Notes under the pieces: generated by a model
Database searches by the model: none
Told to the model about the DNA's origin: nothing
Seen by the model: only the letters and a program-made list of their open reading frames with translations
Shown here: positions 1 to 64,000 of the stretch, piece by piece
How the letters are laid out: every line of letters begins with the position of its first letter
How positions within the stretch are numbered: position 1 is the first letter of the stretch
Made by a program: the position numbers and the translations under genes
NCBI RefSeq assembly: GCF_020906515.1
Contig: NC_085850.1
Span: forward strand, 124,001-188,000
Direction: 5' to 3'
DNA: 64,000 bases
Source of the DNA: Vanrija pseudolonga
Taxonomy: Eukaryota; Basidiomycota; Tremellomycetes; Trichosporonales; Trichosporonaceae

Positions 1-80
1 GCGCGCAGGCCCTTGTCCTTCCACCACCAGGGTGACGTGTTGTTGCGCAGGTGTGCGAGGGGATTCGGCGCGGAGGACAT
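1..80 (-). CDS. 5' end of a sugar-transporter-like MFS gene (partial)
   Basis: The minus strand opens with an ATG at 80-78 and reads 26 codons before leaving the window. The peptide contains N-T-S-P-W-W-W-K-D-K-G-L-R, which resembles the N-terminal cytoplasmic stretch of fungal MFS sugar (lactose permease-like) transporters, where a WWWKD..LR motif precedes the first membrane helix. A TATAAAG box lies on the same strand about 50 bases upstream. The gene diverges from the Zn2Cys6 regulator at 689 and is near a GH3 glycosidase, which fits sugar uptake. Only the first exon start is visible, so the family call is tentative. Confidence 0.5.
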   Translation of the reverse strand, partial: MSSAPNPLAHLRNNTSPWWWKDKGLR

Positions 81-688
81 CGTGGAGAGAGTCGTGTGTG
101 GTGTCCTTGCCGCTGCCGACGCGCATTGTATCTTTATAGATGCTATCGTGTGTGTGCGGCGTTCATGGTACGGGGATCGAGGTGAGCCCAGCCAGCCCCC
201 ACACACGCGCCCGACATCGTTCACAGAGAGAAAGGAGTGTGTGGGTGACACGGGATCTGTCACCGTCTGAAGATCTACCGGGGGCAGTCAGGGGCCAAAG
301 GCAGGCTCGTGGGCAATCGTAATCGACGCGCGGATGGAGCCAATCCTCGGGTCGCCGCGTGCGGGCCCCGCGGGCTTACACTAGCTTACCTTTCTTATTC
401 CGGAGCCAAGAAATGCAGCACCTGACCAACTCTGGAGCACTGCAGACCAAATCGGCACGGCAGAAGTGCGAGCGGCTGATCACGGCTCGGTCGAGCGAGG
501 CCCCGGGGTGGGAGACGACGAGGGGCCGAGGCAGGGGAGCAGGGGGAGGGTGGGGCGGGTTACCCGCTAAGACTGCGCGGGCATGATCCCACCCCCAACC
601 CCGCAGGGACGACTGAGACAATAATACGGCAGAACTCACCGACTTCCATTGACCGACTCTTACTTCTCCACTCTCACTCACCGGCGAC
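81..688. other. Divergent promoter region, transporter / regulator
   Basis: About 600 bases between the divergent transporter start and the Zn2Cys6 regulator. Apart from the TATA box for the transporter I see no coding signal. It probably holds shared upstream elements; CGG/CCG triplets of the kind bound by Zn2Cys6 factors occur, but the region is too GC-rich to call a specific site. Confidence 0.4.
132..138 (-). promoter_or_regulatory. TATA box of the partial transporter gene
   Basis: TATAAAG on the minus strand, about 52 bases before the ATG at 80. The spacing matches TATA-like boxes seen before other genes here. Confidence 0.5.
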
Positions 689-2991
689 ATGGTAGAATCG
701 ACCCCACCGGAGGGGGACCAGCCCCCGCGCCACCGAACTCTCCGTCCAAGGAAAGCGTGAGTAGCTCGCACGGCACTAGCTGACCCCAGCTGCGTCACTT
801 GTCGAAAGCTCAAGGTGCGGAGCTGGACAGCAAGATGAGCCGCTGACCGCCAGACTCGATGCCTGCCCCGCAGGATATCTGACGATCTCAACGCCCCGTG
901 CGCGCGATGCACCCGGCTCGGGCTGGCGTGCGAGTACAACCATCTCCGGCGAGGGTGGGTTTGGGTGCTGGTTGTCGCTTATGCAGACCGCCGAAGGGGT
1001 TCAAGCGCAAGCGGAGGCTCCAGGGGAGCGATGATCCGTCCCCGGTGGAGTCGATATCGCCTGGCACGGCTACACCAGCAGGCCCAGGGGCAGCCTCAGG
1101 CCACCATGCTACGGATGAGGCAGTGCTGCCGACACCATCCTCCGACGCGCTATGGCTCGCGTTGTCGTCCGTGGCCCAGTCGACGGGGGCGAGCGGACCG
1201 TCAGCGATCCACCCACCAGGAGTGTCAGCTGCGCGCATGAGGGCCGACAGGCTAGACGAGCTGGCGCCGCTGCTCCGGTCGACACCAGCAGCTGGCAAGT
1301 CGCCCCAAGGGGTCTTTCCGCTCGTGAGGCCGTTCTACCCCGATCTAGAATCCCGACCTGCAAAGATGAAGAAGACGCTCGAGACATACCTGGAGCCCCG
1401 GATCGGCGACGAAGACAGTCGTTTCCCTTCTATCGAGCCCGAGGAACGAACGCATGCAACCTTGGAGGCTGGAGACGGTACACCTGGAACTGTGCTCGAC
1501 CTCTTGGTGTCGCAGTCCCACCGCACGCCGACGCTTCCCATCCCTGATCCCGTTAGCGTCGGGCTACTATCCGAGCCCGAAGCCCAGTGGCTCTTCAAGC
1601 GGTTCGCAGAGCACGTCTCCCCGTCGTCCCACATCTTCGACCACGCGTACCACACCTACGAGCGAGTCCGGCGCTCGCCAGTGCTGTTCACGGCGGTGAT
1701 GTACGCCGCGGCGCGCTTTTTCCGCCCCCACCTGGCGGACTGGTGCCTCGACATGGCGGAGACGGGCATCGCGCGGGCAATGAGGAATGCCGACGTGGAT
1801 TTACCGCTTGTCCAAGCGCTGCTGACGCTCGTGTACTGGAAGCGACCCAAGGATCCGACTGCGTACTATAAGCTCGGGCTGGCGACGCGGTGCATTTGCC
1901 AGCTGGGTGTCAAGTGGCAGATCGACGAGTGGGACCCGTCGACTGTGGCTGATGACGAGGAGAGGGAACGGGCGAAAGTCGACGCGGAGAGGGTGGCTTA
2001 CAGTGCGTTTGTGCGGTGAGGGCGTATGCTGACGGAAGCTGCATTCGGCATGGACAACTCGTACGGCGTCATGTTCCGTCTCCCGTCCATGGGCTGGCCT
2101 ATCCCACCAGCGCGCAAGCTGCGGGTCTGGGCGGAGAATCACGCCCATCTCGGCGTCACGGGCGACTTCTTCAAGGTGTTCTTGACCGAGTGAGTGGGTG
2201 CACAGGGCGGCACTGACCCACAGATGCTGGGAAATGCACCAGGAAATCGGCGAATATTCGCGCCCCCCATCGACCGACAACGAGTCCGTGGACGAGCTGA
2301 CCGTCTGCTCCCTGGCAATGGAGCACGTCACTGTCCTCTCGGAACGGTGGCTCAATGACCCGCAGCCGACGGGGGTTCTGCGCCTTATCATGGTGCTCAT
2401 ACTCAAGATGATGCTGATGAAGCGGCATGTCGTGAGTCTGCTGCACGGCCTGTCGACCATCTCGGCCGTGCTCGATTTGTTCAAGGAGTGCGCGGATGTC
2501 GTCGTTCAGCTGGTATCGAGCGGCGAGGTCATTTTCCTGTCCGACATGTCGACAGTGTCGCTCTCCGTGCCGGTGTTACTGGCCTTTCATGTACGTTTCG
2601 TCGCTTGCGGCTGTCGCTGACCTACCACAGGCCCGTAACGAAATGACCCAGGAAGACGTGTCGCGAACAATCTCGATCCTGCGCACGACGTCCGAGGCCG
2701 TCGATCGCCTCACCCCACTCACAGGGGACGACCACCCTCTGTGCTACGTCCAACGGTGTCACCACCGTGTACTGAGCGCGCTTGAGCGCTTCCAGCCGAA
2801 CCAAACACCCCAGGCCAACGACTACCAGGACGTGGTAGGTGATGGAGGTGCAGCCATTACTGACTCGTAAGCTCGCACACCTCCAGCAACTCCTGGGCGA
2901 TAATTGGACGCACGCCCCTGCTCCTGATCTTAGTAACGACAGCGCCTTTCTGAATGACCCGTTCTGGCTGTATCCCACCCATGTAGTATAG
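689..2991 (+). CDS. Zn(II)2Cys6 fungal transcription factor
   Basis: Spliced from eight exons (689-756, 790-814, 854-954, 987-2002, 2039-2189, 2224-2590, 2631-2834, 2872-2991), giving 683 residues; the frame closes exactly. Removing the introns restores a perfect binuclear cluster with cysteines at residues 24, 27, 34, 47, 50 and 57 (spacing C-X2-C-X6-C-X12-C-X2-C-X6-C), followed by a basic K/R-rich linker. The middle region has the helical character of the fungal-specific transcription factor domain. It is a nuclear sequence-specific regulator. Introns are 32-40 bases; the 36-base intron at 2003-2038 is a multiple of three but carries an in-frame stop. The neighbouring transporter and GH3 gene suggest control of glycoside use, which is inference. 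Confidence 0.85.
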
Positions 2992-3752
2992 TCACTGCTC
3001 GTTTCGCATGCATACACGGCGCCGATCCGAAGAGATCGCCTTGTTCCTGCGCACCGACCACTTTCTAATTAAGCCTATTCAAGTTTTTCGGGGGCTTTCA
3101 ATACAATTAACACAAAACTGCCACCTTCACGAAAGGAGATGTGAATGATGCCTTCCAAGCTGGATAACAAAGGACAGGATAACGACTGGCCTCGGCGGAC
3201 CGGCTTGGCCGACAGCCTCGCTCCAGGACAGCTGGAGTGCCTCGCCCCCTAGCACACACAGTATACGGGGCGCTCGTGCACCCGGTGCACGAGAACCTCT
3301 CCTTGTAGTCACCGCACTCCCCACAGATGTGAAGATCACGTCTGCGGGCGGCTGAAAGTCTCCCGAACTGCAGTTCTACCTACCTAAACGGCCCCGCACA
3401 TATGTTCACCGGTCATGCAGGGTAATCTTGGCGGGCTGACGGGGCAACTGACCCCATTGACGCTGATTTGGGTTTACGTGAGCCCGAAGGTCGTCGCCGC
3501 TGGAACGCTGGGGGTTAAGCTCGGGGAATGCTCGGAATAAGTCCAAATCTGCCGTGTGACTTGTGATCAACTACCCCAGGTTCTTCTGCAAACATCGGCG
3601 CGTCAATGTCCCGCTCCCTGCTTCGGCGGCCGCTGTGGGCGACGAGGATTGCCATGGAGTGGCCCCGGCGAGCAGTCGGCCGCAGATAACGCCTCTTATA
3701 AGGCGTTCCCAGCCGGACAAGCCCTCTCTCCCCACACCGCGGACGCCCAACA
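2992..3752. other. Intergenic, regulator to GH3 gene
   Basis: No gene seen. Contains several GATA motifs (for example GATAA near 3685) and the GH3 TATA box. Confidence 0.4.
3696..3702 (+). promoter_or_regulatory. TATA box of GH3 gene
   Basis: TTATAAG about 55 bases upstream of the ATG at 3753, just after a GATAA motif. Confidence 0.5.
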
Positions 3753-5528
3753 ATGACGACCGACACCCTCCTCCCGTACCAAGATGACTCACGACCCATC
3801 GACGAGCGCGTCGAGGACCTGGTCTCGCGCCTCACGCTCGAAGAGAAGGCCGGGCTCATGTTCCACATGATGATCATCCCGTCTGACGACCTCGACGACG
3901 TGAGCCCCACCTGGGGGTTCCCCTCCACGGCCAGCCTTCTCAACCTCGGTCTGTCGCACTTCAACATCATGGGCGGCTTCGACACGGCAAAGGAGTTTGC
4001 AGAGTACACCAACAAGATCCAAACGGCGGCGCGGAACACGCGCCTCGGGATCCCCGTCACCCTCTCCACGGACCCGCGGCACGCGTTCACCGACAACCCG
4101 CAGCTGTCGCTCAAGTCGGGCCCATTCTCCCAGTGGCCTGAGAGCATCGGCCTCGCGGCCATCGGCGACGCGGAGCGGATGGAGGCGTACGCCGACATCG
4201 TGCGGCAGGAGTACATTGCTGTGGGGATGCGCATGGGGTTGCACCCGCAGGCGGATCTGGCCACCGAGCCCAGGTGGTCGCGCATCCCCGGCTCCCTGGG
4301 CGAGGACAACAACCTTGCGTCCGAGCTCGTCACGGCGCATATCCGCGGTCTGCAGCAGGCCAAGTTTGGCCCGACTTCCGTCGCGGCCTGCGTGAAGCAC
4401 TTCCCCGGAGGTGGGCCACTGAAGAACGGCTTCGACAGCCACTTCAAGTGGGGCAAGGACCAGATCTACCCCGGCGACCAGTGGGACTACCACCTCAAGC
4501 CGTTCCGCGCCGCCGTGGCCGAGGGTACGCGGTACATGATGCCCGCGTACGGACGGCCAGTGGGCACGCGGTATCCCGAGGTCGGGATGGCGTTCAACAA
4601 GCCCGTCGTGACCGGCTGCCTGAGAGAAGAGCTGGGGTACAAGGGCGTGGTTGTCTCGGACTGGGGCATCCTTATCGACTACGGCACCGAGGAGAAGCTG
4701 GGCGACCTGGCCCCCGCGCGCGCATGGGGGGTCGAGCACCTCTCCCCGCTTGAGCGTGTCGTCGTGGCCCTCGACGCTGGGATCGACCAGTTTGGCGGGC
4801 ATGGCGAGCCGCACTTCATCGTCGAGGCGGTCAAGAGTGGCCGAGTGCCAGAGTCGCGGATCGACGAGAGCGCCCGCCGTATCCTTCGCGACAAGTTCGA
4901 GCTTGGATTGTTCGAGTCGCCGTTCGTCGATGTCGATGCCGCTGGCGCCGTCGTGGGCAGGAAAGAATTTGTCGCTGCCGGCCTTGTGGCGCAGAAGGAC
5001 GCCGTGACGCTACTCAAGAACGCGGAACACAACGGCAAGCCACTCCTTCCCCTCTCCCCCAACGCCAAGGTGCACCTCGTGGGCTTCAAGCAGAGCGCAG
5101 CCGACCTCGGCGTCACCGGTGCGGACATCGACTGGGCCGACGTCGCCGTCGTCCGCCTCCAGACGCCGTGGGAGGCGAAGGGCAACGGCGCGTTCTGCAC
5201 CATGTTCCACCACGGCAAGCTGGACTTTGACCAAGCGACGCTGGACCAGGTCGCCGACCTGGCCAAGAAGGTGCCGGTCGTGCTGGAGATTTTCGCCGAC
5301 CGACCTCCGATCCTCGGCTCGCTCGACGACGATGCCAGCGCCATCATGCTGTCGTATGGGCTGTCAGAACCCGCCCTCGTTGACGTGCTGTATGGCCACT
5401 CGCCCAAGGGCAAGCTGCCGTTCGACCTCCCGCGGTCGATGCAGGCGGTGGAGGAGAGCAGGACGGACACGGCATTCGATACCAAGGACCCGACGTACCG
5501 CTTCGGGCATGGACTGCAATACGCCTAG
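3753..5528 (+). CDS. Glycoside hydrolase family 3 (beta-glucosidase-like)
   Basis: A 591-residue intronless gene. N-terminal GH3 barrel features are clear: an R-x-P-G-S-L-G-E-D-N-N motif, a V-K-H-F-P-G-G-G motif for substrate contacts, and V-V-V-S-D-W-G with the catalytic nucleophile at Asp303. The C-terminal alpha/beta domain ends in the usual G-K-L-P-F-D-L-P-R and Y-R-F-G-H-G-L segments. No fibronectin-like third domain and no signal peptide, so it is probably intracellular and cleaves imported beta-glycosides; the exact sugar is unknown. It lies downstream of a Zn2Cys6 regulator and a divergent sugar transporter. Complete lack of introns among intron-rich neighbours, and a compact two-domain form common in bacteria, raise the possibility of transfer from bacteria. 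Confidence 0.9.
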   Translation: MTTDTLLPYQDDSRPIDERVEDLVSRLTLEEKAGLMFHMMIIPSDDLDDVSPTWGFPSTASLLNLGLSHFNIMGGFDTAKEFAEYTNKIQTAARNTRLGIPVTLSTDPRHAFTDNPQLSLKSGPFSQWPESIGLAAIGDAERMEAYADIVRQEYIAVGMRMGLHPQADLATEPRWSRIPGSLGEDNNLASELVTAHIRGLQQAKFGPTSVAACVKHFPGGGPLKNGFDSHFKWGKDQIYPGDQWDYHLKPFRAAVAEGTRYMMPAYGRPVGTRYPEVGMAFNKPVVTGCLREELGYKGVVVSDWGILIDYGTEEKLGDLAPARAWGVEHLSPLERVVVALDAGIDQFGGHGEPHFIVEAVKSGRVPESRIDESARRILRDKFELGLFESPFVDVDAAGAVVGRKEFVAAGLVAQKDAVTLLKNAEHNGKPLLPLSPNAKVHLVGFKQSAADLGVTGADIDWADVAVVRLQTPWEAKGNGAFCTMFHHGKLDFDQATLDQVADLAKKVPVVLEIFADRPPILGSLDDDASAIMLSYGLSEPALVDVLYGHSPKGKLPFDLPRSMQAVEESRTDTAFDTKDPTYRFGHGLQYA

Positions 5529-5869
5529 CCTCATTTGTAGACGCTGTACATGGACATCATGGGCTAGAAGCGGCGATCTCCGCGAGGCAGTTACTACCTG
5601 GTCGCCAGTGGCCCACCGTCACTCGTCCTCTCGAGCAGACGGCGCAGAGCTGCTCCACGTTAGCAGAGGCAACAACCAGTGGCCCCGCTTTTTCACGTTG
5701 CGCAACCAAACGCCATCACCCCTGTGTGTCCTGACGCCGAAAATACTCAGCCGAAGATGCTAACCGCGAGTCGGCGAAATGATAACAGGTTCATGCGTAC
5801 TGAGACTGAGCACAAAATTGGAAACAGTGGAGTGGAGGTGACCTACAGGCGGATTTAGGTCGGAATAGG
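5529..5869. other. Intergenic after GH3 gene
   Basis: About 340 bases holding the 3' end of the GH3 transcript and, on the minus strand, the 3' side of a candidate small gene. Nothing else seen. Confidence 0.3.
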
Positions 5870-6180
5870 TCAAGTGGCATCCAGTAAATCTTCGGCAACT
5901 TCGCCTGGTAGAGCGATCACGTTGACCTCAACTAGACAAGGGCGGTCAGCGGTTGGCTCGTTGGATAGCATCACGTCGTTGGGCATAAGCGCGGTAAGCG
6001 CCCACGACTGATCACTGGGCTGCTCAACGTCTCCGCGCTCACCGGCGCAAAAAGTTGCCAAACTCGTCGCCGCAGTACAGTCACAAAGGTCGGGTGCTCA
6101 TGCACGCCATACCTTCGGAATAGTACCTCATTGTACACCGCGGTTGGGGTGGCAGTGGTTATGGGTATCACGGCCTCCAC
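5870..6180 (-). CDS. Candidate 91-aa protein, unknown
   Basis: Two minus-strand exons (6043-6180 and 5870-6007), each 138 bases, join across a 35-base intron (6008-6042) with a GTGAGC donor and TCAG acceptor, giving a 91-residue protein in phase. The product is not low-complexity: it has an aromatic/basic N-terminal half with L-F-R-R-Y-G-V-H-E-H-P and an acidic C-terminal half ending E-D-L-L-D-A-T. The branch point is not a good CTRAC match. I recognise no family. It could be a real small gene or a decayed gene remnant; it converges on the GH3 gene and diverges from the UNC93-like carrier. Confidence 0.35.
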
Positions 6181-6273
6181 TGCACTAGGGTAAGGAGGCT
6201 GTGGATCGGCGACCTCTGAGCAGGCCAGGAAAGTCGCCGGGGCAGTTCCTGCTGGACCATTCTTTTCTACAAC

Positions 6274-6279
6274 TATATC
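6274..6279 (+). promoter_or_regulatory. TATA-like box of UNC93-like gene 1
   Basis: TATATC about 50 bases upstream of the ATG at 6327. Confidence 0.35.
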
Positions 6280-6326
6280 AGTCCCCAGCCGGGCGAGACT
6301 CCGGAAGGCCCACCACCGTACTCACC

Positions 6327-7893
6327 ATGACCTCAGCATCCGAGCTCGAGGCGGCCGGTGCCATCAAGCATGTCTGGTACCGCTCACCGATTTACGCCGC
6401 CTTCATCATTGGCATCTGCAACTTCTGTGCCCCAGGATGTGAGTACGGGTAACGCCACCGCCCGCTGACGACAGTGTGGACCGCGATGAACGCCATCGGT
6501 GGCGGAGGCCAAGCGACTCCTTTCCTTGTCAACGCGGCAAACGCGTTGACATTCACCCTGATGGTTGGCACTGCTTTCCTCGGCTCAACAGTTTTGTAAG
6601 TACGTCGTGACTAGGGATCTGCTGACGCTGGCCAGGAACGTCGTCGGCGTCAACTGGGCACTGTTTCTGGGCGCGGCAGGGTACGCGCCGTACGTGGCGG
6701 GCCTGTACACCAACACCGTGTACGGTACCAAGTGGCTGATGCTTTTCGGCGCCACGACGTGCGGGATCTCGGCCGGTCTTTTCTGGGCGATCGAGGCATC
6801 TGTCGCGTTCGCATACCCTGAGCCCGAGCGACTCGGAAGGTTCCTTGGCATCTGGACGTCGTTCTCTGTCGGAGGAAAGCTCGTCGGCGGCGCAATCAAC
6901 CTCGGCATGAATGCCAACCGTGGCACGGCAGGCTCCATCAACCCCAAGGTATTCCTCGTGTTCGTTGCCCTCCAGGCCGCTGGACCATTCACGGCGTTCC
7001 TCCTTCCCCGCCCCGACAAGGTGCAGCGCCGTGACGGCAAGGCGGTCAAAATCTACAGCGATCACAAAGCTTGGGATGAGATTAAGGCAACCTGGCGTGT
7101 TCTGTTGTCCAGGGAGGTCCTCCTGCTTGTCCCGTTCATTGTGCAAGGACTCTTTCCCCAGTCGTGGGTCAACACGTACATGGGCTCGCATTTTACTGTC
7201 CGTGTCCGTTCCCTTGGAGCGTTTGTCGCCGCGGTGGCGTGCGTGATCATCAGCAATGTTGTCGGAGTAAGTCGTTTCGGGTCGACAAAGGCTCGTTTAC
7301 TCACCAGCTCAGAAATACCTCGACCTCAGCAAAGTTTCCCTCAAAGCTCGTGCCCGATACACATTCATCTGGTTCACCGTCACTCGTGGAGCCTGGTGGA
7401 TCTGGGCTCTCGTCCTCGAGTCCAACTTCCCCACTGACAAGGCAATCGACTGGACGTCGCCACTGTTCGGCAAAACATTTGCCCTCTACGTCCTGTTCAG
7501 CGCCAACCTGCAAGGGCTTTTCATGTACACGTACTTTGTGTGCAAGAACGGTACGTCAGGAGTAGGTATTCGAGCTAACGACGGTCAGTGTGCAAGACCC
7601 ATGAGGACGAGGCACGCGTCGCTGGACTCCTCCGTGCCGTGCAGTCGGCCGCCATGGCGGTTGCATACGGCACCAGCTCGATCAAGAGCTTTGCACAGCT
7701 TGGGTCTGCCGCGCTCAACTTTGCTCTCTGGGGCGTGGCGATCGTGCCCACGTGGTTTGTCATCCGCCGGATTGGCATCGACCTCAACGGCCCCGTGGCA
7801 AAGGATAATGATGAGCATGACGAAGGGCAGGTGGCGCATTTGCCCCAGTCCGACAATGAGTCGATCTCTGGCTCTTCAGAGGAGAAGAAATAG
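6327..7893 (+). CDS. UNC93-like MFS membrane protein, copy 1
   Basis: Five exons (6327-6438, 6475-6595, 6636-7266, 7313-7550, 7589-7893) give 468 residues in frame. The protein is polytopic (about 10-12 helices) and matches the fungal UNC93/DUF895 branch of the major facilitator superfamily: N-terminal W-Y-R-S-P-I-Y-A-A-F and N-F-C-A-P-G, then L-F-G-A-T-T-C-G-I-S-A-G-L-F-W and the A-Y-P-E-P-E-R-L-G-R loop. The tail is acidic and Ser-rich, ending S-S-E-E-K-K. A close paralogue lies at 10638-12267. Substrate unknown; family members are placed in plasma or vacuolar membranes. Of its four introns, those after A-P-G and after N-V-V-G are shared with the paralogue; the other two are private. Confidence 0.85.
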
Positions 7894-7921
7894 CTGTAAT
7901 TTGACATGGGACCTGCCCGCT

Positions 7922-9043
7922 CTAATGCATATCGGAACTACATATCTGCGAAGAGTTCAGCCAGTGGGTGACTCTTGGATACTCTCCGGTCTTGATGTAA
8001 TTCTCAATCTCGACCAGCATTGACAGCACTACCCCCCAAGTGACAGTGTTGCTGTTCTCCGTCCAGCCCATCGGGCCCGGAATCCCATTGGCGAACGTCG
8101 TCCCCTCCTTGTGACACTCGCCCAGGCCGACAATCACCCACTTGTCATTCTTGTGATTATACATGACGTTGTGCGGCGCCAGGTTGAGATAACACAGCTG
8201 GTACGTGTCACGAAGGTAAGTGACGGCGGCGGTGATATCCGTCATGACATTGCCGATAGCCATGATCGGGGTGAAGACTTCGACGAAGTCTTCTTCCTTG
8301 CAGTGGTCACGGCGGTCGCTCATCTTGCCGTTGCGGGTGAACCGAACGTGTTGGCTCGAGAGGCTGACATGTGTCCACTTGAGCGCTCGACTGGGAACAT
8401 TCTTATTAAACATGCCGCAGACAGCATCCTCAAGGGTCCAGTAGAGGAAGGGAAAGACAAGAGACGCAACGCGACCTCCTTCAACCTCACAGCCCAGGAA
8501 GGGAAGGAGGTTTGCGTGCTGCGCAGAGCTCACCATCTCGTTGATGTATATCTCACGGACGGTGTGCGATTGCTCTGCCTTGACAAACTCCTGGCGATAG
8601 TGAGCAAACACCACTAGGACCGAGACGAGCCCACCCACTTCGAAAATCGGCAGCTCGGTAAACTTATGGAAGACCGGCGTGTTGCGACTGAGGCCTCGGC
8701 CTCGGCGCCATTTGGGCCACGAGCGTTTGTATCGTGGCCAGATGGTCTTCATGTCAATGCGCGTACCCTCTATGGTCATGGGTGGCCCTGGGTCGCCGTC
8801 CTCGTCCAGCTCAGTACGGAGGTACTCCACCTCCTGTCTATAGAAGTGGCCGTGGCGGTCCTTCCAGACTCGAATGGTGAAAACCTTGGGGTCGTTCGGG
8901 ATTGGGAAGGCGGAGAGGCGGACTTCGTTTGTATCGGCGATCTCAATGGCGCGGGGCCGATAAGGCGTCATGTGACTGCACGAGAGCTGGGAGCTGTTGA
9001 GGTGGTCGATGAGTGTGGTCTTGCCTTGGGATGCAGCACACAT
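7922..9043 (-). CDS. Protein kinase-like protein, catalytically degenerate (pseudokinase)
   Basis: A single long minus-strand reading frame. The kinase fold is visible in the C-terminal two thirds: an E-F-V-K-A-E strand with the VAIK-type lysine, a helix-C-like E-I-Y-I-N-E-M, hinge L-V-F-P-F-L-Y-W-T-L-E-D-A-V, then a catalytic loop Y-L-N-L-A-P-H-N-V-M. The HRD aspartate is replaced by Asn (Y-L-N) while the loop Asn is kept, and DFG reads G-L-G, so phosphotransfer is unlikely. The frame stays open to 9259. I favour Met at 9043 or 8971; the longer form includes an S-Q-G-K-T-T-L-I-D-H-L stretch resembling a P-loop. It sits between two UNC93-like carriers, with its 3' end only 28 bases from the first, tail to tail. 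Role unknown. Confidence 0.65.
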   Translation of the reverse strand: MCAASQGKTTLIDHLNSSQLSCSHMTPYRPRAIEIADTNEVRLSAFPIPNDPKVFTIRVWKDRHGHFYRQEVEYLRTELDEDGDPGPPMTIEGTRIDMKTIWPRYKRSWPKWRRGRGLSRNTPVFHKFTELPIFEVGGLVSVLVVFAHYRQEFVKAEQSHTVREIYINEMVSSAQHANLLPFLGCEVEGGRVASLVFPFLYWTLEDAVCGMFNKNVPSRALKWTHVSLSSQHVRFTRNGKMSDRRDHCKEEDFVEVFTPIMAIGNVMTDITAAVTYLRDTYQLCYLNLAPHNVMYNHKNDKWVIVGLGECHKEGTTFANGIPGPMGWTENSNTVTWGVVLSMLVEIENYIKTGEYPRVTHWLNSSQICSSDMH

Positions 9044-10637
9044 CAGGTTCCATATGTACTGGAACAGCCCACTGATGTTGTGCACATGTGCGGTCGCGGT
9101 ACAATGAACCATCAGTGTGACATGTCTATCTGGTGGGCGAGAGCGCGAGGAGGCGAGTGCACGCAGCGGGCACGAGGCGGCTGGGGCGCGAGTCAAGACA
9201 ATGCCATGGTGACTGGAGAGAGGTTGGGCAAGTTGAAACAAGTGTCGCAGGCCGCACATGCACCAGTTGTTGTTATGCCTTGAGTGCCACGACGCTTTCT
9301 CGTTGTGTGGCTCGCACTGGGTGCCACACTCCCCTGGTCATGTCGATCCTCGGTGGGAGTGACATATGTGCGAATCCTTGATCGCCCTCCTTTCGCACCC
9401 GAGTACGCTGATCCGTCACCCTTTCCGTTCACGTGCCTGCCTGCAGTGCGTGTCATGTGTATCAATAGTGACGGCCACAGCGACGGCAAGGCCCTCTTCG
9501 GCGCTCACGGTCGCTGGTCGGAGCACTGGTCTACCAGGGTGCAAGCGCTGGGTAGCTGTTGAGATAGCCAGCGCCGTCAGAGTCGTGTCACCCCATGTCG
9601 CATGTGTACTACGGCCAAACCACGGTCGCCAGCACGGCGTCCAGCCTCCACCACAAGTCCATCCTCCGCTGACATTCATCATTCTCGACACCTCGGTCAA
9701 CTATTCCGAATGCTGAATGACAGTCATGACGCCAGAGCGAGGCGTTGTTGTTCCATCATAAAGTGGTGGAGGCCAAGTGGAGGTGGCTTAGATGTGCACC
9801 GGCATCTGCACGGCGCAACCGGATCATGTTGTCCCGCGCAGAGACCGTGTCCTGCGTCAGCCATAGTGCTCGTGTCGAACACCGCCAGCGTTTCGACTTG
9901 TCATGAAACTGTGCCGGCGGGCCAAACAGGCGGAACTCGTCCCGACCGGAGCTGGGAATCATGCACATGATGCCATGATGGCGTCAGTCAGGGCTACCCT
10001 CCCCCACTTTCACCATCCCTCCTCTCTCACACGTTCTCCCTCGTCCTCTCGTTCGCCGTCTTTTATCTCGCTGTAAACCAAATTCAAGACGCCGTGCCTG
10101 TCTCACCTCCTCAGGAGACACACGGACCCCAGGCGGCTTTCGGATTACGACTTGCGGGCCGCAGGCGCGGGCGGGCAGGAAATAGACCGAGGACCACGCG
10201 GAGTAAACGGAGCTGGGTCCCGAGCGAGCTCGCCGAGCGCGCCCGGCGGTGGTTGGCTCGGACTGAAATCACCGGCTCGTCGTGAGACACTTGGATCAGG
10301 TAGCCAAGCACTAGTGATTTACCATTGCACACGTTCCTGTTACTCTTACTCCCCAGCACGCCATGCCACGGCGACGTCGCGAGCAACCCCAGTGCAGACA
10401 AACGGTCCACAGAACGCCGGGTACGGCTCACGGCCTCGTGATCGCCACTACTGCTTCTGATGGCGAGCTCGTCACCACGTCGCTCGAGGCCCCGAGTTGA
10501 TTGCGGCTCGAAGACGGAAAAGTCGCTGTTACGGCGGGAGTCGCGACGGCAACAGCAGCGTGGTGTGTCTAAGATATAACATCTACCGTCCACTACAGTG
10601 TCCAGCCTAATCCTACTGATTACAGCAAGCGCTAGCC
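9044..10637. other. Intergenic, pseudokinase to UNC93-like copy 2
   Basis: About 1.6 kb with no convincing gene. The right end is the promoter of the second UNC93-like gene. The left end may hold a longer N-terminus of the kinase-like gene, since its frame stays open to 9259. Confidence 0.4.
10575..10580 (+). promoter_or_regulatory. TATA-like box of UNC93-like gene 2
   Basis: TATAAC about 58 bases before the ATG at 10638. Confidence 0.4.
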
Positions 10638-12267
10638 ATGTCCACGACGACCACCCCCGCCGTGCTCGAGTCGGGCGCGACGCAGAAGCGCGTATGGTAC
10701 CGCTCGCCCATTACCGCGGCATTCGTCCTCGGCGCATGTAACTTTGCAGCCCCTGGTCGTAGGTGTCTTGCACGGATCCCACCTGACGAGCACAGTCTGG
10801 GGCGCGATGAACTCGCTCGGCGCAGGCGGCCAGCAGACGCCGTGGCTCGTCAACTCGGCCAACGCGCTCACTTTCTGCCTGATGATCCTGACCGCAACGC
10901 TGTCCTCGACGATCGCCAACCTCGTCGGCGTCAACTGGGCGGTCTTTCTCGGCGGCGTCGGCTTTGTGCCGTACTCGGCCGCGCTGTACTGCAACAACGT
11001 GTTCGGCACGCGCTGGTTCGTGCTCTTCGGCGCTGCGACGTGCGGCCTGAGTGCCGGCCTGTTCTGGGGTATCGAGGCGGGTATTGCGATCGCGTACCCC
11101 GAGCCATTCCGCCTCGGCAAGTTCCTCGGTATCTGGCTGTCCTTCCGTGTTGCTGGCCAGATTCTGGGCGGTGCAGTCAACGTGAGTCAATGTGGAGGAG
11201 GGTGTCGCTGACGTGGGCAGCTCGGCCTCAACGCCACCCGTGATCAGGCTGGAGCCGTCAACTCGAAGGTCTACATCGTTTTCATCGCCCTCCAGGTCGT
11301 GGGACCATTCGTGAGTCCCCTCTCAAAGACCCCGCTCACACCAGATCGCGTTCCTCCTCCCCCGCCCGCACAAGGTTCAACGGCTGGACGGCAAGGCGGT
11401 CAAGATCTACTCCTACATCTCGCTCTGGGAGGAGCTCAAGAAGACGGGCAAAGTCTTCTTCACCAAGGAGGTGGGTGTGGTGTCGCTGCGCAACTAACGC
11501 CCCCCAGTACATCCTCGTCATCCCTCTGATTGCCCAGGCCGTGTTCCCCGAGTCGTACACCAACACGTACATGGCGACGCACTTCACCGTGCGAGTGCGC
11601 GCCCTCGGCTCGTTCGTCGCCGCATGGGCGTGCATCATTGTCGGCAACGCCATTGGCGTGAGTGGAGAGCTAGTCATGGGCTGCTGTACACAAGCTCACT
11701 CGCCCAGAAATTCCTCGACGCCAAGAACGTCTCGCTCAAGGTGCGCGCGCGCGCCGCCTTCATCTTCATCATGACGACCCGCGGCGCGTGGTGGATCTGG
11801 GCGATCAGTACGTCCGTCTGCCTCTCTGACCCGCTAACACGACAGTCATTGACAAGAACTTCCCCGGCGGTGGCCAGGCGATCGACTGGACGAGCCCGTA
11901 CTTCGGACGCACGTTCGCGCTGTACGTCTTCCTCGGCGCGTCCTTCCAGACGCACTACCTCTTCCTGTACTTCGTCATCAAGAACATTGTGTCCAAGCAC
12001 GAGGACGCGACGCGTGCCGCCGGTCTGCTGCGTGCGGTCGAGAGCGCGTCCCAGGCCGTCGCGTACGGCACGTCGTCTATCGCGAGCTTTGCCCAGCTCC
12101 CGTCCGCCGCGCTCAACTTCGGCTTGTGGGGCCTCGCCATCATCCCGGCGTGGATCGTCGTGCGTAACATCGGCGTCGAGTACTTTGGCCCCCAGAACGA
12201 CGAGTCGGATGACGACGGAGAGGACAAGCTTGATCGCGAGCAGGCGGCCGTGGACGCCAAGCACTAG
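10638..12267 (+). CDS. UNC93-like MFS membrane protein, copy 2
   Basis: Seven exons (10638-10758, 10796-11181, 11221-11310, 11345-11470, 11508-11657, 11708-11807, 11846-12267) give 464 residues in frame. It aligns along its whole length with the copy at 6327: W-Y-R-S-P-I-T-A-A-F, N-F-A-A-P-G, L-F-G-A-A-T-C-G-L-S-A-G-L-F-W, and a final helix followed by an acidic tail. Polytopic membrane carrier of unknown substrate. It has six introns against four in copy 1; only two positions are shared, so introns were gained or lost after duplication. The intervening pseudokinase must have been inserted later or duplicated with it. Confidence 0.85.
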
Positions 12268-12916
12268 AATACGAGTGAATAGACATTGTCGCCATACTTT
12301 GTGCATGTTAGGATTGAGCTACGGCATGTTGGGGGGCACAAAGGCACTGATGGCTGCCACAACACACACACACGCACCTCACCGCCCAGCTTCAGCAGGC
12401 ATCCCGATCTCGCTTCCCGTCCTCTTCATCGTCCATGCATCCGCTCCTTTGCATCTTCGTATCCCCTGCGTCTCCCGAGATGCAAGCCATTGAGGAAAGA
12501 ACAGCACATCCACGCCGCGGCTGATTGGCGACGTTGGCGAGGCTCCCTTTGGTTTATTTGCCATTCGCCACGTGAAGTCGTCTTCAATGCTTATCGGTGC
12601 CGCAATCACGTACTCCTCGCGCTCAATGACAACATTTCTCGTCGTTGAACCGCAACAATGCCAGCAAGCACCTCCGCCGTCGCACACCAAGTGGAGGTCG
12701 GCCGGCCCTCGCGGTGCTCGCCACCGCCCGTCCCTGGCTCGGTCCACTGACGAACGCCTGACGAAACATGGTGCAAAAGTCCAATAGCGCGGGGGGAACC
12801 GCGTCGTCGGTCGACAACAGCAGCAGCAGCAGCAATGTGCGTGCCGCCTCGCCGCTGCCTCGCGGCCTAATATCAAGCCAGTGACTGGCTCGCCGTGCTT
12901 GTTCCCATCACTCACC
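12268..12916. other. Intergenic upstream of monooxygenase
   Basis: About 650 bases, no gene. It includes a short CA-rich run near 12363 and a (CAG)n-like stretch near 12821-12834. The frame of the next gene is open for 12 codons before its ATG at 12917; that ATG has the better context (CACC before, G after). Confidence 0.35.
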
Positions 12917-14702
12917 ATGGGCTTTGACAAGAACCACCCCGTCCGCGTCGTCGTTATTGGCGGCGGCATCTCCGGCATCGCGCAGGGCATCCGCCTGAAG
13001 CAGGAGCTGGGCGACAAGGTCGCCATCACGGTGAGTAGTTTGGGCCTTGCCTGTGTTGTACTGACGCCGGCCAGATCCTCGAGAAGCGCGCGTCCCCCGG
13101 TGGCGTGTGGCGAGACTCCAAGTGGGCCGGCGCGGGCGTCGACGTCCCCATCCACCTGTACCAGCTCGGCGGCGAGCTCAACCCCGACTGGCCGACGGTG
13201 TACGCCTCGCAGCCCGAGGTCCTGGCCTACTGGGAGGGCCTGGTCGACAAGCACGGCCTGCGGGACAACTTCCTCTTCAACTCGGAGTTCATTGGCTCCG
13301 AGTGGAACAGCGACACGCAGTCGCACACGGTGTTTGTGCAGAACGCCGTGACGGGCAACAAGCTCAAGCTCGAGGCCGAGGTCCTCGTGTCCGCCGCTGG
13401 CCCGCTTGCCAAGCCTCAGCTTCCCGACATTCCGGGCGTCAAGTCGTTCGCCGGACCTTACTTCCACAACCTGCGCTGGGACTCGGACGTCAAGCTTGAG
13501 GGCAAGCGCGTCGCCGTGATCGGTAACGGCTCGTCGGGCATCCAGCTCGTCCCCGGCGTCGCTGCCCTCCCCGGCGTCACGCTCACCCACTACATCCGCT
13601 CGGGAGGCTACTTTGTGCCCAAGCCTCAGCGCAACTACAGCGCGCTTGAGCGCTTTGCATTCAACTGGATCCCCGGAATCCAGCACGCGTACCGCCTGTA
13701 CCTGCTCCGTATCCACGACCAGACCTGGTCCACACGCCATGTTCACGACGCCAGCCGCAGCAGCCCGGAGGAGATCTTCCTGCTCGACTACCTCAAGAAG
13801 ACGGCGCCGGCAGAGTACCTCGATGCGTTGACACCCAACTACCGTGAGTAGACCCCACCGCTACCCTCTAGCCATCACTGACCACGGCCACCACAGCCCT
13901 CGGCTCCAAGCGTACCGCGCTCAACCTCGGCTGGCTCGAGACCCTTCACCGCGACAACGTCGAGCTCACCAACACGACCATCACCAAGGTGCACCCGACT
14001 GGCATTGAGACGGCCGACGGCAAGCTCCGCGAGCACGACGTCATCATCTACGCGACGGGCTCGGACGTCCCGTACCAGGGCGTGGGCGTCAACACCAACC
14101 TGCACGGCGAGGGCGGGCTCGAGCTCGAGCAGTACTGGAAGTCGATTGGCGGTCCGCAGGCGTACGCTGGCGTCGCCGTCCCCCACTTCCCCAACTACTT
14201 CATCATCATCGGGCCGAACGGCACGGCCGGCTCGTGGGGCTGGACGATCAACATCAACACTGCGGCGATTGCGCGCATCGTGCGCGAGCTGGTCGACTAT
14301 GGCATCTCGTCTGTCCAGCCGCGCGAGGCGCCGTTCAAGGCGCACAACAAGGCCGTGCAAAAGTACCTGAAGCACTCGGCTGCGGCGACCAAGGAGACCA
14401 ACAACTGGTGGCGCACCGACGAGGGGCTGATCACCGTCGTCAACCCGCAGGCCGGGCTCGCCGAGTGGTGGAGCAAGCTCTCGACCAAGTGGTCCGACTG
14501 GGACGCTGTCCGCGCCACCAAGGGCCCGGATGGCAAGACGCGCCTCACCAAGGTCGACGTGAACGGCATCAAGCGCCGCAGGCGTGCGCTCAAGCTCGCC
14601 GTCGTCGGCGCCGTGTCCGCCGCCACGTACTACAACTGGACGGGCATTGTCGACTTTGTCACCAAGGAGTCGGGCGAGCTGCGCAAGTTTATTCAGGGTT
14701 AG
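12917..14702 (+). CDS. FAD/NADPH monooxygenase, Baeyer-Villiger type
   Basis: Three exons (12917-13030, 13075-13843, 13897-14702) give 562 residues. The N-terminus has the FAD Rossmann motif G-G-G-I-S-G (residues 15-20) followed by L-E-K-R and G-G-V-W. The Baeyer-Villiger fingerprint F-x-G-x-x-x-H-x-x-x-W is present from Phe163 to Trp173, here ending W-D rather than W-P. A second dinucleotide motif, V-I-G-N-G-S-S-G, binds NADPH. The C-terminus ends with a predicted membrane helix near L-A-V-V-G-A-V-S-A-A-T-Y-Y. It likely inserts oxygen next to a carbonyl or hydroxylates a lipophilic substrate. Substrate unknown. The two paralogous unknown genes and a carrier that follow may be functional partners, which is inference. 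Confidence 0.85.
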
Positions 14703-14748
14703 CAGGGTCATGGGTCATGCATTAGATATAGAGTACAACAGTCCCCGC

Positions 14749-15759
14749 CTACGCCTTGAGCTCGGTGTCGCGGCGGTAGTGCCATACCCGCACGTCTGAG
14801 CTGATGGGCGTGTAGCCGAGCGCGTTCTCGATGAGCGCGAGGACGGTCGGGATGGTCGTGACGGCGTATCGATCGGGCTCGATCGTGATGCGGTCGTAGA
14901 CGGCGCCGAGGGCGAACTGGTTCTCGTGCAGCTTGATCTTGAACACTGGTGGCTGGGGCGAGTGTCGTCAGCAAGGTCCTCCCTTCTTCGTCCCCCCAGG
15001 TCCCTCCTCAGATCCACTCACCACATCCGTCCTCGAGTGGTCGGTGCGGCACCACTTCTTCAAGTATTCCGCGATGAACTCGAGGCTTGGCGAGTGGCTG
15101 CCCTGGATCTCGATGGTGCCGCCCCAGCTCACGATGAGGTGGTACGGCGGGCGCTGGAGGAGCACCTCGGGGCGGGGGTACGTCTTGACACTGGGGATGT
15201 AACCTGACACTGCGGCGGGTGGTGCCAGCAGCGTTGCATGCACGTCTGCGATCGCCGCTTGGGCGGCCCGCACCTGGTCCGCGACGACGACCTCGGACCA
15301 GTCCTCCTCGGCGTCGGCGCCGGGCTCGTCGAACACGGCGAGCAGGGCGGCCTTGTGCAGCGGCAGGCTCGCCCGCGGGTTCTCGTTCTCCTTCTGCGGG
15401 AGGAGGAGCTCGAAGCCGTCTTCGGTCCACTTGGTCACCGTGACCTCTGACTCGGGGTCGGCAGACACGTTCAGCCGGACGCTGAGGTTGGCGCCGCCCA
15501 TCTTGTTGAGCAGCGTCTCGCCCCACGCCTCGTGCTCCTTGTCCGCGAGGAGCTCCGCCAACGCACGTACCCACGCGGTCACTAGACCAGCGACACCTGG
15601 AACGATGCGCCCATTGTCTCCATACGACGGCTCGAGGGCCGCGACGAGCACGCTCCAGTCGGGCTTGATTACCGGCACTGTCCCGAGGGTGTCGGAGACG
15701 TCGACGAGCGCCATCTGCAGCTCGCAGTTGGGGCTGTCCCACTCGTCGCGGATACCCAT
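14749..15759 (-). CDS. Unknown protein, paralogue A of an IRDEWDS-motif pair
   Basis: Two exons (15022-15759, 14749-14952) around a 69-base intron (14953-15021), 313 residues in frame. The protein starts M-G-I-R-D-E-W-D-S, almost the same as the I-R-D-E-W-D-S at the same place in the divergent gene at 16814. The first 150 residues align weakly, for example L-S-V-R-L-N-V against L-A-L-D-V-D-H and W-T-E-D-G-F-E-L-L-L-P against I-K-D-G-K-L-Y-I-V-F-K. No signal peptide or membrane helix; soluble alpha/beta character. I recognise no known family. An upstream exon is possible, because the paralogue has 16 residues before this motif, but I found no splice that keeps frame. Confidence 0.7.
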
Positions 15760-16604
15760 GCGGACCTTGAGAGGGCTGGGTGGTTAGCCGGCATGCGGGG
15801 CGGTGCGAGTCCGCAACCAGCTTACAGAGGCATCGTGGGCTGTCTTGGCGTCGGAATAGGAATGTTGCAACGACAACACGAGGTTTCCATTCATCTCGCA
15901 CCACCATGACTTTGGCCTTGTCGGCCTCCCTCGCCGGCCCTACCTTCGGCCCGTGACTACTGCGGCAGCGCGCACACGCACACCGCAACGCTGAAACGCG
16001 ATGCAGGCGATGCAAGGCGATGCCAGGCCGTGGCGTCGCCGAGAGGGTCCACGCCGCGCCTCTTCGGCCCGAACGCAAGGACTAGCACCGAAACGGGGTG
16101 GTCGGCCCTGCACAGTGTGCCGAGGGTGGTGTCCAGTGTTGGCTCCTTCGCGTGCCTCACCCCCGCTCGCTATGTACATGCAGCGCCGCTGTCTGCACCA
16201 GATCTCCGCCAGCCAGAGATCCGATCCAAAGGCTGTCGTGATGCGTCAGGAGAGCAGTGCGTGTTCGCTGTCCGCTGGCCGACGAGTACTGACGCGTCGA
16301 CGCGTCGACGGGCTTCTTCCCTTACGGCATGCCGGGGAGGGCGCCCCATTCAATGAGGCGCAACTCGACTTGGGCGTGGTGGCATCGATTGCGGCCTGCC
16401 AAGGCCGCGGGCCAGGGTGTCTGCTCCTCCATCCGCGAGTCGACCCGCTCAAAGGAGCACTGCTTGCTGCATGCCCCTTCAGGCAGGCAGCTAGCTCGGT
16501 CGCTCTCGTTCCAGTGGCGCTCGGAACGACACTTGACACATGAAGCAGGCTGTGGGCATTCCAGGGAGCGCAGGGCGAGGGTAGCGCCACGATATCCCAG
16601 CCAC

Positions 16605-16607
<3 letters not shown>

Positions 16608-16646
<39 letters not shown>
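16608..16646 (+). repeat. (CAG)12 trinucleotide microsatellite
   Basis: Twelve perfect CAG units followed by CAA, about 170 bases upstream of the gene at 16814 and outside any supported coding exon. Probably length-variable between strains. Confidence 0.9.
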
Positions 16647-16746
16647 TGACGCGGACGCACTCTCGCGGGTGACCCGCATCAGGCGCCAGTAGTTGTCGAA
16701 TGTGGGCAGGCTAGCTCGAGATCACAGCCGAGGTCTGCCGACGAGA

Positions 16747-16752
16747 TATAAG
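16747..16752 (+). promoter_or_regulatory. TATA box
   Basis: TATAAG 62 bases before the ATG at 16814. Confidence 0.5.
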
Positions 16753-16813
16753 ACAAAGGTGGGGAGGCCGAAGGGAGACGACCATCCCCAGAACATACCC
16801 AGCACACTTCACC

Positions 16814-17855
16814 ATGCCCCTCGCCCCTGCCGCCAAGCTCTCCCTCGTGGAGAAGAAGAACAGTACGTGGCGAGAGCTAGTGACAACCTCTGACAGGCCG
16901 CCAGTCCGTGACGAGTGGGACTCGAAGCGGCCAGAGTACGAGGCCGAGATCTCCAAGCTCCTCGGCACCGAGTGGACCATCAATGTCGACCCTCTCATCA
17001 TTGCGCCGTATGTCGCCGCGTCGGACAGCTATGCCGGGCGCCCTGGCGACGTGATCAACGGGTATGTTGTTGCTGTGCCGTTCGTTCGTCCCGCTCACAC
17101 AGCGCAGCTACTTTGACGGCGTAGCATCCTCGCTGCAGTACTTCCTCCGCGACTACCCCGAGGGCGCGGACGAGCTGAACCGCCTCGTGCCATCGCACCA
17201 GCTCGCGCTCGACGTCGACCACGACAACGTGTACAGCTACTGCGGGCCGTTGATCAAGGACGGCAAGCTGTACATCGTGTTCAAGGAGGACCGTCTGTGG
17301 GTCAACGCTTCCGACGCGCTCGACAAGGACAAGCTCCTCGAGCAGCTCGGCAAGGCGGACGCGGCGGACGCTGGCCCCGGCGCCGTCAGGTTGTCGCCTG
17401 CGGCCAAGGCCGCCATCGGGAAGGACTACACCGAGGCCGCGGCCAACCTGCAGGAGGAGGCGCGCACGCTCCTCAAGAACGACAAGCTGGTCCTCAACCC
17501 CAACTTTGAGGCCGTCTATGCCGCGCTGGAGCCCGTGAAGAAGGACAAGGACCCCGACAACCGCCTCGGCAACCTCTCCAAGGTGTACTTTGAGGAGTTT
17601 GTCTCGGCACTCAAGTACAACAAGTTTGACAGCGACGACTTGCTCCAGGAGGCGTGGGAGGAGGTCGTGACGTCCAACGAGGTCGTGCTACGCATCGTCG
17701 ACGAGCTCACCAGCGACCGCAAGCACGGCGACAGCTATGCCGAGGCGGCCGTCGAGAACGGCGTGCTCTACCTCCAGACTACGCCCCAGCGCTGGGGAAC
17801 CAACTGCGGCAGCACGGTCAGCAAGCTCGTCGACGTGATCAGCGACGCTGCTTAG
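16814..17855 (+). CDS. Unknown protein, paralogue B of an IRDEWDS-motif pair
   Basis: Three exons (16814-16862, 16905-17061, 17108-17855) give 317 residues, close to the 313 of the divergent paralogue. The first short exon encodes 16 residues and the second begins I-R-D-E-W-D-S. The protein seems to contain an internal duplication: the N-half pattern G-Y-F-D-G-V-A-S-S-L-Q-Y followed by D-G-K-L-Y-I-V-F recurs in the C-half as V-Y-F-E-E-F-V-S-A-L-K-Y followed by N-G-V-L-Y-L-Q-T. No signal peptide, membrane helix or catalytic motif recognised; acidic and soluble. A TATA box precedes it. Function unknown. The shared divergent promoter suggests the two products are made together. Confidence 0.75.
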
Positions 17856-17895
17856 GGATAGATCCATGCATTGTTTGTACATAGCCTCGGGCTGT

Positions 17896-19801
17896 CTAGG
17901 GTTTGTTGAGGGAGGCAATGTCGACGAGTGTGGTGCTCGCGCTCGTTTCAGGGCCGAACGTGGCCTCCGCGTCGTCGTCCTTTGCCTCGGCGCCGTCGTG
18001 CACCTCACCGAGGTCGCGAAGCTGGAGTGATGGGCTGCTGGTACTGCTACTCCGCGGAGCAACCGACTCAAACCCCGCCGGGGTCTCGTCCTCGGCGACT
18101 CGCCGCTTCCGCCTCCTCAGCCAGTTGCCAACATGCGGCACGACGATCAGCACCGCGCCAGCGAACAGCGTGACCCCACAAAACACGCCAGCGTAGGTAA
18201 ACTTTCCCCCTGTCGCTGCGATCAACTGCCCGCTCACGCTCGGCCCAATGAGGATAGGCGGCCCCGTCGCCGACCAGAGCATGCCGAGCCGCAACCCAAT
18301 CTCGCGGGTGGGCGAGATGGCCGCCGCCGAGGCGGACACGAGCGTGATCCACGCTCCGGAGAGCACGCCGTACCCGAGCAGCGCGACGATGCCACCCGCT
18401 GACCCGACGTGCGGGATCCACGTCGCGAGCACCCAGATGGGCGTGGCGAAGCCCACGCTCCCGAAGAGGTTCCACACGCCGACTTTGTCGGCTAGGACGC
18501 CGGCCAGCACGCGGCCCACGAACGAGCCTGTCTGGAGGAGTGCGACGGCGTACGACGCCACGTTTGGGGCGAGGTTGTTGGCCGCGAGTACAGGCGCGTC
18601 AAAGTACGGCGTGAAGAAGCTGGGGCCAGTCAGCGCGGATCGGCGCTGTAGGACGCACTTGAGTGTGAACACGGCTGCACCGAGCACGAGGAACGCATAC
18701 TCCTTCTCGCGCCACGGCTTGCTGAGGTCACGCCACGCCGGCGGCCTGTGTGGCGGCAGGCGAGTCTTGAGCCACACACACGCGGGGAGCATGAGTGCGG
18801 CGGTCACGCCGGCAATGATGAGGATGGCGTCGCGGAACACTGGTGTGAGCTGTGACACGAAGTAGCTAGCTCACCCAACAGGTCGGTAAGCTGCTTGATC
18901 ATGATGGGGTACACCACGCCGCCAAGCCCCGCACCGCACACGATGATGCCCACCGCCGTGCTCCGGTGCCGGAGGAACCAGTGGGGCGCGACGCTTGTTG
19001 CGGGGGAGTAGGTCAGGCTCGCGCCGATCCCGAAGAGCATGTGGGCGAGTAGGAACTGGTAGAACTCGTGCGAGACTGGGGTCAGCTAAAGACGGGAGCG
19101 CACAGCTCACAAGCCACGGCGACGAGGGCGAGGAAGCACACCACCGTGCCGGAGATGACTAGGCCGCGTGCTCCGTGTGCGTCGAACACGCGTCCCCAAA
19201 GTACGGAGGGAACGAAGTTGAGCGTGCTCTGGCAACTTGCGATCCATCTGGCGTGAGTTAATGCGTACAGACACCACAACTTACGCCACCTTCGACTTGG
19301 AATATCCGCTGAGCTGGTGACTGAGGTAGTAGGCGTTAAGTTGTCCCATGCTGGTGACTGCCGTCAGTCTCCCCTCCTAGGTTATGACCCACCGAAGCCG
19401 AAGACGCTGGCGAGGATGAGGAACGCCGAGATGATACACAGCCACGCTTCACGCCCTCCGTCAGGCGGTGGACCGAGACCTAGCGTCGTGATCGTTGTCG
19501 TGCGCTCCAGCGGCGCACCGGTCCGCAGTGTCGCCAAGCTGTCATTCACGAGCGTGTACAGCTCCTCGTCTCGATGGTGTCTCAGGTGTGGAGGGAGCGT
19601 GGTGATAGTGTGAAGGAGGGACTCGAGTTCCTGCTCGAGCTCGTGGCCGTGGGTCCAGAGGTGCGGGAGGGGCACGGAGAAGAGGTGCTTGTGCTTTTGT
19701 TGTTGCTGCGACGTTTTACGGCGGGACGGCGCGCGTGCCAGTGGCGCAGTCAGCGACGCTGCGCCGTCTCCGGTCTTCGCCTCCACTCCAGCGTCGCCCA
19801 T
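17896..19801 (-). CDS. MFS monocarboxylate-transporter-like carrier
   Basis: Six exons on the minus strand (19393-19801, 19285-19357, 19111-19247, 18875-19075, 18659-18839, 17896-18619) give 574 residues in frame. A long cytoplasmic N-terminus rich in Q, H and T precedes twelve predicted helices. Family features include W-L-C-I-I-S-A-F near the first helix, the loop G-Q-L-N-A-Y-Y-L, the R-R-x-T-A-V-G-I-like repeat seen as H-R-S-T-A-V-G-I, and G-R-V-L-A-G-V-L-A-D-K in the second half. This is the fungal monocarboxylate porter (MCT/Esbp6-like) group; substrate unknown. The 39-base intron at 18620-18658 is a multiple of three without a stop, so an unspliced message would still encode a carrier with 13 extra residues. 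Confidence 0.85.
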
Positions 19802-21286
19802 GTTAGCTAGCTCCGCCTTGCGGCGTAAGTGATGTGATGAGTCAAGTCAATGAGTTTGGGTGTGAGAAATCTGTGACGACCACACTGCCGTCGGCTTCGC
19901 TCGCACTGACGCTGGTGATCAAGGGTCTGTAGGGGAGAAGATGTCCGTCCGGCTTGGGCGGTGGCAGAAGAGGAGAGCGGAGTGAGGAGGAGGCCCGTGG
20001 TGGCGCCGCCGGGTGGCTTTGTGGCGGGTGCCTGCGGTCAGCAGAGGGGGGTGATAGCGCACAGTGCTGGGGATATGACACCTCATTCTGTGCATGGGGT
20101 GCGAGGAGCAGTGCACAGCAACTGTGTAGCGGTGAGCCAGCACGCAGAAAGAGGCCTGCTGACCACGGCTGACGGACGAGATGAACAGGGCTGCCACGAC
20201 AGTCCACGGTGGTCAACACGGCAGGGAGTTTTGGGGCCGTGACGGCGTCCCTATTACAAATAGGACCGGACTTTTATTTCTGGATATAAGGCATTCTGAT
20301 AGAGTTTGTAACAGCGGAAATGTTCGGAGCTGAGGAGCCGATAGGGGTGGAATGGTTATCCTACATCGCCCGCCAACTCTGATAAAGCTGTAGACATCTT
20401 CGAGCGATGGCAAGTATGCTAGGCTACGAGAGGGCCGAGCAGTACTAAGTCACTGCACTAGCTGGGATGCATACAGTGGTCGGCTGCCAGCTCCCAACCC
20501 ATGAACCATTAATGAGAGCCGAAGGCCAAGCCCCTGCTCCGCCCACGCCCGAGGCCAAACACCCCGCAGATCAAGCTGATCATTGGGCCCGAGACAACTC
20601 ACTAGTGGCATGCATGCGCCCACCAAGTATACGCCAGCGACCGTCATGCCTCGTGAGAACGACGCGTCGCCACTTGGCGCGCTCTGGGCGCGTCGAGGCG
20701 ACGTGTCGCGACGCGACGCGGCCTTGAACAACAAGGCGACAGGCACGTTCATGACGTCGACTGAGAACTACGGCCCGCGGCCCACTCCTTTGTCGTCCAC
20801 TCACATCCGCTTCGTCTCTCATCACGTTCACGACGACTGTCACACCATGGCATCGGGTCACCTCCAGCCAGCGCCACTGCACGCACCACCCCCCTCGCCA
20901 GCAATAGCCAGCGGCACTCGCCGGCATTGAAATCCGTCAAGGGGGAGTTATTGCGAGCGCTGGACGCCAGCGGGCCAATCAGCGCCGTTGGTGCAGCTGC
21001 AAACGTGCACCGATTGCCGCACGTTGGTCAAAGTCGGCAGCACAATCGGCCCCCCACTTCCGACAGCGTGGAGCTGCTGGCTGGGGCTGGGGAGGGACAG
21101 CCGGCGCTAGCGGCTGTGTGGGACGAGCCGCATGCTCCGCATACTCCGGCCTGCATTGCAGCTACAGCTAGCCACCTGGCGCCCAAATAATCTCTGGGCG
21201 CGCCAACCTCGACATCCTCTTTCCCACCACACTAGCTCGTCGCTCTTTCGCGACCGACTCGCACGACCCGCACGCGACCGTCCGAT
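19802..21286. other. Intergenic between divergent carriers
   Basis: About 1.5 kb between two divergent carrier genes. No gene seen. An AT-richer patch lies around 20240-20460. It probably holds both promoters. Confidence 0.4.
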
Positions 21287-23480
21287 ATGTCCGTCAACGA
21301 GAAGGCTACGGCCGCGACGTTCGCGCCTGAGAAGGCAGAGGCGCCCATCGACCTGTCGAAGAAGGCGCGCGATGACGACGAGACGTTCGTCGACACCGAG
21401 TCGCTCGTCTCCGACATCACCCTCACGGCCAAGCGCGAGGGCATCAAGCCGGCCTTCCTCGCCAAGGTCGAGGTGCTCAACAAGGCCATTGCGGAGATTG
21501 GAATGGGCAGATATCAGTATGAGCTGTTCTTCTCCGCTGGGTTCGGCTGGTTCGCCGACAACATTTGTGAGTGCTGCGAGGGAGGCGGGCGGTGGGGTGG
21601 TCGAGGGGAGGTGGTCGGGTGGTGAGGCAGAGATCAACCCCGCTGCCCACGTCTACCACTCCTACTCTGCTCTTTTGCCCCTCCGCTGCGTCCCAGAACG
21701 GCAGCTCACACCCCCAGGGCTCCAGGGCATCGCCATCATCATGCCCGCCGTCGCCAACGAGTGGCGCGGCTACCCCGAGGTCCGTCTCGCCACGCTGGCG
21801 CTCTACGTCGGTCTCATCATCGGCGCGACGTTCTGGGGCTGCTCGTGCGACATTATTGGGTGAGTTGGGTGTGTCGTGTTGGCAGCGAGCGCAGTGGACG
21901 GCACGGCTGATGCCGGGTAGCGAGCGGTTCTCGCCTCGCCCGCCTGCCTGCCTGCCTCAGCCATCGGCTATCACTGACACACACACCTAGCCGCCGCCTC
22001 GCGTGGAACTGCACCCTTGTTATCGGCGGCATCTTCGGTATCGCTGCCGGCGCGACCAACAACTTCACTGCGTTCGCCGCCATGATTGCGTGCTGTGGTT
22101 TCGGTGTGGGCGGTAACATGCCCGTTGACGGCACAATGTTCCGTGAGTCGGCAGCCGTCCCCTCGCGCCCTCCCTCCGCCACTAACACGGCCCAGTCGAG
22201 TTCCTCCCCGGAAAGCAGCAGTACCTCCTCACGCTCCTCTCGGTGTGGTGGGCTGTCGGCCAGGTCGTCGCGTCGCTCATCGCGTGGGCGTTCCTCGCGC
22301 GCTGGGGCTGCGAGACGCCCAAGGCCGGCACCTTCTGCACCAAGGAGTCCAACATGGGCTGGCGCTACACCTACTACACGCTCGGCGCGATGATGATCTT
22401 CCTGTGGGCGCTCCGTTTCTTCGTCATGCCCGTGTACGAGTCGCCCAAGTTCCTCGCCTCGATCGGCAAGGACGCGGCGGCCGTCGACATCATCCACAAG
22501 ATCGCCAAGCGCAACGGCAAGGAGAGCAGCCTCACGGTGCAGGACCTCGAGCGCGCCGCGTCCCCCTACCTCTCCGCCGAGGAGAAGGGCAAGGTCGAGA
22601 CCAAGTTCTCGACCATGGAGCTGCTCAAGAACTCGTTCGAGGACGTGTCGTTCGAGCACGTCCGCGCGCTCTTCTCGACCCCGCGCCTCGCCCTCTCCAC
22701 CTCGCTCATCACCCTCTGCTACGCGTCTCTCGGCCTCGCGTACCCCCTGTACAACGGTTTCCTCGGCACCTACCTCGCGCAAAAGTACCAGGACATTGGC
22801 AACATGAACCTCAGCGACACGTACGCCAGCTACACGTACCAGGCGGCATGCGGTATTCCCGGCTCGATCCTTGCCGCGTTCATGGTCGACTGGAGCCGGT
22901 CGGGCCGCAAGCTCGCCATGGCCTCGTTTACCCTGCTCGCCGGCATCTTCCTGTTCGCGCTTACCCAGGCCAAGACGCAGGTGCAGGTCAACGCTCTGAC
23001 CTCGATTGCGGCATTCTTTGAGAACGCGTTCTGTGAGTGGCGTGGGGCCGTCGGTTGCCTGGGTGGCGGCTAGCGAGCGAGCGAGCCGACCCTCCCGAGT
23101 CGCGCGCGACTTGACCCCGACTTGGTACTAACTCTTCCAGACGGCGTGCTGTACGGCTACGCTCCCGAGCTCTTCCCCACGCCTTCGCGCGGCACAGGTG
23201 ACGCCATCTGCTCGGCCGCGTCGCGCGTCACCGGTCTGTTCGCGCCCATTATCGCCGTCTACTCCAAGGCTGGCCTGACGCCCAACGGCCCCGTGTACGC
23301 TTCGGCCGGCATCTTTGTGGCGTAAGTGTGACGGACGCGACACGTTGTTGGATCGCGTCATTTGCGGAACAACGCGCGCGGACAGATAAGAACAATGACA
23401 GCAGCGCGCTAACACTGCCCAGCACTGCCTTTATCATGCTCGCACTCCCTGTCGAGACTCGTGGCAGGACAGCCCTCTGA
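21287..23480 (+). CDS. MFS transporter, SV2/SVOP-like
   Basis: Six exons (21287-21566, 21718-21859, 21991-22142, 22196-23032, 23141-23321, 23423-23480) give 549 residues. The N-terminus is hydrophilic; the membrane part starts at G-M-G-R-Y-Q-Y-E-L-F, typical of the SV2/SVOP branch where an acidic residue sits in helix 1. Then come P-A-V-A-N-E-W, G-F-G-V-G-G-N-M-P-V-D, an F-L-P-G-K motif after helix 5, and Y-A-P-E-L-F-P-T in the second half with P-V-E-T-R-G-R at the end. Members carry organic anions, sugars or nicotinate-type compounds; substrate here unknown. Introns (about 50-150 bases) are longer than in most neighbours. Confidence 0.88.
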
Positions 23481-24354
23481 GCGAATGGCCTGCTCATGGG
23501 TTGCGTCGCGCTCGCATAAACCAAAACAAACAAACACAAAACCATACTATATCCGCGGCCTTCAACCGGCGCCATTAATCTTGCTTAAAACACACTGTAG
23601 CAGTTCAACACTTTGGGATGTAGCGGTCACTCGGTCACTCTTCGCCGCGGCTGGCCCGTCGGCCGGCGCTCCCTTGCGCGGTCGCCCGCAGGCCGCAGGC
23701 TGGCGCGTGCACGCCCGCCAAGGCGCTCGGCGCGACCACAGACCCATTGGCCACTGGGCATCCACTGACATCATGCCCGCTGACACCCTCCCTCCCTCCT
23801 CGGCACTTGCCACCTCGCACCTCCCCAGGTGGCCCCAGCGGCCCCATACGTGCACTGCCGGGCGCCATTGTCTCACATGGCCAGAATCCGAATGGCCCCG
23901 GCGTGCTGCTGTTGCTCCCCCCTGTCGTTTACGCCGGCCCCAAGCGCACGCTGCCACGCTCCCCTCCGCGCCCGACGACTACGTCGGTTGCAAAATGCCG
24001 CACAGCGCGCTCGTCACACCTGCCTTGGCCACTGAGAGCCCACCGCGATGGGTGCGAGAGCAAGACGACCACGACGACAGTGGCCGAAATTTGATGGAGA
24101 GCCCCATGCACTCGCTGCAACCGACGTAGACGACTAAACGAGGGCACCATTGGTCGCCGTTGTTGTTATCAGGCCCCCAGATGTCCTCGTCGTTGCAGGT
24201 GCATGGGGGTAGCCTGCCCCCAGATCTCGGTCCATAAAATCTGGCGTGCTCTCTACCATGCCCGCCCTCTCAGGTCTCCCCCAGTGCCTCGGCGCTGTGG
24301 TATACTGACAGTTACTACTACCTACACCGCGTTTAATCCCCCACCCCCACCCAC
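23481..24354. other. Intergenic
   Basis: About 870 bases; no gene seen. A CATAAAA motif at about 24233 lies 120 bases before the next start codon. Confidence 0.35.
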
Positions 24355-25196
24355 ATGCCCTTCCGCCGCTCCTCGCGCTCGTCGTCCTCCCCGTCCCCCT
24401 CCCCGACGACGACGGCCAAGTCCTCGCCCGTCAGCTCGCTCGGTCTCTGGCTCGACGACGACACGATCAACAAGCAGGTGACCAGCGTCCGCGTCCATCC
24501 CTGTGACCGCGGCTACGAGACCAGCTCCAACGAGTACGACTACGATGGCGACTACGAGCTCGCACGCGACCATGGCTTGTTTGAGATTGACATTGTCGTG
24601 CTCCCGCTGCAGCACCACAACAAGCAGCAGCCAACAAGCCGTCGGCAGAAGAATACCAGGCGCAACAACAGCACAAAGCGCCGCCACCACCACCACGAGG
24701 CGGTAACCCATGCGCACGCCCACGCCCTCGACATGGCGCATGGGCATCCCCACGCGCCGCCGCATCACCACCCCCGCCCGAGCTCACCGGCCGAGAGCCT
24801 GAAAAAGTGGTACTCGTCGCTCCGGGCGCGTCCAGCGACGTGGCTCAAGTGTGAGTGGAGTGTGCAGATGCACGAGGTCGTCGCGTCGCGCGTCGGCGAC
24901 TTAAGCAGCGGCCATGTGCGGCGACGTCGCGACAGTGTTGTCGCCGCTGCCGCCGCCGCCATTGGGCACTTGTTGCGGAATGCTCCGCCAAGTCGCGTCG
25001 CGTCGCGTCCAGTTCAGACCAGCCCACCTCCCCCCCTTGTACCTCGCTGTCCCGTTCGTCGCTAACTGCATGCATAGTCGGCCAAGCACCACCCCGAACG
25101 ACTACGACGACGGCGGCGACGGCGGCTGCTACCCTCCGCACCTGCGCTGGTCGTCCCGGCACGCCCTGTGCGCCGCGCCACGTCACACTCCATTAA
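24355..25196 (+). CDS. Small His-rich protein, unknown
   Basis: First exon 24355-24850 encodes 165 residues: a Ser-rich start, a structured-looking acidic stretch (L-W-L-D-D-D-T-I-N-K-Q, Y-E-T-S-S-N-E-Y-D-Y-D), a basic Q/R patch, then a His cluster with H-H-H-H and repeated A-H or P-H pairs. A good donor follows K-W-Y-S-S-L...T-W-L-K. I join it to 25078-25196 through a 227-base intron with a clean CTAAC branch point, giving 204 residues. The intron is long for this genome, so the 3' exon is uncertain. The His-rich part could bind metal. No family recognised. Confidence 0.4.
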
Positions 25197-25820
25197 CCCA
25201 ACGCACGGCGCCGACCTCCTCCCCAGCACGACCATGGCCGCGCGGCACCCACTCTCATTCTATGTCTCTCCTAGTCCTCGTCTCCCCTCTCTACGCGTCG
25301 CTTCGCCGCGAAGGCTGCGCCGCGCTCCGTCCATAAGCGCACTACTCCAAGCGCACTCCACCAAGTAAAGGCACGCTGCGTGCCTCCTAAGTCTTTTCTA
25401 GTAGACTGTTCCTATACTCGCCAGTCCAGCAAGAAGTCCGCCAAGTTGCTCTCCGTCCCCGTCTCGTCCTCGTCCCTCCCACCACCAACTGTAGTTCACC
25501 CCCCTGTATACCGTTCCACAAGCCTGGCCAGCATCCGCGTTGTCTCCCCCTCCTCTCTGTCGCCAAACAGCAACACGCGACGACTCCTCTCGACAACACC
25601 CAACAACGCGCGACGCGACACCCACTTGACAGGCGTTGAACGAAACGCAAATGCCCAACCGATAACACGCCAACCCAGCCCAGCGGCCACCCAGCGGTAA
25701 ACACCCCTCCCTGTCCGTATCATCCGACGACGACGCGTGTGACTGTATTCGATGCATCATTGTGCGCGATGCATTCCGTGCCTACCACGCGTGCACTGTA
25801 TGTGCATCCGTGCATGCGCC

Positions 25821-25834
25821 GGGGGGGGGGGGGG
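25821..25834 (+). repeat. Poly-G tract (G14)
   Basis: Fourteen consecutive G on the plus strand. Such runs are error-prone in sequencing, so the length may be uncertain. Confidence 0.8.
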
Positions 25835-26532
25835 TGGCCCCAGCCGCGTGATGCCAGTTCTTTTCCGACGCTAAGCCCGATTTGCGGCTGCCGAGATCAT
25901 GGGATGGACATGGTTGGCAGCAGGTGGGCATGTCGGGTGGTTATCATCTGAGACAGAACATCAAGATGGACGGGTTTCCAAGATTGCTAGCGCGTTTCGA
26001 CATGAGCAAGCCGGACCAGACACGGCACCTCCCCCTGCATGGTCCTGGCTACACCCGACATCCGACCTGCCTGCTCGACGGTGCTCGTTGTCCCATTTCC
26101 GGTCCAACCGAGGCCAGGTACCGCCAAACTCACGCCACGGATGGCCCAACCACTGGCCCAGGTTCGGCAGATAGCCCTCTTTGACGTCCCTCCGACGTCC
26201 ATCGGCCGGTGCTCACAGCCCGTCCAGCAGTTGTTTCTTGCCGTTCATACCCCCCTGGCACACAACAACTGGGCTCGCGTTCCTCTCGAGTGCCTGGAGC
26301 GCGTGCTAACATCGGGTCAGGTCAGCGACCAGCCTGATAACTGGGTTTCAGACACGCGTTAGTGGAGGAGACCGCGTCCCGTCGCTCCACGGCAGGCTAC
26401 AGCCGCCTTCTTGCTCACTGTTGGTGTCGGTCGCTCAAGCGAACAAGTCAGGTCCAACAACGCGCACGATATGGCCGTCCTCTCGGTCTCGCCAAGCCCC
26501 ACGCGAAGAGAGCGTTTCAAGATGCGGCCAGA

Positions 26533-26538
26533 TATAAA
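26533..26538 (+). promoter_or_regulatory. TATA box of P450 gene 1
   Basis: TATAAA 84 bases before the ATG at 26617. Confidence 0.55.
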
Positions 26539-26616
26539 CCGCGGAGCCGTTTGTTTATCGGGCCAGTGCCAGCCCTCGAGAAACTCACAAAGACGACGAC
26601 GACACCACCTCTCACA

Positions 26617-28546
26617 ATGGCAGCAGCGACAATGACCCTCCCAGACCTCTTGATCCTCCCGGCCAACGGTTCGCGGTCGCTCCCGGTGTGGCCGCTCGAC
26701 GCGAGCAGTTCCAGCTGGTCGTGGTCGCTGCCCAACCTCCTCCACCCGATCGCCTGGCTGCTCTCGGCGCCACTGTACCTCTCCATCCCGCTCGGCTTCG
26801 CCCTCCTCCTCTTCGCGATCTACCTCTACGTCTTCCACTACCCGACGTGGTCGCTGAGCGGTGACTTTGGCAACCTCCCCGGTCCCGACGTCCCCACCAG
26901 CTGGTGGGAGGGCAACTGGGCCGACTTTAAGAACACACCCAACGAGGACGGCGCGGGTGCTGCTCTCCCTATCGACTGGGTCGAGAAGTGGCACACGGGC
27001 CGCTTCCACTCCCACATGGGCAGCCACATGTTCTACACGACCGACCTGACGGCGCTCAACCACGTCCTCAACAACTCGCACCTCTTCCCCAAGCCCGACC
27101 GCTACTTCAACCTGCTCGGCATCTTGGTCGGCCGTAACGGCCTCGCCGTGCTCTCCGGCGACGCCCACCGCCGCTGCCGCAAGGTCATGAACCCGACCTT
27201 TAACGCGCCCGCCGTCCGCGCCATGGTGCCCATCTTCTACGACAAGGCCCAGGAGCTCCGCGACAAGTTTGTCTCCTTCTTCGACCCCGCCAACGACGGC
27301 CTCCTGACTTCCCGCAAGGCCCCCGACGCGTCAGAGCGTATCCCCGGCACCCGCAAAGTCGATGTCCAGACCTACATGGGCGAGGTGGGCCTCGACTGCA
27401 TCGGTGCCGCAGGGTTCAGCTACAACATTGGCGCTGTGGCTGAGCGCCAGTCCGAGTTCACCGACACCTGGCGTGCGATGCTCGAGTCGTTTGGCACCGT
27501 CGAGAAGCGCGAGATTGCCCAGATCTTCGCTGGTGCGCCTCTGCTCGAGAAGATTGTAAGTGGAACACAACCCATGCCGGCCTCGTGCTCACACTGCAGC
27601 CCCTCGACGCCCAGGCCAAGATGACCAAGTACAACGCCGCCGTGGTCGATGTCGGAAGGGTAGGTGCTCTTTGACCCACTGTTCCAAACCACCCACTCAC
27701 ACCCCCCAGCGCCTCGTCAACGACAAGGTGTCGGCTCTCAACGCTGCCCTCCACACCGGTGTGGACCCCAAGACCGAGCTGGGGCGCGACGTGGTCTCCA
27801 ACCTCATCCTCGCCAACTCGGGTCCCAACGTTCCCGCCCACCTCAAGATGAGCACCGACGACGTCGTCGACCAGATCCGCACGCTGCTGTTCGCCGGCGC
27901 CGAGACCACCTCCGTAACCATGTCGTACATCCTCTACCGACTTGCGCGGCATCCGGAGATGCAGGCGCGCCTGCGCGAGGAGATCATGTCGATCGACGAC
28001 GACCAGCCTAGCCTTGAAACACTCAACAGCCTCACGTTCCTCGAGTACTTTGTGCGCGAGGTGCTCCGCCTCCACGCACCCGTGGGCATCGCGCTGCGCG
28101 TCGCCGCGGAGGACACGCACATCCCGCTCGGCAAGCCCATCCGCGGGCGTGACGGCCGCATGATGGACTCGATCATGGTGCCCAAGGGCCAGGCAATCTT
28201 CATCCCAATAGCCAACGTGAACGTCGACAAGACCATCTGGGGGCCCGACGCGTCCGAGTTCATCCCCGACCGCCATGTACAGGAGCCAAAGGTCAAGGTG
28301 CCAGGCGTGTACGGCAACCTCATGACGTTCCTCGGCGGCACGCGCAACTGCATCGGATACCGCTTCAGCCTCGCCGAGACAAAGGTCGTCATCTTCACCC
28401 TCCTCCGCACGTTTGCGTTCGAGCCCCTCCCGTCCAACCCCCAGCAGCTGCGCATGTCGGGGCTCGACCTGCGGTCGTACTCTGTCGGACAGGGGCTCGA
28501 GACGGCACCCGAGGTGCCGCTGCTCATGCGCATGGTCGATGAGTAG
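26617..28546 (+). CDS. Cytochrome P450, tandem copy 1
   Basis: Three exons (26617-27555, 27600-27659, 27710-28546) give 611 residues. A long N-terminus carries a membrane anchor around L-L-H-P-I-A-W-L-L-S-A-P and a second hydrophobic run L-L-F-A-I-Y-L-Y-V-F. P450 hallmarks: C-helix-region H-R-R-C-R-K, I-helix A-G-A-E-T-T, K-helix E-V-L-R, P-D-R-H, and the heme loop L-G-G-T-R-N-C-I-G with axial Cys547. It is an ER-bound, NADPH-reductase-dependent monooxygenase, probably for a hydrophobic substrate. The tandem paralogue at 29088 shares both intron positions but has six more. A zinc alcohol dehydrogenase follows, so the three may oxidise one substrate in sequence, which is inference. Confidence 0.9.
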
Positions 28547-29087
28547 GGCAAGGGTTGAGGTTTGTACAGTAGATAAATATACCGGGGACACTGTGTAGCC
28601 ACCGGATACAGCAGCAACAGCGATAGCGATAGGGACTTTACGATCATAATGACAGACATCTGATGCATTTCTCAGCCACGACGAGGTGCCGGCGGCAAAG
28701 GAGGACAAAGGAGGCATGGCTGACATGAAGAGCAAGTGCCACAAGGAGAAACCATCCTCGTATCGGCTCCTCCGGCTCCTCCGGCCGGAATATCCGTCCC
28801 GATGCCGGGTAAGTGGCAGGCATACAGCCACTCACAATGTAAAGAGAGTTGCATCATTGCCAGAGTTTATTTTGTTTCAGGACATCAAGGCCGGCCGGAA
28901 GATCTGGGGAGAGAGCCGGCGTCGTCGTCGCGAGGACAGTCGAGGCACGTCTACGAACACTGACGCTGTTGCGTGCTTGCTTCCTGGGGCTCTTGCTCTC
29001 CTCCGACGGACGGTTATATGCACCGAGCGCCGCCCGCCGCCCGCCGCCCTCTCCTCTTCCCATCACCCACTCCTCTCACTCGGCCTC
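28547..29087. other. Intergenic between tandem P450s
   Basis: About 540 bases; 3' end of P450 1 and promoter of P450 2, with TATATG at 29015-29020, 68 bases before the start. Confidence 0.4.
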
Positions 29088-31155
29088 ATGACCAACTCGT
29101 CGCTACCGCAGGTGCTGGCGCCGGTGGCCGCTGTGGCCGCCGTGGTCGCGGGCACGTCGCTGCTCGTCACCGTCCCGGCGGCGCTGGTCCTCGTCGCGCT
29201 CCTCACCTGGGCCTACCTGTACCCGTACCGCCGCGCCTCGCTCCACCCATCATTCGCCAACCTGCACGGCCCAGTGAACTCGTCGGCGGTCTTTGGCAAC
29301 TGGCGCGACTTTCTCGACTCGGCCAACGACGACGGCACCGACAGCAGCCTCCCGCTCGAGTGGACCGAGCCGTGGCCTACCGGCCGCATCCACGGCTTCT
29401 TCGGCACACACATCTTCTACTCTACTGACCCCGGCGCGATGAGCTACATGCTCGCCAACGACGAGGTGTTCCAGAAGCCCCCGCGCCTGCTCAACCTCCT
29501 CGGCATCCTCGTCGGCGGGCAGGGCCTGCTAATGCTCGAGGGCAACCCGCACCGGCGGGCGCGCAAGGTGGGGGCGCGGGCGGCGCGGGTATTCGGCGGA
29601 CACTGACTTGGCCGCCCAGGCCATGAACCCCACGTTTGGGCCGCCCGCTATCCGCGAGCTCGTGCCCCTCTTCTACGACAAGGCGTTTGAGCTCCGCGAC
29701 AAGTTTGCGTCGTTCTTCGACCCTGCGAACGACGGCGTCGCGCTCGCACGCAGGGCCGAGGGCGACGACAAGATTGTGCGTGGCGTCCGAAGTGGAGGCT
29801 GACGCCGCCCAGGTCGTCGGCGGACGCCGCAAGGTCGACGTGCAAAAGCCTCTGGCCGAGTTCGCGCTCGACGTGATCGGCACGGCGGGCTTCAGCCACG
29901 ACACGGCGGCGCTCAACAGCTCGCCGTCCGAGTTCACCGACGCCTGGCGCGCGATGCAGGTGTCGCTAGGGCAGAAGGGCAAGCGCGAGCTCGCGCAGCT
30001 GTTTGCGATGATGCCCGTGCTGGAGAAGATTGTGCGTGTGGAGACCGGGGCCAGCGTGGCTGAGTCACGCGCAGCCCGTCGACGCACAGGTCAAGATGAC
30101 GGCGTACAACGACGCAGCGGTCAAGGTCGGGAAGGTGAGTTGGCTGTTGTTGCTCCAAAAACTGACCCCAGCGCCTGGTGGGGAACAAGATGGCCGCGCT
30201 TGAAGCCGCCGGGGGCGATGCCAAGTCGGAGCTCGGACGCGACCTCGTCTCGCTGCTGCTCAAGTCCAACCTGGCGTCCAAGACGTCAGAGAAGATGACC
30301 ACGGATGAGATCGTAGACCAGATCCGGACCTTCGTGGGTGCATCAACTGCGGCCGAGCTGACTGTAGCTCTTTGCTGGGGCCGAAACCACCGCCGTTGCC
30401 ATGTCGTACGCGCTGTGGCGGCTGGGGCGTCACCCGGAGATGCAAGACAAGCTACGCAAGGAGATCCTGACGGTGGAGGAGGACAACCCGAGCTTGTGGG
30501 TCCTTGGCCGACGGTCCAGTTCTGACCCACCCCAGCGACACGCTCAACGGCCTCACGTACCTCGAGTACTTTGTGCGCGAGATCTTGCGCATCCACTCGC
30601 CCGTATCAAACACGATTCGCATGGCCATGAGCGACGTGGTAATCCCGCTCAGCAAGCCGACCAAGGGGCGTGACGGGAGCCTGGTCGACAGTGTCGTGTT
30701 GCGCAAGGGCACGACAGTCATGATCCGTAAGTTGGCCGCGTGGCCCTGCCTATCCACTCACCCACTCACGCCGCCCCAGCCATCGCGAGCGTCAACGTCG
30801 CGTCGAGCATCTGGGGCCCAGACGCTACCACGTTCAACCCCGACCGCCACGCGACCGAGCCGACCATCAAGACGCCGGGGATCTACGCCAACCTCATGAC
30901 GTTTATCGGCGGGCCGCGTAACTGCATTGGGTACAGGTTCTCGATTGCCGAGATCAAGGTCGCGCTGTTCGTCCTCCTCCGGAGCTTTAGCTTTGAGGTC
31001 CTGCCCGATATGCCGGAGCAGCGCCGCATGCCGTGAGTCGTGGGGCGTGGGTGAAGCTGACGCCGCGTAGTGGGATCGACTTGAGGTCGTACAGCTTGGG
31101 GCAGGGGCTGCCACTTGCCCCGGAGATGCCGCTGCTCGTGCGTGTGCTCGAGTAG
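29088..31155 (+). CDS. Cytochrome P450, tandem copy 2
   Basis: Nine exons (29088-29567, 29620-29775, 29813-30031, 30075-30134, 30172-30333, 30368-30495, 30536-30726, 30780-31032, 31071-31155) sum to 577 residues in frame. One N-terminal membrane anchor (V-A-A-V-V-A-G-T-S-L-L-V). Hallmarks: I-helix A-G-A-E-T-T right after an intron, K-helix E-I-L-R, P-D-R-H, heme loop I-G-G-P-R-N-C-I-G. Long stretches match copy 1, such as L-L-N-L-L-G-I-L-V-G and S-F-F-D-P-A-N-D-G, so this is a tandem duplication. The eight introns are 34-53 bases. Same reaction type as copy 1, with probably different specificity given the divergent N-terminus. Confidence 0.9.
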
Positions 31156-31633
31156 ACGAGGCGATGGAGACGGACAGCCGTGTCCGCGGTTGTCCTGCCA
31201 AGCGAGGAGTCTGCTTGAATGCACAGGATAGCAGATACGCGACGATACCATACATCTACGCGATACATATGCATGTGCTGTACATAAGCTACCCCTTCGG
31301 CGTCTAGAGACATGTCGGCCACCCATCTCCGAGTTTAGCCAGAATTATCGAGTATCGCAACCAAGTTACTCGATAGGCGAGTCGGAACATGGCAACATGC
31401 CGCGGAGTACAGATAACGGCGTGCAGAGTACCGCCAAACCGAGGGGCTGTTGACTGCTGACATGACATCGATGCGCGTATCGAGTACATACATGCTTGCC
31501 GGCGGGGCCTCGCCGACGGCGGGTGGGGCACCTACATAGCTCCTCCCCTCGCTCGGCGACTATATGACGCGCGACGCCGAGCTGATGAGCTGGAGTACCC
31601 CGTCCCACAAAGCACAGCCCCCAACCGCACACC
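31156..31633. other. Intergenic, P450 2 to alcohol dehydrogenase
   Basis: About 480 bases with no gene. TATATG at 31561-31566 is 73 bases before the dehydrogenase start. Confidence 0.4.
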
Positions 31634-32879
31634 ATGACCATCACGCCCATCCCCACGACGCAGCTCGCAGCAGTCTCGCGCTCCAAAGAGGCCGGGACGG
31701 TAGTCGAGACCATCCCGGTAGTGCAGCCAGAGGACCTGAAGCCGGGGCAGGCGCTCGTGCGTCTGCGCTACTCTGGCGTGTGCCATGTAAGTCCTCCTCC
31801 ACTCCTCTGTGGGTGGGCCGCACGCACGGCAACTCACGCCCCGCAGTCCGACTACAGCCTCATCCACGACGAGTTCGCCCTGCCCACCCCGCGGCCCTGC
31901 ATCGCCGGGCACGAGGGCACGGGGGAGATCGTCGCGCTCAACGACCCCATCACGAAGCTCAAGGTCGGGGACCGGGGTGAGTTGGCCAAAAAAACAGAGA
32001 GCAGGGCTGACGCCGCAGTCGGGATCAAGTACATCATCCACTCGTGTAACCAGTGCGAGACGTGTCTAGCCGGCGACGAGGCCATCTGCGCCGAGGCGAA
32101 GCACTCTGTGTTCGACGAGCCGGGCACCTTCCAGCAATAGTACGTCCTCCGCCTCCCACCAGCTAACATCCCCAGCGCCGTATCGTACACGTCCCAGCTG
32201 ACGCCCATCCCGGCCAACCTCGACCTGGCCATCGCCGCGCCCGTCCTCTGCGCCGGCCTGACAGTCTGGCGTGCGCTCAAGGAGTCCAACACGCGCGCAG
32301 GCCAGTGGATCGCCATCCCCGGCGCTGGCGGCGGCCTGGGCTCCCTGGCGGTCCAGTACGCCGTGTTCATGGGCCTGAACGTCATCGCGATCGACTCGGG
32401 CGCGGACAAGCAGGCGATGTGTGAGGCGAACGGCGTGCGCGCCTTCCTCGACTTCAAGCTCGTCGAGGACATGGTCTCCGCGATCCAGGGCGCCACGACC
32501 GACGGGCGCGGGCCGCACGCCGCGCTCGTCACCAGTCCCAAAGTGGAAGCGTACACCCTCGCGATGCGCTATATCCGGCCCGGTGGGCGCGTGGTGGCCG
32601 TCGGCATCCCGCCCGAGGGGAGCGAGTTCAAGGCCGACATGCTCACGTCCGTCGTGGAGCGCAAGTCCATCGTCACGAGCTATGTCGGCTCCCGCCTCGA
32701 CGCGCTCGAGGCGCTCCAGATCGTCGCGGACGGACATGTCAAGCAGCAGGTTGTTGTCGAGCCCTTGCGCAACATTGATGATATTTATCGCCGGATGCAC
32801 GCCGGCAAGGTCGCTGGACGGGTTGTGGTCGATTGTAAGTTCACTTGTTGGACGGGCGCTAACGGCAGTGTGGCAGTAG
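31634..32879 (+). CDS. Zinc-dependent alcohol dehydrogenase
   Basis: Five exons (31634-31786, 31847-31976, 32019-32139, 32176-32834, 32869-32879) give 357 residues; the last exon adds only three codons and the stop. It is a medium-chain dehydrogenase: catalytic zinc ligands in G-V-C-H-S-D and G-H-E-G-T-G, structural zinc cysteines in C-N-Q-C-E-T-C with a fourth Cys after D-E-A-I, and a NAD(P) Rossmann motif G-A-G-G-G-L-G. A likely cytosolic alcohol/aldehyde oxidoreductase. Its place directly after two tandem P450s suggests that it oxidises a P450-made alcohol, which is inference. Confidence 0.9.
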
Positions 32880-33149
32880 GATGTGGCTTGGGTGGTGCAA
32901 CTCTGAAGAACAAGGCAGGACAAGGCAGCACGGATGCATGGGTTGACGATGATAGGGCGAGGGAAGCAAGTTCGACAATACCGGACGGTGCGAGTTCGCT
33001 CGCTGCCTGACGCGCCGGCGTGTTGTTTGTGTCGACACTGACCATCACTCAACCTGCTCCCCCGCGCGCCGCCAACCGCTCACGCGCACAACACTCATGA
33101 TTCAACTCTGCTTCCTGTCACCTCTTCACTTCTCTTCACCAATACCACA

Positions 33150-33548
33150 ATGAACAAGACGGACTGCGACTTTCCCGCCACGGCACCAGCCAACGCAATC
33201 GTGCTGCACCCCCCGCCGCCGCCGACGGCCAGCATAACCGCTCCGGCCACCAACGCCGCCACCGACTCTGCGACCGGCGACACCGACGCCGCGGCCCGCG
33301 TCGCCGCCGACTGTCCGTGGGCGTGGACCTACCTCTCCACGCACATCTGTGACGCCGCCACCACTGCGCCGAGTACCGGCGTCACGGGCGTCTATGGCCC
33401 CCCTATCACCACGACGAAGAACGCAGCGCCGAGCTCGGCTCCCGCTCATGGCACCGCGCCGCGCTCGGCGGGAGACAAGGTCCATGCTGCTGTATCGGTG
33501 GTACTTGTCGTCCTCGTCATACATGTGCTCGTTGCGCTGTACCAGTAG
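33150..33548 (+). CDS. Small Pro/Ala/Thr-rich protein with C-terminal membrane helix
   Basis: A 132-residue single-exon frame. The N-terminal 110 residues are rich in Ala, Thr and Pro, with a short segment C-P-W-A-W-T-Y-L-S-T-H-I-C that could form a disulphide or metal site. The last 20 residues form one hydrophobic helix (V-S-V-V-L-V-V-L-V-I) ending four residues after it, the layout of a tail-anchored protein. No signal peptide. A splice donor-like GTGAGT overlaps the stop, but using it also leads to a stop. No family recognised. Confidence 0.5.
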   Translation: MNKTDCDFPATAPANAIVLHPPPPPTASITAPATNAATDSATGDTDAAARVAADCPWAWTYLSTHICDAATTAPSTGVTGVYGPPITTTKNAAPSSAPAHGTAPRSAGDKVHAAVSVVLVVLVIHVLVALYQ

Positions 33549-33765
33549 TGAGTGGTGCTGCCAGTGCGGTGAGAACTAATAACCCAACCAGGTGTAACAC
33601 GCCAAAAACGCTGCCCCCTGTCCCGACCATTTGTCACCACTCATCAAGAACAGCCTGTCGTAATTGTAGCACCACTCACCCCTCATCGATGCAAATGTAC
33701 ATTCAGTCCTACAAGAAGTATGCAGGGCAGCAGCGCGTGTATGGGAAAATGAAGGTAGGAAGGGC

Positions 33766-36700
33766 CTAGTTGGCGACGTAGCTGGGAGAGCGGTCCCAGC
33801 GGCTGCCGACTAGGCGCCAGTGCTCGCGAGAGTGGGCGGGCTGGGGTGTCAGCGGCTCGTTCTTGAGTACATCAGCCGACTCACAACTTTGCGACTTGTG
33901 TGCGTTTCCAGGGACTCCCAGACCCAAGCGCCAGTCCAGACGAGAGTGCCCTTGGGGTACGTCTTGTGAGGCTCCCAGTGGACGGGGCCGACATAAGTCT
34001 TGCGAGCGGGAACGGGGGTGGGGGCGGGGGCGGGGGCGGAGGTGGGGGCAGAGGCGACAGAGACGGGGGCAGGAGTACCGGCGACAAGGTGCCATAGGAC
34101 TCCCTCGGATGGCTGTGGCGTGATGTTAGCCATCACAAGCTCCAGCGCCGCGCCGCTCCACTCCACTCACAGGAAGAACACCGATGTGCTTGAACAGAGC
34201 GATCCAGACGCCGTCGACATGCTTGACAACCGCTCCGGGCTCGTAGGTAGCAGCGCGAGCCCAAGGAACAGAAGCGCTAGTGTCGATCGGCGTCGAGGTC
34301 GTGGTGGAAGGCCCCGCCGACTGTGCGGGGACGAGGTGTTGCTGGCCGCTTTCCTTGTCCCACAGGACGCCCTGCGAGGGCTACCCGATGAATATTCGTT
34401 ATAGGCGAGGGCCACATTAGCCGGCCAAGACCCACCTCAAGGACAGAAGTGTGCGCAAAGACACACTTCCAAGCGGCACCCGAGTGCGAGACGACGTCGC
34501 CGACGGCGAAGTGAACGTTGCGGGACCAGGTACGAATGTCGGAGGACACGGGCTCGTCGAGGATCTGGGCAATCGAAGGGGCCGGGACAGCGGGCGTTGG
34601 CGCCTTGACAGTCTCCCAGAATTGGTCGCTTGATGGCTGGACATGTCAGCTGATGTGATGCAAGGGGACGGTCAGCTCACTGCAGTCTTGTTGGTTGGCG
34701 AGCGGATACACTTCCAAGCAACACCCTGGTACCACACAATGTCACCGACGTCGTACTTGGTGTACGGCTTCCAGTCCCCCTTGTTGCCGTCGGAAACACC
34801 ACTCTTGGGGCGAACCTTGGGCAGAGGCGTAGGATCCACCTCAGACGCGGGCCTTGAAGCGACGCCAAAATCCTTCACCTTTACTACGGGGTTCTTCTTG
34901 GGCTTGTCGGTCTTGGCAACGTCAATGGCGACCTTGTCCACAACGACCTTCTCGCCGGTCGACAGGCTGTCGACAACAGCAACCTCGGGAGGCCAGTGGG
35001 CCGAAGGCGACTTCTCGCCGACAAGCTCCCACAGGCCAGAGACAGCACCCTGGTGGGGAAGCTGTGCGAGTTAGCTGATGCACGCCCGAACCGGACAGCT
35101 CGACTCACAACAGCCGAAGTCGAGACGTGGTCCTGGGCGACGCGCCAGTGGCGGTCGGCGTGGAAGACAACCTGACCGACGCGGTACTGCACACCGTTCC
35201 AGTTCCAGTTGGTGATCTCGGGCTCGGGCACCTTGATCTTGGGCACAGGTGAGACGGCGACACTGGGGGCGGGGGCGGCAGAGACAGCAGGCTTCAGGAC
35301 CGGAGCGGGGACAGTGGCCTGGACCAGAACCTCGTCGGCACGGGGCTTGAACTCGGACCACAGACCGTTCTGCACACCCTGGGCAGGCGACTTTGCCAAT
35401 GAGCGCCAGTCCATGACGGTGCCGGGTGGGACGCTCACATATTCGCCGGACACGTGGTCCTTCTCGGCGCGCCAGAGACCGCTGCCGTGCGAGACGACCT
35501 GGCCAGCGGTGTACTTGACTCCGTAGGTCCAAGCAGTAGGGACAACCTGCTTCTTGGATGGCGCGGAGGGAGCCTTGGGAGCCTGAGCAGCGACCTTGGG
35601 AACACCCTCGGGAACAGACTGAGGCTTCCACTCCTTGGCAATGTCGGTGTGCTTGATCCAGAGGCCAGTGCTGACACCCTCCTTGGGAGCCTGAGGAATC
35701 AGTATAGGTTATGGAGAGCTGGTGGGGAACCTACAGCAACGCAACGCCACGGGGTCTCGCCAATCCAAGGGACAGCTCCCTCCTCGTAGAGGTGGCCGTA
35801 CTCCCATGGCACGCGGTTGAGACGGGTGTAAAGGGCCGAGACCACGGGTGTGGACTTGGGCGCCTCAACCTTGGGGGCAGGGGCAGCCGCAACGGGAGCA
35901 GTAGCAGGGGCAGAAGCGACAACGGCAGGAGCGACCTTAGGAGCCGGAGGGATGACAAGGCCGTCGAGCTCGTGGTCCTCGACCTTGACCCAGAGGTCCT
36001 TCACCCAAGGGGTCTGTTGTCAGATCGCGCCACCGGTCGGTCAGCTCACCTGCACAGCCGTGCTGATGTGGCCCTTGATGCTACGCCAGTTCTTGCCAGC
36101 GAACCAGACGACACTGCCGGTCGAGTAGGGAACACCCTTCTCCCAGTCGGGAGTCGTGCGGGGAGCAGCGGGGCTCGCCGCGAGAGGGGCAGGAGGCGAG
36201 AGGTCGGGGACCTTGTCCCAGATCTTCGAGTCCCATGGCAGCTGCGAGATGTCAGCACCCTTGTGGCAATTGCGAAGTGGCGGACTGACCCGGTCGCCGC
36301 TGACGTGCTCAAGCTTGCACTTGAACGCCCGGCCAGCCCACCACACGACATCTCCAACACGGAAGAGCGTGTTGAAGCGCCAGTTGACAACAGACTCGGG
36401 ACGGATGCCCGTGTTGACAACGACAGGGATGGGAGTAACAGACACGGGACTGACCTTCTTGACGCGCGGGGGGTTGGTGCGGCTCGTCCAGAGGTCGTCC
36501 TCGGTAGGCTGTGGCGGGTCAGCTGGGCAAGCAGAGGCGAAGGCAGCTGGCTCACCGGCTTGGCAGACTTGTGGTCGCGGAGAGCCTCCCACTCCTCGCC
36601 GGCGGAGAGAGCAACATCGCCAGACTTGTACTCCTTGTCCTTGACCCAGTCGGGAACGACCTTGACCTTCTCCCACAGGTTGTGGTACGTCAGAGCCTGC

Positions 36701-39700
36701 AGCGTCAGCACCAAAGTCAAGCGCATCACTCTGCTCTGCGGACCGTGGAGAACAAGAAGGCACTAGGCCGCACCTCGACCTTGCTACTCCTGTGGCCGAT
36801 CTTGGCACGATACGCCGACACTCCATGCAGCACCACCGCACCGGCGTTGTAGAACGTGTCGGTCTTCCACCGAGTCACGCCCGTGTCTCCGACAATGGGA
36901 AGAACCGGTGCGGGTGGAGCTGGAAGCACGGCTGGGGCACTAACCTCCTTGTCCTTGGACACAGCGGGAGCCACTGCGGGGGTAGCAGCAGCAACAGGGG
37001 CAGCGGCAGCCGGTTTGACCTCCTTCTTCTCCTCCACAACAACCTTCTCCTGCACCGCATTAGCAGGCTTGGTCGCACGAATCTGGTGGTCGGCCTCGAC
37101 GAGGGCGCTGACCTTGTCCTCAAGACGCTTGAGGAAGATGCGGTAGATGTCCTTGACGCGACTGACTGTTACGATGGCCGACGGGGTGCCGAGCACAAGG
37201 TCGTTGAAGCCAATGGCGATGGTGGCGCGGGTCCACAGGTCCTCAATGGGCTGGGCATCGAACTGGGAGATAGTGTCAGCCGCGGTAGCTATCACGGTGG
37301 GAGACTCATAAGCTACTCACGAGCTTGTATCCGCCGTTGGCAATGACAAACGAGTAGAGCGCGTAAAGGCTGATCTTCTTGTTGACGACAAAGGCGGGCT
37401 GGAGGTTCTTGGTGCCGTGGGCCTCGTGGAGCCTGTCGAGGAAGAACTGCTCCGAAACAGTGGTAGGGTCGACGGCCTTGGGCGCCTCAACCTTGGGCTC
37501 CACCTTCTTCTCAGCCTTGGCCTTGGCCTCGGCCTCCTTCTTCTCCTTGCGCTCGGCAGCGAGGGCATCGCGGATCACCTGGCCAGTGGGCTGGAGAGTG
37601 CGCGGCTTCTTGGCCGGAGCCCTCTCCGGCTTGGGCGCCGCAGCGACGGGCTTGGGGGCGGGAGCGGCCTCGGGCTTGACGGTAACCTCGACCTTGGGCT
37701 GCTCGATCTTGCCGCTTTTCTTGACCCAGTAAGCCTCCTCCAGACGACCGAGGTACGTCTGGTAGAGGTTGCGGATCTGGTTAACGAGAGCGAGCGCGCC
37801 GAGGTGGTCGGGAGTCAGGCCGCGGAAGCCGACGAACGCCGCGGCAACGGGCCACAGCTTGTCGAAGTCCTTGTCAAGAGCACCCGAGCCACCATTGGCA
37901 AGCACAAAGGTGAAGAGCGAGTAGAGGTTGACCTGGCGGCCGTTGACGATCGGGTAGGCAACGGCACGGTTGTGAACAGCCTCGAGGCGCACACGGAACT
38001 CGGCCTCGCTAATGTCGATCTTGATGTCGTCGTCAGCTGAGGGTGCAGGAGTGGGGGCGGGGGCAGGGGCAGCAGCGGGAGCCTGAAGGACTGGAGCAGT
38101 CACAGGGGCAAACGAGGCTGTGACTGGGGCTCCCTTGACAACAGGCACGGCGGCCTTCTCCTCCGGCTTCTTCTCCTCCCAAAACTCCTTGACATCGGCC
38201 TTGAGGTCGTCGATGCTACGACCAGTGAAAGACGGAGCGAACTGCTTCTCCACGGCGGGGGCAGCGAGGACCTCGGGCTCAAACTTGACACGGGGCTCAG
38301 CGACGACCTCAGACTTGATGGCCTTGTCCACGGGAGGAGCTGGCTCCGAGGCAATCACAGCGACAACCTCGGGCTCAATCACCTCGGTAGGCTTCACGAC
38401 CTCGAGCGGCTTCTCCACCTCCTTCGCCTTCTCAACCACCTTCTCGACCTTCTTGGGCTCCGCCTTCACCTCGACCGGCTTCTCGCTGACAACAGGCTTG
38501 GGACCCACCTTGATCTTGGCACTCTGCTTGACCTTCTCACCAACCTTGACGGCACGCGCCTTGGCGACGTAAAGCTCCTCGTAGCGTCCGAGGTACTCGT
38601 GGTAGACGGCGCGGATAGCCTTGTAGACGGCGTGAGAGCCGAGGGTAGCGGGAATGAGGCCAGTGAAGCCGACGAACGAGGCAGCAACAGCCCAAAGCTT
38701 GTCGATGGGCTGGGCATCGGCCTGAATGTCAGCTTGTCGACAACATGGTAAGCTTACCTCCCTGGAGCCGCCGATAGCCTGGACACAGCTGAACAGGGCA
38801 TACATGCTGACCTGGCGACCGTTGACAATCGGGTACTGCAGGTGGGGGTTGAAGTGGAGCCTGCGGAGCTCGGTGACAAAGTCGATCTCGCTGGGGAGCT
38901 GAGCGAGGGGCGAGTCGGTCGGCGAGGCAAGGGGCGAGGTGACCGACGACGGGGCCGCGGGGGCGGTGACGACGGGGGCAAGGCCAGCAGCGACGGGGAA
39001 CGAGTGAGCCGAGGGAGTGCGGGTGTGACCGGCACGCTTGGGGCGACCGGCGTGCATGGGCACAGGGGTAGTCGGGGCAGGCTTGGGGTCGGGGAGAACC
39101 TTGACCTCGACGGGGACGCCGCCGACCTTGACGACCTTTGTCTCGAGCTTGGCGTCCTTCTCGGCCTTGTCGGCCTTGTCCTTCTCGAACCACTCGTTGA
39201 CAATGTTCTTGAGCTCGCCAATGGCGGGGAAGCTGCCGTGGCTAGGCGCAAGGGCGGGAGCAGCGGCGGCGGCAGCAGCAGCAGGAGCGGGGAGGAGGCG
39301 CTTCAGGTCGATCTTGGGGCTGGGGTTGCGCTCAATCTGGCGGACAGAGGGAATGTCCTCGAAGCTGACCGTCTTCTTGATCTTGGGCGAGGCAGGCGAA
39401 GGGGGAGTGGCAGCAAGCTTGGGCGAGACGGCCTTGGCGACGGTAGGCTTGGGCTTGTCAATAACGATGATGGTCGCGGGGCGGTTGGTAGGGGCCTTGG
39501 TCCAGACGAGGTCCTCGGTGGGCTGGACATTAGTCGACCTCGCATGAGGCATTCAGATAGCTCACCTCGTGGGCAGCAGTGTGGGCGAGGAGCGCCTGGT
39601 AGGCAACACCGTTGAACGACACAATGTCGCCAACATAGTAGGTGCTGTATTTGGCCCAGGGGGCAGCAGCAATGGCAAGGTAAGCAGGGGTGAACAGCGG

Positions 39701-42213
39701 GTTCCAGAGGTGGGTGTAGCGGAGCGACTGGTCGGGTGTGAGCAGCGGCTGTCAACTTCCTGACATACCTCGATGTTGGTGCCCGAGTGCGTGATCTTGG
39801 CAGCGTAGACCTTCTTGCCGTCCCAGGCGAGCTCGCCGACGTTGTAACGGTAGCCAGCCTTCCAAGGAGCCGACGAGTCACCCTTGGTCTTGGTGACATC
39901 AGGGCCAGCGTATCCGAGGATGAACTTATTGGCGACCTTGGGAGCAGCCTTGGGAGCAGCGGCCTGGACCTTGGGGGTGGGCACGCAGACCTGGTTGATA
40001 ACGTAGGGGAGGGTGTACGGCTTGCCGAGAGCGGCCCAGAGGTGGGTGAAGCCAAGGCTCTGGTGTGTGTCAGTTGAAGCAATCAGCATCCGGTGCACAA
40101 CTGACCTCCTCGAGAGTGCTGCGGTGCGTGACCTTGGCATAGAACTTGTCCTTGCCGTGGAGAACGGTGGTACCGGCCTCGTAGAGGGTGTTGGCAGCCC
40201 AGGGAAGGATCGGGGCGTCAGGACGGGGGAGGTACCACACCTCGATGCCGGCGAGGTACTTGATGTACACCTCACGGATGCGGGGAGGGACAAGGGGGTC
40301 GACGCCGAGGCCGTAGCCGACGAAGTTGGTCACAGTGGTCCAGGTAGCTGAGATAGGCTCGGCGTCGAGCTGATTGTGTCAGCTGGGCCGGTTTTATCCA
40401 ACTGAACTCACAACACGGTAACCACCGTACGACACGACGGCAGCGAGGAGCTCGTAGAGGTTGACAGTCTTGTTGGCGACAACGGGGTACTGGAAGGCCT
40501 GGCCGTGGATGGTGCGGAGCTCGCGGAGGAACTGCTCCTGGCTGACAAGGTTGGCGAGGACGGGTCCAGCAGCCTTGGTGATGGCAACCTTAGCCTCCTC
40601 CTTCTTGGCAACGGGCTTGGCGGCGACGGGCTTGGCCTCCTCCTTGACCACGGGCTTGACAGCGGCGGGGGCGGGGGTGGCCTTGGGAGCAGCGACGTGG
40701 GGGTGAGGGCAAGAGCAAGCAGTCTTAGCAGGAGTAGCCCCGGGCACCTCCTTGAGGGTGTGAGCGTGCGACCAATCTTGTTCGTCTCTTTCAAGAATCT
40801 TACGGCGACGGATTCGGACTTGGGCGCGGAGGTGGCGGCGGGAGCGGCGGGGGCCTTGGCCTTGGCTGCCTCGACCTCGGAAAGGGTCGGGAGGTAGCCG
40901 TACGGGTGAGCAGGGACATCGACCTCGGGGGCGGGGGCAGCAGCGGCGGCAGGAGCAGTCTTGGGGGCGGCGGCCTCGACCTTGGGAGCGGCGACAACCT
41001 TGGGAGCAGGGGCAGGAACCTCGGCCTTGGGAGCAGGGGTGACGGGACGGTAGACAAGCTTGGTCACGGCGTCGGTGTAAGCCTTCTTGGGGAAGAAGGT
41101 GATCGGGGCCGGCTTGGTAACGGGGGCAGGGGTGGCCACGGGGGTGACCGCGGGGGTAGAGGCAGGGGTGGGGGCAGGAGCGGCCTCCTTCTTGACCTCG
41201 GCAACTGGCTTGACCTTGGCCTCAACGACGGCAGGCTTCTCAGTCACCTTGACCTCGACCTTGGACTCGGGCTTGGTCTCGGCAACCTTGACCTCGACCT
41301 TGGTCTCAGTCTCGACCGGCTTGGCCTCGACCTTGACCTCCTTGTCAGCAGCGACGACATCGTCCTTGGCGACGACGGCGTTGAGCTTCTCCTCAGCCTT
41401 GGTGGCAGCCACGGCGTTGGTGCTGGCGGCGACGGCAACAGTGTCGACGACAGCGGCGGCCGGGGTGGCCTGTGCGGGCTGAAGAATGCTCTTCAGCGAT
41501 CCAGTGCTGGTCTTGTGGTGCGCATGGCCGTGGTGGCCGTGGGCATTGCCGGCGTGCTTCTTGGGGGCAGACTTGTGCTTGTCCTTGTGGTTGTCCTTGG
41601 GGCCGTGCGTCGAGATCTGGTCATGGTGGTGCGATCAGCCACGGGGGACGGGGGGCACTACGGGAGGCGGTGGCCGCCACAGTCAGCCACCTACCTTCTT
41701 GGGGAAGCCGGCCGACGCAGGGGTCGCGGGCGGAGTGTCGGCGAACAGGGCGCTGCGGTGGATCGAGGTAGTCGGGGATCCTGGGGTGGGGGTGACGTTG
41801 CCGCTCGAGCTGAGGGGCGACGAGGGGCGGGACGAGGCGACCGAGGCGGCCGAGCTGGTGGGCGGCGGCGCACGGAAGCCGACCTTCTCCCACAGGTCGG
41901 GGCGGACCGGGGGCTGCGAGTTCTTGGTGCTCGCGTGCTCGGTGGTGCAGCGCCACGCGAGGCCGTTGTACCAGCACACGACGCCGACGTCAAAGTGGAG
42001 CGAGCGGCCCCAGTGGACCTTGCCGGTGATGGCGTTGGGCGTGGGCGGGGCCGAGCGGAGCGAGAAAACCGAGCTCGCGGGCGAGTCGGGTGCCGACGAC
42101 GCGGCGTGCACGCTTGCGTACGAGGCCGTACGCGAGAGGGGCGGCGTGCGGACACTGCCCGTAGGCACCTTGGGCTTGGGGCGGGATCCCTTATGCTTGG
42201 GTCCGGGTCCCAT
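33766..42213 (-). CDS. Giant multidomain protein: ~15 CBM5/12-like modules and 4 ARID-like domains
   Basis: Nineteen minus-strand exons separated by eighteen introns (36-78 bases) read as one frame of about 2,500 residues. The start M-G-P-G-P-K-H-K-G is basic with no signal peptide. Order: one CBM5/12-like module; an Ala/Pro/Lys/Val linker; ARID-like domain 1; three modules; a linker; ARID-like domains 2, 3 and 4 separated by Lys/Glu-rich linkers; then eleven modules to the C-terminus. Each module has W...Y..G..V...G..W......H.S and, past an intron, P....LW, as in chitin-binding type 3 domains. Each ARID-like domain shows L..H......P..N....LY.L...V...GG and then LW..VA..GF. The mix of a carbohydrate-binding fold with a DNA-binding-type fold is unusual, and function and location are unknown. 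Individual splice sites could shift by a few bases. Confidence 0.82.
33775..36885 (-). repeat. Array of eleven CBM5/12-like modules
   Basis: The C-terminal part of the giant gene repeats a module of about 280 bases eleven times. Nearly every copy is split by an intron at the same place, between the H.S segment and P....LW. Examples are V-G-D-V-V-W-W-A-G-R-A-F-K and V-G-D-I-V-W-Y-Q-G-V-A-W-K. Copies are diverged at DNA level, so the array is old. Four more copies lie at about 39.50-39.66, 39.69-39.88, 40.04-40.21 and 41.86-42.03 kb. Confidence 0.75.
37110..40550 (-). repeat. Four ARID-like domains within the giant gene
   Basis: Domains at about 40.25-40.55, 38.57-38.90, 37.73-38.02 and 37.11-37.45 kb. 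Shared pattern: F...L...H, then Y-P-I-V-N-G-R-Q-V (or close), L-Y-.-L, A-N-G-G, and after a usual intron a D...LW segment with G-F and a Y...L...E end. The length (about 100 residues) and order of conserved positions match ARID/BRIGHT domains. Three of the four are cut by an intron just after the G-G motif; domain 3 is not. Three CBM-like modules lie between domains 1 and 2. Confidence 0.65.
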
Positions 42214-43282
42214 GGTTGTTGAGGTTGCGGCGGCGGCGGGGAACGAGAGTTGTTAAGAGAGGATATGGGTTTTCGACGTTATGAGCGGTGATGAGGAGCG
42301 CAGAGTACTACAGTACAGAGTTACAGGGGGAACACGACCCGTATGGGAGGTGAGTACAGTCAGACTGAACCAAAACAAAGAACGAAGGGGGGGGATGAGA
42401 GGGAGGAGAAGAGAGGGATGGTGATGGTGAGCAGACATTTTTTCAACGAAGCGGCGCGGTGGGGGGGCATGCAGTGCAGTGCAGAGCAAGAGCATCAGCG
42501 TGTGCAGTGAGGGAGGGGAGTGTCTCGAGCGCTGGCTTTGGTGGGAGCAACGTCGGATGGCATCGCGAGTGCGTCGACCGCTTGGATCAGTTTCGAGGGA
42601 GGCGAGCGGCCTGGGACCTGCACGGGGCGTGGGGGGGAGGTGGTTCCTGCGCAGGGTTGTGAGCTGCTGCTGCTTGCGCGTCGTGTCAGAAAGTGGCATC
42701 AGCAGGAGCGGCGTCAAGGACGGCAAAGTGATGGGACTGATGAGTTGTGTCGTGATGATGATGGTGAAGAGTGCGGTGTCAACAACATCACCTCGCTCCA
42801 AGGACGTCATATCGGGCCGGTCGGCGTCGGCGACCTCCTCGTCACTGGCTGCCCTCTGCCCTCCCCAACCAACCGCCACATGAAACACACCCGCCCACAC
42901 CGTGCCACCGTCCCCGTGCACCCCGGCGCAAGCGGGTGCTCCTCGCGAGCTCGTCCGACCGGGCCGTGGCCCTAGAAGATGGTCGTCGGCCCGCCGTGAC
43001 TGGCCGTTATTCCCGCAGCCGCGTGGTGGTGGTGGTGCGTTGCCGGGGCTGCCGGGGGGTGCAGTGCCGGCCGGCCGACCTCATCCTCCACCTCCCCATA
43101 CCGCGCTGATCTCGCCACTCTGCGGGTATGGCAGTCGGCGGATCTCTCGCACCGACGACGACGCGGCTTGGCAGCGAGTGCCAGCCGGGTGCTGTGTGCC
43201 GGTCGTGTGGTCAGTCGTTGGCCAGTCAGTCTCGTTACAACATCACTAGTATACATCGCTCCATACAGCCTTATGCCCCGCC
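42214..43282. other. Intergenic upstream of the giant gene
   Basis: About 1.07 kb holding the promoter of the giant gene and the 3' flank of the alkyltransferase. No gene seen. Confidence 0.35.
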
Positions 43283-43804
43283 TCACCTCTGCTCGTTGTT
43301 CAGCAGGGCGCGCTTACGCTCCACGCCCCAGCGGTACCCCGTCATCTTGCCCCCGGCCCCGAGTACGCGGTGGCAAGGGATGACCAGCGCGAGGCGGTTG
43401 GTCGCGCACGCGCGGGCCACGGCGCGGGTCGCGTTGGGGCGGCCCATAGATGTGGCGAGCTGGGCGTACGTGCGCGTCTCGCCGTGCGGGATGGCCGCGA
43501 TCGCCGCCCACACGGCGCGCTGGAACGGCGTGCCCTCGAGCCCCTTGGGCAGGGACAGGGGCGCGCCGGCGTCGAGGTGCGCCGTGATGGCGTCGTGGTG
43601 CGTCTCGTGCGCTGCTGCTGTCTTGGCCGGTACGAGGCGGCGGCCGGGGAACGACGTCTTGAGGTCGGCGAGCGCTTGGGCTGGCGTGTCGGCCAGCGCG
43701 ATGGCCGCGAGGGCGGTTGAGCTCGTCGCGATGAGGACGGTGCCAAGGGCGTGCTCGGCGGTCGTGTAGGTGATTGGGCTGAGGGAGAGGGTTGGGCGGG
43801 GCAT
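43283..43804 (-). CDS. MGT1: Methylated-DNA-protein-cysteine methyltransferase (O6-alkylguanine repair)
   Basis: Single exon, 173 residues. The C-terminal DNA-binding methyltransferase domain carries G-T-P-F-Q-R-A-V-W, P-H-G-E-T-R-T-Y, the N-A-T-R-A-V-A-R-A helix, and the active-site motif I-P-C-H-R-V with acceptor Cys144, followed by G-Y-R-W-G. It removes alkyl groups from O6-guanine in a suicide reaction. The N-terminal half is a short Ada/OGT-like domain. A TATAAG box lies 66 bases upstream on the same strand. Intronless, of bacterial OGT-like length. Confidence 0.95.
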   Translation of the reverse strand: MPRPTLSLSPITYTTAEHALGTVLIATSSTALAAIALADTPAQALADLKTSFPGRRLVPAKTAAAHETHHDAITAHLDAGAPLSLPKGLEGTPFQRAVWAAIAAIPHGETRTYAQLATSMGRPNATRAVARACATNRLALVIPCHRVLGAGGKMTGYRWGVERKRALLNNEQR

Positions 43805-43869
43805 TGTGTGTGCGTGCGTGCGTGTTAGGTGTTGATCGTGTCGAGGAGAGGCAGGCCGCGTCGTGACCT

Positions 43870-43875
43870 CTTATA
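43870..43875 (-). promoter_or_regulatory. TATA box of alkyltransferase gene
   Basis: TATAAG on the minus strand, 66 bases before the ATG at 43804. Confidence 0.5.
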
Positions 43876-44239
43876 CCCTCCTCGACGAGACATTGAAAGC
43901 AACGACACAAACAACTCTGGGCCGTGACGTCAGCAGTCTGTCAGTCAGTGGCGTCGACCACATTGAAAGCAAGCATCGCCGCGGTCTCTGCGGAGTTGTC
44001 GTCAACAACATTGATAGCATAGGGATGCAGCTGCGTTGCTGTGGATGTGAGCGAGTTGATGAGGACGATGCTATCAATAGAGATGAGCAGTAAGCGAGTC
44101 AGTCCCGTCAACGTCAGCTGCTGCGACGGCGCGGCGCGGAACAAGCCATCCACATGCCGCCGAAGTCAGATCGAGCTCCTCGCTCCTCTCTCTTCACCTC
44201 GTCGTCGCCCATCCACTCGCCACCAACGACCCCAGCACC
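43876..44239. other. Divergent promoter region
   Basis: About 360 bases between the alkyltransferase and the four-helix protein, which diverge. No gene; similar CATTGAAAGCAA-type words recur at about 43890 and 43960. Confidence 0.3.
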
Positions 44240-44677
44240 ATGCCGCCGCCCTTCACGCTCGCCGCGATCGCGCTAACGGTGTACAATACCGCGCACACAA
44301 TCTTCGGCACCCTCTTCCCCTCGTCCTTTGGGGAGGAAGCCGACGCCGTGCTGCTCGGCATGAAGACCGTGTCTTTCGACCTCATGGGCTCGACAGCGAG
44401 CTACTACGGCCTCTTCTTCGGGCTCGGGCTGTACACTTCTCTGTTCCTCGCGTTCTCGGCGTACGTCGCGTTCGCGCTCAACGCCGCCGGCTCCGCCGAG
44501 CAATGGGCCGTGCTCCGCCCCATTGCGATCTCGCTCGCCGTCGCGCACGTCGCGGACGCCGTGCTTGCCGGCCTGTACTTCTTTGTCAGCCCCGTTATCA
44601 TGAGCGTGCTCACTGTGCTCTTGGTTGCTTGGGGGATCAAGCAGAAGGACGACGAGTTCAAGAAGAAGGCGGAATAG
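44240..44677 (+). CDS. Four-helix integral membrane protein, unknown
   Basis: Single exon, 145 residues, with four predicted helices: residues 5-25, 50-75 (S-Y-Y-G-L-F-F-G-L-G-L), 82-105 and 112-135, then a Lys/Glu tail. The segment M-K-T-V-S-F-D-L-M-G-S followed by the Tyr/Gly/Phe helix resembles small four-helix membrane proteins found in bacteria and fungi (the LIC_13387 type), but I am not certain of that link. Possible divergent partner of the DNA-repair gene. No catalytic motif. Confidence 0.7.
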   Translation: MPPPFTLAAIALTVYNTAHTIFGTLFPSSFGEEADAVLLGMKTVSFDLMGSTASYYGLFFGLGLYTSLFLAFSAYVAFALNAAGSAEQWAVLRPIAISLAVAHVADAVLAGLYFFVSPVIMSVLTVLLVAWGIKQKDDEFKKKAE

Positions 44678-45183
44678 GTGGTGAGTGAGCGGGGGAGGTT
44701 GGCTGGGGCTGACGGCAGCAGTGAATGATGATGGATGTTGGGATGGTTTGCGTCGAGGTCGTCGAGCCTGCCTGCTCAGAGCAGACCAGCGACACGCTCC
44801 GGCATGCAGTGATCGTTGTGATTGAGTCGACGGTGACGATGAGACAAGAGTTGCAAGCTGGCATGGTCTCCTCGGATGGCCGAGAGTGCCCCGTCATCCA
44901 ACTGAACCCACTCAATCGTGGATCGCGCTCACCTCAGCATAAAGCTCACCCTCCTCGCCTCGACCTCACCCTTGCATGGACTCTCTCTTCCGACGTCTTG
45001 TCGATGTAGCTCGTGGTGTTACACCAAAGGCGACGGCCAAAAGGTCGTCGCGAGATCTGCACGTCGGATGCCCACCTCGACGTGTCTCACTTGCTCGACG
45101 CCATTCTTATCATTCCGCGCGTCGTGTCAAACACGTCAACAACCACACAACTCCAGTTTCTTTCACCCTCCGCCCCACACACG
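44678..45183. other. Intergenic
   Basis: About 500 bases, no gene. A CATAAAG motif near 44938 is 240 bases before the next start, far for a TATA box here. Confidence 0.3.
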
Positions 45184-45910
45184 ATGATCCTCCGCGTCGT
45201 CGTGCTCGCGGCCGCCCTCGGCCTCGTCCTCGCGAGCATCACGACCAACGGCGAAGCCCTACGGCGCGGTCTGCCGCCCCTGCGTCCAAAGCACCTCTTC
45301 AGTGCGTACGCGTGGTCGCGTCTAGCTAAACTGACGCGCCGACGCAGACCACGCCGCCGTCAAGCACCACCACATCCCGCGCGCGAGTGGTGCGCCTCCG
45401 GCGGTGGCCACCGTGTTGCCGTATGCTCGTGCTCCGTTGGCCGTTTAACTGTATGCTGACGTCCCCAGCGCAACCGGCTCCAACTTTGAACACTCGTGCA
45501 CCAACATCGCCGTCTCGACCACTGCCGGCGTGTCGACGCTCACGGCGCAGTGCGACGACGGCACGGGGACGCATATGTCGTCATCGCTCGACCTATCGAC
45601 ATGCTAGTGAGTGTGGCCGTCCCCTTGCTTGTGGTGCCCGCTCACCCCCACAGCACATTCAACCACAACACCCTCGCGTGCACGCCCGGCTCGACGACGC
45701 CCCTCGCGCCCCGCTGCTCGATATGCACCAACACGCTCCAGACGGGCACTTACTACTCGCGCCTCGAGTGCGTGTGCTATCTCATGAACAATGTCAACCA
45801 GGGCAACCTGGCCGCTGATATGGGTGGGTGCGGGTGTGGGGGAGGTGGGCTGACAGGCTCTAGGCGCGTGTATCGGTAACCGCGGCGGCGTGCTGTACTG
45901 TGGGCCGTAA
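45184..45910 (+). CDS. Secreted cyanovirin-N (CVNH)-like lectin
   Basis: Five exons (45184-45301, 45348-45420, 45469-45606, 45654-45823, 45864-45910) give 181 residues in frame. A clear signal peptide (M-I-L-R-V-V-V-L-A-A-A-L-G-L-V-L-A) is followed by a basic propeptide-like region. The mature part fits the CVNH pattern: N-F-E-H-S-C-T-N-I, L-T-A-Q-C, then S-S-S-L-D-L-S-T-C, and a second half with further cysteines ending C-I-G-N-R-G-G-V-L-Y-C. CVNH proteins bind mannose-type glycans. Extra cysteines (R-C-S-I-C-T-N, L-E-C-V-C-Y) exceed the usual two pairs and suggest added disulphides. Role probably at the cell surface or in the medium. Confidence 0.7.
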
Positions 45911-46482
45911 GCGGTGCGGCGCGGCGGGCGAGCGAGGCCGCGGCGTGACAGTGTCGGCGTCGGCGTACGTGCGTACCGCATCCCGCTCGGCGATGCATGT
46001 TGAGTGCATGCACGAGATCTGGAGCGTCAAAGTGTTGCCCGTGACACTGCCTTGGCAGCAACAGATCTGGAGCAGTGGTGGTGGTGTTGGTGGTCAAGTG
46101 GCACATGACTGGGGTGAGTCGCACCTAAAATCATCGCCACCAGCACCCCCAGATCTGCTCGATCTCGATCCGCAGCACTGCTGCCAAGGAACTCGCGGCA
46201 TGCACGAGGCGATGGATGTCGTCACGAGGCGCCGTCGACGACGAGCACATGCACACAGGGGCACACACTCACATCCTCCAGATCTCGAGGGGCGTGGCGT
46301 GTTATCGGTGTTTGGCTTGGCTTGGCACCATTCAAAGGACATTGTCGCGCTTCTTTCAGCACTGCAAGGCTTGGCAAAACAACTTGTTCGGGATGTGTGG
46401 GGGGATCTGGCGGCGTGAAGGGGTCGAGGTATAAGACTGGCTGACGGCGCCGTGCTGACTTGACTCCCTCCACTCACTCACC
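45911..46482. other. Intergenic between secreted-protein genes
   Basis: About 570 bases; no gene. Carries the TATA box of the protease gene (46430-46435). Confidence 0.4.
46430..46435 (+). promoter_or_regulatory. TATA box of secreted protease-like gene
   Basis: TATAAG 53 bases before the ATG at 46483. Confidence 0.55.
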
Positions 46483-48558
46483 ATGCGCCTCGCTCATCTT
46501 CTACCCCTCCTCATCGCGGCCGAGGGCCTCGCATCGGCTATTCCTCTCAAGCTCGAGGGTGGTGTGGTGGCGCGGACCAATGGGCCGTACAAGGCCTGGG
46601 AGAGTGGTTGGGACGGCAAGAAGGGCGGCGGCGAGGACGACTGCGACGACGATGACAAGGGCGACGGCAAGGACGGCGGCAAGGGCCACGGCAACAAAGG
46701 TGATGGTCACGACGACGACCATGGCCATGGCCACGACGGCGGCCACGACGGCAACCATGACGGCGGCCACGACGGTGGCCACGATGGCGGCCATGACGGT
46801 GGTCACGACGGCGGCCACGATGGTGGTCACGACGGCGGCCACGATGGTGGTCACGACGGCGGCCATGATGGTGGTCACGACGGCGGCCACGATGGTGGTC
46901 ACGACGGCGGCCACGATGGTGGTCACGACGGCGGCCACGATGGTGGTCACGACGGCGGCCACGATGGCGGCCACGACGGTGGCCATGACGGCGGCCACGA
47001 TGGCGGTCACGATGGTGGCCATGACGGCGGCCACGGCGACGGCAAGGACTGCGACATTCCCACCGACACCCCGGGCATAGTCACCTGGATCCTCGACAAC
47101 TCCGTGGTCCCGAACCCAGCCATCAAGCTCCCGCCCAGCATCAACAACGGGGGCACGCTCCCCGACCTGGTGAACAACGGCTCGATCCCGACAGAGAACA
47201 ACACCGCGCCGCTGCTGGATGGACAGCTGCCCGCGAACCTGGCCAACACCAGCACTCCCGCCACCTCCTTCGGCGGGCTGAACGTCACCGGCGCGAACTC
47301 CTCCTTCACGCCGCCGCAGGGCACGAACGCGAACGCGATCGTCTTCCCCGGGCGTACTCACACCCAGCGCCCGCCTGCGCGCTCGCTCTCGCACTACCAC
47401 ACCGCCCGGCAGCAGCTCTTCTCCCAGCCTGACCCGCCCGCCCCCAACCCGGACCCGACACTCACCTGCAACTACGCGTACGAGCACGTCCTCGGCGGCG
47501 CGGGGACGACGGCAAAGGGCGCGCTGTGGGCGATTGAAGGCTACGTCAACCTCGTGGCCGCCGACGTGCACCAGGGCGGCATTGGCGACTGCGGCATGGG
47601 CGCGGCGGTCATGGCGCTCGCGAGCGGCGGCTGGACAAAGTACCTCACCAACATGTTCACGAAGAGCAACTTTGATGGGCAGAACCGCGAGATGACAGCC
47701 AACTTCAAGAAGGACGGCAAGACCGTCCCGGTCGTGATTGACGACCAACTGCCCGTGCTGCAGAACGTCAACCCCAACTGCTGGCCATACCCAGGCTATC
47801 AGCCAGTCAACGACGCAGCGTACCCCGACCTCTCGGTCCCGACGCCAATCTTCTTCATGCCGCTCTTCGAGAAGGCGTTCGCCAAGTTCCTCGACGCGAC
47901 GCCGGACTGGAAGTCGGCCAAGCCGGGCACGACGGGGTACGAGGGGCTCGAGGGCGTCAACCCCGCGTACGTGCTTGCGGCTATTACTGGCGGCACGCCC
48001 AAGTCCGTCTGGCGCACGAAGGACGGGTTCGACGGACCGATCCTCGCCGCGCTCATCACGTGCATGCGCGGCCTGGCGCCCTGCGCGATCGGCACGACGA
48101 ACGCGACCACCCTCGCGGGGCTGGGCACCATCCCGGCCGACGGCGCGCTGTGGCTCAACCCTGCCGGCTCGGCTGCCATGCCTGCAGGCTACACCCCCGG
48201 CCAGACCTCCGGCCTGCTGGCCTCGGATGCCCCGACGTCCAAGAGCACGTACACGATCGTCGACTTTGACCAGGTCATCCACACCCCCGCCGGGGACCGC
48301 AGCACGGCAATCACGATGGTCGGCAACCACGCGTACGCCTTCGAGTGGACCGCGAGCACGCATGTGCCGTTCACCACGCCCATGGTCGACTGGGATATGC
48401 GCATCCTCAACCCGTGGGGAGGCAACCCGTGCCAGTGGCCTGGTGGCTGCGGCGGCGGCGGCGCGTTCGACGAGCCCGCGCAGGTCAGCACCAGTTTCCG
48501 CACCTTTGCGCAGACTATCGCGGGCGTGTTTACCGTCGAGAACATGCCGGCGATTTGA
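46483..48558 (+). CDS. Secreted calpain-fold cysteine protease with Gly-His-Asp-Gly repeats
   Basis: Single exon, 691 residues. Signal peptide M-R-L-A-H-L-L-P-L-L-I-A-A-E-G-L-A-S-A, a short spacer and a D/K/G-rich stretch, then about 25 G-H-D-G repeats (residues about 83-182). A region rich in N-x-S/T sites follows, then a calpain-like (C2) core: V-H-Q-G-G-I-G-D-C-G-M with catalytic Cys370 and oxyanion Gln364, G-N-H-A-Y-A-F with His616, and L-N-P-W-G-G with Asn643. All catalytic positions are kept, so it may be active. Calpains are normally cytosolic and calcium-dependent; secretion and a metal-binding-type repeat are unusual. The usual Trp after the catalytic Cys is Gly here. No C2-like domain follows. 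Confidence 0.8.
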   Translation: MRLAHLLPLLIAAEGLASAIPLKLEGGVVARTNGPYKAWESGWDGKKGGGEDDCDDDDKGDGKDGGKGHGNKGDGHDDDHGHGHDGGHDGNHDGGHDGGHDGGHDGGHDGGHDGGHDGGHDGGHDGGHDGGHDGGHDGGHDGGHDGGHDGGHDGGHDGGHDGGHDGGHDGGHDGGHDGGHDGGHGDGKDCDIPTDTPGIVTWILDNSVVPNPAIKLPPSINNGGTLPDLVNNGSIPTENNTAPLLDGQLPANLANTSTPATSFGGLNVTGANSSFTPPQGTNANAIVFPGRTHTQRPPARSLSHYHTARQQLFSQPDPPAPNPDPTLTCNYAYEHVLGGAGTTAKGALWAIEGYVNLVAADVHQGGIGDCGMGAAVMALASGGWTKYLTNMFTKSNFDGQNREMTANFKKDGKTVPVVIDDQLPVLQNVNPNCWPYPGYQPVNDAAYPDLSVPTPIFFMPLFEKAFAKFLDATPDWKSAKPGTTGYEGLEGVNPAYVLAAITGGTPKSVWRTKDGFDGPILAALITCMRGLAPCAIGTTNATTLAGLGTIPADGALWLNPAGSAAMPAGYTPGQTSGLLASDAPTSKSTYTIVDFDQVIHTPAGDRSTAITMVGNHAYAFEWTASTHVPFTTPMVDWDMRILNPWGGNPCQWPGGCGGGGAFDEPAQVSTSFRTFAQTIAGVFTVENMPAI
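46729..47036 (+). repeat. 12-bp coding minisatellite (GHDG units)
   Basis: About 25 in-frame copies of a 12-base unit encoding G-H-D-G. In the centre the units alternate between two codon versions, making a 24-base higher-order repeat, which suggests recent expansion by unequal exchange or slippage. One early unit reads N-H-D-G. Copy number probably varies between strains. Confidence 0.9.
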
Positions 48559-48790
48559 GCGGCGCTGGCGTTGCCTGTGGATGGCACAAGGACACTTTAG
48601 TAGTTGTGTAGGACTTTAAGTGTAGCTAGGACAATAGGTGTTCATGTGACTTGTTAGCATCGTCAGTGGCTCACCCCCGTCGCACGCCGCCCATGGCATA
48701 CCCCCCGCCAGAGTACAGATGCATGATCCCAAGAAAAGCACAAACATTAGCCAAGTCGAGTCGAGTATATCTACAGCTTCGCCACGTCGT

Positions 48791-50645
48791 CTATGAGAAC
48801 GCCGCGACGCGCCGCGTGCCATGGAAGCGCGCGAAGAAGTTCTTGCCGGCCCAAAAGTCCTGGCTCTTGCCTTCAACAATGAAGTCGGGGGCGCGGATGG
48901 ATCCGATCCACGGGATACGGAGGACCGCCGCGCCGCCTTTGCTGCCTAGCAGGACGGTCGAGTCGCGCATGCCCCTGCTGGGGGTGTACGGCTTGGGCTT
49001 GTTCCCTCTTATCAGGGCGTCAATAATGCCGGCGAGCGCGACGCCCTCCGCGGCGGCCGCGACGCCCGTCTTCCAGCTCGGGCTGTTGGCACAGTCCCCG
49101 ATGGCGTAGTACGCGCCTGTGAGCGGCGAGCGCGGGGAGCCGCGCACGCGGAAGAACTCGTCGACCGAGATATACCCGTTCGTAGTGAGCGCGTCGGGGT
49201 CGCCCTCGGCCACGAGGCGCGCGTTGGGCTTGTTGCCCGTCGAGTTGAACACGTAGTCTGCGTCGATCGTCTTCCCCGACACGAGCGGGATGGCGTGCAT
49301 CCGCTCGAGCAGGCCCGGCGTGCCGCCCCACGAGCCCGACTTGAAGTCGACCCGGTCGCACAGGATGATGTCCACGCCGCGGTCGGCGAGCTGCTTCTGC
49401 AGCGCGGTGGACAGCTTGGACGAGGTTTTCGGCGGCACGTACGTGTGCTTCGTGTTCCCGCCCGAGTCGGACGGGTGCAGCAGGCCGACGTCCCAGTGCA
49501 CGATGGTGACTTTTTTGCGCGGGTATGTCTCGTTGATCTCCTAGGCGTGGGGTTAGCCAAAACAAAGCAACGCGGCGATGCCACACTCACGCCGGCCACT
49601 TCGATCCCAACACTCCCGCCGCCCACAATCAACACGCTCTCGGCATGCTTGATGTCGTGCTGCGTCTTGCGCAGCCCCGCCATCCACTCGCCCATGCTCG
49701 CGCCGGGTGCAGGCCGGATGGGCGCGGGCGACTGGGCGCCCGTCGCGATGATGCAGCGCTGCGTGAGGGGTTAGCTGGAGGCTTCCTGCGTGTACGGCAC
49801 GGCCACCGGGTGCCTCGCGACCTGCGTGCCCGCCCTGGCGGGCGGACACTTCTGCTGCACCCACCTCAAACTCGATCTCCATCTCGCCCTCAAACTCGCG
49901 CTCTAGCCAGACGTGGTTGCGCTTGAGCGCCACGACGGCGTTGGGGCAGAGCACGCGGTGGCGCGAGTTGGCGGGGAACATGGTCTCCTGGGTCACTGGC
50001 GCGGTGAAGTTCTTGCTCTCCCAGCCTGGGCGTGGGTGTCAGCAAGGCTACGACGGACGATTGACACCGCGCCACGCCCACTCACCCGGCACGACCAACG
50101 CGCGCACGACAATCGGCGCGTGCTGCACAAACTCGTTGCGCTCAATCAGGATGATGCGGTGCGACATGGGGAGGTTGTTGGCGAGCGCGTTGACGAACGA
50201 GTGGCCCGCGACCGAGGCTGAGCAGGGTGTTAGCCTGCTTCCATGCTTCATCTGCCTCCAACTCACCCCCAATGACCACAATGTTCTTCCACTTCTTGTA
50301 TCCCACCGGGCCAGGCTGCCAGCGGCCCGCGGCGCCGACCGTCGTCGCGATAGAAGGGCGGGACGCGAACTGGCTCGTGCTCGGCGTCGCGATGGTGGCC
50401 GTGGACGCGGTCGACGCGGCCGTCGACGGCGCGCTGGACGACGGCGCTCTGCTCTCGACACTCATGGGCGTGATGGGCGTTACCGGTGTCGAGGGGGATG
50501 GCGGGCCCATGTCGACCGTCCTGCGGCGAGAGACCTCTCGCGGGCGGGGCAGGGTGCTGAACTGCGGCGATGCGGCGGATGCGTGATGCGCGTCGTCGCT
50601 GCCGACATTAGACGGCAGGTGCTCGTCGCTCTGACTCTTGAGCAT
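48791..50645 (-). CDS. AIFM2/FSP1-like FAD-dependent NAD(P)H oxidoreductase
   Basis: Five minus-strand exons (50267-50645, 50086-50217, 49865-50025, 49591-49758, 48791-49540) give 529 residues in frame. An unusual Ser/Thr/Pro-rich N-terminal extension of about 115 residues precedes the flavoprotein core. The first Rossmann strand N-I-V-V-I-G-G is cut by an intron and continues A-S-V-A-G; a second motif V-L-I-V-G-G-G-S-V-G-I-E binds NAD(P)H; I-I-A-T-G-A and A-I-G-D-C-A-N mark the FAD site. This matches the AIF-like/ferroptosis suppressor group that reduces quinones. No mitochondrial presequence is obvious. The intron at 49759-49864 (106 bases) is longer than its neighbours. Confidence 0.85.
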
Positions 50646-51788
50646 GGCGGGTGGGGGGGTTGGGGCGAGGGCTGGCGAAGGGAGCTTGGGCCGCTGATAA
50701 GTATTATTTTAGTCTGCACACGTCCAAGAGGAGGAGGAGCGCAAGGAGCTCGAGAAGCACGGGCGAGCGAGACGGGCAGCAGCACGAGCCGGTACGACTC
50801 CACTGAGGGTGGGTGAGAACAACGACTAACCCAAGCTCAACCTTGTCCCCGTCGTGACCTACCTACCTCGTGCGACGCTCCCTCCCCCGCTCCCTCGCCC
50901 ACTGTGACCCCGCCTTGCTTGGTCCGCCAAGCAGAATTTACAGGAAGCCTGCGTGCGACAATGTTGTCCTCCTCCGTCCGCTGGACAGTCGAGGACGTCA
51001 GGAAATTAACCAGGGAGAGCAAAAGGCACGTCTCGCAGCGCTCATGCCGGCTCGTCCCGTCCCGCTCATTTCTCCGCGACGTGCGTGCCGGTGGCCGGTG
51101 TCCTCCGGGGTGTCAAGCTGCACACCCTCGTCGTACAGCAATGTTACGTACGCTCTGCATGCCCTTGTCGCGCACCCTGCAGGCCCAACCTTCCACTCTG
51201 TGCGGCAACCTTGACAAGTGCCAGTGCCAGAGATAACGATTGTTGCCTCAAAGTCCCCGCGGCGCGCGGCGCGATCGACAAATTGGTGTTTAATCGCTCC
51301 AGGCGCGTTTTTCCGACAAACAGCGTGATTCCAGTCGAGCGGGGTGGGGGAGGGGGAGTGTATGGGGGGTTGGGTGGGCGAGGCGAGGCGAGGCGAGGCG
51401 GGGGAACCCTGCCAGGGAGGCTCGGGGCATGCCGCACGCACGAGCAGTTGTCTCGCCAACGGCGCCGCCATGCCGCGGAGGCGGACAGAAGCAGTAGCAG
51501 CAGTCGTGACGCCGGCTGCATGCATATCCGTGAGCAGCGAGCTGCGAGCTCACGCCGGCACATGTGGCTTCGTGCACGCCACTTGCTTGACGCGGGAGCC
51601 AGTCTCACCAGTCTGACCTCACCAGCCGCCCGCATTCCTGTCTGAGGCGACCCAAACACCCCGCGCAGTATCTCGGCGCTATACACATGCATACCCCCGG
51701 CGGCGTGATGGCGCGATCTATCCAGCGCCGCTAACCCCATATCGTAGCACTCCTGACCCAGTATTCCGCCGGCAGCTTCGCACCACCC
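50646..51788. other. Intergenic
   Basis: About 1.1 kb between the oxidoreductase start and the 3' end of the lyase-like gene. No gene seen. Contains a short (GCGAG)n-like run near 51380. Confidence 0.35.
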
Positions 51789-53513
51789 TCACGCCACCCC
51801 GACCCCCACGCCGTCGCCAATCACGTCCATCGCATAGTCGGCCAGCGTGCCCATGTGCCCGTACCAGTCGCTTACGAGCGGGCCGCCAGCGCTCTCAGCC
51901 CCATACGGCGTGATCACGCCGTCGAACAGGCCTCTCACGCCGCCGTCGAGCACGGCGCGCGCTCCACGCACGGCGCCGAGGGCGGCGGAGATTTGGCCTG
52001 CAAGGGGGAGGATGGTGAGGACGTACCCTAGGGCACCGATACGTTGTGGCAGCTTTGCGAGCTCCTCGTCGGACTCTGCGGTGGCAGGTTAGCTCCCTGC
52101 CCTTGTCTTGTGCTCCGGTGTTCCCCACTCACGCTCGAGCCACTCGCGCCTGGTCTGGCTCGTGTTGAACATCAAGTACTTGTCGGGGTGCGCACCCAAC
52201 ACCTCGTCCGCGAACCGCGCCGCATTGGCGAGCGTGTACCCGAACGTGCAGTACCAGAGCACGTCGGCGAGCGGCGCCGCGCGCGTCGCGCGGTCGATCG
52301 CGGCGTCAAGGCTGCCGCGGTAACGGTACCAGCCCTGGTAAGTGCGTGGGCTCTCTGGGTCCCATGCCAGCGGGCCCAGCTTGCCCAGCAAGACGTCAGC
52401 GACGCGCTTCGCGTCGGCGACGTTGAGGCCCTTGCTCTGCTCTGCAAACTTCCCCCTCGCCGCCTCGTCGGCGAGCTCGTCGAACGCCTCGCGGAGCGTC
52501 CGCAGACGCGCATTCTTGACCCACGTCTCGCCGGCCCCCGGGGTCCCGTTCAGCGTGGCGCACGCGTAGCTCTCGACCTGCGGGATCGTCGCGCCGAGGA
52601 TGTACGGCGTGTCGGCGCCGTCGATCGTGCTCGTGATGTGCGTTGCGTCGATTGTGTCCGTCCGCGCGATGAGCACGGCCTCGGACGCGAGGATGTCAAG
52701 CTGCAGCTTGGACGCCGAGAGGCGGCGCGCGTACTCGCTAAACGGGACGACGACGGCGCCGACCCCGCCGGAGTGGTCGAAACGCTTCGACCCGGACACG
52801 AGGTCGTCGATGTGGAAGCCTGACCCGCCGGCCTCGACGAGCTGCTTGGTCGCCTTCATGACTGTCGAGTGGAGCCCGAAGCTACGTCCGTTAGTCAGGG
52901 CCTCCGCTAACACCGCGACACCTACCCCGAGTCGGCGTCGGCGATGAGCGGGATGAGCGGGTCAACGAAACCGCGGCCCTCAAACTCTGGACGCAGGGCA
53001 AGGCGGCGGTACAGCCGTCCATGGAGGAGCTGGGAGCGGACGAGTGTCTCGACCTGGGCGCGGCGTTAGCCCAACCCAGCAGCACCCTGTGCCCACCTTC
53101 TTGGCCACCGTGTCGTAGGTGTAGTCCGACAAGTCGGCGCCCGGCGCCGCAGAGTCGGCAAAGCTCAGCGCGGCGCCGGACACATACGCGATCTGCGCGC
53201 CGGCCTTGGTCACCCCGTCGAGAGTGACTGCGTCCGCGACGCCGACGACGGTCGCGCCCGTGCGCTGCTGCTTGTGCGCCTCGAGGATCTCGCGCAGCCG
53301 GAGCGGCATCGCGTTGCTCTGCGTGGGCGGGAGGACATCGCGCAGCTCAGCCACCTGCTGTGCCGTGTATGGCCGCCTGATGTGCCGCTGGGTCGGGGAG
53401 GCGAAGAAGGCCTCGATGGTGGCCGGGTTGCGGTGGTTGAGGATGGAGGGGCGCGGCGTGAGCGCCGGCTGCGCTGGCGCAGGCTTCGCTGGAGATGCTG
53501 CGTCAATGGTCAT
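51789..53513 (-). CDS. Isocitrate-lyase-like protein A, altered catalytic motif
   Basis: Four exons (53097-53513, 52926-53053, 52133-52881, 51789-52075) give 526 residues, a normal fungal isocitrate lyase length. The family match is clear: R-R-P-Y-T-A-Q-Q-V near the start, Y-D-T-V-A-K-K-V, the Mg-site strand I-A-D-A-D-S-G-F-G (around 177-184), and I-A-R-T-D followed by T-H-I-T-S-T-I-D. But the signature K-K-C-G-H reads K-R-F-D-H (214-218), so the catalytic Cys is Phe; E-D-Q reads D-D-L; and the N-C-S-P-S-F-N-W region reads N-T-S-Q-T-R-R-E-W. Ordinary isocitrate cleavage is therefore unlikely. It may be a diverged C-C lyase or a non-catalytic protein. It follows regulator A; a paralogue ends the window. 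Confidence 0.85.
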
Positions 53514-53838
53514 GGTACAGAAACAACAATGCTGGGTGCTGAATCTCGGCGTATACGACAGCTGACTAAATGTACGTTCTCGGCTATACCTCGCTCGCTC
53601 GCTCACATGACAGATAGCGATGGGTGGGTATCGCGGTTGACATGGAGGAGGAGCAGTTGCCGCCTCTTGTCGGGGGAGGAGAGCGGGCGAGGCAGAGGCG
53701 AGTGTGGCGGGGTAATATTGGTCCGGAGGTGGCGGCAAGTGGTCCGCCTCGGGCCTGCTGCCCTTGTTGACATTTTGCTCAGCTCAGCATTGTCGGCAGC
53801 GTGTCCGACAAGTCGGTGCCCTCACCGACAGATGCATA
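53514..53838. other. Intergenic, regulator A to lyase-like A
   Basis: About 325 bases: 3' flank of regulator A and promoter of the lyase-like gene. No gene seen. Confidence 0.35.
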
Positions 53839-56253
53839 TCACAACTGTGGGGGCTGGCCCAGCGACTGTGGGATCCAGTCGGTGCTCCACCCGACCAGCG
53901 TCAACAGGTCATCCAGCTGCGCGGTCGAGCTCTCCGCGAGCGAGTCGGGCGTGAGGTCCGCCTGCAGCGGCAAAAAGTTCTCGTCCCCCCAAGCGGTCCA
54001 CGTCTCGCCGTTCTCCTCGGAGAAGGGGAAGAAGTCGAAGCGCGGCAGCCCCGATACGAGGTCTGCCGAGTCGCGGCGCGACGTCGGCGCTGTAGCGGGC
54101 TTGGGCTTTGCACTGGCGCCAAGCTGCGCTATGCAGCGCGCGGCGAGGGCGTTGAATGCGCGGCTTAGCCCTCGGGCATATGGCCAGCCTGCCGACGGCG
54201 TCAGTGACATTCCCGAGCCGCACTCCACGCCGCGACGCACCTCTGCAGAACGACCCGATAAACCCCTCCGTGGCGCGGATCTCGTCAATCGCAGCCGCGC
54301 ACCACTCTGCGTCGTGCGCGTACTCGCCGCGGCCGTACTGGCTGAGCGTGTACAGCAGCGTCATGCCGACGGCGATGACGATGTGGAGCTGGAAGTAGTT
54401 GTCGCGGATGAGGCGGTGTTTCTGCATGTGCACCGAGATGGCGATGGCCGCCGACGCCGACTCGCGGAGCACGAGCAGCTGCGCGTCGGTCGGGGCGGAG
54501 AAGCTTGCTTTTGACGGACCGTACAGACGCGTCAGGAAGATGTGGTAGTACAGGTCGAAGAGGCTGTTGTTGACCATGTCGTCGTCGTCGTTTGGGTCCG
54601 ACAACGGCGTGCTGCTCGGCCGCGGGGCGCGCGCGAGCCAGTCGTCCAGGTCGCGGTGGAGCGCGGCGGCCTCGGCTTGTGATGGGCTAGGGGACTGGAC
54701 GTGCGTGTACACGCGCCAGCTGAGGCGGCGCATCTCGATCATGTGCGCGAAGAAGGCCGTCGCGTCCTGCAGGTCAGCGGCAGCCGAGCATGTCCCGCCT
54801 ACCATGCCCTCGGCGAGCGAGCCAATGTCGTCCAGGTGCTCGGGCAGCTTGATCCCGATCTCGGTGTCGCTCAGGACGATGGGCACGGCGAGGCTCGACC
54901 CAACTAGGCGTTAGCTCGCGTACGCAGGCCCGGCTTACCTATCCGGTCCAGGCTGTAGACACACCAGAAGATGACCCGTCGACGGTCCTTCTCCGACTGC
55001 GTCAAGCTGGCCGCTGGCTCGCGGTGCATGCCTGTCGCGATGACGAGCTTGCAGATCATGGGCGCGAGGCGGACGAGGTCGACACCGCCCCAGTCGTACA
55101 GTGCGGTCAGGGCCATGAGCAGCAGCGTCGAGACACAGTCCTGCGGTGTCAGCTTGGTCTGGCATCGTCAGGCTAGCTCACCACGCCGCTCGCGGTGCGG
55201 ATAACTTCCGGCAGGGCGGCTGCGGCGCGATTACGCAGCAGTGTCGTGTCGATACGTTCGCCACTCCCGCGCTGAGAGAGCCAGACACACCCGACCGAGA
55301 AGACCATGAACAGGCGTGCTGTCTGGAGCGGCGTCGCGGTCGCGTCGGGCAATGCGTCTGACGCAGCTGGCTTGTACACGAGCTGCAGGCTGGCGGTGTC
55401 AGCTTCCTACCTAGCACATAAGCTCACTCGTGCAGCAGGTCGAACTGCCTGATAAAGGGGTACACCGCGTTACTCTTGAGAAACTCGTGCACAAGCACCA
55501 CTGCGAGCTCGTACGGCGGCCACTGCGCCACGGCGGTCTGGTTGACGGCCGACGCGTCGTCGTTCTCCCACTCTGCCTCGGTGCCTAGGCTGGACTTGAT
55601 GAACCCCACCAGCGGCGGTTGGGGGATATGCCGCCGGCTGACGTCGAGCGTCTGCAGCGTCGCGATGATGGGCTCGGCGACCTCCTGCGCGAGCGGCTTC
55701 CACCCCTCGTCGTCTGTTGGCGCTGCGGCGCCCGCGGGCGACTTGATCTCATGCTGGGTGCTCGTCGCCACGGACGGCGAGTGCGGGATGCTCTCGGTCG
55801 CGAAGGACGCTATGTGGGCCAGGTCCGGCAGCCGGCTGGCGATGACGCTCTCGAGCGCGGCTATTCGCCTGTCCTTGTCCTCGAGCGACGCGAGGAGGTT
55901 GGTGAGATAGCTGCGGTGTGGGTCAGATACCGTCGACGCCAGCAACTCACTTTGGATGTGACCGGTCGGTAATCTTCAGCTCGAAAGTACACTTTATCCC
56001 CCGCCGCGCACAGTTTCCGCACTGCGGCTGGACGCGATCGCACTGCCGTGAATCAGCACGAGGTAAGCGCCGCACGCACCTTGCGTTTACGCTGCTGGCA
56101 CGCCTGGCATGCCTGCGGGCGCGCAATGCTCGCCTGGCGCGCGAGGCGGACCGTTGTCGCTGGGGCTCGTGAGGCCCCCGAGGAGGGCTCGGCAGCGCCA
56201 GGAGCGCCAACAGCTCCAAAGTCGCGAAATATTGCCTCTGGCACCGTCGGCAT
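53839..56253 (-). CDS. Zn(II)2Cys6 transcription factor A
   Basis: Seven exons (56080-56253, 55951-56042, 55428-55910, 55182-55389, 54939-55140, 54241-54903, 53839-54188) give 723 residues in frame. Zinc cluster cysteines at 49, 52, 59, 66, 69 and 76 (C-X2-C-X6-C-X6-C-X2-C-X6-C), with the cluster split by an intron after R-K-R-K. A coiled-coil-like stretch L-T-N-L-L-A-S-L-E-D-K-D-R-R-I-A-A-L-E follows, typical for dimerisation. The middle region has the fungal-specific factor domain (Y-D-W-G-G-V-D-L, S-E-K-D-R-R-R-V-I-F-W). The C-terminus has an acidic/aromatic F-D-F-F-P-F-S motif, a likely activation region. Paralogue of the regulator at 60317. Sits directly upstream of lyase-like gene A on the same strand and may control it. 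Confidence 0.88.
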
Positions 56254-57239
56254 GGTGACAGCGAGGGAGGGGCTCCAGTTGTCGTCGGGGGAGGCCTAGC
56301 GGGGAAGAAGCCGTGCTAGCTATCTAACTAATCAGCGGTCACACGCCCGCCGGTGCTCTGTGAGTCAGATGGAGAACAGGAATGCAGTAGTTTCGATGGC
56401 GCGGCATATGCAGCTCTGTCGCGCAAGAGAAACGGGTGGGTGGGGCCACTCGGCGCAGCCCTACGCCATCGCCACATCATCACGTGATATGTTGTGGCCG
56501 GAGGAGGGGCCGGAGGGAGGTCCGCGATGCCGACGAAGCTGCCAAGCGACCAGGAAGAAAGAGATGTTGTGCTCGAAGACGCTGCTGCGGAGAGGCGTTT
56601 GCGCGCTCGGCAGAATGCGTCTCCTCGCATGATGCGAGCGAACGAGCGGGCGAGTCGATCTGGTCTGCAGACGCACAACCGCCCACAACCGCCGGATATC
56701 ACCCTGGCCTGGCACCTCTGGGCTCTGGCTCCTGACTCGACCGCCAGGCATGGAAAGAGCCGCCGCGCGGCGGGCAATGCCCGTGCGGAGGGCCGATAAG
56801 CGATACCCTTTCGCACATGGCTTGCTTACATGCCCTGCGGATGTAGAGTGGAAAAAAAATGGTGCACCTGCGGTGGCGGCGGCGGCGGAAGTGCGTGCCG
56901 TTGCCTGACGGACAGCGGCGTTTGAGTGGGTGGAGCAGCATGTTCAGCGTCGTGGCATCCATACCTAGCTCGTTCTTGCTGTGTCATGCTCCTTTGTACA
57001 CGAAAGCATTTCTTTGGTCCTAATAATCACGTTTATTGAGGCTCGGAGCGCAGGCTGTGTCGGTGGATGGACACCCATGTTCCCACTACACTGGCGTCGG
57101 CTCCATTCCACTTCAAACGTTCTTTACCCTCCTTGAGCCGCCCTCAGCACAACACCCAGGTACACAGAACACATAACTCAGTAAACAGAACACGGTACAT
57201 GACAAACTACACTTCTGACACTAGCTGAGCACCTCCAGC
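56254..57239. other. Intergenic upstream of regulator A
   Basis: About 1 kb with no convincing gene; holds the promoter of regulator A and the 3' flank of the small gene at 57240. Confidence 0.35.
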
Positions 57240-57690
57240 CTACTCGCAAGTCTTGACGGTGTAGTCGACCGTGTTGTTCCCCTGACCCGGGATCTTGGGC
57301 TTAAAGTCGAGGTAGACCAGCTCGCCCTTCTCGGGCGTCCACTCGCCGTCCGTGTCGCGGTAGTAGACGATCTCGTTGGATCCGGCGTCGCGCACCTCGA
57401 CGGTGGTGTGCGAGATGGCGCCCTCGGTGTGCCACTTGAGCTTGTAGCACGTGCTCTTGGTCACGAGGAACGGCTTGGAGCAGCGGACGTTGCCGTCGTC
57501 GTCGAGGCACGACTCGACGGCATAGTCGAGCACCGAGCCGGAGGCAACCTTGGACGCTGAGGTGTGTGAGCTCGCCACAGGGTGAGAGGGGCTCAGGGGC
57601 GGGGTTGGAGCCCGCGCCAGACTTACGCTTGAGCGCGCCGGCGATGCCGAGCGCTGCGACGAGGGCCTTCTGGACGTCGGGGATGTACAT
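57240..57690 (-). CDS. Small soluble protein, unknown
   Basis: Two exons (57627-57690, 57240-57556) joined across a 70-base intron, 126 residues in frame. The first exon encodes M-Y-I-P-D-V-Q-K-A-L-V-A-A-L-G-I-A-G-A-L-K, a short amphipathic or weakly hydrophobic start. The rest is beta-rich with four cysteines (E-S-C-L, R-C-S-K, S-T-C-Y, T-C-E at the end), suggesting two disulphides, and a strand pattern W-H-T-E-G-A-I-S-H-T-T-V-E-V. This looks like a small beta-sandwich protein. The start has no strong signal peptide, so location is unclear. No family recognised. A CATAAAG lies about 90 bases upstream. Confidence 0.65.
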
Positions 57691-58827
57691 TTCTTTGTGC
57701 GTGGTGGTGGGGTTGTCGGACTTGACTTGTCGCAGAGTTATGGTATGAACGCATCAATGCACCTCGCCTTGCTGACCTTTATGAACCCTCCCCGTGGCCA
57801 GATCCGCCAAGATTTACTCCACATTGCCCGCAGACGCAGCATCCCGAACGAGGACGAGGACGAGACGATTGCAAGTCGCTCTACGTCATGGCCGGCTTCC
57901 CACCTGTCGTCATTGTTGTTTGTCGCCGAACACTAGCCTCGGCACAAGACGTCATTACATGCCGGGCCGTGGGTGGGTTGGGGGGGCTGCATACATAACT
58001 GTTTCGGGGCGAGGTATCGGCCCCGGGTTGCATGGATGTACTTAGATTCATAGGTGGCCGAGGCGCCGAGGTGGGCGGTGGGCGAGGTAGTACATAGGCT
58101 GGAGTGGTGTCCGCTAACATGGCGAGGCCCCCCTCCATCCGCCTGCCTGTCTATCAGGAGGATGAAGTCTGGGACACGGTGAGGTACGAGTCCGACGCCG
58201 TCTTACAGCTTCAACTGTACAGGAGGGCACTGCCAACCAGGCTCTCCGCTCTCCCCCACATACCTTGTCGCCAGGTCGAGGTCGCGTGGTGGTGGGTGCT
58301 GCCGTCGTCGAGCCTCGAGTGCGTATCCCATCACAATCGCCTCCTGAAACGTCCATCATCGTCGTCGTCAACCCCATGGGCAGGCGCGTGGCCATCGAGA
58401 TCAGCAGCAGAATGATGGGCATCATCCTTTCCGGTGGCATTCCAGCTAACGCTATCCAATAGCAATTACATGACAAACCACTCACTGTGCTTGCACTACG
58501 ATCACTCGTTGCTAGCAAAATCAAAACACAGCCCAGGTGAATGACTGCTAGCGTTTCTATATTCGTCACCGGCCGTGGTGGTCGATCAGCCGAGGCAGGG
58601 GCAAGGCAAGGCAAGGCAAGGCAGCTGAAGGCAGGCAGGCAGGCGCGGCGCGCGCGTGCCGAGTGAGGCAGTAATGGCTGACTGAAGCGAGGCGCGGTGA
58701 CGTCGACTGTCCATCTTTTTAGGGCTCCACACTAGAGCTGACCCTTGCTGGACCCCCTCTCCCTCTTAAGTAGCGATGCATCAATAGCCTTGGCACTACT
58801 CCCACCAGCAGCTCAACTCATACAAGC
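57691..58827. other. Intergenic
   Basis: About 1.1 kb between divergent genes. No gene seen. Contains a (GGCAA)n-type pentanucleotide run and short GGCA repeats at about 58603-58640. Confidence 0.35.
58600..58643 (+). repeat. Short (GGCAA)/(GGCA) tandem repeat
   Basis: Several GCAAG-type pentamers followed by GGCA tetramers, in the promoter region of the membrane-protein gene at 58828. Confidence 0.6.
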
Positions 58828-60248
58828 ATGACAGGCAGCCCAAGCTCCAGCGACGACGGACCGCGGCGCGAGTCCGAGTCGACGGCCGTCGAGCCACAGC
58901 GCCCCAAGCTGCCGTGGTATCTCAACACGCGCACGTTGGTGTCGCATTTGTGTGAGTACTTACGGCGTGCCGCCCCACCTAGGGCTTGCTTGCGCGCAGG
59001 CACAACAGCACTGCGCAGCGCGACTGCGACTGACGTCGCAACAGTCTTCGGGCCGTACATCTACGTGCCGCTCATCACAGCCCTTGTGTGGCTCGCCGGC
59101 CTGCTCGCGCTCATCAGCGTGTGGGCGCGCGACGGCAAGCCAAAGTATGCGCTCAAGGAGGCGTCCATCGTCTACGTCTCAAACGTCGCCGGCAAGCACA
59201 AGGCAATCTTCATCCCAATCACCTGCGTCACTGCCGTGTGAGTAACTTGGCAACGGCCAACGACGACGCAACCAACAGCACCTGACACTTCCTAGCGGCT
59301 TCGTCCTCTCGCTCGTGCTCGAGCGCTGGCTGCGCCGCGTCGACCGCCTGCCGACCGACATCCGCAAGCGCGAGAAGATCCTGAGTGCGTGCGCGGTCTA
59401 GCGAGCAAGCAAGTCGAACGAGCAGCATAGCTGACCTCCCTTCCCCAGACTGGCTCGCCATCCTGTGCGCGACGATCGGCGGCATCGCCCTCATCCTGCT
59501 CGCTATCGTGCGTGTGCCCGCGTGCCTCCGGCCGCAAGCCCCCCGCTGACACTGTCTCCCCCAGTTCGACAACTTCAACCACAGCTCGGTGCACTGGTCC
59601 ATGGCGGCCATCTTCATCGTGCTCACCTCGCTCTCGGCCATCCTCCAGACGGGGCAGGTATGGTCGCTGCACAAGGACCACCCGGACCGCAAGTCGCTGC
59701 TGCGCAACTCGATCATCAAGCTCATCATCCTCTTCTTCGGCGTGGCGGGCGCGATCGCCTTCGCGGCCCTCTACGGCGTGTGCCACGGCTCGTCGCTGCC
59801 CCGCAAGAAGCACTCGGCAAAGACGTGTAACCGCGTCACGTCTGGCGCAGCAGCCATGGAGTGGGCGATTGCCTTCATCCTCGTCTTCTTCTTCCTCACG
59901 CTCGTCGCCGACCTGTGGCCCGCCGGCAAGAGCTCGCCGCGCTACATGCGCCAGCTGGCGCGCTGGCAGGAGAAGCACGAGCCCGGCACCGCGCACGACT
60001 TTACCGGTCGCCGTGCGTTCACTGCCCACCCCGAGCGCTGGGAGAACGACGGTGATGCCGTCGACCCCGTCGAGGCCCGCGCCGACGAGATGCACGCGGC
60101 CATGAAGGCGCGCAACCAGGGCATCGACCCTACCGCGCCGAGCCCCGCACACTTCCCCCCGCCGACGATCCCCCTCTCGAGCATTGCTATCCACTCCAAT
60201 GAGCCGCTCAACGAGCACGCCGCCGAGCCCGGACAGTCTAGAGTGTAG
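58828..60248 (+). CDS. Frag1/DRAM/Sfk1-family membrane protein
   Basis: Five exons (58828-58951, 59045-59237, 59296-59384, 59449-59507, 59565-60248) give 382 residues in frame. About six membrane helices. The family signature is clear: Y-V-S-N-V-A-G-K-H-K-A-I-F early, and F-D-N-F-N-H-S-S-V-H-W followed by a helix and L-S-A-I-L-Q-T-G-Q. The yeast member Sfk1 acts at the plasma membrane with PI 4-kinase and in lipid asymmetry. A long cytoplasmic C-terminal tail (about 110 residues) with H-P-E-R-W and many charged residues ends the protein. It lies between two regulator/lyase-like pairs, on the opposite strand. Confidence 0.85.
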
Positions 60249-60316
60249 CGATAGAGTACGTAGCCTAGTTATACTCACACATACATGCATAGAATAATAC
60301 TGTACGGCTTGGTCGG

Positions 60317-62846
60317 CTACGACGCCGCAGCCGCGCCGCCGTCGAGGATCCAGTCCTCGGTCCAGCCGACGAGCGCGAGCAGGCCATCGAGGTCGACGCC
60401 GGGGCTCTGCCCGCTCCCTTCGTCGAGAGGCAGCATGTTCTCCTGTCCCCACGCGTTCCACGCTGCGTCGTTGGCCGACGGGTCGGCAGAGAACGGGAAG
60501 AAGTCGAAGCAGGGCAGGCTGGAGCAGAGGTCTGCAGCCGCTGGTGCTGGCACAGCGGGTGGGTTGTTCCGTGGCCGGAGGACCACCGAGGTGAGGGTGA
60601 ACTCGTCCGCCGGCGACGATGAGCCAGTCTCCTGTATCCCAGTAGTGCCAGTCCCGCCAAGACACAGTTGCGCGATACACCGCGCCGCGAGCGAGTCGAA
60701 CGCACGCGAGAGGCCGCGAGCATATGGCCACCCTAGGCATCAGCTCCTCCCCACCTCCCGCCTCACCTCGACAGAACGATCCGATAAACTCCTGGCACGT
60801 CTGGATCTCGTTAATCGCCGCCGTGCACCACTTGTAGCTGGCCGCATTGGATGGGTTGCCTGCGTACCTGCTCAGCGCGTAGAGCAGCGACATGCCCAGC
60901 ACGATCACAAGGTGGAACTGGACGTAGTTCTTGCGTCAGATCAACCACCGTGACTCCACTCACATCTTTCATCTTGCGGCTCTGCTGCAGCGCGATGCTG
61001 ATGGCAATAGCCTTCGCCGCGCTCTCCTTCAGACAGCGTATCTCGCTCGCGCTCAGCTCAGACCCCTTCTCGCCGGGGCGGTAGAGGTTGGTGAGGAAGA
61101 TGTTGTAGTAGAGGTCGAAGAGCGAGTCGCCAACGTACCCGCTTGCGTCGGACGCAGGGGTGTGCGTCGGGCGGGGCGAGCGCGCGATCCACTCGTCCAG
61201 CCTGCGGTGCAGGCGCGCCGTCGCGTCGACGTTGTGAGCCGCCGCGGGCGTGTGCGTGTGCTGCCAGATATCGTAGCCGATCCGGCGCATCTCGATCATG
61301 TGGTTGAAGAACGAGAGCGCGTCCATGCCCTCGCCTAGGTTCGGGATGTCCTCGAGGTGCGTCGGGAGCTGGGGTAAGCGACGAGCACAGCAGCATGCCT
61401 ACTTGGATCGTGATATCGGCATCGTTCAGCACGACGGGACAGGAGAAAGTCACCCCGACTACTGTCAGCTCGCGGCACAGCACAGCACCCACCCAGCCGG
61501 TCAACACTATACACGCTCCAGAAGAGCGCGCGCCGCCTGTCCCGCTCGGCAGAGCCCAGCCCGGCCGGCTCCTTGTCGAGCCCGACGGCAGTAGCGAGGC
61601 GGGATACGAGCGGTGCGAGGCGCGTGAGGTCGACGCCGCCCCAGTCGTAGATCGAGCACAGGCAGAGCAGGAGGAGGGCCGACACGCAGTCCTGGGGTCA
61701 GCTTGCCCTTTCCACGCGCTCACCACTCCGCGGTCCTCGCGCAGCACGCGGCCGAGGCACTCCACCGCCCGATTGCGCAGCATCGTCGTGTCGACGCGCT
61801 CCCAGCTTCCCCGCTGCGCGAGCCACTTGGCGCCGATGGCGAACACGAGGAAGAGGTGGCATGTCTGCAGTGGCGTCGCCGCCGCGTCTGGGTCGGCCGG
61901 CGTGGGCGACGACGGGCGGTAGACATGCTCCAGGCTGCCGTTAGCAATGCACGCGACACCAAACGCACTCGGCCACGATGTCCCCTTTGCGGAGGTACGG
62001 ATACACGCAGTTGATCTTCAGAAACTCGTCGGCCATGACCACGGCCAGCTCGTACGGCGGCCAGGCAGCCACGGCCGTCTGGTTGACCGCCGCGTCGTCG
62101 TCTGACGCCGAGCCTTGCGCTGGCGGGAGTGCGGCGGTGTCGGGCACCTCGGCGTCCCCTGCTCCGCCAGCCGCAGCCTCCGCCTCGCCCAGGTGCGAGC
62201 GGATGATGCGCACGATCGGGGGCTGGGTGACGTGTCGCCGTGACAAGTCGAGGGCTTGCAGGCCGTCGAGGATACTCTGTGCCAGCGCTGGCGCGAGCGG
62301 CTCATCGGCGAGAGTGAGCGCCACTGCTCCACCTCCGCCATCGAACGCCTCGTCGACTTCGAGAGCGCCAACGTAGCTGCGCGGAATGTCCTCGGTCGAT
62401 AAGGACGCGATGTGCGCCAGGCCCGGCATGCCGCCCCGCACGAGCGCCTCGAGGGCCTGTACTCTCCTCTCCTTCTCCTCGAGCGACGCGAGCAGGTTGG
62501 TGAGGTAACTTGGGTCAGCACAGCGACATCTCGCAGCTGACCCACTTTGGATGCGTCCGCTCCGTGATCTTGAGCTCGAAGGTGCACTTCGTTCCCCGCG
62601 CCACACAGTTCCCACACTGCGGTCTCACACGATCGCACTGGTGTCAGCTCTGCTCCGTCTCGTGCCGCTTACTTTGCGCTTACGCTGCTGGCACGACTGG
62701 CACGCCTGGGGCTTGGCAACGTTCGCCTGCCGCGCCAGGCGGACGGTGGAGCGTGCTGCCTCCGACACGGGCTGCAGCGGCCGCTTGAAGGGCGAGAGGG
62801 GCAGGAGGTCAAGGTCGCGATATACGCTCTCTGGCACTGTCGGCAT
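60317..62846 (-). CDS. Zn(II)2Cys6 transcription factor B
   Basis: Paralogue of regulator A with the same exon plan at the N-terminus: a 58-codon first exon, then a 92-base exon carrying the rest of the zinc cluster. Start M-P-T-V-P-E-S-V-Y-R-D matches M-P-T-V-P-E-A-I-F-R-D in A. Cysteines at 49, 52, 59, 66, 69 and 76. A leucine-rich helix L-T-N-L-L-A-S-L-E-E-K-E follows, then the fungal-specific factor domain (Y-D-W-G-G-V-D-L, R-D-R-R-R-A-L-F-W). The C-terminus again has F-D-F-F-P-F-S and ends with W-T-E-D-W-I. At least eight short introns; I joined the exons by frame and similarity to A, so inner edges may be a base or two off. It lies downstream of lyase-like gene B, same strand. Confidence 0.87.
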
Positions 62847-63002
62847 TGCTTGAGGGTGAGTACAATGCAACGCTGAGATGCTTGTGGACATGTCTCCGCA
62901 AGATGGAAACCTCGCCGCGGATAAGGGACGGAGCAGTGTCCGCCATGACCGGCGGAGACTGCTCCGCAGTGGCGCTCGTTCAGGTCACAGGTACATCGTT
63001 CG

Positions 63003-64000
63003 CTAACAACCCCCACGCGTTCCGGTCCACCCGGCACGCCCGCTGCCCACTGCGTCCATCGTAGCGTCGGCCACGCGTCCCATGTCGACGTACCAGTCGC
63101 TCGCGAGTGGTGCGTCTGTGGCCGAAGCGTATGGGGTGAGAACAGACTCAAAGAGCGCCGCGAGGCCGCCCCTCAGCGTGGCCTTGGCGCCGAGTGCCGC
63201 GCCGTACGCTTGTGCCGCTTGCCCGAACTGCGGGACGAGGGTGAGGGTGTATCCCAGTGCTCCAAGCGTCTGAGGCAGGCTTGCCAGCTCGTCGTCGGAC
63301 ACTTGTATCAGCACAGCCCAAAGCCCACACACTCACATGCCACATGCGCTCGCCGCGCATGGCTCGTGTTGAACATGAGGTACTTGAGTGGGAATTTCTC
63401 CTTGACCGCCGAAGCGTACCGCCGCGCAAGGGTCAAGTCGAGCTGGAAGGTACATGCCCAGAGGACGTCGACGAGGGGGGCGGCGTGGACGCTGCGGACG
63501 ATAGCGGCGTCCACGCCGCCGCGGTAAGCGTACCATCCTTGCGTCGTCCGCGCGACCTCGGGATCCCACTCAAGCCGCGGCAGGCCAGCAGCGGCCAGAA
63601 GGTCGTCTGCGACGCGTTTCGCGTCGGAGACGCTCACCCCGATCGAGGCGACGGTGAAGCTCGAGCGGAGGTGCAGGGCGGCAGCGGCGAACGCCTCGTC
63701 GAGGGTACACAAGCCCGCTTGGGCGACCCACGCCGCCCCGTCCTCGGCCGACGCGTGGGGATCCGCCTCAGACGGGGACACAAACGCCGCGTAGCTCGTC
63801 CCGAGGCGCACCGTCGCGCCGAGGATGAACGGCCTGTCGACGGGGTCGACGCTGCTGGTTATATGCGTCGCGTCGACCGCGTCCGTGCGGCCGATGAGCA
63901 CGGCCTCGGAGCGCATAATGTCCAGCTGGAGCTTGGCGGCGCTCAGGCGCTGCGAGTACTCTGCGAACGGGACGAGCACGGCGCCGCGGCCGTGGGCGTG
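63003..64000 (-). CDS. Isocitrate-lyase-like protein B (partial)
   Basis: Minus-strand gene running off the right edge; a 35-base intron at about 63302-63336 separates the visible exons. It aligns with lyase-like A throughout: V-P-F-A-E-Y-S-Q-R-L, I-G-R-T-D-A-V-D-A-T-H-I-T-S-S-V, F-I-L-G-A-T, Q-G-W-Y-A-Y-R-G-G-V-D-A-A-I, Y-L-M-F-N-T-S-H-A-R, ending with S-D-W-Y. The residues at the window edge read H-A-H-G-R-G-A-V-L-V, the stretch just after the K-K-C-G-H motif position, so whether the catalytic Cys is present cannot be seen here. The N-C-S-P-S-F-N-W active-site segment is replaced by N-T-S-H-A-R-R, as in copy A. Stop at 63003-63005, about 160 bases before the start of regulator B. Confidence 0.85.

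Follow-up and report, generated by a model that had tools for sequence, protein, structure and literature searches.

A Vanrija pseudolonga gene that combines repeated CBM5/12-type modules with four ARID domains

The window analysed here comprises 64,000 nucleotides of contig C2 of Vanrija pseudolonga (C2:124001-188000), and the genome searched along with it comprises 24.87 Mb on 9 contigs. On the minus strand of the window, a gene coding for a protein with both CBM5/12-type modules and ARID domains extends from position 42213 to 33766 (positions given without a contig are those of the window). Its presence was confirmed by a splice model consisting of 20 exons and 19 introns of 36 to 78 nt, all of phase 0, from which a protein of 2500 amino acids with a single, terminal stop is obtained, in agreement with the about 2,500 residues originally predicted for 33766-42213. 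A protein search retrieved the public record of the same gene, NCBI Vanrija pseudolonga LOC62_02G001837, which describes an uncharacterised protein of 2544 amino acids with precomputed Pfam assignments to CBM_5_12 and ARID; its UniRef name includes 'ARID domain-containing'. The additional 44 amino acids of the NCBI model correspond to three introns read through (12 + 16 + 16 aa), seemingly those at 38722-38757 (36 nt), 36242-36289 (48 nt) and 35391-35438 (48 nt), none of which contains an in-frame stop. Because two of them occupy the usual intron place of the CBM modules and the third that of ARID1 and ARID4, splicing of all three is favoured. The 36-nt intron, located in ARID2, also equals in length and position an intron in the ARID of a glutamine-rich protein encoded elsewhere in the genome (see below), while the acceptor at 35391 is weak (ending in AAAG) and splicing there is less certain.

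The protein starts with CBM5/12-type module 1 (aa 66-111; 41881..42018, all domains being on the minus strand), which lies within one exon. It is followed by ARID1 (aa 511-603; 40232..40552), which is split by a phase-0 intron and has its second half in exon 4 together with CBM module 2 (aa 613-656; 40027..40204), and by modules 3 (aa 710-753; 39695..39867) and 4 (aa 765-806; 39493..39661; 37.9 bits with Pfam CBM_5_12). The next three domains are ARID2 (aa 1005-1102; 38569..38898), which is interrupted by the 36-nt phase-0 intron retained in the NCBI model, the intronless ARID3 (aa 1288-1385; 37720..38013), and ARID4 (aa 1473-1576; 37089..37458), again split by a phase-0 intron and with its second half in exon 9, which it shares with module 5 (aa 1649-1692; 36664..36872). 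The C-terminal part is made up of module 6 (aa 1697-1738; 36479..36651), module 7 (aa 1770-1812; 36209..36385), module 8 (aa 1833-1876; 35981..36148), the degenerate module 9 (aa 1934-1972; 35649..35809), module 10 (aa 2011-2056; 35349..35534), module 11 (aa 2103-2150; 35020..35210), module 12 (aa 2232-2273; 34607..34776; 31.2 bits), module 13 (aa 2299-2340; 34351..34531; 35.6 bits), module 14 (aa 2369-2410; 34083..34266) and module 15 (aa 2445-2487; 33808..33980).

This arrangement is that of one genuine gene, as had been proposed. From ARID1 to module 15, each adjacent pair of domains has an exon in common, and the modules that are split between exons require both of them, while module 1 is linked to ARID1 only through introns 1 and 2. 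The sharing of exons across 18 of the 19 domains makes two mis-joined genes very unlikely, and we discarded such a mis-join on account of the split modules and of the exons shared by ARID1 with module 2 and by ARID4 with module 5. An artefact of gene modelling was likewise rejected, given the independent NCBI model of the same gene.

The original prediction of about 15 chitin-binding type 3-like modules was borne out by 15 modules of the CBM5/12 type. All three pieces in which the protein was searched scored above the curated cut-off of Pfam PF02839 (CBM5/12; 49.7, 56 and 83.7 bits), and 3 of the 15 modules exceeded it singly in a six-frame search. The fold was modelled for module 1, for which the predicted structure (pLDDT 84.8, 56 residues) matched CBM5/12 structures, with TM values of 0.67/0.80 against 1ed7, the chitin-binding domain of chitinase A1; with a model of only 56 residues, Foldseek returned no E-value of 0.001 or below. 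Module 13 matched the same PDB entry with an E-value of 0.0019. The likeness to the Bacillus chitinase A1 domain comprises the fold and the core residues, whereas the Vanrija protein differs from the chitinase by having no enzyme part, 15 modules, no visible signal peptide and no equivalent of Trp687 in any module. A paper cited in PMC8449059 names, in its title, Gln679 and Trp687 as chitin-binding residues of the ChiA1 domain. In our sequence alignment, the Trp687 column was placed by means of the residue spacing of the 1ed7 fragment. At this column, 14 of the 15 modules showed a gap and none a tryptophan, which was also missing from six modules of a relative. Aromatic residues occur some residues past this column in modules 2 (F), 3 (Y), 5 (Y), 7 (W) and 8 (W), which makes an alternative contact possible; in PMC8449059, the aromatic residues used by CBM5 domains are described as a Y-W or W-W pair plus a third one. 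As far as the aligned residues tell, the CBM5/12 fold is kept and the known chitin contact of ChiA1 is not. Because the equivalent of Trp687 is missing, a polysaccharide ligand is not to be assumed; carbohydrate binding by these modules may be lost, and we have withheld the label 'chitin-binding protein', given that the contact tryptophan is missing in 15 of 15 modules.

The cut-off of Pfam PF01388 (ARID), 24.1 bits, was exceeded by all four of the predicted ARID-like domains, with two of the domains scored in the form of exon halves, and two of the three pieces of the spliced protein reached 69.8 and 59.8 bits. The predicted model of ARID3 matched solved ARID structures and showed the ARID fold. 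An exon-wise search of the genome yielded two other Pfam ARIDs, one in a protein assigned by eye to the KDM5 or Rum1 type because of its PHD-like and jumonji-like sequence, and the other in the glutamine-rich protein at C1:1398411. The ARID of the latter shares 42% identity with ARID1, 54% (53/98) with ARID2, 51% with ARID3 and 38% with ARID4, and with scores of 177-261 it aligned better than any other ARID to ARIDs 1, 2 and 4, ranking second for ARID3. The KDM5-type gene was rejected as the source of the domains because its ARID reached pairwise scores of only 28-71 with them. A phase-0 intron is located directly past a GGxxx motif in ARIDs 1, 2 and 4, and the glutamine-rich gene contains a 36-nt phase-0 intron at the identical boundary (GGYRF/FDTQPLDKLW, with the slash marking the intron); the boundaries aligned to GGYRF/FDTQ are GGYRV/LDAE, GGSRE/ADAQ and GGYKL/FDAQ, and the KDM5-type ARID has an open frame across this place. 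The chance that one intron falls on a given boundary and phase is about 1/285 (95 codons x 3). Taken together with the degree of identity, this makes a common descent of these ARIDs and that of the glutamine-rich gene, intron included, well supported.

The glutamine-rich gene probably codes for a subunit of SWI/SNF, as suggested by its ARID, the glutamine-rich context and its best PDB match, 23fj_R, which is titled 'ARID domain-containing protein'; its C-terminal part showed no clear relative in the PDB, with one weak match (E 0.72). PMC6856107 lists three ARID genes in Cryptococcus neoformans, RUM1alpha, AVC1 and BRF1, and reports a proposal that Brf1 is the SWI/SNF ARID subunit of Cryptococcus, the counterpart of Swi1/Sol1. 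The glutamine-rich gene may be the counterpart of BRF1 in our view, or alternatively that of AVC1. Since a third single-ARID gene was not found in the exon-wise Pfam search of the genome, which thus has two other ARIDs compared to three in C. neoformans, the fusion gene is possibly a remodelled AVC1 counterpart instead of a fresh copy. From this one genome, we infer a transfer into the fusion gene, a multiplication of the ARIDs within it and the loss of the intron from ARID3. In comparison to SWI/SNF ARID subunits of the Brf1 type, the domains are alike in ARID type, in identity (up to 54% with the glutamine-rich protein) and in intron position; the difference is that the glutamine-rich gene contains one ARID, whereas four are placed among CBM modules in the fusion protein.

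The net charges of ARIDs 1 to 4 are -1, -1, +1 and 0, compared to -1 for the ARID of the glutamine-rich protein and +6 for that of the KDM5-type protein. Being near neutral like that of the glutamine-rich protein, the four domains are not expected to bind DNA strongly, and may do so weakly or no longer at all. The entire protein has a pI of 9.4 and its low-complexity, lysine-rich A/P/V/K linkers one of 9.7, unlike five ORFs of relatives (pI 4.05-6.38), and this basic charge slightly favours contact with nucleic acid. Together with the common descent of the ARIDs with a SWI/SNF-type ARID gene and an NLS-like motif (KKPR at aa 1422), it speaks for a nuclear, chromatin-linked protein, in which the ARIDs would keep SWI/SNF docking or DNA contacts and the CBM folds would bind proteins. 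However, the NLS-like motif is short and the only one, the ARIDs are near neutral, and the related gene is itself only probably a SWI/SNF subunit, and we therefore regard a nuclear function as possible while leaning against it.

The CBM part of the protein belongs to a clustered multi-CBM5/12 family without visible signal peptides. With one module of a relative as the query, 20 places in the genome were found at E ≤ 10, of which 19 lie within the 158-280 kb section of C2 (4 of them inside the fusion gene) and the remaining one at C2:2865100. The multi-CBM loci at C2:200.7-213 kb and 269-280 kb resemble the fusion gene in their repeated CBM5/12 modules, their low-complexity stretches and the lack of a clear leader (four N-termini), and differ from it by the lower pI of five ORFs and by the ARID, which an exon-wise search did not find in them. 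The giant CBM5/12 locus at C2:200748-213486 contains a V/A/E/P-rich ORF of 2471 aa (pI of about 4) flanked on either side by CBM modules, has a DM9-like sequence at its far end (15.9 bits) and shows no clear signal peptide. A cluster of multi-CBM5/12 ORFs is located at C2:269000-279400, where several modules are intronless and whole in single frames. At C2:2864389-2865923, a DM9-like domain (24.6 bits) occurs in the same locus as a lone CBM5/12-like module (19.1 bits); each scored below its Pfam cut-off, and the locus possibly represents the ancestral layout of the family; the DM9 cut-off of 26.2 bits was reached by neither of the two DM9-like sequences.

One use for such a protein would be to act in the cytosol as an elastic tether or plug for septa or wounds, meeting wall polymer when the cell is cut. 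It would be comparable in build, though in build only, to Leashin (LAH), the Woronin-body tether of ascomycetes, an intracellular protein of giant size whose repetitive linkers are of low complexity, the PELS-rich ones being likened to titin PEVK in PMC2690989. The length and low-complexity linkers of the fusion protein fit this proposal, as does the V/A/E/P-rich ORF next to CBM modules in the cluster relative, but no member of the family has been placed at septa and the SWI1-type ARIDs would stay unexplained, which leaves the proposal unlikely.

In accordance with the original prediction, no leader was visible in the fusion protein. Signal peptides and membrane spans were judged from hydropathy alone, with a peak value over 19 residues of 1.66 located inside ARID2. 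A hidden signal-peptide exon was not found either, as the 700 bases upstream contained no open two-exon start (considering consensus sites and introns of about 36-120 nt only), and the N-termini of four relatives, taken from open frames by eye, showed no clear leader in hydropathy. These results weigh against non-classical export to the wall or cell surface, where the CBM modules would hold chitin or chitosan and the ARIDs would serve as adhesion or spacer folds, and so do the few N-glycosylation sequons (3) and cysteines (10) in 2500 residues and the missing chitin-contact tryptophan. Fungal walls are rich in chitin, and two of the other CBM loci carry a DM9-like domain (under the Pfam cut-off), which count for a place in the wall; export by another route is possible, although nothing in the protein beyond the CBM5/12 fold favours it, and we consider a wall protein distinctly unlikely.

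Searches of 5.8 billion proteins returned the protein itself as the sole match among the best 8000 candidates of one search and the 67 candidates of another, and no relative outside V. pseudolonga was found among these. A third search gave nothing at E ≤ 1 among its best 7999 candidates, including no CBM relative from the same genome. As both the scored candidates and their length were limited, orthologues were possibly missed. NCBIfam profiles gave no match. Among the papers listed by the literature searches, none dealt, by title, with the protein, with a combination of ARID and CBM5/12, or with a clustered, leaderless CBM5/12 family in a basidiomycete yeast; 'CBM' and 'chitin-binding' are absent from the main texts of PMC12820176 and PMC11708051, and 'ARID' is absent from that of PMC12820176. 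This is consistent with the original statement that no described protein has both folds in repeated form, and the novelty lies in a new combination of known domains within a leaderless multi-CBM family. A decaying chimeric gene without important function, for which the lack of a relative among the best candidates and the degenerate module 9 could be quoted, is highly improbable, as 2500 codons are open over 20 exons and the ARIDs, although diverged to 33-54% identity, share 11 invariant columns with the genome's other two.

The reading that we prefer, with slightly more confidence than doubt, is that of one genuine fusion gene coding for a presumed flexible, multivalent intracellular scaffold with both types of modules. 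A multi-CBM gene would have taken up ARID exons of the type found in the glutamine-rich gene, and both kinds of modules would then have multiplied; each kind mostly shares an intron place of its own in phase 0 (14 of 15 CBM modules, the exception being the intronless module 1, and 3 of 4 ARIDs). In the resulting protein, the CBM-fold modules would hold one ligand through numerous weak contacts, the near-neutral SWI1-type ARIDs would bind a protein or nucleic-acid partner, and the lysine-rich A/P/V/K linkers would space the modules along a lengthy, flexible chain. Under this reading, the ligand may be a glycan or something else, and the protein may reside in either the nucleus or the cytosol. 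The original interpretation is partly supported overall, namely in the two domain families, their repetition, the single gene and the lack of a visible signal peptide. Its candidate functions (an intracellular polysaccharide scaffold, a wall protein that leaves the cell by some other path, or an ARID-like fold binding something other than DNA) have their weights shifted by the common descent of the ARIDs with a SWI/SNF-type gene and by the missing ChiA1 tryptophan.

The steps by which the protein was built can partly be read within one genome, from the single-ARID gene, the common intron and the repeated modules. The outcome is a new architecture, in which a multiplied ARID stands beside modules unconnected with chromatin, and the leaderless CBM5/12 cluster raises the question of the role of a chitin-binding-type fold inside the cells of a basidiomycete yeast. 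Going further, the ARID of a chromatin remodeller might have been captured exon by exon as a repeatable module of an intracellular glycan-type array. If true, the protein would couple a glycan-type ligand to SWI/SNF or to partners of that complex, or serve as a multivalent decoy that takes up contacts normally made by the SWI/SNF ARID, a far-reaching idea that we hold to be improbable. As judged by eye, the neighbours of the gene at about 31.6-33.0 kb (plus strand) and 43.3-43.9 kb (minus strand) of the window resemble alcohol dehydrogenase and O6-methylguanine-DNA methyltransferase.
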